Below are positions 1 through 38,610 of a stretch of DNA of 38,610 bases, piece after piece. A program made the position numbers and the translations under genes. Positions within the stretch are counted from its first letter, which is position 1. Each line of letters begins with the position of its first letter. The DNA comes from a virus. Location: IMG/VR virus record IMGVR_UViG_3300008221_000012, positions 1-38,610 of that record; one strand, given 5' to 3'. A model generated the notes under the pieces. That model searched no databases and was not told the DNA's origin. It was given only the letters and a program-made list of their open reading frames with translations.

Positions 1-3000
1 GTACCCATAATTATCGTAAACATCTTTAACTTCTTTACTTTCTTTGTCATTACCTAAGTATAACTTTACAGCTTTTCTAATAGACTTAGAAATAACAGGG
101 TTTACAGTCTTACGTCTTAATGGCAGTCCTATATGTTGTTTCTTACCATCTTTAGTACCTACTTGAGCAACAGCATAAACAGCACCTTCATTGAAGTCTT
201 TGTTCAATACAACATCAGATGTTTCAGTCTCTCTAGTATTGAATAATTTACCATTCTTTCCTATACCAAACTTAAGATTTTTGTCAGGAAAAGCATTAAT
301 AGTATCTATTTGTCTGTTGTCTTTTGTCTTAGCTAATACACCATAGTTCCTATTAGTAATTTTAATAGTTATTGGTTCAGTAGAATTAGCAATTGTATCT
401 CTAACTTCTTGAAGTTTCTTTTTCTGTACCTCGATATCACCTGCTACGTTATTCTCATTAATCCAATTTGTATCATGTAGATAAGCTACTTTCTTATTGT
501 TTTTAAGTATAACTATAGGTACTAGAGAATTTGTGGTTGTCTCACTAGCCTGTAATGATGAAAATGTAGCACTGTCGACGTTATATGATTTATCTAGTTG
601 GACAGTCAATTCATCACCTATTTGATATTCATTAGGATTAAGTATATTTTTATCTAGTAAATTCTCATTCAAAGAATCATCTATATCTTCCTTAGTTAAA
701 CTTTGTGTACCATCATTTAGAGTACTTATAACATCTTCATAACCACGTGACAAATAAGCAAGTATATTATATCCTGATACAACTCTACTATCTCCTTCGT
801 CTCTTTTTACAGGTTGATTATCTTCTGTATATTCGACATTATCAACAGATGTTTCTAAGTCACCGTCAATAGTCTCTTGTTCACCTTTAACAGTCTTATT
901 ATTATCTTCTGTATAAAATGTCTCTTTATCTAAATCACCATAAGTATCTGTAGCAGTTTGAGTATCTTGTTCATTCAAACCAAAGATACTATTTTGGATG
1001 TTATTCTCAATCTCTGCTTTTTTGTTCTGTAATATCTTATACTTTTCTTCATTAGGTGAAGTAGCGAAAGGTTGGTCAGGGTTATACACTTCTAACCATG
1101 TATCAATACTATCAGGTTGACTAAGTGCTAATTGAAACTCTTCATCATTTTTATATTTTGAATCATTATATACAGCAGGATCATTAGGATATTCAAACTC
1201 AGTAGTTGATTCTTCAGCTTCTGTAGGTTGTTCTGTAGGTTGTTCTGTTTCTTCTGTAGTATCTTTTTTACCAGTTACTTTCTCTTTAGCTTTTCTAACT
1301 ACCTCTTTAGCTTTCTCCTTAACAGACTTTTTAACTTCATCTTTCTTAACTTTCTCTGCTTCCTTCTTAGCTTCTTTTTCTTCCTTAGCTACTTCCTTTA
1401 AGTAATCAGCATTTAATTTCTCTTTATACTCAGGAGTATTAATCTCTTTAAGTTTCTCATCGTGAAAGTTAAGTGCTTCTTCTATAGCAATTTGTTCAGT
1501 TAATCCTTCTATAATAGCAGGATTGATCTTAGTAATAAGTTTCTCATTGAGACCTGCAAATTCAACAGTACCTTCATACTTTACTTTGTTCTCTTTTAAT
1601 CTTTGTTCTAAGTTAGGAACTCTATCAGCAAAACCAGCAGACTTTAACAACTCCATTGCATTATTAATTGCTTGTGCTTTTATAGTACCATCTAAACCTT
1701 TCTCTAAATTGTTTTGGTACACTCTGTCTTTAGATTTAGTATCTAAAACAGTACTATTTAATTTATCAGCTTGTTTAGAATGTCTAGTTATAGCTCTTTC
1801 AAGTTTGATTGACTCAGTGATTAAATGATTCTTTACAGTTTGTGTCTCATTACCTACAAAGAATTTGTTATAGTATTGTTTATATAAGTCTTCTGTTTGT
1901 AAGATAGTTTCTTTTAGCTTTATAACATTATCTTGAATCTTATCTGCATCAGCTAATCCAGCTTCTACTAACTGTTCACCAAATTGTGGTGTTTCTATTT
2001 GATTAAGTAATAAGTCAACGTTACCTACAGCACTAGCTCTCATAGCTAAATCAGTAGCCATTTCATCTTGTAATTGTGATACAGATTCAGCTTTTTGATT
2101 AGGTGTCGATTCTTCGTTATCTAAGATTTCTTTATGAGCTTGTTTATAACTATTTATAGTTTGCTTTCTTTGCTCAATCTCTTTTATTTTATTATCATCA
2201 GTGTTATCTTTATAACCTTGTGTTCTCTTTAGTAAACCAGTAGCACCGTCAAAGACTACACCACCTGCAACACCCCATGCCGCACTTTCATAAAAATGAC
2301 CATCAGTTAAATATCCTGACAATCTCTCACCAAAATTAGTATCTTTACCACCTGCTAGAGTCTTACCATAGTATTCACCCTCAGCACCGCCAATAAAGTT
2401 AATACCCTCTTCAATACCCTCTGTAGATTGTCTAGCAATAGGTGAAATAATAGGATTAAAATATCTACTTATCTTACTTACTTTAGTTACTTTACCAAAG
2501 CTGTCAAAACCATGTCCTTTAATTGCTTTATCTACTTTACTACTAACTACTTTGTTAGTTCTTGTACCAGCTTTGAAACCTTTAAATAAAGGTGCCATTT
2601 GTACCATATCAAAAACAATATTCGCACTATTCACTTTGTATGATCTCCAACCAGCTTTTGCAGCAATTAAATCAGCAACATTTTCCTTTGTTAAAGCTTT
2701 ACCGTTATTTCGTAGTTCTGTACCTAGTTCACTATCAATTACTTTTTGGAACTCTTCCTCGTTCTCAAATTGTTTCATTGCGAACTCTCTTGACTTGTGT
2801 GAAATAGATAAACTTTCAGTCATGTTTTCAGCATTACGCATAATAGCAGAAGAAGTTGACAACTTACTCCAATATTTAGCTGTATCACTAACTTTATCAG
2901 TGATCTTTAATACGTCTGAAATTAAACCTAATCCTTTAACACCAGCTGTAGCAGGTATCATTAGACCTATTGTACTTGATAAACTAACACCATTTTCAGC

Positions 3001-3543
3001 CCACCAACCAAAGTCACCAAAATCAAATGCTTTATCAGGGTTAGTTCTATAAATTTTACCGCTATCTTTAGCATATTCTTTAATACCCTCACCCCATTCA
3101 ATCAAAAAGTTATTAAAATCAGCACTTTCACCTGACATTTCATCTATAATAGCATCGGGTAATTCAAATATTGAACCAAGTCCACTAATACTACCACCAA
3201 CAATCTCTCCAAGCATCTGTTTACCTACACTACCAGCTTTTTCCCAGTTTGATTGATTGTTAGCTCTCGCCTGATTCAATTCATCAAGTTCTTTAGTAGC
3301 ACTAAACCCAGGAATATAAGGTTCGTATTCACTAATACCAACCTCAGTTTGTACACCTTCTTTTAACTGTGTTCTATTTCCAGAATGTTTCTGTAGTATA
3401 TCAGCAATAGAAGTGTCTTTTGTTTCCTTAGCGATTTCATCCTTCTCTAAACCATCAATACTGTATAGTGATTCGTCTGTAGGTTCAACACTTTCTAGTT
3501 TTGTATTAGCGTGTTTTTTTAAGATGTCGTTATAATCAGGCAT
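1..3543 (-). CDS. Giant cargo/ejection-type virion protein, C-terminus beyond window
   Basis: An open frame of 1181 codons runs from an ATG at 3543 past the left edge, so the real protein is longer. I do not recognise a catalytic domain. Visible features: two short related segments near the N-terminus (residues 7-11 DILKK, later DILQK), a hydrophobic Gly/Ala/Ser-rich stretch at about residues 178-205 with WWAENG just before it, long alpha-helical charged regions, a Lys/Glu-rich helix ending in a TEQPTEQPTE linker (around residues 760-785), then more globular sequence. It is the last visible gene of the late minus-strand block, after the muzzle and two other large proteins. In crAss-like phages this position holds giant virion proteins packaged in capsid or tail and ejected, some carrying RNA polymerase. 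The cargo role is inferred from position and size; no polymerase motif was seen in this part. Confidence 0.75.
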   Translation of the reverse strand, partial: MPDYNDILKKHANTKLESVEPTDESLYSIDGLEKDEIAKETKDTSIADILQKHSGNRTQLKEGVQTEVGISEYEPYIPGFSATKELDELNQARANNQSNWEKAGSVGKQMLGEIVGGSISGLGSIFELPDAIIDEMSGESADFNNFLIEWGEGIKEYAKDSGKIYRTNPDKAFDFGDFGWWAENGVSLSSTIGLMIPATAGVKGLGLISDVLKITDKVSDTAKYWSKLSTSSAIMRNAENMTESLSISHKSREFAMKQFENEEEFQKVIDSELGTELRNNGKALTKENVADLIAAKAGWRSYKVNSANIVFDMVQMAPLFKGFKAGTRTNKVVSSKVDKAIKGHGFDSFGKVTKVSKISRYFNPIISPIARQSTEGIEEGINFIGGAEGEYYGKTLAGGKDTNFGERLSGYLTDGHFYESAAWGVAGGVVFDGATGLLKRTQGYKDNTDDNKIKEIEQRKQTINSYKQAHKEILDNEESTPNQKAESVSQLQDEMATDLAMRASAVGNVDLLLNQIETPQFGEQLVEAGLADADKIQDNVIKLKETILQTEDLYKQYYNKFFVGNETQTVKNHLITESIKLERAITRHSKQADKLNSTVLDTKSKDRVYQNNLEKGLDGTIKAQAINNAMELLKSAGFADRVPNLEQRLKENKVKYEGTVEFAGLNEKLITKINPAIIEGLTEQIAIEEALNFHDEKLKEINTPEYKEKLNADYLKEVAKEEKEAKKEAEKVKKDEVKKSVKEKAKEVVRKAKEKVTGKKDTTEETEQPTEQPTEAEESTTEFEYPNDPAVYNDSKYKNDEEFQLALSQPDSIDTWLEVYNPDQPFATSPNEEKYKILQNKKAEIENNIQNSIFGLNEQDTQTATDTYGDLDKETFYTEDNNKTVKGEQETIDGDLETSVDNVEYTEDNQPVKRDEGDSRVVSGYNILAYLSRGYEDVISTLNDGTQSLTKEDIDDSLNENLLDKNILNPNEYQIGDELTVQLDKSYNVDSATFSSLQASETTTNSLVPIVILKNNKKVAYLHDTNWINENNVAGDIEVQKKKLQEVRDTIANSTEPITIKITNRNYGVLAKTKDNRQIDTINAFPDKNLKFGIGKNGKLFNTRETETSDVVLNKDFNEGAVYAVAQVGTKDGKKQHIGLPLRRKTVNPVISKSIRKAVKLYLGNDKESKEVKDVYDNYGY

Positions 3544-3587
3544 ATATATATATAATAGTTTATTATTAATTTTAATACTTTAAGATA

Positions 3588-3620
3588 TAAAAAAAAATCC
3601 ACTTATGCAAGTGGATTTAT
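3588..3620 (-). terminator. Rho-independent terminator after the 1009-aa gene
   Basis: Perfect 10-bp inverted repeat AAATCCACTT (3595-3604) / AAGTGGATTT (3609-3618) with a 4-nt loop. Read on the minus strand it is followed at once by a run of T (A-run at 3589-3597 on the plus strand). It lies just after the stop codon of the gene at 3637-6666 and before the giant gene starting at 3543, so the giant gene probably has its own promoter or depends on readthrough. Confidence 0.8.
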
Positions 3621-3636
3621 ATTTAATTTAGATTAT

Positions 3637-6600
3637 TTAAAGCTTAAAGACATTACCACCGCCTTCGACAATGCTCATCTCCTTTATTATATTGTACTTT
3701 TCAGTCTCCGTTAGAGATAACCAATCCTTGTTGGTAAAAACCTTTCCAAACTTCTCCTTTAGATAAGACCATCGAGGTTTACCACCACCAGTTGTAAATA
3801 TATTACTATTATCGGCTAGGGCTACCTTATCAAATTGTGAAACCAACTTGTCAACAGGACTACCACTACCTGTAAAAGTAGCTGTCGTATAAGTCTTATT
3901 CCCATCAGAACTACCAAATGTATCATTATTATCAACGTAATCTACACCCTCTACAAATCCAAGAGATTTAGCAACTGCTGTTGTCATAGCTAAAGGATTG
4001 TTATTTCTCAGTGAACGAGGAATAGATTTATCAATCTTTGTTGTAGTAAGACCATTATGTGTTTTAGTAATCTCTTCTAGAGCAGCTTCCATACTTGGTA
4101 AATCATAGAATACAGCATTACTTCTAGCATCACCTGTGTGTTGTGTTGTTATAGCACCTTTTCTACCAAACTGTAAAGAATCATTGTCTCTAGTTTGTGT
4201 TTCATTTAGGCTACCTTGTAAATCACTATTAATATTAAACTCTTCAACATTAACTGTATAGTAATCTTTACCATTAACTTTCTTTTTAATTACATTAGCT
4301 GATAAATCTGCACCTAAATTATACTGTTGCTTTTGTTCTTCACCTTCATATATCTTTGTTCTTCTAAATATATCTCCTTGTGATTCGATATCAGTTTGGA
4401 CAATAGCATCAGCATACTCAACACCATTACCATAAGTAGCATTTTCACCTTTTGCTAAATCCCATTTGTTGTAATCCTTTCTAAGAGAATTTTGAATAAC
4501 CATTCTAGCTTCTTGATTACTCTCTCTAGGTTTTAAAAGTATCTCTCTTCTCTCTCCTGTTTTCTCTAGTTTGCCAGTACTACTATTCTCTTTTGTTACG
4601 TCAACATAACCCTTCAACATTATACCTTGATTTGGTACAAAGTCTGTAGAACCTGTAATAGTAATATCATTTTGATTATACAATGGCGATTCATCACTAT
4701 CTAAGTTAGTTTGTTGTCCATCTTGATCGTATACTATATAACCATTTTTATTACGTTTAACGTGATTAGATAAAGTCTGACTTAAGAAAGATAACTTTTC
4801 AGGGTTTTTAACATTAGTACTAAAATCGAATACAGCAGGTTCATAAGCTTCATCAATCTTAGTATCTAAATACTTCTTAAATAAATCTTTATTTTCAAAA
4901 ATCTCATTAGTTTTATCCTTAGCTTTAACAGAAGAACTAACACCTTCTAATTCGTTTAATATATCTTTAGGTATTTTACCTTGACTTATTAAGTCTTTTA
5001 ATACAAAGTATTGTCTTCTTCCTTCACTATCACCATCACCAGTCTTTAAGTAATTAACTATCTCCTCTGTATCAAGATCTCTAACGTATGGAAGAGCACC
5101 ACCAATATGGAAAGCTTTACCTTCTAATGAAAATTCATCAAATATTGTATTTAGTTTCTTATCAATATTAGTTTTATCCTTTTCTATCTGTATTGATTTA
5201 CTATCTATACCATCAACTTTAGCATTATATTCGTCTTTGGATATTTTATTAGTTTCGTATAAGTGTTTCCAATACTGTTCATTAGATACTTCATTAAGAT
5301 AGTCACGTCTATTTTTATTAGTGTAAAACTGACTTAATAAATCCTCATTACTTTTCTTAGCTGTCTCAACGTCTTCAACACTAGCATTCTTATTATCAAT
5401 TATCTTATAATTATTAGTAATAGAACTTTCTAATGTCTTAAGACTAGAGTTTAAATCTTTAGTCTCATTTGTAATACCTAGTTCACCATTATTTTGAACT
5501 TCTGAATTAAGTTGTGTAGGGTTATGTATTTTAATACCATGAGAAGATAGTATATAAGCAGCTTTGTCCTTATTCTCTTCAGCTAGTTCGTCTTTCCTAG
5601 TTCTATTATACTTAATAGCCTCAGCTGAAATGAAATCTTTCTTACTACTTACATCCATTTCAGAGAATGATTGTCCAATAGCAGCAGGATCAATAAAACT
5701 ATCTACTTTTTTACCATACATTACAGCATCAAAGAAACTATCTAAATATCCTTCAGCTTCGAGGTCTTCAACTCTAACATCTTCACCAAAAGAACTTAAT
5801 GCTATTTGTAAGTCTTTATTATTTATTACATTAGATGCTTGTAGAGACCTAAAATCGTCTGAATTTAGAGGTCTATTAGGTTGTTCTTTTACACCTGTTC
5901 TTGTCATCTTCCATTTCAACAAATCATTCTCATACTTAATTTGTCCTTTGTAGTTCTCATTATTCATTATCATACCTCTCAAAGCACCTTGTATCTTATC
6001 AGGTTCAACACTCTTTAAAGTACCTTCATATAAATAACCTTTTTCTGTATGAATAATATAATCTCTAGTTCCATCTGTTTTATCTAACCATAAAGGTTCT
6101 TTTCCAGCCTTAACATCCTTAGCTAAATCCCACATCTCTTTACCTATGTCAATGTAATCACTAGGTCTATTAAGTCCATACGTACCTTCAAACTCTCCAG
6201 TTTCTTCGTTCATAGATACACCTTGATAACCTTCATCAGCTCTCATTATCTCATAGTTCATCCATTCTTTTGGAATCTTACCTTCAGCTGTAGCTTCTTG
6301 TAACTCAGCAACACCTGAATCTCTAGCTAGTTTATTTTGTTTAGCCTTATTTAAGGCACTATTCATTGCAAAACCTTTTGTAAGACTTCTTACCTTCTCG
6401 TCTGCATCTTCCCAATTATTCCCATAATCGAAATCATTTAAACCTTGTTTTATATTGCTAAATGCTTCTGACTTAATTTCATTATCATTATCATTATCTA
6501 ATACTTTAGTATTATACGCTAATATTTCTAATTTATCTGCATCACCTCTGTTACTTTTATGTCTATCATCTAATTCACTAGTCAATGCTTTTATCTCATT

Positions 6601-6666
6601 AACTGGTTGTCCGACATATGTATCAACAGTTCTAGCATAACTTAATTGCGGTGTTAATTCTGGCAT
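3637..6666 (-). CDS. Large virion/cargo protein with C-terminal RNNNP-type domain
   Basis: A 1009-residue, hydrophilic, mostly helical protein rich in Asp, Asn, Lys and Glu. Most of it is not recognisable. The last 129 residues (881-1009) look like a separate domain: they open with SLRNNNPLA at about 885-893 and continue with a Gly/Thr-rich segment and WSYLKEKFG. The RNNNP signature recalls the RNNNPGN motif in some phage structural and peptidoglycan-active proteins, but the expected G-N after the Pro is replaced by L-A, so activity is uncertain. Four bases separate it from the upstream 664-aa gene and a terminator follows. By position it is a cargo or internal virion protein, possibly with a wall-acting tail domain for entry. 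The coding call is secure; the function is inferred. Confidence 0.75.
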   Translation of the reverse strand: MPELTPQLSYARTVDTYVGQPVNEIKALTSELDDRHKSNRGDADKLEILAYNTKVLDNDNDNEIKSEAFSNIKQGLNDFDYGNNWEDADEKVRSLTKGFAMNSALNKAKQNKLARDSGVAELQEATAEGKIPKEWMNYEIMRADEGYQGVSMNEETGEFEGTYGLNRPSDYIDIGKEMWDLAKDVKAGKEPLWLDKTDGTRDYIIHTEKGYLYEGTLKSVEPDKIQGALRGMIMNNENYKGQIKYENDLLKWKMTRTGVKEQPNRPLNSDDFRSLQASNVINNKDLQIALSSFGEDVRVEDLEAEGYLDSFFDAVMYGKKVDSFIDPAAIGQSFSEMDVSSKKDFISAEAIKYNRTRKDELAEENKDKAAYILSSHGIKIHNPTQLNSEVQNNGELGITNETKDLNSSLKTLESSITNNYKIIDNKNASVEDVETAKKSNEDLLSQFYTNKNRRDYLNEVSNEQYWKHLYETNKISKDEYNAKVDGIDSKSIQIEKDKTNIDKKLNTIFDEFSLEGKAFHIGGALPYVRDLDTEEIVNYLKTGDGDSEGRRQYFVLKDLISQGKIPKDILNELEGVSSSVKAKDKTNEIFENKDLFKKYLDTKIDEAYEPAVFDFSTNVKNPEKLSFLSQTLSNHVKRNKNGYIVYDQDGQQTNLDSDESPLYNQNDITITGSTDFVPNQGIMLKGYVDVTKENSSTGKLEKTGERREILLKPRESNQEARMVIQNSLRKDYNKWDLAKGENATYGNGVEYADAIVQTDIESQGDIFRRTKIYEGEEQKQQYNLGADLSANVIKKKVNGKDYYTVNVEEFNINSDLQGSLNETQTRDNDSLQFGRKGAITTQHTGDARSNAVFYDLPSMEAALEEITKTHNGLTTTKIDKSIPRSLRNNNPLAMTTAVAKSLGFVEGVDYVDNNDTFGSSDGNKTYTTATFTGSGSPVDKLVSQFDKVALADNSNIFTTGGGKPRWSYLKEKFGKVFTNKDWLSLTETEKYNIIKEMSIVEGGGNVFKL

Positions 6667-6670
6667 ATTA

Positions 6671-8665
6671 TTATATATTATTTGGTAAAGCTAATTCTCC
6701 ACTTGTTTGTGTACGTACTGATTGTGTAGGTCTCCTCTGAATACCTCTTACACCTTGTCTACTTTTCTGTTTTAACTTCTCACTAAAAGCTTTATTATTT
6801 GGAAACAATTCATTCCATTGTTCTTGAAAGTCAGGTCTATCTTTTATTAGTTCTTTAAAAGCATCTTGTCTACTCTTATCTCCTTTAAGTTCATTAACAA
6901 ATGTTGGATCCTGTAGTAATTTACCTTGAACACCAGTACCGTATTGCAATAAATCTAAATCTATTTTTCTCTTATCTAGTTTCTCTTGATTACCTTGTCT
7001 AATTCCACCTAAAACATCTTCCGTCAACTTAGCTACATTCTGAGATTTCAAACTTGTGATTTCATTAGCTTGTTGAGTTTCTAATAAAGCATCTGAATAT
7101 CTACCTTCTGCACCTTGTCTATCATATGCGTTAATATTAGCTAAATTCTGTGCTTGTACAGACTGTCTATTAAGTTTATCTTTATTTCTTAAGTCAGTTT
7201 CAATGTTCTCTTTTTGTCCTCTTACAGTATTAGCTTGTTCAAGTCCTTTAATATGTGCTGCTAATTTATTCGCTCTTCCGACATTAGCGTTATTTGTACT
7301 TCTATCAACACCTGTGTTAAATTCTCTAGTACTTTGTTGTATTTGAGCTAACTGTGGGTTAATATTTACATCTGTTTCTAGCTCAGCTGGTTGAAGTAAA
7401 TTAGGACGTAATTCTTCCCTCTTTGGTAAACTAGGTGTTTTATTAATTAAACTAGCATTATATAAATTCTCTGCTAAAGGTAAAGCAAATTGTAATCCTT
7501 TATTAATCTTATTTAAATTTCCACCTGTAGCAAATCGTTGTCTCGGAGCAGTATAAGTCCTAGGTGGTTCATATGTGTCCATCTTAGGTAACTCAAGTTT
7601 CTCTAACTTATAACTTTGATCTTCTATTTCAGGTATCTCAAAAGAACCGTATTCCTCTTCCTCAGGATTAGCTAGTTCATATTCTAGTCTAGCACGTGGA
7701 GAAGTGTTGATTTCATTAAATAGCGTACTAGCCTGTAATAATGGAAACTGAGATGGTGCGACACCTTCACTTGGAGGTAAATTACCACCATTAGCTAGAG
7801 TCTTTGTTTCATTTGGCTTTGTAGCTTCTTGGTGTTCAAACAGTCTCTCCATTTTCATGTCTATTTGAGCAGTCATTCTAATAGCAGTATTCTTAGTTTG
7901 TGTATTGTTACTCTTTAAATCACCTTCAAACTTAGCTTTCTTCTTAGCTAACTTCTCAGCTTCTTTAGCATAACCTAACTTATCACTAAATACCATATCA
8001 TCATCCATTATGATTTCTTTGTCCTCCACCTCTGCTACAATTTCATTATTAACGGCTAAATCAACTCCGCCCTGTGCATGGGAATTCCCTTCTACCTTGT
8101 CTACACCCTCAGCGATTTCATTAAGATTTCCACCAGTCTCAGCGTACATACCACGCTTAGGTAAATTACCACCTCCTGCAAAGTAACTTACATTGTTAGA
8201 ACCTTCTGTATTAGCTCCTTCTAAGACATTAGCATAAGCATCTTTTTGGAACTGTTCTTGTTTTCCTTTAAGTTCTTTTTTCCTGAATCTAGCTTCTTCT
8301 ATTGCACTAGCTTCTGCACCACTTTCAGCGACAGCTCTTTTGTTATTATTTAAAGCTCTTGTTCCAATACCTACACCAGCACCAATAATACCTCCTAGTG
8401 GACCGAATTGTGAACCTGTTGCGAAACCTTGCAAACCAGCAGCACCAAAACCTAATGCTTGTTCTCCTGTAGTCACATCAGGTCTATCTTGTATACCTGC
8501 TATGCCTTTGTCTATATCAGCATAAGCTGTTTCATAGTCTTCGTTACCTTGTTCTATGTAGTTAGCAAATGCAGATTTGTCATTATCATAAACATTACCT
8601 CCAGTTTGTAGATAATTAGGCTTCTTTTTACCTTTCTTTTTAACTATTTTTCTTCTCATTTTCAT
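6671..8665 (-). CDS. Cargo-type virion protein with repeated GGN motifs
   Basis: 664 residues. The N-terminus is very basic (RRKIVKKKGKKK, about residues 4-15). A Gly-rich hydrophobic segment spans about 71-101, and a conserved-looking patch GNSHAQGGVDL lies at about 193-203, followed by an acidic segment and a Lys/Glu helix. The C-terminal half is Gln/Asn-rich and helical. A short motif, GGN followed by L or V, recurs five times (about residues 22, 165, 178, 293 and 385). The gene lies directly downstream of the muzzle-type gene (6-base gap), the position of a crAss-like cargo protein packaged in the tail barrel or capsid. That assignment comes from gene order and the HxQGG-type patch, not a known enzyme fold. 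An alternative is a structural tail component. Confidence 0.75.
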   Translation of the reverse strand: MKMRRKIVKKKGKKKPNYLQTGGNVYDNDKSAFANYIEQGNEDYETAYADIDKGIAGIQDRPDVTTGEQALGFGAAGLQGFATGSQFGPLGGIIGAGVGIGTRALNNNKRAVAESGAEASAIEEARFRKKELKGKQEQFQKDAYANVLEGANTEGSNNVSYFAGGGNLPKRGMYAETGGNLNEIAEGVDKVEGNSHAQGGVDLAVNNEIVAEVEDKEIIMDDDMVFSDKLGYAKEAEKLAKKKAKFEGDLKSNNTQTKNTAIRMTAQIDMKMERLFEHQEATKPNETKTLANGGNLPPSEGVAPSQFPLLQASTLFNEINTSPRARLEYELANPEEEEYGSFEIPEIEDQSYKLEKLELPKMDTYEPPRTYTAPRQRFATGGNLNKINKGLQFALPLAENLYNASLINKTPSLPKREELRPNLLQPAELETDVNINPQLAQIQQSTREFNTGVDRSTNNANVGRANKLAAHIKGLEQANTVRGQKENIETDLRNKDKLNRQSVQAQNLANINAYDRQGAEGRYSDALLETQQANEITSLKSQNVAKLTEDVLGGIRQGNQEKLDKRKIDLDLLQYGTGVQGKLLQDPTFVNELKGDKSRQDAFKELIKDRPDFQEQWNELFPNNKAFSEKLKQKSRQGVRGIQRRPTQSVRTQTSGELALPNNI

Positions 8666-8671
8666 AATATC

Positions 8672-11600
8672 TTATCTATCTGAAATTCTACCATTGACTT
8701 TAACATCGTTCAAGAAAAAATCATTCTGACTACTATTATCGTAAATAAATCTGACAATAACAAACTTTCCAATGAATTTATTTTTTCTAAACCAACTTTT
8801 ATTATTTGATACGTTACTACTAATAACATCAAACTTACTATCTATAAAAGGTAAATTTCTATTAACAACAACGTCACTAAATTTATTAAATGACCACTCT
8901 TCTTCCTTTATATCTTTAATCTCATTAAACCAAGTAGGTACTAACTGTAAAGGAATAATACCACTACATTGATAATTATTATATATCATTATATGTGTTA
9001 TTGTATCTTTTAGTTCAGTATTATTATTACTTTCTATACTATCACTTACCCAATTAATAGAAGTAATAAGTTTAGATTCAATTCTATTACTATTAAAAAC
9101 AATATCAATTATACTTTCACTGTCTACACTTTGATCGTAGAATCTTCCTCTCTTACTCTCTATGTTATGTAAATATACATTACCTGTAGATGTGTTATTA
9201 ACTGAGAATACTTTATTTCTAGTATTAAATATAGCATCAGGTATGTAATCATGTAGAGCAATCCAACTGTCATTGACAGGACTATAACTAAACGTAAATG
9301 AATAGTCAGTTTCAGTCTCAGTAGTTCTCTTGATATTCTTAGTAATTAAAATCCTATTCCATTTCTCATCATATACACCTAAGATTCCAATACCATTAAA
9401 AGGATTATCTATCTCAGTTGCTAAACCTAAGTTATCTCTAAAGAAGTTTCTTAAACCATTACTACTAATCTCTTTTGGCGTAGTACCTGATATAAGGAAT
9501 ATCTTACCTTGATTCTGATCTACAACACAATATCCAACTTTAGTAGTAAAAGCAGCAAACTTAGATTGACAACCGATATACCCATTTTCAGTAGTTATTA
9601 TTTCGTCAGGTTGTCTATCAAATAAATCACCATCTCCTAGAAAAGCAGTAATATTACTAGTTTGTAATACATCTTTTATAGAAGCGACATATACAGTATA
9701 CTTGTGCTGAATATATAAAACTCTATTTACATTCTCTAGTTTCCATACTTCACCTTTAGTTCTAGGCATATCATAATAACTATTTATTAGAAACTTTCTC
9801 CAACCTATTGTTAAAGTTTCATCAAAGTCTTTTAAACTCCTAGCTATTCTGTATGCAAATGTATTTGTTGTTCTAGTTAATCCGTCGTTAATTGATAAAG
9901 GTTTGATGTTATTAAGTGTAATAAACATTATATTAACAACTCTATCCTCATTCACAAAATGTGGTAAATCAGTCGAATAAGAACTATGTGATAAAAATGT
10001 ATATATCTTTTTTACTCTATTTGTAATAACATCTGGCTCATTATAACTATGCACTGCTACTGTCTCAGTTCTTTCGTATGTATCTCCACCTAATATGTCA
10101 CCACTATTGTATACATTGTCTGTGTCATTAGTTAAAAACATCAACCCTGTGTCAACAGTAGTTTGATTTTCATATTTTAAATGTACATCAGATAGTACTT
10201 GTTCAATACTAAAAATAGAATTAGACGGTATGTTAGTAATAGTTCTAATAGCAATATGTTCCTCTCTATTGGGATTAGCTGTACTATTACCTTGTGGTAC
10301 ATAACTAATACTACTTATTGCATTTAATACAGTACCATTAAAAGTAGTATTATTGCGCTCTTTGCTATATCTAATGTACATATTATTGTTATTCAGACTT
10401 GGTTTGTAATCCAAAGTCTCTTTAGAATAGTATCTAAATCTGTCAGTAGAATTTGGTATAGTAGTACCACCATCAATAATATTATCTGTCTGTCTTATTC
10501 CGTTTCCTTCTGAGACAACAGTTTGATTATTGTTATCCTTCTGAGCAAAATATAATCTATAACCTTGTACCTTATCTTTTATCTCATCAGGTATAATAAC
10601 ATTCTCTAGACGTAAAGTGAATAAAAAATCACCTATTGAATCTGTATCAGCTTTGGTTTTAATGGTTGCATATGTAGGCATTCTATGATGTCTAACATTC
10701 TTACCTTTTATATTCCCAATTACACCAGTTAAATCACATATATTAAAATCATCTGTATTAGGATAAACTTCATTCTTATTTTCCCAGTAGCCTAAGATAC
10801 CAGTAGTACCATTCGATGTATCTGCTAAATGATAATTAGATAAAAATCTAGAATCAATTGCTCCGTGTGTTATAATTCTATTCTCTTTAAGTGAAGCATC
10901 ATATAATATATCTATTAAACCGTTATTAGGTTCAGGGAATACAACGTATGTTCCTTTAAGTGTGATATAAGTATTCCTTATAGGACTAGAACCACCAGTT
11001 AATTCAAATCTAGCACATTCCATTTCGTAATGATTACCATTCAAATTAATAATGTATTCTCTAGTATTTGATAGTAGCGTAGTAGATACTGGATCAGCAG
11101 AAGAACTAGTAACTGAAATAGTAACTACACCATTGTCATTTGTAACAGCTTCGTAAGTTGATAAAAAAGTACTTGGAAAACTATGAGCTTTAATTATATT
11201 TACAGTATACGGTAAAATATCTCTTCCAGGTATATGATAACCTTTAGATTCACTACCATCTTTATTTACTAAAGCAATATACAAAGCATAGACTTCATTA
11301 GGTTTAAATGTCCTACCAAAGAAATCATATGTAACACTATTCTCATTAAAGTCAGTAAAACCACTTTCAGATAAGTCAATACATCTATCTATTAAGTAAC
11401 TAGTAGAACTAATAACATCCCATTTTACGTTAATATTATTTGCATAACATTGATAATCAATTTCAGTAGTCTTAAAATTACCATATATCAACTGATCTTT
11501 AACAGTAGTTATAGCTTGTACTCTATCAAAAGAAGCAGTAGGTATAATAATATCATTTAAGGTATAACTGTGTACGAAATTTTGACCAACATAAACAAAA

Positions 11601-12352
11601 CTATTTATATTAGTATCAATATCTCCTATATGAAATATTTCTGTAGTAGTATTTTTCCTATTTATGACAACTATTCTGTACTTATCATATCTATTATCTA
11701 AGTTCTTTAATTGTATTTTAACTCCTCTACCTTTGTCTTCTTTATTATGAAATGAGTCACTAATATAAACAAATTCAGTTACATCAATATCATTAATTAA
11801 ATATGCTATAGCAAATTGTATAGAACCTGTAGGAATATTACCAGTGTATTCTATAATAGAATCAATTTCGGGTACTTTAATCTCAGGCTTAAGGTATATT
11901 TTTACAACCTCACTAGGATTAACTAATTCCATATTACTATTTAAAGCAAAAGGAAGGTTCTGTAAATTAAGTATTGAAGGTGGTTTTGCACTAGTATTTA
12001 AACCACTTATCCAAGTAACAATTGTCTCATCTTTGAAATTCCTTTTAGAACGACCTTCAATAGGGTTCTCTAAATTGAATCCAATATAAGCACTATTAAC
12101 AATTGTAGTATATACGTTATTAATATCTAATATACCTATTTCACTAAATGTATTATCAGTAGAGAAGATAATTGTAGTCACACCATCTTGTACAGAACCT
12201 ATAACAGGTTTAGTTAGAGCTTCAATTAAGTCAAAACCTTCTTCATTGTTAATTGAGTTACCATTAATAATAACATTCTTTGCGTATCTCCAACTGCCAT
12301 CTATTTGATTATACGGTCTCTCATCTGTTCTAAATCCTTTTTGTATATTCAT
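8672..12352 (-). CDS. Muzzle / P22 gp10-like stabilisation tail protein
   Basis: 1226 residues, beta-rich throughout with many aromatic, Asn and Thr residues, as expected for beta-propeller-type tail nozzle proteins. The N-terminus (MNIQKGFRTDERPYNQIDG, then SWRYAKNV) matches the start typical of crAss-like muzzle or stabilisation proteins, in which a short leader precedes a W/A/N-rich segment describing a quantity per residue block. It follows the 241-aa ring-type gene after 2 bases and precedes the cargo genes, the crAss-like order. Known role of the family: it forms the distal tail tube that keeps cargo and DNA in and opens at infection. The start ATG lies just after the upstream TAG stop. 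Identification rests on N-terminal pattern, size and order. Confidence 0.75.
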   Translation of the reverse strand: MNIQKGFRTDERPYNQIDGSWRYAKNVIINGNSINNEEGFDLIEALTKPVIGSVQDGVTTIIFSTDNTFSEIGILDINNVYTTIVNSAYIGFNLENPIEGRSKRNFKDETIVTWISGLNTSAKPPSILNLQNLPFALNSNMELVNPSEVVKIYLKPEIKVPEIDSIIEYTGNIPTGSIQFAIAYLINDIDVTEFVYISDSFHNKEDKGRGVKIQLKNLDNRYDKYRIVVINRKNTTTEIFHIGDIDTNINSFVYVGQNFVHSYTLNDIIIPTASFDRVQAITTVKDQLIYGNFKTTEIDYQCYANNINVKWDVISSTSYLIDRCIDLSESGFTDFNENSVTYDFFGRTFKPNEVYALYIALVNKDGSESKGYHIPGRDILPYTVNIIKAHSFPSTFLSTYEAVTNDNGVVTISVTSSSADPVSTTLLSNTREYIINLNGNHYEMECARFELTGGSSPIRNTYITLKGTYVVFPEPNNGLIDILYDASLKENRIITHGAIDSRFLSNYHLADTSNGTTGILGYWENKNEVYPNTDDFNICDLTGVIGNIKGKNVRHHRMPTYATIKTKADTDSIGDFLFTLRLENVIIPDEIKDKVQGYRLYFAQKDNNNQTVVSEGNGIRQTDNIIDGGTTIPNSTDRFRYYSKETLDYKPSLNNNNMYIRYSKERNNTTFNGTVLNAISSISYVPQGNSTANPNREEHIAIRTITNIPSNSIFSIEQVLSDVHLKYENQTTVDTGLMFLTNDTDNVYNSGDILGGDTYERTETVAVHSYNEPDVITNRVKKIYTFLSHSSYSTDLPHFVNEDRVVNIMFITLNNIKPLSINDGLTRTTNTFAYRIARSLKDFDETLTIGWRKFLINSYYDMPRTKGEVWKLENVNRVLYIQHKYTVYVASIKDVLQTSNITAFLGDGDLFDRQPDEIITTENGYIGCQSKFAAFTTKVGYCVVDQNQGKIFLISGTTPKEISSNGLRNFFRDNLGLATEIDNPFNGIGILGVYDEKWNRILITKNIKRTTETETDYSFTFSYSPVNDSWIALHDYIPDAIFNTRNKVFSVNNTSTGNVYLHNIESKRGRFYDQSVDSESIIDIVFNSNRIESKLITSINWVSDSIESNNNTELKDTITHIMIYNNYQCSGIIPLQLVPTWFNEIKDIKEEEWSFNKFSDVVVNRNLPFIDSKFDVISSNVSNNKSWFRKNKFIGKFVIVRFIYDNSSQNDFFLNDVKVNGRISDR

Positions 12353-12354
12353 AT

Positions 12355-13080
12355 CTATCTTTGAATACTAAAATCACTAAGTACTAAAGAACCAGGAGGT
12401 TGAGCTATACTTATAGTCTCTTCTAAATCTACATCAAAGAACTTTTTAGCTTTATTAACATCTATTATTACATTACACCAACTATCCTTAAATTTCTCAT
12501 AGTCTTCAATACTTGGATACATACCAACATTAAATGCTCTAACTTGGTGTGTTTCCCATAGTGCTATAACATCTTTAAGTGTTAAAACTTGGTGCTTAAA
12601 TCCACTAAGCATCATCTGTCTTAATACATAGTAAGTTATTGCTTCTTTAAATTGTATCTTATCAGGTATCATAGGAAAACCCTTATCATCTACAGGTACT
12701 CGTTCACCATATACTGTAATCTTTCCTTTCTCGAAAGAAGTGAATATATAATTAGGATTTAATCTATACGACTCAGACACATGATTAGGCAAGTCTACAT
12801 TACATTTTTTATATAAGTTTATACCACCTTTTTTAGGTAATCTAGTGTTATCATATTCAATTCCTGATATAGTCTCTAAAGCACATGGTATTTTAACTCT
12901 GTGTTCCTTGACATCAAGACACCAAGTATAAGACTCATAACCAGCAAAGAAGCCTATTATTTCTAAAGCTTCTCCAATCCATTCAACAGCATTACCAACC
13001 CACTCGTCACTGGAAGGTCGAAAATCTCTATAAAACTTACTTATTATATTACCACTACTTACTAATTTATATACAGCCAT
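12355..13080 (-). CDS. Neck ring / tail adaptor protein (crAss-like ring family)
   Basis: 241 residues. The N-terminal pattern is characteristic of a conserved crAss-like neck protein: SGNIISKFYRDFRP, then EWVGNAVEWIGEALEIIGFF at about residues 26-46, followed by VKIPCALETISGI. It sits directly before the muzzle gene, where the ring protein contacting the muzzle is expected. Its ATG overlaps the stop of the upstream gene by one base (TAATG), suggesting translational coupling. It ends in TAG, with TGA two codons later in the same frame, so TAG is read as stop here. The role as a ring between portal and muzzle is inferred from family resemblance and order; which ring it is cannot be settled by eye. 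Confidence 0.65.
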   Translation of the reverse strand: MAVYKLVSSGNIISKFYRDFRPSSDEWVGNAVEWIGEALEIIGFFAGYESYTWCLDVKEHRVKIPCALETISGIEYDNTRLPKKGGINLYKKCNVDLPNHVSESYRLNPNYIFTSFEKGKITVYGERVPVDDKGFPMIPDKIQFKEAITYYVLRQMMLSGFKHQVLTLKDVIALWETHQVRAFNVGMYPSIEDYEKFKDSWCNVIIDVNKAKKFFDVDLEETISIAQPPGSLVLSDFSIQR

Positions 13081-13880
13081 TACATTCTATAATTTAAGGT
13101 TACTTGGGGGTTATCTTCTCTATACTTATGTAGTTTTTTAATAATACAACCTTTACCTTTAACAGGTGAAAAAGAATATACTAATTCATTAGGTAAATTA
13201 GAGTTCTTCTTATTCCAATACCACCAGTAAGAATAATCATCTACCATATAAATAAAATATGGAACACCACCATTATCTTTAGTTATTAATCTTTGTGCGT
13301 CTCTTTCTATTACTGCATAAGGGACTTTACCTTCTGCTATAATCTCTCTTTTCCTTTTTAAAGATGCACCCCAATTAATAACATCTCTAGTTAAATCTCT
13401 TTTCTTCTTTTGTATTCTTATAGTAGATATACCATAACCTGCATTAAACTCGTAACCCTTAATAATTTCATTAACTAACTCCTTATTAAACGTACTGATT
13501 ATAAACTTATACAATTTATAACTAATAAGATTTGTTTCTTCCTTAGTTATTTGGTTATTCAAATTATCTAGTTTTTTATTGAGTCCTGCTAATTTTTCGA
13601 CTTCCACAAGTAGCTCAGGCTTCGATAAACCATCTAAGGGTAAGATATAGAACGGAATTTTCGATTCTAAGGAGGATAAATTACATACTACAGCATCAAT
13701 TACATCTTTTACCTCAACTCCGAAATACTGTTTTAAACTCTTGTTGTTATACTCTATTGTTGTTACTACTAATTTCTTTATTTTAGTAAAGGTCTTTACT
13801 TTGCTTTTAAGTTCTATAATTCTTATTTTTGTCTTATCGTTATAAGCATTACAGTAATCTTTAGTAGTAACAGTAGTCAT
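13080..13880 (-). CDS. Unidentified neck-region protein (266 aa)
   Basis: I do not recognise the family with certainty. The N-terminal third is Lys/Thr/Val-rich. The middle is a predicted helical or coiled-coil segment (about residues 85-135, Leu/Lys/Glu/Asn-rich). Then comes a basic stretch with IRIQKKKRDLTRDVINWG and KRKREIIAEGKVPYA at about 165-200, and the C-terminal part is aromatic-rich (YSYWWYWNKKN). It lies between two ring or adaptor candidates and shares 1 base with the gene after it. The conserved position in the neck block suggests a structural or assembly component, possibly another ring protein. No enzymatic motif was seen. Confidence 0.55.
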   Translation of the reverse strand: MTTVTTKDYCNAYNDKTKIRIIELKSKVKTFTKIKKLVVTTIEYNNKSLKQYFGVEVKDVIDAVVCNLSSLESKIPFYILPLDGLSKPELLVEVEKLAGLNKKLDNLNNQITKEETNLISYKLYKFIISTFNKELVNEIIKGYEFNAGYGISTIRIQKKKRDLTRDVINWGASLKRKREIIAEGKVPYAVIERDAQRLITKDNGGVPYFIYMVDDYSYWWYWNKKNSNLPNELVYSFSPVKGKGCIIKKLHKYREDNPQVTLNYRM

Positions 13881-13882
13881 AT

Positions 13883-14533
13883 TTAAGGTTTATCTTCTTT
13901 AATTTCTATCTCTTTATCATCTCGACCAACAACTCTAAGTTCACCTCTTCTAATACTATCAGTAATAGTTCTTAGCATATCTTCAGGAATAGGAAAAGCC
14001 ATATCGTCATTATAACAATTACTTCCATCTTCTGAACTACAAAAACTATTAACATCCTCAGGGTCAACAAAAGCATCTTGTATAAGAGCGTGCTTTAATT
14101 TAGTTGTATTGGTTACATAAATATAACCATTTTTATAGTCATATCCAACTGTACAGGAAGTAAATTTATTAAACTTTGCAAATTGTTCAGCTTGTCCTTG
14201 TCTATGTGTGAAAGCACCTTTGAACCCCATAAAACCAACATACTTAAAAGGCACAATATAGTTTTTTCTTACAGGCTTGGGCACTTTGTCTTTACTTCTC
14301 AAAACCTTACATCCCGTACTTACCATACAATCGTCTAGTTCATCTACTAATATCAAGTCGATTCTAACAGTCTGTAAATACTCTGTACTATTACCATTCT
14401 TAGTAATATCTTGTCTAATAAATTCAGCTCTATAATACTTTATAGTAAACTTCAATCTCTCGATTAACATATGATTCAATGGTTGTCCCATTGTATCAGC
14501 TAAAGAGTATGCTATTTCATTTAGTGTTGCCAT
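13883..14533 (-). CDS. Putative neck/ring adaptor protein (216 aa)
   Basis: 216 residues. The N-terminal helical part (MATLNEIAYSLADTMGQPLN, then LIERLKFTIKYYRAEFI) is followed by a beta-rich middle, a Cys-containing acidic loop (about 165-180), and a C-terminal helix-strand MLRTITDSIRRGELRV typical of small tail adaptors that pack many copies around the neck. It follows the patatin-like gene with a 1-base gap. Known biology: podoviral neck and ring proteins bridge portal and tail. Assignment to this group rests on size, the terminal helix-strand pattern and position, so it is moderate. Alternative: a tail-completion protein of unknown fold. Confidence 0.55.
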   Translation of the reverse strand: MATLNEIAYSLADTMGQPLNHMLIERLKFTIKYYRAEFIRQDITKNGNSTEYLQTVRIDLILVDELDDCMVSTGCKVLRSKDKVPKPVRKNYIVPFKYVGFMGFKGAFTHRQGQAEQFAKFNKFTSCTVGYDYKNGYIYVTNTTKLKHALIQDAFVDPEDVNSFCSSEDGSNCYNDDMAFPIPEDMLRTITDSIRRGELRVVGRDDKEIEIKEDKP

Positions 14534-14534
14534 A

Positions 14535-15407
14535 TTATAATTTTATTCTTCTACCAACTTTAATACCACTTTCATATAAGTCTAATAGATGTTTTTTATC
14601 TACATTAAAAGCTTGATTACTAAGTTTAGGTAGATATAATTTATGTTGTTCAACTTGGTATTTATCACACATTAAGTCCTCTACTAATTCGTCTTTTTTA
14701 GAGATAGTCAATAGAGCTATTTTTGCAGTTCTTCCAGCAGTAGCTACGACGTTACTTGGTTTCCACTCATCAAGAATGTTTGTTAAATCATCAGGTCTAG
14801 AGTATATAGATACATGAGTTTTAACCTCATCTTTAAACTTATCTATAGCCCATGCAGATAGTATTGTAGTTCTAATACCTCCATCTAAATGATAACCATT
14901 GTCAAGATGTACAGCTTCACCTAACATAGGAACACTAGAACTAGCCTTAACAATCTTTATAAACTTATGATAAGATACATTTTTTAAATTATATACAATT
15001 CTAGCTCCTGTTTTAAAGTCTGTAGTATTCACATAAGTAGCTGGGTAATTACCTGCTATGTACCTATTAAAAGTACCCTCACTTATGTATTTCTTAATAG
15101 TCGTTTCAAGGTTATCCATTACTGATATACTCTCTTTACTACTAACAACTCTAAGTATTGCTTTAAATGTTAACTTTCTTTTCTTATTAATAGGTTTAAC
15201 ACTGAATATAGAATCTAATGTTAAATCAACACTAGCAACTTTCAATGTCTCCCATAAACCCATAGCTACTAGTACAACCGCTAAAGCACTAGCAGAATTA
15301 CCAGTAATAATATCAGGTTTATAACCTTTTTCTACTACTACTGATCTTGCTATACCTACTAAACCACTAAGTTTTGTCTCTCCTCCTGATATTGATAATA
15401 TTTTCAT
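14535..15407 (-). CDS. Patatin-like phospholipase
   Basis: 290 residues with the patatin layout. A Gly-rich oxyanion-type loop SISGGETKLSG is at about residues 5-15. The nucleophile elbow GNSAS is at 36-40 with candidate catalytic Ser38. The block KASSSVPMLGEA (about 154-165) precedes YHLDGGIR, whose DGG at 175-177 supplies the dyad Asp. The elbow ends in Ser rather than the usual Gly of GxSxG, but the surrounding pattern is intact. Patatins are serine acyl hydrolases that cleave membrane phospholipids. No signal peptide or membrane span is seen. Lying among neck genes, it could be a virion component that acts on the membrane during DNA entry, or a late enzyme that helps lysis. Fold identification is strong; role and activity are inferred. 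Confidence 0.82.
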   Translation of the reverse strand: MKILSISGGETKLSGLVGIARSVVVEKGYKPDIITGNSASALAVVLVAMGLWETLKVASVDLTLDSIFSVKPINKKRKLTFKAILRVVSSKESISVMDNLETTIKKYISEGTFNRYIAGNYPATYVNTTDFKTGARIVYNLKNVSYHKFIKIVKASSSVPMLGEAVHLDNGYHLDGGIRTTILSAWAIDKFKDEVKTHVSIYSRPDDLTNILDEWKPSNVVATAGRTAKIALLTISKKDELVEDLMCDKYQVEQHKLYLPKLSNQAFNVDKKHLLDLYESGIKVGRRIKL

Positions 15408-15428
15408 CTTTCTTATATTTAATTTTAA

Positions 15429-15683
15429 TTACACCAACCACTCATTTATCATTGAAGACGGTAACAACTTAGGGAACTGAGATACCTCTTCGCCACTAAA
15501 TAAAGTACGTCCGAAAATGTCCTCAAATACTATATCATTAAAGAAACTAGGTTCAATATCAAAAGATATAATTAGCTTCTTTTTATTCTTAGATTTAGTA
15601 GAACTCTCAAAACTAGTTTGATGTAGTTCTGAGAAGTATATCTTTGGTAGTTGGTTTATCTTTATTATTCCGTATTTTGTCAT
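15429..15683 (-). CDS. Small unidentified protein (84 aa)
   Basis: 84 residues, not recognised. A basic Ser/Lys patch (SSTKSKNKKK, about residues 27-36) divides an N-terminal beta-like segment from a C-terminal segment with several Phe residues. Its ATG overlaps the last base of the upstream lectin-like gene's stop (TAATG), so it is probably co-translated with it. It could be an accessory or chaperone for the adhesin. Coding is supported by the uninterrupted tight operon packing. Confidence 0.5.
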   Translation of the reverse strand: MTKYGIIKINQLPKIYFSELHQTSFESSTKSKNKKKLIISFDIEPSFFNDIVFEDIFGRTLFSGEEVSQFPKLLPSSMINEWLV

Positions 15684-16483
15684 TATGGTAAATTGTATAT
15701 TAGTTTATCAGCATTATATCTACTTAAATCTTCTGCTGTAGTTGTTAATTTATCAAACACTTCGACTTTAGGTATATAACCTCTCCAAAGGAAAAACCTA
15801 CCAGTACCTATAGGTACAGCACCAATAGTTGTAATATTAGTACCATTCCCAAGATTAGCACCAGACGCTCTACTGTCTTCAACTTGATTTATGTATATCT
15901 CAAAAGAACCTAATAAAGTAATACCTCCATTATTGTACTTTATAAGAACTTCATTAAAAGTGTCAGCTATAAGAGGGGTAACAGTTCTACTATTAACAAT
16001 ATTGTTACCCATACTAGTTACCAAAACTTGATTATTAGAAGCAAATATAAATATTGTAAAAGATGTTCCAGCAGATGTCTTAAAGGTAGCTAATGCGTGT
16101 CTACTTGTAGCCAAAGAACTAGGATTAACTATCATACGAACAGTAAACTCTTTACTCAAATCTACCTCAAAAGTAGGGTCAACATCTGCGTAATTATCTA
16201 CTCCATTTAAAGCAAGTAGTCCACCGTTATTTGTCGAGTACACTGGATCATTATATAATAAAGCATCAAAACTATTTGATGTTAAATCAAACCAATCAAC
16301 ACCTGTTCCACTGTACGAATCAGAAATTCCACTATTTAAATACAGTCTTAAACCGTCTTCATCGTAACTACCACCTTGTGCAAATAAAGGATATATTAAT
16401 TCTCCTTTATTGTTAAGTGGGTCGGGGTAGTTTCTAGTATATACAGATTCTATATCACCTGTAGTTAAGTTAGTATATTCCAT
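15683..16483 (-). CDS. LamG/concanavalin-like lectin adhesion protein
   Basis: 266 residues. From about residue 43 the sequence follows the phage LamG/ConA-like jelly-roll pattern: LRLYLNSGISDSYSG, VDWFDLTSNSFDALLYN, GGLLALNGVDNYADV, then FTVRMIVNPSS and a series of strands ending with WRGYIPKVEVFDK. The roughly 40-residue N-terminus (TTGDIESVYTRNYPDP) probably anchors it to the particle. Such domains bind carbohydrate or decorate virions and may help adhesion to capsule or mucus glycans. It lies in the adhesion and lysis segment, after a 75-aa gene. The domain call is good; ligand and virion location are inferred. Confidence 0.72.
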   Translation of the reverse strand: MEYTNLTTGDIESVYTRNYPDPLNNKGELIYPLFAQGGSYDEDGLRLYLNSGISDSYSGTGVDWFDLTSNSFDALLYNDPVYSTNNGGLLALNGVDNYADVDPTFEVDLSKEFTVRMIVNPSSLATSRHALATFKTSAGTSFTIFIFASNNQVLVTSMGNNIVNSRTVTPLIADTFNEVLIKYNNGGITLLGSFEIYINQVEDSRASGANLGNGTNITTIGAVPIGTGRFFLWRGYIPKVEVFDKLTTTAEDLSRYNADKLIYNLP

Positions 16484-16489
16484 AGTATT

Positions 16490-16717
16490 TTAATAAGGTG
16501 CTAATATGTATGTATCACTCACTAAATTTTCAGCTGTATCATACAGCAAAGTACGTCTTTTAATATCAGCACCTTTTAGATTTGTATAGTCTATTATTAT
16601 TTGCTTCTCCCCACCTGACAAAGTACTATGTGCTAACGACTTATTAAGGTCAGGATTAAGTAACTTATCAACTTGTGCAATAAGAACATCTAATCTAGCT
16701 TCTGTTTCTCTACTCAT
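16490..16717 (-). CDS. Small unidentified protein between holin and lectin genes (75 aa)
   Basis: 75 residues, not recognised. The N-terminus is a soluble, probably coiled helix (about 1-22), followed by a Ser/Gly linker and a second region with LKGADIKRRTLLYDT. It overlaps the upstream membrane-protein gene by 4 bases (ATGA), so translation is likely coupled. It could be a regulator or accessory for the lysis proteins, or a small structural piece; the sequence does not decide. Confidence 0.5.
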   Translation of the reverse strand: MSRETEARLDVLIAQVDKLLNPDLNKSLAHSTLSGGEKQIIIDYTNLKGADIKRRTLLYDTAENLVSDTYILAPY

Positions 16718-16953
16718 TTCTTTTTATTTTTTTTTGTTTTTACTTTTTTAATATATCTACCATAAAATGCTAATATAGCAGTAACCGCACCAAATAGAAG
16801 TATTATAAATCTTAATACTTCTAATAGCATCTCATAAACCTCTTTAACATTCAAGTCTAAATAACTTATTCCTACCGCACTAATAGATCCAAATGTACCT
16901 CCGATATAATGTTCTTTTAAGTAGTCAACATATGTTCCAATCATTTTTCCCAT
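16714..16953 (-). CDS. Small membrane protein, holin-like
   Basis: 79 residues. One clear hydrophobic span lies at about residues 44-66 (LRFIILLFGAVTAILAFYG), with a weaker hydrophobic segment before it (about 20-32). The C-terminus is strongly basic and cytoplasmic-looking (KKVKTKKNKKK). A short membrane protein with a Lys-rich tail, paired with a second small membrane protein one base upstream, fits a holin or holin regulator that controls endolysin release. The amidase endolysin lies about 15 kb upstream in the same orientation. Holin assignment is by topology only. Confidence 0.55.
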   Translation of the reverse strand: MGKMIGTYVDYLKEHYIGGTFGSISAVGISYLDLNVKEVYEMLLEVLRFIILLFGAVTAILAFYGRYIKKVKTKKNKKK

Positions 16954-16954
16954 C

Positions 16955-17251
16955 TTATTTTTTATTATTCAGTACCTTAATTATCTTATCAGTAGTAAAA
17001 CCAGCTAAAAAAGAAGTGTAACTGTTTAACTCTACACCACTAATATTCTCTGTAAATAATACTCCAAATACAATTGTAACTAAGTTTATTATTATTCTTT
17101 TTTTGTTCTCTTTAAACCAATCTTTAATATTTACTTTTGTTTTAGTATCATAAGCTTCTAAAAACAAACTAAATGATAGACCTATTACAGCTAATATATA
17201 GTATGCCGTAAAATCAATTGGATTAATATTATTTAAAATTATCTCTTTCAT
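16955..17251 (-). CDS. Multi-span membrane protein, holin candidate
   Basis: 98 residues with hydrophobic segments at about 14-32 (YYILAVIGLSFSLFLEA) and 50-68 (IIINLVTIVFGVLFTE), and a weaker one at about 77-93. A basic loop (DWFKENKKR) lies between the first two. Size and topology fit a phage holin. It sits between the tail-collar gene and a second small membrane protein, so the two may act as holin and antiholin. No conserved motif proves this. A membrane-anchored tail accessory protein is an alternative. Confidence 0.6.
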   Translation of the reverse strand: MKEIILNNINPIDFTAYYILAVIGLSFSLFLEAYDTKTKVNIKDWFKENKKRIIINLVTIVFGVLFTENISGVELNSYTSFLAGFTTDKIIKVLNNKK

Positions 17252-17253
17252 AA

Positions 17254-18135
17254 TTACGCTTTTTGTATATAAGCTAATGTATAGTAAGGTGGTCTATTCT
17301 CATGAGAGTTTCCACTACCAGCTGTACTACCTGTAGTTGTATTTGATTTAAAAGTTAATTGACTGGTAGTTGCAGCAGCAGTTAAAACATCGACATTAGT
17401 ACCTGTACCTAAACTACCTGGAGTTTGTTTAAGTGCGTGTGAATGTGCGGGTAACTGAGCTTCAGTTAATGTAACATCCATTGCACCACCTATATTACCT
17501 ATTGCATTGTAATCTCCATTCGATGTATCGTAACCAACTATAAATCTACCTTTTAAATTAGGTGTACTATTAGTCCCATCACACAAATTCCAACCTGTTG
17601 GAGCAGTAGTACCAGCCCACATTATAATAGAACCTACAGGTAATAAAGTAGTAAGAGTAGTATTAATCGTATTTATACTTGTTTCAGTAGTTTGTACCGC
17701 TTGATCTAAACCATTTAAAGAGGCAGTTACAGTCTCGCCATTTGATATATTATTTTGATGTGTGTACTGTCTGTTACCTACAGCAGTTGTTATACTCGCT
17801 GCTACGTGAGCTTTTACCTGTGTTGTCTTAGCCTGTAATGAAAAACTGTCTGCATCGGAGTCGTTACCTGCATCAAACTGTGCCTGAGTAGACAATTTAA
17901 CAAGTCCTTGTACACCTTCTTGTGCAGTATCTTCTACATTAAGTTTAAAAGTAACAGATTCGAACAGTTTCTTATACACTTCTGCATTAGGATAATTCCC
18001 CTTTAAGAACCTATTAAACACAGTCTTATTTTCAATTATATAAGTTGTATCAAAACCTAATTCTTTGTCTACTTTACTTCCTGAGTTTACTTGTGAGTTT
18101 CTTAGAAAGAACTCTCTATATTCTTTTACTGTCAT
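17254..18135 (-). CDS. Tail fibre protein with C-terminal Tail Collar domain
   Basis: 293 residues. N-terminal part (1-60): helical attachment-like region. Middle: a fibre repeat pattern at about 66-110 (AQEGVQGLVKLSTQAQFDAG) as in phage fibre stalks, then Thr/Asn-rich helices (about 140-163). C-terminal Tail Collar domain from about 166: VGSIIMWAGTTAPTGWNLCDG, LKGRFIVGYD, GGAMDVTLTEAQLPAHSH (HSH at 231-233) and a terminal NRPPYYTLAYI. The domain forms fibre knobs, and its His residues commonly line metal or receptor sites. With the next two upstream genes it forms an adhesion cluster. Receptor unknown. Confidence 0.85.
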   Translation of the reverse strand: MTVKEYREFFLRNSQVNSGSKVDKELGFDTTYIIENKTVFNRFLKGNYPNAEVYKKLFESVTFKLNVEDTAQEGVQGLVKLSTQAQFDAGNDSDADSFSLQAKTTQVKAHVAASITTAVGNRQYTHQNNISNGETVTASLNGLDQAVQTTETSINTINTTLTTLLPVGSIIMWAGTTAPTGWNLCDGTNSTPNLKGRFIVGYDTSNGDYNAIGNIGGAMDVTLTEAQLPAHSHALKQTPGSLGTGTNVDVLTAAATTSQLTFKSNTTTGSTAGSGNSHENRPPYYTLAYIQKA

Positions 18136-18149
18136 TGTCGTAATATTAT

Positions 18150-18707
18150 TTAATATCTAATTATTTTACAGTACCATCCTCTGACTTTAATTGTACAGGT
18201 TTTATCAGACTTTATTTGAAATTTAGCAGGACCATTAAAAGTATTTAAATCGCCCATATATATACCATTTAGTACATTTATATTATAAGTACCAACTGTT
18301 TTATAGTTTTTTTCTGTTACAAATGGTGTAGGATATGGATTTTGACCTATTGACATCAACAAATAAATATCTATTTCTGTATTTGTACTGATAGTTGTAA
18401 TTTCTAAATCTAAGCGTATGTCAATAGTATCACCTAATTTTAACTGTGTCCAATTAAATTCATTTGTATTTTCGTTATATATACTAGTAATATTAGAAGG
18501 AAGGTAGTTAACATTTGTAAAAGCTCCTTCTCCGTCATTAGTTATATCAACAAAATCTAAACCACCTATAACTGAAATAGGGTTCGTACTTGTGTTTAAG
18601 TCATTATAATCAACCCACCCCATTTTAGTACTATTTGTATTCCAGTTAATTCTATCTTGTGTACTTACTAATTCTTCTTCCTTTGCTTGTCTATATGGTT
18701 CTGACAT
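18150..18707 (-). CDS. Putative fibre / receptor-binding protein (185 aa)
   Basis: 185 residues. The N-terminal segment EELVSTQDRINWNTNS resembles the short linker found in many phage fibre proteins. From about residue 31 (WVDYNDLNTS) the sequence is a run of alternating hydrophobic strands separated by Asn/Thr/Gly loops, consistent with a jelly-roll knob. No enzyme motif. It lies 2 bases after the similar-looking 234-aa gene and just before the tail-collar gene. Likely a head fibre, tail fibre or receptor-binding knob; which one is not visible. Confidence 0.58.
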   Translation of the reverse strand: MSEPYRQAKEEELVSTQDRINWNTNSTKMGWVDYNDLNTSTNPISVIGGLDFVDITNDGEGAFTNVNYLPSNITSIYNENTNEFNWTQLKLGDTIDIRLDLEITTISTNTEIDIYLLMSIGQNPYPTPFVTEKNYKTVGTYNINVLNGIYMGDLNTFNGPAKFQIKSDKTCTIKVRGWYCKIIRY

Positions 18708-18709
18708 TG

Positions 18710-19414
18710 TTATGTTAGTTTAAGTGGGTTAAATGCTTTCATAGTTGAGCTAAAGATAGTCACTACAGCAGTATCAGTTGTTAAATTAGTTATTGCAGTC
18801 TCAAAACTATCTATTGTAAGTATTAAATCGCTAGTAGGACTAAAAGTTACTCTTTTCTTTTCCATACGTACACCTCCACTGGCTGCGAAAGTAGTAACAT
18901 CAGTATTCTCTATAAATCCTTTTAATATAGAACCGTCTATATTTATTAATTTTATTTTTACACTATTTAATACTTTTGTTTGTCCGTTACCGTAAGTACT
19001 AAAAGCAACAGCTGTTCCATTTATATTCCCTTTTATACTAACTTTATCAAATAAATTAAAATTTACAACAGTCAATAGTACATCCCATTCTAAATCTATC
19101 TCTACAATAGATCCAACATCTTTAAAGAAATTATACGGTATAGCAGTAGTTGTAATAGGTGTTGGTAATGTTTCAACAGTATTTAAATTAGCACCTGTGT
19201 AAATAATATCATAATTACTAGCAGACTCAAACCTCTGACTAACTTGTGTAGGTGTCACAGGAGGTACACCACTTTGAATATTAATATAACTTTGTATATA
19301 AGACAAAGTAGTTCTTTTACTAGTTTTAGTGATACTATCGTATATATATATACCATCATTATCATTAGGATTTGTTTGTAAATCTAGTTCTAACAATTTT
19401 TTACCTTCTACCAT
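18710..19414 (-). CDS. Putative fibre protein with particle-anchoring N-terminus
   Basis: 234 residues. The N-terminus (about 5-45; KLLELDLQTNPNDNDG, IYIYDSITKTSKRTTL) follows a recurrent phage fibre-anchoring pattern: a short helix, an N-D-N-D turn, then beta strands with a Lys/Arg/Thr motif. A Pro/Thr hinge (GVPPVTPTQ, about 50-58) leads to a beta-rich C-terminal domain. It is immediately downstream of a 172-aa gene and upstream of another beta-rich fibre candidate. Probably a head or tail fibre subunit. Partner assignment is inferred from order. Confidence 0.6.
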   Translation of the reverse strand: MVEGKKLLELDLQTNPNDNDGIYIYDSITKTSKRTTLSYIQSYINIQSGVPPVTPTQVSQRFESASNYDIIYTGANLNTVETLPTPITTTAIPYNFFKDVGSIVEIDLEWDVLLTVVNFNLFDKVSIKGNINGTAVAFSTYGNGQTKVLNSVKIKLINIDGSILKGFIENTDVTTFAASGGVRMEKKRVTFSPTSDLILTIDSFETAITNLTTDTAVVTIFSSTMKAFNPLKLT

Positions 19415-19415
19415 T

Positions 19416-19934
19416 TTATATTTCTAAATGTATTTCGTTATTATTAATATCTCTTCCTACTATTAAATGGAACTCTTCACCAGTTGTAACGTATTTACAA
19501 CTATCATTAGTATTTAATAGTTCTTTTATATCGTGTTTTGTATATATAGTAGTATCTTCAAATACATTAGGTTCGACAACATGAGTAGTCTCTATACTAA
19601 CAGTATTAATACCTATAGTGTCGTCATTCAATAAACCAAACAATCTATATACCTCCAATAAGTCAACACTATTACAGGCTAGTACGCCCTTGAACTTAGT
19701 AGTATCAACTACATAATCTTCAATCTTAAGTGTATTATCGTATTCAATAGCACCTAAAAGAATAGCAATATAAATAATCTGTACTTCTTTATGTATATCA
19801 CTAGTACCAAATAGGTTGTCCTGATTAATTTCTTTAGTGTGTAAGTTCACCAATCTCTTTCTAAAGTAAGTAAATACCTTATCTAGTTTCTCTTCAAGTA
19901 CCGTAGTTTTATTTACACGTAAAAACATTAACAA
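19416..19934 (-). CDS. Unidentified protein of the head-neck block (172 aa)
   Basis: 172 residues, not recognised. The N-terminal half is helical and basic (LEEKLDKVFTYFRKRLVNL, about 13-31), followed by hydrophobic helix IIYIAILLGAIEYDN (about 53-67), which looks amphipathic rather than a membrane span. The C-terminal part is beta-like. It overlaps the 532-aa Cys-rich gene by 7 bases, suggesting coupled translation and possibly a chaperone or partner of that protein. Confidence 0.5.
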   Translation of the reverse strand: MLMFLRVNKTTVLEEKLDKVFTYFRKRLVNLHTKEINQDNLFGTSDIHKEVQIIYIAILLGAIEYDNTLKIEDYVVDTTKFKGVLACNSVDLLEVYRLFGLLNDDTIGINTVSIETTHVVEPNVFEDTTIYTKHDIKELLNTNDSCKYVTTGEEFHLIVGRDINNNEIHLEI

Positions 19935-21526
19935 TCACAGTCATTATCAGCACAATTTTCATTAAGTTTATTAAGTACTGTAGAAATCTCAAATAAACTA
20001 TCTAATTTATCTGATTCAATACTTTCATAAATATAATTAAAATTATACTCTGAGTTCAACATATTAAAGAATGTTATAGCTAACATTACAGTACTATTAA
20101 AATTAGTCGTGTCCTTATTCTCTTCACAACCACAATCTTCTGGACATAGGATACTCGATATATATTTAATTAGACAGTTCTTTATAGCACAGTAATTAAC
20201 AACTATAAAAGAGTATTCTTTAGAGTTTCTAGTAACACTGAATTTATATAAACCATCAGTTGCTAAAACTTCTTTAACAGAACTCAAATTACCAAATACA
20301 ATAGTCTTATAAGCTTCAAAAACTTTAGTATCATTTAACTTAGTAATAACAAGACTTAAATCATCAAAAGAATTATTAGTAATAGTATATTCGTCACAAC
20401 TAGTTTGTTGTATTTCGAACCAATTACAACTTTTTATTTTAAGTGTCTTAGTACAAGTATAAATATTAGGTGAACCTATTTTTATCTGTAATACATAATC
20501 ACCTACTTCAGGTATTGGAAAATTAGACCAATCGTATGTTGAATGGTTATATACATAAGATGTTGGTGAAGTTAATGTAAAACTATAAGCTTGACTATTT
20601 ATTTCATTACCTGTAAAATCTATTAAACTATATTCTATTGTTTGTGTTGGATAAGGGTACGAAATAGCATCATTAATATACAATTGTACAACACCACTGT
20701 AATCAATAAAAGTACTAGCTTTGTTTAAAGAATCAATAGTAGTACTACATTCATTAATACCACAATTAGTTTCACAATTAGTACTCACTTCATATGTTGG
20801 TATGTAGTCTTCACTGCTAGCCGTTAATAATAATGTACTACAACTGGAGATTGTAGAATAAACACCATTAATATATCCACTAATCTCAACCACTTGTTGT
20901 ATATCTATAGTTGCTTTTTCGGTTATAAAACCATTTGGAACAGTAAGTAAATTATCACTATTCGCGTCTACATATTTTATAGCACCTTGTGTACTAGATA
21001 AATTATATAGATAAATATCATTAGTAAAAGGTTTTCTATAGTGTGTAAAAACAGAAAACGCTTTTGTTTGATTACCACCTACAACGTTATTTGTTTCGTT
21101 GACGAGGTAAATATCCATATTAGGATTATAGGTAATAGCAGTACCACCTGTATTATTCTGATTAAGATTGTTACCTAAATCATATCCGAATAACTTAAAT
21201 ATGTTATTATATGGGAGGTAACCTACTTTACTTACATTAATAATAGCATCAATCTCTTGAATAGTAGTCATTGCTATAGTCATTTCAATAAAGTTTGTAT
21301 TTACTCTTTGAATGCTTGAAACAGCAATGCTATTAGTAGTAGTAGTTATAGTACCATTAGGTAAAGTGTATGTAGCTAAATTAGTAGTATCTAATATAGT
21401 AGTACCATCTATAACAACCTTTAAAGAAGTGTTTGTTAATGCTACATTACTAGAAGCCTGACTACAGATATTGTAGTCAGGTGTTCCAGTGTTATTAGGA
21501 CTAAGTATTTGAAATCTTAGTTTCAT
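19928..21526 (-). CDS. Cysteine-rich beta-structured virion protein
   Basis: 532 residues, beta-rich (Thr, Ser, Asn and Tyr abundant), with 16 Cys. They cluster as CETNCGINEC (middle), CTKTLKIKSC, CAIKNC, CPEDCGCE, and CADNDCDC at the extreme C-terminus. A helical segment near the end (MLAITFFNMLNSEYNF) separates the last two clusters. Cys is sparse in neighbouring proteins, so the clusters stand out and could bind metal or form disulfides in the mature particle. It lies between the 317-aa virion-region protein and the fibre genes. I read it as a structural component such as a collar or fibre base; no enzymatic motif was seen. Confidence 0.6.
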   Translation of the reverse strand: MKLRFQILSPNNTGTPDYNICSQASSNVALTNTSLKVVIDGTTILDTTNLATYTLPNGTITTTTNSIAVSSIQRVNTNFIEMTIAMTTIQEIDAIINVSKVGYLPYNNIFKLFGYDLGNNLNQNNTGGTAITYNPNMDIYLVNETNNVVGGNQTKAFSVFTHYRKPFTNDIYLYNLSSTQGAIKYVDANSDNLLTVPNGFITEKATIDIQQVVEISGYINGVYSTISSCSTLLLTASSEDYIPTYEVSTNCETNCGINECSTTIDSLNKASTFIDYSGVVQLYINDAISYPYPTQTIEYSLIDFTGNEINSQAYSFTLTSPTSYVYNHSTYDWSNFPIPEVGDYVLQIKIGSPNIYTCTKTLKIKSCNWFEIQQTSCDEYTITNNSFDDLSLVITKLNDTKVFEAYKTIVFGNLSSVKEVLATDGLYKFSVTRNSKEYSFIVVNYCAIKNCLIKYISSILCPEDCGCEENKDTTNFNSTVMLAITFFNMLNSEYNFNYIYESIESDKLDSLFEISTVLNKLNENCADNDCDC

Positions 21527-21541
21527 CTATTTTATTATTTA

Positions 21542-22495
21542 TTAGACTGCTGTGTCATTACCAGTTTCTTCATTACCACCAGCTAATCCATAGATAGCAG
21601 TTTGGATAGTTTCGAAACCTGTTTGTAAAGTAGCTCCCTTAGGCATTGCTACAACCAATACTTGGTTAGTTGCAAACTCTGTAGATGAAGCACTCATGTG
21701 TCTTCTTTGGAAATTGATTGTATAAGTATCATAAGCCAATCCTGTAATAGCTACATTTTGTCTACTAAAGTAGTATGATGCTAAATACATTTTACTAGTA
21801 TTACCACTAGAAGGACTATAAAACTCTTCTAACTCTTGAATCTGTTTGAAAGTTCCTGCACCGTAATCTAATGCTATAGAGTTACTAGTACCATCTTTAA
21901 TAACAGTAGAGTTACCAAAAATACCATCTAATCCTACAGTAACAGCAGTATCATCGTCTCTAACTGTTAATTTAATACCTACATTACCAGTTACTACAGC
22001 AGCATCTACAAATCTATCACTACGACCGTTAATCTGTGCAACAATAGCAGTTAATACAGTTGCCGCAGTATCACCTGTTTTAACTACGTATTCAAATCTT
22101 TGTTTCTCTAGTCCAACCTCTCTAATTGGAATCTCTTTTACAATACGTATAAAAGCAATTGTTCCAGGTATTAAAGTACCAGGTAAATTCAATGCTCCAG
22201 TAGCTAAATCATTACCTACATAGATAATAGGTTTAACAGCAACTCTAGAAGCTTGTGCATCAACTGATGCGTGTTCTCTTACAATCTCATTACTCCAGTG
22301 CATTGTACCATCGTACTTAGTAACATACCTAATTGATTTTACATCAGACATACTAGCTACAACATTACCAACTGTTAAAAGTACATTTTTATCAGTAAAA
22401 ATAGCTAATGCACCTTCAGTTATTGAATTTACATCATTAATATCTGTGACACCTGCATTTAGCGCAAGGTTTTTTAATACTATTATTTTTTTCAT
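21542..22495 (-). CDS. Virion-region protein, possible auxiliary capsid/tube-type protein (317 aa)
   Basis: 317 residues of compact alpha/beta sequence with no low-complexity parts. It begins MKKIIVLKNLALNAG and continues with SITEGALAIFTD, a strand-rich centre (IAFIRIVKEIPIREV, about 130-145), TAATVLTAIVAQINGRSDRF, and a C-terminal YLASYYFSRQNVAITGLAY, TYTINFQRRHMS. The even composition and Gly/Ala/Val content suit an abundant particle protein. Two genes separate it from the major capsid gene. It may be an auxiliary capsid or tube/ring-forming protein. That is inferred from position and composition; the exact crAss-like counterpart cannot be fixed by eye. Confidence 0.55.
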   Translation of the reverse strand: MKKIIVLKNLALNAGVTDINDVNSITEGALAIFTDKNVLLTVGNVVASMSDVKSIRYVTKYDGTMHWSNEIVREHASVDAQASRVAVKPIIYVGNDLATGALNLPGTLIPGTIAFIRIVKEIPIREVGLEKQRFEYVVKTGDTAATVLTAIVAQINGRSDRFVDAAVVTGNVGIKLTVRDDDTAVTVGLDGIFGNSTVIKDGTSNSIALDYGAGTFKQIQELEEFYSPSSGNTSKMYLASYYFSRQNVAITGLAYDTYTINFQRRHMSASSTEFATNQVLVVAMPKGATLQTGFETIQTAIYGLAGGNEETGNDTAV

Positions 22496-22516
22496 TTTTC
22501 TATTATTTATATTTGT

Positions 22517-23575
22517 TTATTCTTTAAGTAGATTCTCATTGATAATACTACCATAATCCTTAGCTTCGATTCTTGATTTTATAAGTTGTACAGCAATATC
22601 AACAATCTCTTCATGAAAGTTACTATTAAGCTCACATGATTGTTCTAAAGATAAGCTTATTAGTCTAGGTTTCCTAATATAAGATAAGTAAAAAGTGTGT
22701 AATATAAACCTTTGATTGTGATAGGTTTTAATCATTTTATTACTAATGTTAAATATAGGACTATCATACTTAGTTGTTAAAAAAGGGTGCTTTAAAAGTT
22801 CCCTAGTCTTTGTTGTAACCAATCTAGCAGGTTGTTTACCTATATTATTATCAGTTGTTTGGTAAACATTTAAACTAACTTGTGTAAAATTGTACACTGT
22901 ACTACCAACTTGAATAGATGTTAAAGTAACATCTTTACTAACAAAGATAAAAGAATTGGGAGTATATACATTTTTGTACGTCTCCCAATATACTTCAATA
23001 TCTGTTCTAGTTCTATTAATAACTTCAATAATATGATGAACAATATAAAATCGTTCCTCAGTAGAATTGATTTGTCCATTAGCAACATTACTAGTAAACT
23101 TATAATCATTAATGTCAAAAAGTATAGTTTGTGTAACACCTTGTAGTAGAGTAATTCTAAACCCGTTAAAGGGAGTGGCAGAAGAATCGTTTAAGAAAGG
23201 TACTACACAATTCAGTTCTATGACTGATACTATACTTTTTGTTACATTATTACAATTATATATAACACTAGGTTCTCCTTCAATAGGGAGAAAATAGTTA
23301 TATGGTAGTACGCTGAATTGCACTTCGTTATCTTCAATATACACGTCTAAAGGTTTGTGTTCGTATATGTCCTCTAAATCTTCATACCTTTTAAAAGTCA
23401 TTTCAAAACCTTCATTTTTGGGATTAGATTTAGGATTAACACGGTTCTTTACAAACCTTAACTGAGCCTCATTAAGAATCCAATCTTTTTGCTCAGGTGA
23501 TATATTATCCAAAGTATCGGTGTTTAGTTTCTGTACCCCTACATCAACACCTATGTGCATTTCTTGTACTAACAT
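22517..23575 (-). CDS. Putative head-tail connector / ring protein (352 aa)
   Basis: 352 residues. The N-terminal helix ISPEQKDWILNEAQLRFVKN (about 24-43) matches a pattern seen in connector and ring proteins of Bacteroidota phages, in which a helix near residue 30 docks on the portal. The middle is beta-rich with an extended loop. The C-terminal helix EEIVDIAVQLIKSRIEAKDYG (about 321-341) is also typical of ring subunits. Head module position, 4 bases downstream of the 295-aa gene, fits a connector. No catalytic motif. Confidence is moderate because only general patterns support it. Confidence 0.5.
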   Translation of the reverse strand: MLVQEMHIGVDVGVQKLNTDTLDNISPEQKDWILNEAQLRFVKNRVNPKSNPKNEGFEMTFKRYEDLEDIYEHKPLDVYIEDNEVQFSVLPYNYFLPIEGEPSVIYNCNNVTKSIVSVIELNCVVPFLNDSSATPFNGFRITLLQGVTQTILFDINDYKFTSNVANGQINSTEERFYIVHHIIEVINRTRTDIEVYWETYKNVYTPNSFIFVSKDVTLTSIQVGSTVYNFTQVSLNVYQTTDNNIGKQPARLVTTKTRELLKHPFLTTKYDSPIFNISNKMIKTYHNQRFILHTFYLSYIRKPRLISLSLEQSCELNSNFHEEIVDIAVQLIKSRIEAKDYGSIINENLLKE

Positions 23576-23579
23576 TTAG

Positions 23580-24467
23580 TTATTTATCTTTAGACTCATT
23601 ATAATTCTTATTAGTCATGTTATTCATTTTTGCTTTCAACTCTAATAAAGTTTTAGAATTAGATTTATCAGTTATAAAAGCAATAGCTTCGTCCATTGTA
23701 TTACCAATAGTTGTTTTGTCCATTATAATAGTAGTTGTATTAGCTACTCTTTGTAATGTGCTATACTCTATACATTCTTCAATAAATGATTGTGTTAACA
23801 AGTGTTTGTCTTCTGCTATTTCGATGAATCTATTAACAGTGATTTTATTAATTGATATATCATATAATAACATATCTTTTGCATCTTGTGAAACCTTATC
23901 AATATTATGTATTGGTAAATTAGCTTCTTCTAATAGGTAACGCTCACTTGTAAAAATACGTAATACAGCAAAAGCATTATCCTTTTTACTTTCAAGGTCA
24001 AGGAACAACTTATTAGCTTTTTTCATTACTTTAAAGTTAACTAATTTCTTAGCTTGTTCTTCTTCACTGCTATAGATAAAAAATCTAATCTTTGGACTCT
24101 TTGCTAAATCTTCTTTTGAATTAGCTACTTTACTATATACTAAACAATACTTCCATAAGATGTATTCAACTATATTTACAGGAACACCTTTTTCTGTTGT
24201 TATATCAAGTTTTTTACCTTCTCCTGCTGGTATAATAGCACTAATGTTTTTCCAGTAATTTCTAACTTGTTTACCCCATTCAGCTGAACCTGCATTTATA
24301 CCTAGTATCTCAGGTAAATATTTATTCTCTTCTTCAATAGTTAAACCCTTTAATGGCATAGTACCTTTAAAAGATGAACCGATCTTCCAAATATGGTCAG
24401 TTGTGTCTTCTCCTAATGAGCTTTTAATTCCTTCTTTTCTTCTTATATAAACTATCTTTTCTTCCAT
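23580..24467 (-). CDS. Unidentified head-module protein (295 aa)
   Basis: 295 residues, mostly helical, Lys/Glu-rich. It begins MEEKIVYIRRKEGIKSSLGED with a Gly-Thr-rich part near residues 30-60. The central segment ITTEKGVPVNIVEYILWKYC is followed by long helices, and the end is Asn/Lys-rich (NMTNKNYNESKDK). It is the first gene after the capsid gene's terminator, so it is separated from the capsid transcript. Position in crAss-like phages suggests a conserved head or neck accessory protein. No fold recognised. Confidence 0.55.
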   Translation of the reverse strand: MEEKIVYIRRKEGIKSSLGEDTTDHIWKIGSSFKGTMPLKGLTIEEENKYLPEILGINAGSAEWGKQVRNYWKNISAIIPAGEGKKLDITTEKGVPVNIVEYILWKYCLVYSKVANSKEDLAKSPKIRFFIYSSEEEQAKKLVNFKVMKKANKLFLDLESKKDNAFAVLRIFTSERYLLEEANLPIHNIDKVSQDAKDMLLYDISINKITVNRFIEIAEDKHLLTQSFIEECIEYSTLQRVANTTTIIMDKTTIGNTMDEAIAFITDKSNSKTLLELKAKMNNMTNKNYNESKDK

Positions 24468-24482
24468 CGTTTTAATTTTTGT

Positions 24483-24511
24483 TTAAAAAGGGTGTAGTCT
24501 CCTACACCCTT
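24483..24511 (-). terminator. Terminator after the major capsid gene
   Basis: Perfect 10-bp inverted repeat AAGGGTGTAG (24488-24497) / CTACACCCTT (24502-24511) with a 4-nt loop. On the minus strand it is followed by a T run (A-run at 24484-24489 on the plus strand). It lies 24 bases beyond the capsid stop codon and before the next gene starts at 24467, a site where partial termination would give more capsid than downstream mRNA. Confidence 0.8.
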
Positions 24512-24535
24512 ATACATTATAATTATTATTTATTC

Positions 24536-26020
24536 TTATGAAATATCACACGTTAATTGGAAACAATGTGTATTACGTCTAATAGCAACACCCTTAGCAG
24601 ATAAGAAATGTACACTAGACTTATCTTGATCAGTAGCGATGTTCATATCGTTGTTACCTTTAAAGTCATAAGGAGTCGGCGCCATACCCTTAAGTATACC
24701 AGTAATCATTCCTCTTCCTTTTTGAGTAACCATTTGAACATTTCTTTCACCATCGTAAACAGATTGATCCACAAATACCATTCTATATGATTCAAGAGGT
24801 TTACCTGTAACAGGATGTCTGTTAGATACAGCAGCTCTACCACCATGATCGAATAAGTTAACCTTTTTAAGAGTAACTGTATGTCCATCTACGTGTTGAT
24901 ATTGAGTAAAGTAAGCACCATACATTAAGTTTCTACTTCCAGTACCACCTTTAACGAATTTATCACCTACATTAGCGTTAGCTACAAGATTGAATCCACT
25001 AGCTTCATCTTTCATAGCGTTGTCAAACTCTTCAGCTCCACCTTCACCAGTATATAAAGTAATGTCCATGTTACCTGTATCAGTAGCACCATACATAACA
25101 TCAGCAACAGTTCTTTTAATCTTCTGTGCAGTCAATTCACTATACGTATCATGATTAGGAATTTGATCTAATAAACCAGCTCCCATTGGAATAGGTAATC
25201 CAGTATCAGGGTCATTCATTGTAACAACACCACTAGAGTTTCTATTATAAGTAGAATACCAGTACTCCTCTTCACAAGAAGCTTTCCAATCAATCATATG
25301 TTGCCATCTCTCGAAATCAATCCAGTAGTTAGTCATTTTACCATTAACATTAAACTGAACTTCGACAGTCTTGTTAGCTAAATTTCCACCTATCTCATAA
25401 CTCTTTCTTAAGAAGTTAATTTGATTCTTTATTTTACCTGGAGTTGTAACATTACTTTCATTACCCTTAGAGTATGATTCAGAAACAGACGATCCACCTA
25501 CAGAACCCCATATAGTTCCAGCAGCAAATTGAGTAGGATCTACAAATGCTCCAATATCAGTTGTAATAATTTGTAAAGTATATTTAAAATTACTACCATC
25601 TTGCATTGCTTTACCCATGATTCTAGCACGAGTACCATTAGGTGATTCAACAGTTCTTTGTTGCTTTAACCAGTTCTCTTTAAAAGTAACATAGAAGTAA
25701 CCGTGACCAATACCTGCTTTACTAGAAGAAGTATATGCACTAGAAACAACTGTATCAGTAGTTCTTAATCTTCTAAAAGTATTCCAATCATATTGTACAT
25801 CATTAAGTTCAATAGTTCGTGTTCCACCTTTTTGTCCTTCTGTCATAAAAGACAATGGAAACCTATTATCTTCTCTACCTTGTAGGTGAGTGATTACAGG
25901 ATTTAATTGATCTGGTTTTGAGAGTAAGGCATTAGCTAATGTATTCTCATTTGTAAACCCTGTAGAGTCATGTCTATCGTGATACAAGACTCTAGCATTA
26001 GTTGAGTTGCTTCCGTTCAT
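24536..26020 (-). CDS. Major capsid protein (HK97-fold, crAss-like)
   Basis: 494 residues. It lies directly after the scaffold-like gene and ends before a strong terminator, the expected context for the main shell protein. N-terminal arm: MNGSNSTNARVLYHD, then NPVITHLQGREDNRFPLSFM. The centre holds alternating Gly- and aromatic-rich segments (GHGYFYVTFKENWLK, about 105-119; DFERWQHMIDWKASCEEEYW, about 226-245), and the C-terminus continues KGRGMITGILKGMAPTPYDF and ends in a compact beta region. An AAAAATG-type leader precedes the start. Identification rests on crAss-like gene order, length and overall pattern. HK97 fold is known for the family, not demonstrated here. Confidence 0.82.
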   Translation of the reverse strand: MNGSNSTNARVLYHDRHDSTGFTNENTLANALLSKPDQLNPVITHLQGREDNRFPLSFMTEGQKGGTRTIELNDVQYDWNTFRRLRTTDTVVSSAYTSSSKAGIGHGYFYVTFKENWLKQQRTVESPNGTRARIMGKAMQDGSNFKYTLQIITTDIGAFVDPTQFAAGTIWGSVGGSSVSESYSKGNESNVTTPGKIKNQINFLRKSYEIGGNLANKTVEVQFNVNGKMTNYWIDFERWQHMIDWKASCEEEYWYSTYNRNSSGVVTMNDPDTGLPIPMGAGLLDQIPNHDTYSELTAQKIKRTVADVMYGATDTGNMDITLYTGEGGAEEFDNAMKDEASGFNLVANANVGDKFVKGGTGSRNLMYGAYFTQYQHVDGHTVTLKKVNLFDHGGRAAVSNRHPVTGKPLESYRMVFVDQSVYDGERNVQMVTQKGRGMITGILKGMAPTPYDFKGNNDMNIATDQDKSSVHFLSAKGVAIRRNTHCFQLTCDIS

Positions 26021-26050
26021 TTTTGTTTATTTGTTTATATTTATTATTTA

Positions 26051-27340
26051 CTATTGAAAATTGTTTATATTAATGTCTGTATTTTGAGCACCTGATATAG
26101 GTTTCTTAATAACATTTCGTTTATGCTTAGGTACGTTCTTAGTAATACGTTGTCTCATAGAAGTAGCTTTCTCTTGTGCTACCATAGATTTAACAAGTTT
26201 ATTTAAGTCATATCCTTTGTATCTCCAAAAAGACATCATTAAAGTAGTTTCTTTGTCTTCTTTTTGTCTGTCAACCATATCTTGACTATTACCATTACTG
26301 TCAACAGCTTTAGATACATAGTTATAGAAATCGTCTTGTTCTGCTTTAGGTATATTAATGTTCTTTAACTTACCATTTGTTACAACTGTCTTAATTTCAT
26401 TCCAGTGTGCAACAATATTATTTTGTCTATCTTCTTTTTGCTTGTCTACTTTTTGTTGGTTAACTCTAGCAGTTTCAAGTTTAGTATCAATCCTAGCTTG
26501 TTTACTTACTTTGGACATCTCAAACAATTTACCAGTGTCGTCAAAAGTATCTAACATAGTATCAATCGTCCCTTCATCCATTCCTTTGGATAAGAAATCT
26601 TCTTTTATAACAGACCTTAACTGTGATTTATTAGACTTATCTAATTCAGTATTTGACCAATCTTGTTCAGTAGCATAAAAGTTATTTACATTACCACCAG
26701 TTGCAAGATGATTATGTAAGTCTGTAAGCTCAGGGAAAGTATCTAAAAATTTATTTATTTGACTAGTAGCTTGTTGACCTGCTGAATCAGACACATATTG
26801 TGCAATACCTTCAGTAGTATCTTCGTACTGTACAGGAGCACCATCTTCACCAAGTATCTCATACCCTAAAGTAGTTTGTATCTCATTAATAAAAGGTACT
26901 TCGTCACTAGCGTATTCTTCAATTTCATCTACCTTCTTTATAATCTCTCCCTTATCATCTACAATGTTACCTTCTTCATCAACATCTGTACCTTTGTACT
27001 TTTCTAGTAATTCAGCTTTAAATTCTTCATCTGTTAAATCAACAGCTTGCTCAGTGTTAGTACCCTGCTCAGTGTCTGTATTTTGCTCAGTGTTAGTATT
27101 TTGATTGTCCTCTTGATTATTATCCTCTTGATTGACATTCGTATTAGTATTTTGATTATCCTCAGTATTAGTATTAGTGTTAGTAGTGTCCTCAGTATTA
27201 CTATTACCTCCACTTTCATTACCACTAAAAGCGTCACCATCTAATAGACTACCTATCTCTATATCTTCTCTTCTAAACACTACGTCACCATAGTTCACAA
27301 GTGGCTTATTAAATGCCTTATTTGTTCCGTTAATTTTCAT
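26051..27340 (-). CDS. Scaffold-like head assembly protein with disordered acidic N-terminus
   Basis: 429 residues between portal and capsid genes, the usual place of a scaffold. After a 40-residue N-terminus comes a low-complexity, acidic, Asn/Thr/Gln/Glu-rich disordered segment (about 45-97) built from degenerate NTNTED, NQNT and TEQ units. The rest is helical, with a coiled-coil-like part (RVNQQKVDKQKEDRQNN, about 292-308) and a basic C-terminus (RQRITKNVPKHKRNVIKKP). Scaffolds are commonly helical, charged and binding-competent at a basic C-terminus, which fits. No protease motif was seen. The assignment is inferred. Confidence 0.65.
   Translation of the reverse strand: MKINGTNKAFNKPLVNYGDVVFRREDIEIGSLLDGDAFSGNESGGNSNTEDTTNTNTNTEDNQNTNTNVNQEDNNQEDNQNTNTEQNTDTEQGTNTEQAVDLTDEEFKAELLEKYKGTDVDEEGNIVDDKGEIIKKVDEIEEYASDEVPFINEIQTTLGYEILGEDGAPVQYEDTTEGIAQYVSDSAGQQATSQINKFLDTFPELTDLHNHLATGGNVNNFYATEQDWSNTELDKSNKSQLRSVIKEDFLSKGMDEGTIDTMLDTFDDTGKLFEMSKVSKQARIDTKLETARVNQQKVDKQKEDRQNNIVAHWNEIKTVVTNGKLKNINIPKAEQDDFYNYVSKAVDSNGNSQDMVDRQKEDKETTLMMSFWRYKGYDLNKLVKSMVAQEKATSMRQRITKNVPKHKRNVIKKPISGAQNTDININNFQ
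27046..27205. repeat. Degenerate tandem repeat coding a disordered linker
   Basis: Inside the scaffold-like gene, units such as TTAGTATTTTGATT, CTCAGTGTTAGTA and TCCTCTTGATTAT recur imperfectly. They translate on the minus strand to Asn/Thr/Gln/Glu-rich protein. Units of 6-18 bases allow in-frame length change by slippage. Confidence 0.6.
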
Positions 27341-27415
27341 ATTTCTAAATTTATGTATTTGTTTTGATATTTACAATTTATTATATAGGTTCTTATTCTA
27401 TATTATTTTTTTATA

Positions 27416-29737
27416 TTACTTATCGTGTTTATTTTTATTCTCTCTAGCTATATTTTCAGCACTACGCATTCCTTCTCTTTCAATGTCTAGTTTCTTATTC
27501 TCTAAGTCGCTAGTTCTTTGCATCTGTTCTCTATTTGTAGCATTTTGATTACTCTCTTTTAAATAATCTAAAGTATCATCTACAGGTGCAATATCGTCTT
27601 TCAAGTTAATAGCTAATTTAGCATCTATCTTCTTACCATCAATATGTCGTTTATAATCCATATCGACTTTATACTTAGCGGCTTCTCTATTTTTCTCGTC
27701 ATTCTCATTAACCATTTGTTGAATACGTTCATTAGATTCTTGTTCAGCTTTTTGTTCAGCTTTCAATCTCTCATCTTCCATCTTATCTAAGTTAGCTAAA
27801 TGAGTCTTTGTTTGACTAAAGTTACTACTATCTATTATCTCTGATATAAGACCTGGCTTACTACCATTTTGAGCAAACGTTAAAGCAATACTCTTCATAG
27901 TCTCTAGTTTCTCATTCTCATCACTTTGATCTTTAGCAAATATACCGTACTGACTCTCCATGTGTTGAAGACTATCGACATCATATAATTCAGCTCTACC
28001 GTCACTACCTATATAAGAACCTCTTTTACCGTCAATCCAAGCTAACTTAGAATAGTCTAATAGACCATTTAAATCCTTCTCTTCGAACTTACCAAATTGT
28101 CTAAACAACTCCTCTGTTATTACAGAGCTTCTAAAGATTGCTTGTTCATTAACACCTTTACCATCACTAGCTTTAGTATCTCCATATCTCTGTCTGTTCA
28201 TTCCAACACTATCCCACCACTCTTGTTTTATAGCTTGCATAGCTTCATACATAGCAGAGAAATATTGAGACAGTGATAAATCTACTGCTTTAATAGATTG
28301 TAAAGCAGCCATAGCACCTGGTCTACTCTCATCTATCCAACCTATTCCTGTAGCTTCCGCATAGTACATAAAATTCTCCATTGCATCATCACCCCATTCC
28401 TTTGGTAAAATACCCATTGGCATCATAAGTAGTTTATCCTTATTTCTAGCCATTGTCATTTCAGCTCTATAGTGATATATATTATATAGAGTTTGATAAT
28501 CAATACCTTCTTTAAGAACAGACTTAATATTATTTGTTTCACTAAACCAAGTTCTACCATTATAAGGTAGTTTACATACAGAGCTGTTATTCATTTCATC
28601 TCTTTGTACTTTAATAGGTCTACAGTCTAAGTAGATACTTTCATCTATTCTCCAACATTCCCAAACTTCGTTTATCCATTCCCATTTAATACTTAAATCA
28701 CCTATGCTTTTATCTATTTTATACTTCTCATCAACTTCTTTCTCTCTCTCAATTCCTAGTTCGTCACTATACTTTAATATACCTATTAACTTAAATGACT
28801 TCCAAGTACCGTGATAAACATCTAACAAACCATCTGAATCATGATTGAATTGACTATTAGTAGCAATCTCATTAAAGTGATTGATTTCACTGTTATGTAA
28901 AGAGTCACCTAAGTTCTCTAATAGGTCAATAGTTTTATCATCTAAGTCGTCTCTCCATCTATCAATAACATCATTAACATTCATCTTAAACTTTCTCAAT
29001 GCCCAGTTACCATCTTCTATGTATGGTAAATTAGGACTCTTAGAGTAAGTCATTTCAATAGGGTGAACTACATCGTAGCTAACATCATTTCTGTGTACGT
29101 CCTTATATGTAATGACCCTTCCGAGTACTAGCCAGTAATAGAAAGCTGTCTGCATTTTATCTTTGATGTCAAGATCATACTTCAATATATTGAGTGATTC
29201 CTGTCCCTTTATAGCTCTTGCATCACTATAAGAAGTAGCAAACTCTTTATAGAAATCTTGAGCACTTGGTGTACCTTCTTTACTCTGCATCCCAGTATCA
29301 ACACCAAGCTCATTAAGATTATTAATAAACTGCTGATTTAATAACTTAGACATTTCACCATGTAACTTCTCAGTAAACATATTTGGTGCATCCTCATTAA
29401 CAGCAACTACTTGAAAGTTATTAGGCTTCTTACTCTTCTCACCTAGAAAACTATATATAACAGGACTAATTATATCATAGTTTCTCAGTCTTGCAGGAAA
29501 GTTTCTATTCTTACCTGTATCAGTATTATAAGGATTCAATACATAACTATATAACTCTTGGTCAATGTACCCTTCTGCTACACGCATTAAAGATTGCATT
29601 TCTAGCTTCTCATAATCACTACCAATGTTATCTATAAGAAAATCCATGTTATCCTTACCCCATTGAGGAAAGTCGTCACCTTTATTTATCTTAAGTTTTT
29701 CAGAAGTCTTAACCTTCTGTTTTGGAAATACATTCAT
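27416..29737 (-). CDS. Portal protein
   Basis: 773 residues, immediately downstream of the large terminase (9-base gap). Recognisable segments: an N-terminal region with FLGEKSKKPNNFQVVAVNED (about 115-135) and a long clip/wing region with aromatic-rich strands (KWEWINEVWECWRI). A stem-like stretch reads YRAEMTMARNKDKLLMMP, GIGWIDESRPGAMAALQS and a long helix AMYEAMQAIKQEWWDSVG. The C-terminal region from about 670 is a long charged coiled coil (RLKAEQKAEQESNERI). Portals form the dodecameric vertex for DNA entry and tail attachment. Position, length and pattern fit crAss-like portals well. Confidence 0.82.
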   Translation of the reverse strand: MNVFPKQKVKTSEKLKINKGDDFPQWGKDNMDFLIDNIGSDYEKLEMQSLMRVAEGYIDQELYSYVLNPYNTDTGKNRNFPARLRNYDIISPVIYSFLGEKSKKPNNFQVVAVNEDAPNMFTEKLHGEMSKLLNQQFINNLNELGVDTGMQSKEGTPSAQDFYKEFATSYSDARAIKGQESLNILKYDLDIKDKMQTAFYYWLVLGRVITYKDVHRNDVSYDVVHPIEMTYSKSPNLPYIEDGNWALRKFKMNVNDVIDRWRDDLDDKTIDLLENLGDSLHNSEINHFNEIATNSQFNHDSDGLLDVYHGTWKSFKLIGILKYSDELGIEREKEVDEKYKIDKSIGDLSIKWEWINEVWECWRIDESIYLDCRPIKVQRDEMNNSSVCKLPYNGRTWFSETNNIKSVLKEGIDYQTLYNIYHYRAEMTMARNKDKLLMMPMGILPKEWGDDAMENFMYYAEATGIGWIDESRPGAMAALQSIKAVDLSLSQYFSAMYEAMQAIKQEWWDSVGMNRQRYGDTKASDGKGVNEQAIFRSSVITEELFRQFGKFEEKDLNGLLDYSKLAWIDGKRGSYIGSDGRAELYDVDSLQHMESQYGIFAKDQSDENEKLETMKSIALTFAQNGSKPGLISEIIDSSNFSQTKTHLANLDKMEDERLKAEQKAEQESNERIQQMVNENDEKNREAAKYKVDMDYKRHIDGKKIDAKLAINLKDDIAPVDDTLDYLKESNQNATNREQMQRTSDLENKKLDIEREGMRSAENIARENKNKHDK

Positions 29738-29746
29738 ACTATATTA

Positions 29747-31840
29747 TTATTTAAATAAACTCTTACTGAAAAAATTATTCTGAGCACCACCCGTAGCCTG
29801 TATTTCTTCCTGTGTCTCAACCTCTCTATAATCGAACATACCAACAAGCATTGCCGAAACTCTATCGAAGTTACCTTTTATATGCCACTTTAGCAACTCT
29901 TTTAGTAGTCCTTCGTCGTATATATAGTTTAAATTCAAAACATCGTTGCCGTTCTCGTCTTCTCCTCTCTTATCTAAAAGCCAATCCCTTAAATAGATTG
30001 CGGCAGTACCTTTTCTCTTAGCATTCATCATGATACCTTTAACCCTTCCAGTCTTAGCTGATTGGAGTTCTCGTTTCCATGTTACCTCAGGTTCGTCAGC
30101 AAGTAAATGATATGCTTTCATCTTCTTAAAGTAATTCTTTACATCACCCCTATCATTCTCGAACTGTACCATACCTGGGGCACCACCGTATCTCTTAGCT
30201 AAAAGATATAGTTGTTTATTGTACGCATCCATAGACGGTGGTCTACCTACATAAGCAGCTACTAGAATATCTCCTTTACTTCCTGTAAACCTATTAGTAA
30301 CCTCATATACATAAGTAGCTCCTAGAGAATCCTTTGTAGTTATCGCATCAGTGTCTTTGTCCTGTGCATAAGGGTCATTCCATATCCTATATAAACCTTG
30401 AGGTATTCTACCATCAGGTAAAGTGTAAGGAGGTTGAAATTCAACAATACACCCATCAACATCGACATGGCTACCTTTTTTAAGTGGAAATTCTTTAATG
30501 TATTCATAATCTTTTCCTTTTGTATCTTCTTGTACTAGTATAACACCTTTTGCAGTATCTTTATAAACACCTTGTCTACCTAGGTATTTAATATTACCAT
30601 CATTCTGTACTAGCTTTAGTTGTGCATCAATCTCAATAGTAGGGAAGATGTTATTTGTATTCCTTGCAAAAGCTTCACTAGGTTTGTTAGGGTACTCCAT
30701 TTGGTAACCACTTAACTTAGTACTAGTTTTAGATGTCTTCTTAATACTATCTCTAATAGATGTCTCATGTTCTAAAGCAGCAGCAGTTAAACTATTACCG
30801 TCCTTATCTATAAAACCTGGGAGGTTTCTTATTTGAGGTACAAAGAAACCACATGAAGTACCTTCAGCATTGTCATCCCATATATTATCAAAAGCAAGCA
30901 TATTATAAGTCTCAGGGTCATAGAATATTTCCTCGAACCCATCCCAGTTAGAAGCATCATCTCCACCAGTACCAAATATAAGTATTTGACCAGTAACAAA
31001 GACACCATCCTCTACAGCAGGAGCAGTAGATGTTAAACTCTCAATTAGATTAGGAAACTTACCTGCTTCTTCAAACATAAATAGAGTACCATCTTTACCC
31101 CTAGCTGCACCTGGATTAGCAGGTCCAAAACTAACAGCAATAACCTCACTTAAGAAACCATGCTCTTCATCTTGTCCTACATACTTATAACCAGACTTCA
31201 TATGAGACATATTACTAAGTAGTCTCTTCTTTTCCCAATCAGTATGTTTATTAAGAAAATCAAGATATTCTTTAACCATCGACATAGTACCACGAGGATA
31301 TAGATAACTACTAGAGAATGCACCTATCACAGTAATACTCTGTGGATATAAGTTATACCTGTTAGCACCAATCCAACCATTCTTATATGAGTATCCCTTA
31401 CGTCTAGCTTTACCTACACATAAATGAAGACCTTGTTCCCTAGCGAACTCCTTAGCTTTAAAGTAATGGTAATCACCATCATAGAAATCAGGAAAAGTAA
31501 CTTTCTTCTCAGCTGATTGTCTCTTTGCTTTTTGAGTATGTCCATCCTTCTTAGCTTCTTTATAAGCAGACTTATTAGCATCTTGTGTTACCTTGATTTG
31601 TGCAAAGTTTAAATACCCATAATGTTCACCTGTTAAAGTAACACCACCTACAGTATATCCTTCTCTACATCTTTTATCTTGTTCGTCCCAATACGCAAGG
31701 TATCTAGGAGAACCAAACGGTTCGTGTGTATAAACACCATGCTTTAAAAAGTACTTCGCAGGTTCACGAAAGTACTCCATATTAACAAATGTTAAATCAT
31801 CATCATTCTTATATAAACCGTTCTCGTAACTAATAGCCAT
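29747..31840 (-). CDS. terL: Terminase large subunit
   Basis: 697 residues. The ATPase has an arginine-rich Walker A-type loop GKARRKGYS (about 143-151) and a Walker B-type block LFMFEEAG (about 253-260), in which the usual DE pair appears as EE, as in some phage motors. A coupling-type segment ILIFGTGGDDASNWDG follows. The nuclease half has YRIWNDPYAQDKDTDA (around 490), MVQFENDRGDVKNYF, and a late KELLKWHIKGNFDRVSAML, giving the acidic residues expected of an RNase H-like nuclease. It packages DNA into the prohead through the portal encoded next to it. No clear small terminase is visible nearby. Confidence 0.9.
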   Translation of the reverse strand: MAISYENGLYKNDDDLTFVNMEYFREPAKYFLKHGVYTHEPFGSPRYLAYWDEQDKRCREGYTVGGVTLTGEHYGYLNFAQIKVTQDANKSAYKEAKKDGHTQKAKRQSAEKKVTFPDFYDGDYHYFKAKEFAREQGLHLCVGKARRKGYSYKNGWIGANRYNLYPQSITVIGAFSSSYLYPRGTMSMVKEYLDFLNKHTDWEKKRLLSNMSHMKSGYKYVGQDEEHGFLSEVIAVSFGPANPGAARGKDGTLFMFEEAGKFPNLIESLTSTAPAVEDGVFVTGQILIFGTGGDDASNWDGFEEIFYDPETYNMLAFDNIWDDNAEGTSCGFFVPQIRNLPGFIDKDGNSLTAAALEHETSIRDSIKKTSKTSTKLSGYQMEYPNKPSEAFARNTNNIFPTIEIDAQLKLVQNDGNIKYLGRQGVYKDTAKGVILVQEDTKGKDYEYIKEFPLKKGSHVDVDGCIVEFQPPYTLPDGRIPQGLYRIWNDPYAQDKDTDAITTKDSLGATYVYEVTNRFTGSKGDILVAAYVGRPPSMDAYNKQLYLLAKRYGGAPGMVQFENDRGDVKNYFKKMKAYHLLADEPEVTWKRELQSAKTGRVKGIMMNAKRKGTAAIYLRDWLLDKRGEDENGNDVLNLNYIYDEGLLKELLKWHIKGNFDRVSAMLVGMFDYREVETQEEIQATGGAQNNFFSKSLFK

Positions 31841-31841
31841 T

Positions 31842-32471
31842 TTATAATTTCTTTTCTACTTGTAATATTCCGTTGAGGTGTAAGTTTGCTATTTTACTTA
31901 GACCTGATTTAGTTAGTAAAATATTCTGACATTCATACTTATTTGTCATAAAGAAATTCTCTGTTAGTATAGCACGACATTTACTCTTTGCTATAATATA
32001 AAAATTAGCTTCTTTATCAACATCACCATCCTTAGTATCTTTTCTAAACTTTCTACGTGGAAACTCTTGTAAGGCTTCATTGTAAAATACAGTAGCTATA
32101 GGATCACTCTTAGTTTGTCCTCTACTAGTATATACTTCCCATCCTTGTCCAAGAGGGTTTGAAGCACCGTTAGAATGTATAGAAATAAGTATCACATTGT
32201 CTTTACCGTAAGCATCACAATAAGCATTGATTACAGCAACACGTTCTTTTAAACCGACATCCTTACTACCTACTGAAACGTAATGATACTTAATACCTTT
32301 ACGACTTAGTTCAACAGCTAATTCGTCTCTTATTATTCTATTACCTTCTCCTTCGAAATACTGTTCATTTGTATCTTTCCAAATAGGACTCCTTTTACCA
32401 CTAGTGGTATAGACGTTATTATCATCTATACCACCGTGACCTGCATCTAATAAATATATATATTTACTCAT
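31842..32471 (-). CDS. N-acetylmuramoyl-L-alanine amidase, endolysin
   Basis: 209 residues forming essentially one Amidase_3 domain. Zinc-ligand pattern: His12 in LLDAGHGG, Glu42 in FEGEGNR and His99 in VILISIHSNGA. Glu171 in AILTENFFM is the catalytic Glu candidate. It cleaves the amide bond between N-acetylmuramic acid and the stem peptide. There is no signal peptide, so release through a holin is expected; holin-like genes lie about 15 kb downstream in the same orientation. One base separates its stop from the terminase start. Position before terminase is typical in crAss-like genomes. Confidence 0.88.
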   Translation of the reverse strand: MSKYIYLLDAGHGGIDDNNVYTTSGKRSPIWKDTNEQYFEGEGNRIIRDELAVELSRKGIKYHYVSVGSKDVGLKERVAVINAYCDAYGKDNVILISIHSNGASNPLGQGWEVYTSRGQTKSDPIATVFYNEALQEFPRRKFRKDTKDGDVDKEANFYIIAKSKCRAILTENFFMTNKYECQNILLTKSGLSKIANLHLNGILQVEKKL

Positions 32472-32474
32472 ATC

Positions 32475-32951
32475 TTATTCAACTATTATCCAATCTTCAA
32501 TTATAATATCCGTTTGATTAGCTAACCAAGGTATTAGACCGTTATCTACAGTTTTCATTGCAATATATGGCATTAATGTACCTTCAATGTCTGATAATTC
32601 GGCTATTGAATATTGTGTATTATGGTAAGGATTAATATATCTTAACCACATTCCTTTTCCATTCCATCCTTTTCTAGCTACTTTCTTACCTTGTTTAAGA
32701 GCTTCTATAGCTAATCCAAATGTCAAACCGTCAGTAGTTCTATATGCTTTTTCAAAAGCTTCTACAGGACTCCAAGAAATATATCCTTTATGATCAGGGT
32801 GATTAGCGTCTGTACTATCTACGTACTCTACTAAATAACCTTTTTTATTACCGTCTTCATCAGTAGGTAAATCCCATCCTCTGTACTTATTATATTCACC
32901 TAATGTCATAGGCTTTGCTAATAGTTGTTTTGTTCCAATGTAATTTTTCAT
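32475..32951 (-). CDS. tad2: Tad2-like anti-Thoeris protein (DUF2829) with N-terminal phage domain
   Basis: 158 residues. The C-terminal half (about 76-158) is a DUF2829 domain: LTFGLAIEALKQGKKVARKG, then WNGKGMWLRY, PYIAMKTVDNGLIPWLANQT, and DIIIEDWIIVE. Tad2 proteins of this family bind and sequester the cyclic ADP-ribose-type signal made by Thoeris TIR enzymes, blocking that defence. The N-terminal half (1-70; IGTKQLLAKPMTLGEYNKYRG, GYLVEYVD, YISWSPVEAFEKAY) is a separate small domain seen in phage proteins, and here it is fused to the Tad2 domain. The gene lies in the packaging module between a nuclease and the amidase. Domain identity is strong; anti-Thoeris activity of this copy is inferred. 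Confidence 0.82.
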   Translation of the reverse strand: MKNYIGTKQLLAKPMTLGEYNKYRGWDLPTDEDGNKKGYLVEYVDSTDANHPDHKGYISWSPVEAFEKAYRTTDGLTFGLAIEALKQGKKVARKGWNGKGMWLRYINPYHNTQYSIAELSDIEGTLMPYIAMKTVDNGLIPWLANQTDIIIEDWIIVE

Positions 32952-33023
32952 CTTATTTATTTATTTGTTATTTACTATTTGTGTCTAAGCCTGTAATATG
33001 ATTAACTACAAGTGTTGACATTA

Positions 33024-34046
33024 CTACTTCCTACCTGTCTTTATAAAGTGTGTAAGCATCTTACGTATATCTGTCTTTAAGAACTTTATATCATAGAACT
33101 TCACCTTAAATTCAGTCTGTTCATTCACTACTCCAAACTTATTACCATTCGGTATATCTCTTATATGGCAGAGTATTAGTTCGTCACATTCAAATCCCCA
33201 TAGCTCTAATATATGTGCGTACAGACTTAATTGTAATGTGTACACTTTACCTTTACAGTAACTTACATTATTTATAGGGAACAGGAACGTGTCATTCTTT
33301 CTAACCCATTCTTTAGATACAACACCATTCAAATCCTTCTTATAATAACCTGCTTCAAAATGCAACTCATTCTTATTAGTTTTCCAATCAAGTATCTTGA
33401 ATTTATTGCCCTTAGTTAAAAGAACATCAATCATACCTGCTACAAGAAGATAAGCACTATATACTCTCTTCTCTGCGTGTATAGTCCAACCTTCATTTAA
33501 GTACTTAACTAAAAGACTGTAAATCTCAGGGTGTTTATTTCTTATAGCACTATTATCAAGTGCTTTTCTATTAAGAGAATTACCAGTGAAATTAATATCT
33601 GATTGAGCTTTACGTAGAGCATCTAATTGTATATTCTGTGTAGAACTAAATTTATTTATTTCATCCTCTAAGAAATTATGCTTATCGTTACCTTTGTCAC
33701 AAGCTATATCAGTTGTATGTTCCCACTCAGCCGCAACTGCATCAGTAGATATGTTTAAAATCCTCTTTTCGTTATCATAAAGATACTTAAGTTTGAAGTC
33801 TTTAAAACCACCCGTAGTTCTAATCGTAATAATATGCTGTGTAGCATTAGTATCACTATATTTTAACTTGTAGTTGTTTCTTTTTAAAGCTGTCCACATT
33901 AGATAGTATCTTCTGTCAAAAGGTTTCTGATACTTACCTATAAGTGTAGTAGCAGATGTATATTCATTTCCCCTTTCATCTGTATAAGTATGAGAAGGTT
34001 CGTCGAATTGTATAATACGTTTTTCAGTGTAATTTATAGTACTCAT
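33024..34046 (-). CDS. RecB/Cas4-like PD-(D/E)XK nuclease
   Basis: 340 residues. N-terminal HTYTDERGNEYTSATTLIGK (about 19-38) is the typical lead-in of phage RecB-like nucleases. Active-site pattern: KGNDKHNFLE with His123, Glu192 in HAEKRVYSAYL, Asp207 in GMIDVL, Asp220 and Lys222 in ILDWKTNK, and Gln272 and Tyr276 in LQLSLYAHIL. No four-Cys iron-sulfur cluster is evident. Likely a DNA nuclease or exonuclease for recombination, replication or host DNA breakdown. It overlaps the upstream DEDDh gene by 4 bases (ATGA), so the two are translationally coupled. It ends in TAG followed directly by TAA. Confidence 0.85.
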   Translation of the reverse strand: MSTINYTEKRIIQFDEPSHTYTDERGNEYTSATTLIGKYQKPFDRRYYLMWTALKRNNYKLKYSDTNATQHIITIRTTGGFKDFKLKYLYDNEKRILNISTDAVAAEWEHTTDIACDKGNDKHNFLEDEINKFSSTQNIQLDALRKAQSDINFTGNSLNRKALDNSAIRNKHPEIYSLLVKYLNEGWTIHAEKRVYSAYLLVAGMIDVLLTKGNKFKILDWKTNKNELHFEAGYYKKDLNGVVSKEWVRKNDTFLFPINNVSYCKGKVYTLQLSLYAHILELWGFECDELILCHIRDIPNGNKFGVVNEQTEFKVKFYDIKFLKTDIRKMLTHFIKTGRK

Positions 34047-34786
34047 AGTGATTGTATAAACTTATGTAGTTTTAAATTCCATTTAGCATCGTCAAGAGCA
34101 TTATGTTCGTTATCTTGTTTAGGATACTCTATTCTATCTTTAAGATATTCCACTCCATTACCTTTCCCAATCCAACTCTCTTTTTCAAAATCAATAGCCT
34201 TATTGTCTAACTCTTGCTTTAAATCTATACAGTACATTGGGAATCCTTTTGGTAGGTCAATCATACGTCCAAATAACCAACAGAATACTACCCAATCATA
34301 GTCAGCGTAGTATGCGTAGAAATTAATAGGTGTCATATTAACAGGACTAATACTATTAGGACTAAGTTCGAAGGTTAGTACATTTGACATTGTCACAAAC
34401 TCTTTAATCTCAGTAGCTATTTGTTCTCTTGATTTACCATACTTATTAATAAGTTCTTTACTTCTCTTGTACCATGTTTTTTCCCAGTTATTCCCTTTTT
34501 TTATATACTTTAACCAATTTGTATAACTACCGAAATCGTGCATATAAGCGTCTTTCTCTTTGTAATCTTTTCTAGCTAAGTCGTGTACAATATTTAATAG
34601 TACGTTATCTCTTAACCATTCATTACTCCAAGTAGCTTTTAAATCAAACTCGTTACTAACAGCATAATACTCTCTATCATCTTCTGCTACAATACCTATT
34701 GAAATAAGTTCTATAGTATCTATAGCTTTACCTATAAAAGGCTTCTTTTTGTACTCGTGAAATTCTGTGTCTAAATAATAATTCAT
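34043..34786 (-). CDS. DEDDh-family 3'-5' exonuclease
   Basis: 247 residues. The Exo I motif is LDTEFHE with Asp6 and Glu8 at the extreme N-terminus, Exo II is YYADYDWVVFCW with Asp162 or Asp164, and Exo III is EHNALDDAKWN with His228 and Asp233, giving the DEDDh set. A long insertion (about 45-135) lies between motifs. The sequence resembles phage and bacterial 3'-5' exoribonucleases of the polyadenylate-specific type, but DNA as substrate cannot be excluded. Coupled to the PD-(D/E)XK nuclease downstream by a 4-base overlap. Probably acts on host or phage nucleic acid; target not visible. Confidence 0.82.
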   Translation of the reverse strand: MNYYLDTEFHEYKKKPFIGKAIDTIELISIGIVAEDDREYYAVSNEFDLKATWSNEWLRDNVLLNIVHDLARKDYKEKDAYMHDFGSYTNWLKYIKKGNNWEKTWYKRSKELINKYGKSREQIATEIKEFVTMSNVLTFELSPNSISPVNMTPINFYAYYADYDWVVFCWLFGRMIDLPKGFPMYCIDLKQELDNKAIDFEKESWIGKGNGVEYLKDRIEYPKQDNEHNALDDAKWNLKLHKFIQSL

Positions 34787-34804
34787 ATATCTATTTATTT
34801 AATA

Positions 34805-35488
34805 TTAATTTGGCATTTCTCTTGGGTTGATTGTTCCACCACCTCTTATAGCATCGTCTTCACTCATTTGTTGCTTAACTTTCTCGTATACATCTTTAAC
34901 AGTTGTGATAGCCTTGTTTACAGAACTACCCATCTTACTGATTTCATTCATATTTCCAATCAAGTTAGAAAGCATTGCACTAGCATCAGGTTTAAGTTCT
35001 ACACTGTCACTCTCTAAGTCTGCTAAAGTCTCAGCTGTTGTAGCCAAGCCACCATTAGCGTAAAAATCTAAATCAGTCTCTATCTTATCAGTAATAACGT
35101 CTACAACTTTACTAGACATAACAAGACCCCTTAAAAGTGAATTTAAAAGTCTAAGTTCAGGTGTGTCCAACTGTATCTCTTTATACTTTGCTATAGCAAT
35201 CTCAATTACCTCATCCACCTGATAGCTTTCTTCTAAACCAGCAGAAGTAACAGCGTAATCATGTATATCTCTCTCACTCTTACCATCAAGTCTAGGAGGA
35301 CTCCTTAAATCAGCTAAGTAGTATACATAGATCATTTCTTTGTCTGCTCTATACTTCTTTCTACCATCAGAATCACCCGAACTTCCCTTATCTCTAGTTA
35401 CTATCTTCTTGAACTCAGGAATAGATTTAACAACAGCTAAATCAATAGTTAGTTCATTAGTCCGTGAGACATTAAATATCTTAATCAT
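34805..35488 (-). CDS. Unidentified conserved-type protein (227 aa)
   Basis: 227 residues, not assigned. Visible parts: an N-terminal beta/Lys-rich segment, DLRSPPRLDGKSERDIHDYA (about 58-77), a helical acidic middle (VDEVIEIAIAKYKEIQ), and a C-terminal helical region (LIGNMNEISKMGSSVNKAI and VYEKVKQQMSED) with coiled-coil character and a short Gly-rich end. It overlaps the HU/IHF-like gene by 8 bases. Its position at the head of the packaging module would allow a small-terminase or assembly role, but no DNA-binding motif is clear. Confidence 0.5.
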   Translation of the reverse strand: MIKIFNVSRTNELTIDLAVVKSIPEFKKIVTRDKGSSGDSDGRKKYRADKEMIYVYYLADLRSPPRLDGKSERDIHDYAVTSAGLEESYQVDEVIEIAIAKYKEIQLDTPELRLLNSLLRGLVMSSKVVDVITDKIETDLDFYANGGLATTAETLADLESDSVELKPDASAMLSNLIGNMNEISKMGSSVNKAITTVKDVYEKVKQQMSEDDAIRGGGTINPREMPN

Positions 35489-35915
35489 TTGTTAAGTGTT
35501 TTAAAGGTGTATTAACACCATCTATTACAACCTTAATTTTATCAACTATAGTAGCAATACCAATCTTACTCTTAAGCTGACTATCTACAAACTTAACTAT
35601 AGAATGATAATCAACCTCTTCTCTGTCTTCAATAACATACCTATAATCAGGTAGTATTTCAATGTTTCCTAAATATACCATAATGTTCTTTAATCTACCT
35701 TTTGTTACGTAATCTTCCCGACCATCAGCAATCTTAAATTTACCGAAGTAGTCTAGCTTAACGACTTTCTTGTCTTTTGTATATCCAGCAATACCACTGA
35801 ATTGACTATTAATAATATCTAAGACAGTGTCATCGTCTAAATCTATATCCATCTCATCATTAACCTCACGATTAATAACGTCTAAAATATGCTGTATTGT
35901 AGTATCTAATTTCAT
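35481..35915 (-). CDS. HU/IHF-like DNA-binding protein (divergent)
   Basis: 144 residues, very acidic overall. Residues about 27-70 (DDTVLDIINSQFSGIAGYTK, then KKVVKLDYFGKFKIADGRED) follow the HU/IHF pattern: a helix, then the strand and turn VxLxxFGxFxI, followed by an Arg. Basic arm residues are fewer than in bacterial HU. It is the first gene of the minus-strand unit, directly beside the divergent repeat-rich region, a natural place for an architectural protein binding that DNA. Fold call is from the FGKF motif and helix spacing, so moderate. Confidence 0.5.
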   Translation of the reverse strand: MKLDTTIQHILDVINREVNDEMDIDLDDDTVLDIINSQFSGIAGYTKDKKVVKLDYFGKFKIADGREDYVTKGRLKNIMVYLGNIEILPDYRYVIEDREEVDYHSIVKFVDSQLKSKIGIATIVDKIKVVIDGVNTPLKHLTND

Positions 35916-36354
35916 TGCTGTGAGTTCTTCTGCCTAAAGATACACTAATATATAGACAATAAACCGTAAAACCTAATTATGTATAGTCTTTATTTCATTA
36001 TTTTTAAATACCTCCAAATAGTAGAACCACCACGTCACTATTTTCTACATTACAGGCTGATACGCCAAATTTAATTTGAAATAATGTACGACAAAATTAG
36101 GATATGTCAGGAATTTCTTGTACCTTTAAATATCTTATTCAAGGTAACAAGAAAACACCACACCTATATACTACACCAATGTATATGGGATTTTTTATAC
36201 CCACTCGTGGAGTCACCAATGCACCATATACTATATAACAATTTATAGCAGTCCACATGGTGTTTATTATAGGTTCATCTTTGGTATCTAAAGTATCATC
36301 TTTTAGAGCACTCCAAATCCCATCCCAAATCCTACTCTAAATATTGAACAACTA

Positions 36355-36695
36355 TTTAGACTGCTCTACTTGGTGTCTAGCCGTTAATGAAAAAATGGTG
36401 TCACGGTGTCTCTATATAGTACAATCTACAATGGTGGTTTTACAAGTGTATAGAGTGGTATATAACTGGAGATTGTAAAGACTGTACAAGGTGGTGATAA
36501 TTGAGATTTTTAGACTGCTGATTGGAGACTATATAAAGTGAGATTCTGGAGACTATTCGACATGCCGACTTAGCGACTATTTGGAGACTTTACAACATGG
36601 TGAAATTGAGACTATTCGGAGACTCTACAAATGATAAATCGGGAGATATTAGACATAGATGACACAAGATATTAAACACAAGATATTAGGAGACT
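36355..36695 (+). repeat. One-orientation GACT / GGAGACT repeat array
   Basis: GACT occurs on the plus strand at 36359, 36480, 36513, 36527, 36551, 36567, 36575, 36586, 36610, 36621 and 36692; I saw no AGTC in 36361-36780. Five copies are GGAGACT (36524, 36548, 36583, 36618, 36689), with spacings 24, 35, 35 and 71. An 11-bp TTTAGACTGCT repeats at 36355-36365 and 36509-36519. GGTGTC occurs at 36372, 36397 and 36405. These look like protein-binding iterons or priming sites. Confidence 0.65.
36663..36688 (+). repeat. Tandem direct repeat CACAAGATATTA
   Basis: Two identical 12-bp copies (36663-36674 and 36677-36688) with a 14-bp period, followed directly by the last GGAGACT copy at 36689-36695. 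Fits a binding-site pair within the control region. Confidence 0.6.
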
Positions 36696-36828
36696 CTCTG
36701 GCATATATACTAGGCGACGTATTGGATGATGGTAAAGTGGATATAAAAAATAAAAATTTGTAGAAATAAAAGTGGGGATATATGTCGAAGCGAGAACCAC
36801 CTCCATTCATCCCCCCTCACTAAATTTT

Positions 36829-36860
36829 GGATTGAATCACCCCGATGGTGTTTTTAATCC
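36829..36860 (+). promoter_or_regulatory. Leader hairpin upstream of the SSB-like gene
   Basis: Bases 36829-36841 pair with 36847-36860 (GGATTGAATCACC with GGTGTTTTTAATCC), leaving a small internal mismatch and a CCGAT loop. It lies about 70 bases before the start codon. It could be a control element in the leader RNA. There is no T-run beyond it, so it does not look like a classical terminator. Confidence 0.35.
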
Positions 36861-36931
36861 TCAAAATCTACTTATAACGAATAGGTAGTAGAATAATATA
36901 ATAACTTATTAACTTTTAAACTTTAAGACTT

Positions 36932-37360
36932 ATGAAAAATGTAACATTAACAATCAAAGAAATTCAAATTAACGCTGACGGTACTGGTGTAATTGTAACA
37001 AACAAATCAGCAGACAATCCAAGTGCTACTGGTGTATTCAAACAATCTAGTGGACAACTAGCTAGACTAGCTACTAGATGTGGTGCACCAAATGCTTTCG
37101 TATTAAAGCTTTTAGTACAGACTGGTGGTAGTACTATGTCAATGGATGTAGAGAATGTGAAAGCTGGGGATACTTATATTAAGAAGGACGGCGAAGAAGG
37201 AGTATACGGAAAAGACTTTCCAAAGAATACTAATGAATCTATTGCATTGAGTACTAGAGCTACTAATCAATTGATTGATGTAGCAATGCGTCAAGCAATA
37301 GCTCAACCAAGTGCTCCTGTAGCATCTGCTGATAAAGGTGATGATGATATGCCTTTCTAA
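36932..37360 (+). CDS. SSB-like protein with acidic DDDMPF C-terminal tip
   Basis: 142 residues. The C-terminus ends ADKGDDDMPF, closely matching the acidic Phe-ending tip of bacterial single-stranded DNA-binding proteins (DDDIPF), preceded by a Pro/Ala/Ser-rich flexible linker (about 122-135). The N-terminal 110 residues are beta-rich (VTLTIKEIQINADGTGVIVT, FVLKLLVQTGGSTMSMDVEN), compatible with an OB-type domain but not an obvious match to cellular SSB. First gene of the plus-strand unit next to the putative origin, the place for an early replication protein. The tip in cellular SSBs recruits replication and repair partners. Start ATG follows an A/T-rich leader. SSB function is inferred. 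Confidence 0.65.
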   Translation: MKNVTLTIKEIQINADGTGVIVTNKSADNPSATGVFKQSSGQLARLATRCGAPNAFVLKLLVQTGGSTMSMDVENVKAGDTYIKKDGEEGVYGKDFPKNTNESIALSTRATNQLIDVAMRQAIAQPSAPVASADKGDDDMPF

Positions 37361-37402
37361 TATCATTTAAATAATAAACATTTACCCAATCATAGAGGGT
37401 TG

Positions 37403-37524
37403 AGGTGCAAATTAATAAAGTTAAACAATCAGTAGAATATAATGTGTACATAGGTAAAGAAATGTACAACAAGTTATATTCTACCAACTAACCAAGAGAG
37501 GCTGACGAACTTTATTAATCACCT
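37403..37524 (+). ncRNA. Structured RNA candidate, rod with large internal bubble
   Basis: Perfect complementarity brackets the segment: AGGTG (37403-37407) with CACCT (37520-37524), a 3-nt bulge, then ATTAATAAAGTT (37411-37422) with AACTTTATTAAT (37508-37519). Inside are GTAGAATATAA (37432-37442) with TTATATTCTAC (37474-37484) and TGTACAT (37445-37451) with ATGTACA (37462-37468), capped by a 10-nt loop. Between outer and inner stems lie unpaired strands of 9 nt (37423-37431) and 23 nt (37485-37507). No open reading frame uses this stretch well. I do not recognise the family; the rod-bubble-rod layout recalls 6S-type RNA but no sequence match is claimed. Confidence 0.6.
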
Positions 37525-37532
37525 GAGTAATT

Positions 37533-37549
37533 CAAGGATGAGAACCTTG
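37533..37549 (+). other. Small hairpin 3' of the structured RNA
   Basis: CAAGG (37533-37537) pairs with CCTTG (37545-37549) around a 7-nt ATGAGAA loop, between the structured RNA candidate and the long terminator-like hairpin. It may belong to the same RNA. Confidence 0.4.
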
Positions 37550-37558
37550 TAAGTGTTT

Positions 37559-37603
37559 ATAATAACTATGCTATAGGTAATACTATAGTGTAGTTATTGT
37601 TTT
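37559..37603 (+). terminator. Terminator-like hairpin before the 27-aa peptide gene
   Basis: AATAACTATGCTATAG (37561-37576) pairs with CTATAGTGTAGTTATT (37583-37598): 14 Watson-Crick and 2 G-T pairs, loop GTAATA, followed by TTTT at 37600-37603. It is AT-rich, so termination may be partial. It would end the SSB-structured RNA transcript or attenuate the genes beyond. Confidence 0.6.
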
Positions 37604-37624
37604 AATACCTAAATACTGCTTATT

Positions 37625-37708
37625 ATGAATGAATCTAAGATACATTTTATGCTTGGGATACTTGCAGGTGCTATGAGCACTGTAACTATACTTATAGCTT
37701 TTGTTTAA
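37625..37708 (+). CDS. 27-residue single-span membrane peptide
   Basis: ATG at 37625, TAA at 37706-37708. The peptide starts MNESKIHFML, continues with a Gly/Ala/Thr-containing hydrophobic run (GILAGAMSTVTILIAFV) and stops directly after it: a short polar N-terminus and one membrane span of about 19 residues. It lies 21 bases beyond the terminator-like hairpin and just before the next small gene. Such peptides occur as phage exclusion factors, holin modulators and type I toxins; nothing here picks one. Translation is plausible from the ATG and leader but unproven. Confidence 0.5.
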   Translation: MNESKIHFMLGILAGAMSTVTILIAFV

Positions 37709-37727
37709 CCAACTAATTTACCACATT

Positions 37728-37997
37728 ATGTCAAATAATAAAGAACCAAAGAAAATAAATAGAGTATTACCTAGGATTAGAGTAGTATATACTGATGGTA
37801 TTGTTGATGTCAATAATAGTGACGTTAATAATATTGAAAATAATAGTGATTTCATACCTGCTGTGTTCAACAGAGGTGATATCAAAGCAATACCTCATTT
37901 AGTTGAGGTTAGAGGATATATTCGTAAGGGTGTGTTCCACATTGAGAAATGGTACAATAACAAGTTTACCATAAATGAAATGATAGCTTGTAACTAA
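37728..37997 (+). CDS. Small unidentified protein (89 aa)
   Basis: I chose the ATG at 37728 (MSNNKEPKKINRVLPRIRVV) over an upstream TTG at 37701, because the ATG avoids overlap with the 27-aa gene and has an A/T-rich leader. 89 residues: a basic N-terminus, a polar Asn/Asp linker (NNSDVNNIENNSD, about 30-43), then a compact C-terminal part (FIPAVFNRGDIKAIPHLVEV, GYIRKGVFHIEKWYNN) resembling a small beta-barrel, possibly SH3-like. Not assigned. It overlaps the next gene by one base (TAATG). Confidence 0.6.
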   Translation: MSNNKEPKKINRVLPRIRVVYTDGIVDVNNSDVNNIENNSDFIPAVFNRGDIKAIPHLVEVRGYIRKGVFHIEKWYNNKFTINEMIACN

Positions 37998-38146
37998 TGA
38001 GAAAGAAGAAAGAAACTGAAGTATTAACAATGGGTAATCTCGTTGTTGATACTAATGGTATGTTAAGAGTTGACACACCTAAATTCGTAAAGACAGAAAT
38101 AACAGGGCTAACAGAGATGTATAGTCAAGTAATGCTAGTAGGTTAA
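37997..38146 (+). CDS. Very small unidentified protein (49 aa)
   Basis: The ATG at 37997 overlaps the last base of the preceding stop (TAATG), supporting coupled translation. 49 residues: MRKKKETEVLTMGNLVVDTN, then LRVDTPKFVKTEITGLTEMY, and MLVG at the end. A basic start and strand-like middle are all that can be seen. Function unknown. Confidence 0.5.
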   Translation: MRKKKETEVLTMGNLVVDTNGMLRVDTPKFVKTEITGLTEMYSQVMLVG

Positions 38147-38193
38147 CTAGTATTTACTGGTATACTGTGGCTTAGATTTCAACAAATAAAGAT

Positions 38194-38319
38194 ATGAGTA
38201 GTTATAAGATTAATGAGAATGGTGAATTAGTATTTATAACAAGTAGTAATGTAGTAGTTGGTTTTAGTGTACATTATAGTGGTGTAATACTTGCTTGTTA
38301 TGATTTTAAAAACAAATAA
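38194..38319 (+). CDS. Very small unidentified protein (41 aa)
   Basis: ATG at 38194 follows an AAATAAAGAT leader like that of the next gene. 41 residues forming a probable small beta sheet (YKINENGELVFITSSNVVVG, FSVHYSGVILACYDFKNK). Not recognised. Supported by leader style, orientation and tight spacing in the plus-strand unit. Confidence 0.45.
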   Translation: MSSYKINENGELVFITSSNVVVGFSVHYSGVILACYDFKNK

Positions 38320-38329
38320 ATAAAGAGAT

Positions 38330-38610
38330 ATGAATACAAGAGATATAATAGTAGAGAAACTAAATAGTTTAGTAGGTTCTACAGTGGAAATTGAAGAAAA
38401 GAACAGTGGGATGACTTTTAAAGGTGTTTTAGATGCTGTCCATCAATCTAAAAGTAATGATTTTAAACTTATATTGATTATAGATGATTTTGCACATATA
38501 ATACTTATAGCTTTGTTTGATATTACAGTACTGAAATCACCTGACTTAGATTTATGTGAAACTACATATCAAAAGATGGGTAAAGCAATTGAAGTTAGTA
38601 ATGCTGAATA
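38330..38610 (+). CDS. Unidentified small protein, truncated by the window; Sm-like pattern possible
   Basis: ATG at 38330 after a TAAATAAAGAGAT leader; the frame is open to the right edge (93 codons seen). The N-terminal part (VEKLNSLVGSTVEIEEKNSG, MTFKGVLDAVHQSKSNDFKL, ILIIDDFAHIILIALFDITV) alternates strands in an order loosely like Sm/Hfq-type folds (G-x-x-V-x-I, then F-x-G-x-L), but this is weak. Function unknown. Confidence 0.5.
   Translation, partial: MNTRDIIVEKLNSLVGSTVEIEEKNSGMTFKGVLDAVHQSKSNDFKLILIIDDFAHIILIALFDITVLKSPDLDLCETTYQKMGKAIEVSNAE

Follow-up and report, generated by a model that had tools for sequence, protein, structure and literature searches.

A nested-stem element in the gap after the SSB-like gene of a crAss-like phage, and strong folds that recur at its position among relatives

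Intrinsic (Rho-independent) terminators, the RNase III sites of phage T7 (R1.1 type) and 6S RNA (6S-1 type, the Rfam 6S families) are the described systems closest to the locus reported here. With intrinsic terminators the locus shares strong hairpins right after a stop codon, the last of them a U-tailed hairpin of 18 bp (positions 37559-37600). The nested-stem element at 37403-37524 differs from a terminator in having a large asymmetric bubble and no U-tail, and it is an extra piece ahead of the terminator-like hairpin. The bubbles of T7 RNase III sites are smaller than the 9 and 23 nt of the element, although both have helices around an internal bubble and both lie between early genes; here a terminator-like hairpin also follows downstream, and cleavage is only hypothetical. 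RNase III cuts the early RNA of T7 at five sites (PMC4858673). The likeness to 6S RNA is one of outline only, a closing stem, a bubble and an apical stem (PMC8876501). 6S RNA is ~200 nt long, whereas the closed fold of the element spans 122 nt, gave no 6S match in Rfam at E<=10, belongs by gene order to an mRNA 3' region and has a bubble that can largely pair on the opposite strand.

The sequence of the window, that is, the whole stretch of 38,610 nt that was analyzed, occurs unchanged within IMG/VR contig 3300025266_000004 (81,336 bp). A terminal repeat of 1,949 bp in that contig points to a circular genome of 79,387 bp. To judge by its genes, the phage is an uncultured crAss-like phage, because its capsid protein matches the Crassvirus family and its terminase points the same way, being ~33-37% identical to those of named crAss-like and Flavobacterium phages. 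The structural genes run leftward and the ORFs of the early/replication arm mostly rightward, and the two are divided by a noncoding, repeat-bearing region with a turn in GC skew (35916-36931). Within this divergent region, near the skew turn, diverged direct repeats around GGAGACTATT (36451-36697) are possibly a replication origin or regulatory repeats. A tRNA/tmRNA search of the window found none. Elsewhere in the same phage, at window-frame 41695-41796 (L017:17994-18095, - strand), Rfam identified a tRNA gene (37.8 bits) that ARAGORN missed and that, from its long variable region, we take to resemble tRNA-Leu. A further noncoding stretch at window-frame 40686-40832 (L017:18958-19104, - strand) is closed by a 14-bp perfect inverted repeat; by eye it contains a piece like a tRNA T-arm, and its gain in stability over shuffles is modest on either strand (z -2.2 and -3.1). 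Other genes observed on the - strand of the window encode a protein with a Tad2-like (Thoeris anti-defence 2) domain (32475-32951, Pfam E 1.2e-24) and, amid the structural genes, a patatin-like phospholipase domain (14535-15407, Pfam E 3.8e-14).

The first gene of the rightward early arm (36932-37360, + strand) encodes a 142-aa SSB-like protein whose acidic tail, ending in GDDDMPF, resembles the SSB tip. Pfam and PHROG searches with this protein gave no match, nor did tblastn against phages with it and the SSB-like proteins of two relatives. Its predicted model (pLDDT 78, from three sequences) has OB-type neighbours, including the yeast Cdc13 OB domain, PrgE and Rim1, at Z 3.8-5.0, values that are weak, as the comparison tool warns that Z <8 may reflect merely a common arrangement. 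From the stop codon at 37360, a gap of 264 nt extends to a 27-aa ORF, small membrane-protein-like by eye (37625-37708, + strand), in agreement with the initial annotation, which had placed the element downstream of an SSB-like gene in about 260 gene-free bases. The gap holds, in order, a weak local hairpin (37384-37402, + strand), the element and the 18-bp U-tailed hairpin. In two relatives, L023 and L104, a small membrane-like ORF also follows the SSB-like gene, without sequence match to the ORF in the window.

The fold of the element is exactly as first described from inspection of the sequence. A closing helix of 5 bp (37403-37407/37520-37524) and 12 bp (37411-37422/37508-37519) leads to a bubble of 9 nt on the 5' side (37423-37431) and 23 nt on the 3' side (37485-37507), beyond which lie an 11-bp helix (37432-37442/37474-37484) and a 7-bp terminal hairpin (37445-37451/37462-37468), all four stems being Watson-Crick throughout. 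In a predicted SSB-to-terminator transcript, the mean pair probabilities of the 5-, 12-, 11- and 7-bp stems are 0.77, 0.90, 0.98 and 0.92. Shuffling bore out the view that such pairing is unlikely to be chance. The 122 nt fold at -31.0 kcal/mol versus a mean of -14.8 (sd 3.0) for dinucleotide shuffles, a z of -5.3 to -5.5; none of 1,000 shuffles was as stable, the best reaching -25.8. With longer flanks (37390-37530) z was -3.6, and 0 of 200 shuffles equalled it. When the spacer 37361-37625 was dinucleotide-shuffled 20,000 times, perfect inverted repeats of 12 bp or longer arose in 143 cases and a nested pair of 12 and 11 bp in none. Strong folds do occur elsewhere in this genome. Among 2,266 segments of 140 nt scored on both strands with six shuffles each, the one closest to the element truncates it and came 25th for the + strand and 4th for the - strand, several of the better ones lying inside genes. 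The genome also has 23 perfect inverted repeats of at least 11 bp within 130 nt, versus 4-11 in 20 shuffles, and two of them are the nested pair of the element.

One detail of the initial annotation did not hold up, a pseudoknot between 37397-37401 and 37490-37493. It would comprise 4 bp and one wobble, and it is not supported because 37397-37402 is predicted to pair instead with 37384-37391 in the small local hairpin, in two alternative helices (ACCC/GGGU or CAAUC/GGUUG, probabilities of about 0.56 and 0.38) that cover the proposed pseudoknot strand. Two other readings of the element were considered and set aside. A 28-codon ORF with a GTG start (37405-37491) fills much of it; an ORF of equal length appeared in 778 of 3,000 shuffled spacers, tblastn found no phage match, and among the matches listed for the loci collected none was convincing, the best outside the phage itself having an E of 0.38. 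The sequence CUGACGA at 37502-37508 is hammerhead-like, but the adjacent core strand misfits and no ribozyme family was among the Rfam matches listed.

The element had been called an undescribed-looking structured RNA, and our searches are in keeping with this. At gathering score, it matched no Rfam family. A search of 37330-37640 with permissive filters listed nine matches at E<=10, and the best sub-threshold family touching the element was S15-Flavobacteria (37353-37415, - strand), at 26.9 bits versus the 46.5 needed (E 0.12). With the region and with the element as queries, blastn returned no matches or chance-level ones, and across 50,697 phage and 72,556 plasmid records the element gave chance-level partial matches only. 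A covariance model built from the element alone (two identical rows) recovered, at E<0.01, only the phage's own copies among 30 sources, 51 stretches sharing AGAGAGGCTGACGAA and 63 more loci, and found nothing at that threshold in 296 genomes of the phylum of assembly G021 (Zeaxanthinibacter), a search run without a positive control. The nearest phage among the loci collected, L023 (to which L024 and L025 are 99.8% identical), has a terminase 62% and an SSB-like protein 56% identical to those in the window; the SSB-like protein of L120 is 31% identical. In L023 the SSB-like gene is followed by a gap of 126 nt that contains a short hairpin and nothing recognisable from the element. Away from that gap, L023 has other intergenic nested hairpins on its - strand, at 4985-5100 and 3845-3925, with closing stems of 12 and 14 bp and z of -4.0 and -5.5.

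Presence in this phage and absence from the same gap in L023 and L104 would suit a single insertion of a MITE-like hairpin with no role, as would the long terminal inverted repeat (ends GGTG...CACC) and the TGAG on both sides (37401-37404 and 37524-37527). We consider such an insertion very unlikely. A 4-bp repeat is weak evidence, and the element is present in one copy where more than one would be expected: there is no second full copy in the phage, in the loci of its relatives or in 31 further viral stretches that have the left end in common with it, and the phage, plasmid and bacterial collections searched above contain none beyond the chance-level partial matches.

The U-tailed hairpin downstream of the element is probably the terminator of the SSB transcript. 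It was found in a scan for stems followed by a U-tail (18 bp, + strand, 5 T in 8, with TTGTTTTAAT continuing from the stem end), and it has the GC-containing stem-loop and U-rich tail of an intrinsic terminator. Its fold reaches -20.8 kcal/mol (z -5.65) on the + strand versus -12.0 (z -3.80) on the - strand, as expected for a rightward terminator, and the surrounding 37525-37625 folds at z -4.6. A scan with a terminator consensus did not report it, so it is not a strong terminator match. The stem of the element itself is followed by GAGTAATT rather than by a U-tail. From gene order we infer that the element lies inside the SSB transcription unit, ahead of the terminator-like hairpin.

This position bears on the suggestion, made when the element was first noted, that it is a 6S-like RNA diverting the host RNA polymerase. 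The topology stands on the + strand, which forms a rod with a central bubble between helical arms; on the - strand the bubble largely closes. The role finds no such footing. 6S families were absent from the nine Rfam matches listed at E<=10 for 37330-37640 and from those at gathering score over the window, a sigma-70-type scan of the + strand (36850-37760) found no promoter-like site, although a dedicated promoter read by the phage polymerase is possible, and the element has no homolog in our searches and sits within the SSB unit. The phage also has a polymerase-like giant protein of its own. The giant ORF (1-3543, - strand) extends beyond the window (L016:233-11005), and followed round the circle it probably measures ~4,880 aa by arithmetic, not having been translated through. 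Part of it matches PDB 6vr4, 'DNA-dependent RNA polymerase' (E 5.5e-44), which we take to be the phi14:2 virion polymerase; its PHROG hit is to 'virion structural protein' only. According to a review (PMC10136315), early and middle genes of Crassvirales are transcribed by the virion polymerase and late genes by the host enzyme. Trapping the host polymerase would thus be expected to hurt the phage's own late genes. A stand-alone small RNA, released from the SSB message or independent of it and including a polymerase trap of the 6S kind, therefore seems very doubtful to us, even with a 6S-like rod and a terminator-like hairpin downstream.

The flanking of an asymmetric bubble by long helices between early genes, for which the T7 early RNA is a precedent, also raises an RNase III-type processing site. 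Cleavage at the bubble or stem would part the SSB mRNA from the downstream mRNA within a polycistronic early message. By this analogy such a site would have a smaller bubble, as at the T7 sites mentioned above, and here a terminator-like hairpin already lies downstream; the exact shape, moreover, was not found elsewhere in the loci searched. We therefore regard a processing site as unlikely.

The two strands of the element do not fold equally well. On the - strand the minimum free energy is -38.1 kcal/mol (z -6.5), compared with -31.0 (z about -5.5) on the + strand, and this is because six further contiguous pairs next to the 11-bp stem (37426-37431/37485-37490; two Watson-Crick and four G-U) form only there. 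With shuffled bubble strands, 0.41% of trials gave an extension of this kind, a share that rises to 0.79% when any helix end and strand is allowed. The greater stability of the - strand is the main evidence against reading the element as part of the SSB 3' UTR, and among the 18 relatives no more than 13 fold better on the early strand. The strand difference of the element favours instead an antisense or leftward RNA, in which the - strand, as a rod of 17, 17 and 9 bp with a three-way junction, would regulate SSB or the SSB 3' end. We think this improbable: the - strand has no sigma-70-type site in 37525-37760, TANNTTTG, which we take to be the Bacteroidota promoter consensus, is absent from both strands in 36850-37800, no U-tail follows 37403 on the - strand, and the neighbouring ORFs run mostly rightward.

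The sequence of the element is confined to this phage in our searches, and a strong fold at its position recurs among relatives. Relatives were collected by terminase alignment (the best 80 of at least 461 viral loci, the phage itself among them), with 16 additional terminase-aligned loci from bacterial genome assemblies. An SSB-like gene was sought in 31 loci; five gave no pick (L038, L049, L056, L094, L115), and eight of the 26 picks were discarded on visual inspection, their ORF not being SSB-like (L034, L040, L047, L059, L067, L072, L103, L105). Over the first 110 nt beyond the SSB-like stop codon, 16 of the 18 relatives have a fold with z < -2, and eight have one with z < -3. The corresponding counts are 16 and 12 of 60 for the ends of other early genes and 37 and 21 of 188 for late genes (Mann-Whitney p 4.9e-5 and 8.1e-8, respectively), where the controls, taken from the ends of other ORFs 80 aa or longer, are unmatched for intergenic gap length, and the relatives are not independent of one another. 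The exceptions are the nearest relative, L023 (z -1.02), and L028 (z -1.97). In the window, the first 110 nt after the stop cut the element and give z -0.75; the gap as a whole does fold more strongly than chance, both in the element (z -5.3) and in 37525-37625. When SSB-like loci were instead matched by family, with two protein alignments, 29 of 32 had z < -2; 11 of these loci are on contigs already counted among the 18 relatives, several are near-duplicates, and four of the contigs discarded above were regained through their family-matched gene (L203, L206, L201, L193). By eye, the folded stretch in L207 and L208 reads as a downstream coding ORF.

Many of these folds have the form of a terminator. 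In 34 non-redundant loci, the window included (40 less six near-duplicates), U-tailed stems with 12 or more uninterrupted base pairs were present within 320 nt in 15 and within 150 nt in 12, versus means of 0.1 and 0.0 over 20 rounds of shuffling. A stem of at least 8 bp with a U-tail was found in 22 (shuffle mean 4.5, maximum 12) and was lacking in the other 12; some of the U-tailed hits are beyond the next small ORF (e.g., L023, L104) or in coding sequence. Long nested folds were observed in L060/L183, L069/L189 and L074/L186. The two-part layout seen in the window, in which a nested fold precedes a distinct U-tailed hairpin, is evident in L069/L189 (stem of 16 bp in L069) and weaker in L074, where the second stem has 5 bp before the U run. 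In a trio of close relatives aligned at the hairpin, three of 13 pairs are preserved through changes of both partners, and six are broken in one sequence; a second trio has no both-side change. In L210 (from 1954, right after the SSB-like stop), a 15-bp hairpin is followed within the SSB gap by what looks by eye like the start of a tRNA.

Gut phages were compared over the 110 nt after their presumed first early gene, whose correspondence to the SSB-like gene rests on position and on a Foldseek match of the window SSB model to a 189-aa cr8_1 protein (E 2.3e-4; the length is that of gp54). Comparing the profiles of the window SSB and cr8_1 gp54 gave no significant result. The values of z were -5.5 in cr8_1, -4.0 in the cultured crAss002, -4.4 in cr271_1 and -0.2 in jaberico; the jaberico value, which was kept in the count, comes from a gene that has an HNH endonuclease annotation and is probably not the SSB-like one. 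Downstream of gp80, the presumed first early gene of crAss002 (L250), we noted a repeat-bearing structured region of more than 200 nt.

Overall, we favour the reading that 37403-37524 is part of the 3' UTR of the SSB-like mRNA, an elaborated fold before the terminator, and we hold it with about even confidence. The lack of any homolog of the element in our searches and its want of a U-tail count against this reading, together with the strand difference. Most of the relatives examined have hairpins at this position, and the element appears to be the form they take in one lineage; it is real and structurally unusual in its details, and most likely an ordinary kind of element, elaborated. In this phage group, the first early gene would usually be followed directly by at least one strong hairpin, often an intrinsic terminator, that fixes the 3' end of the first message, and such hairpins would be free to vary in sequence provided that folding persists. 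The gap may have been enlarged in the lineage of the window, with the nested-stem element coming first and the plain terminator-like hairpin next. A polymerase leaving the SSB-like gene would then traverse the folded region and stop at ~37603. The bulky fold may help to define the mRNA end or protect it against exonucleases, or a double-strand nuclease may trim it; it could also aid termination, pausing or processing. A broader proposal makes the post-SSB gap of crAss-like phages a permanent home for noncoding RNAs that evolve fast, each lineage having its own, cut from the SSB message or made from the opposite strand, with 37403-37524 as the present case and a role in host takeover or SSB timing. 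We judge this unlikely.

Taken by itself, the element is probably an mRNA tail of elaborate form, and what is useful here is the positional pattern. The available portion of a paper on gut Bacteroidales phages (PMC12118408) contains nothing on phage terminators, and among the matches listed from the open-licence literature we did not find the pattern described. Strong, fast-changing folds, often clear terminators, lie directly 3' of the first early gene in most of the crAss-like phages examined. This pattern leads to a testable idea of how the first message is ended in these abundant phages, which carry an RNA polymerase of their own, and cultured members such as crAss002 permit a direct test.
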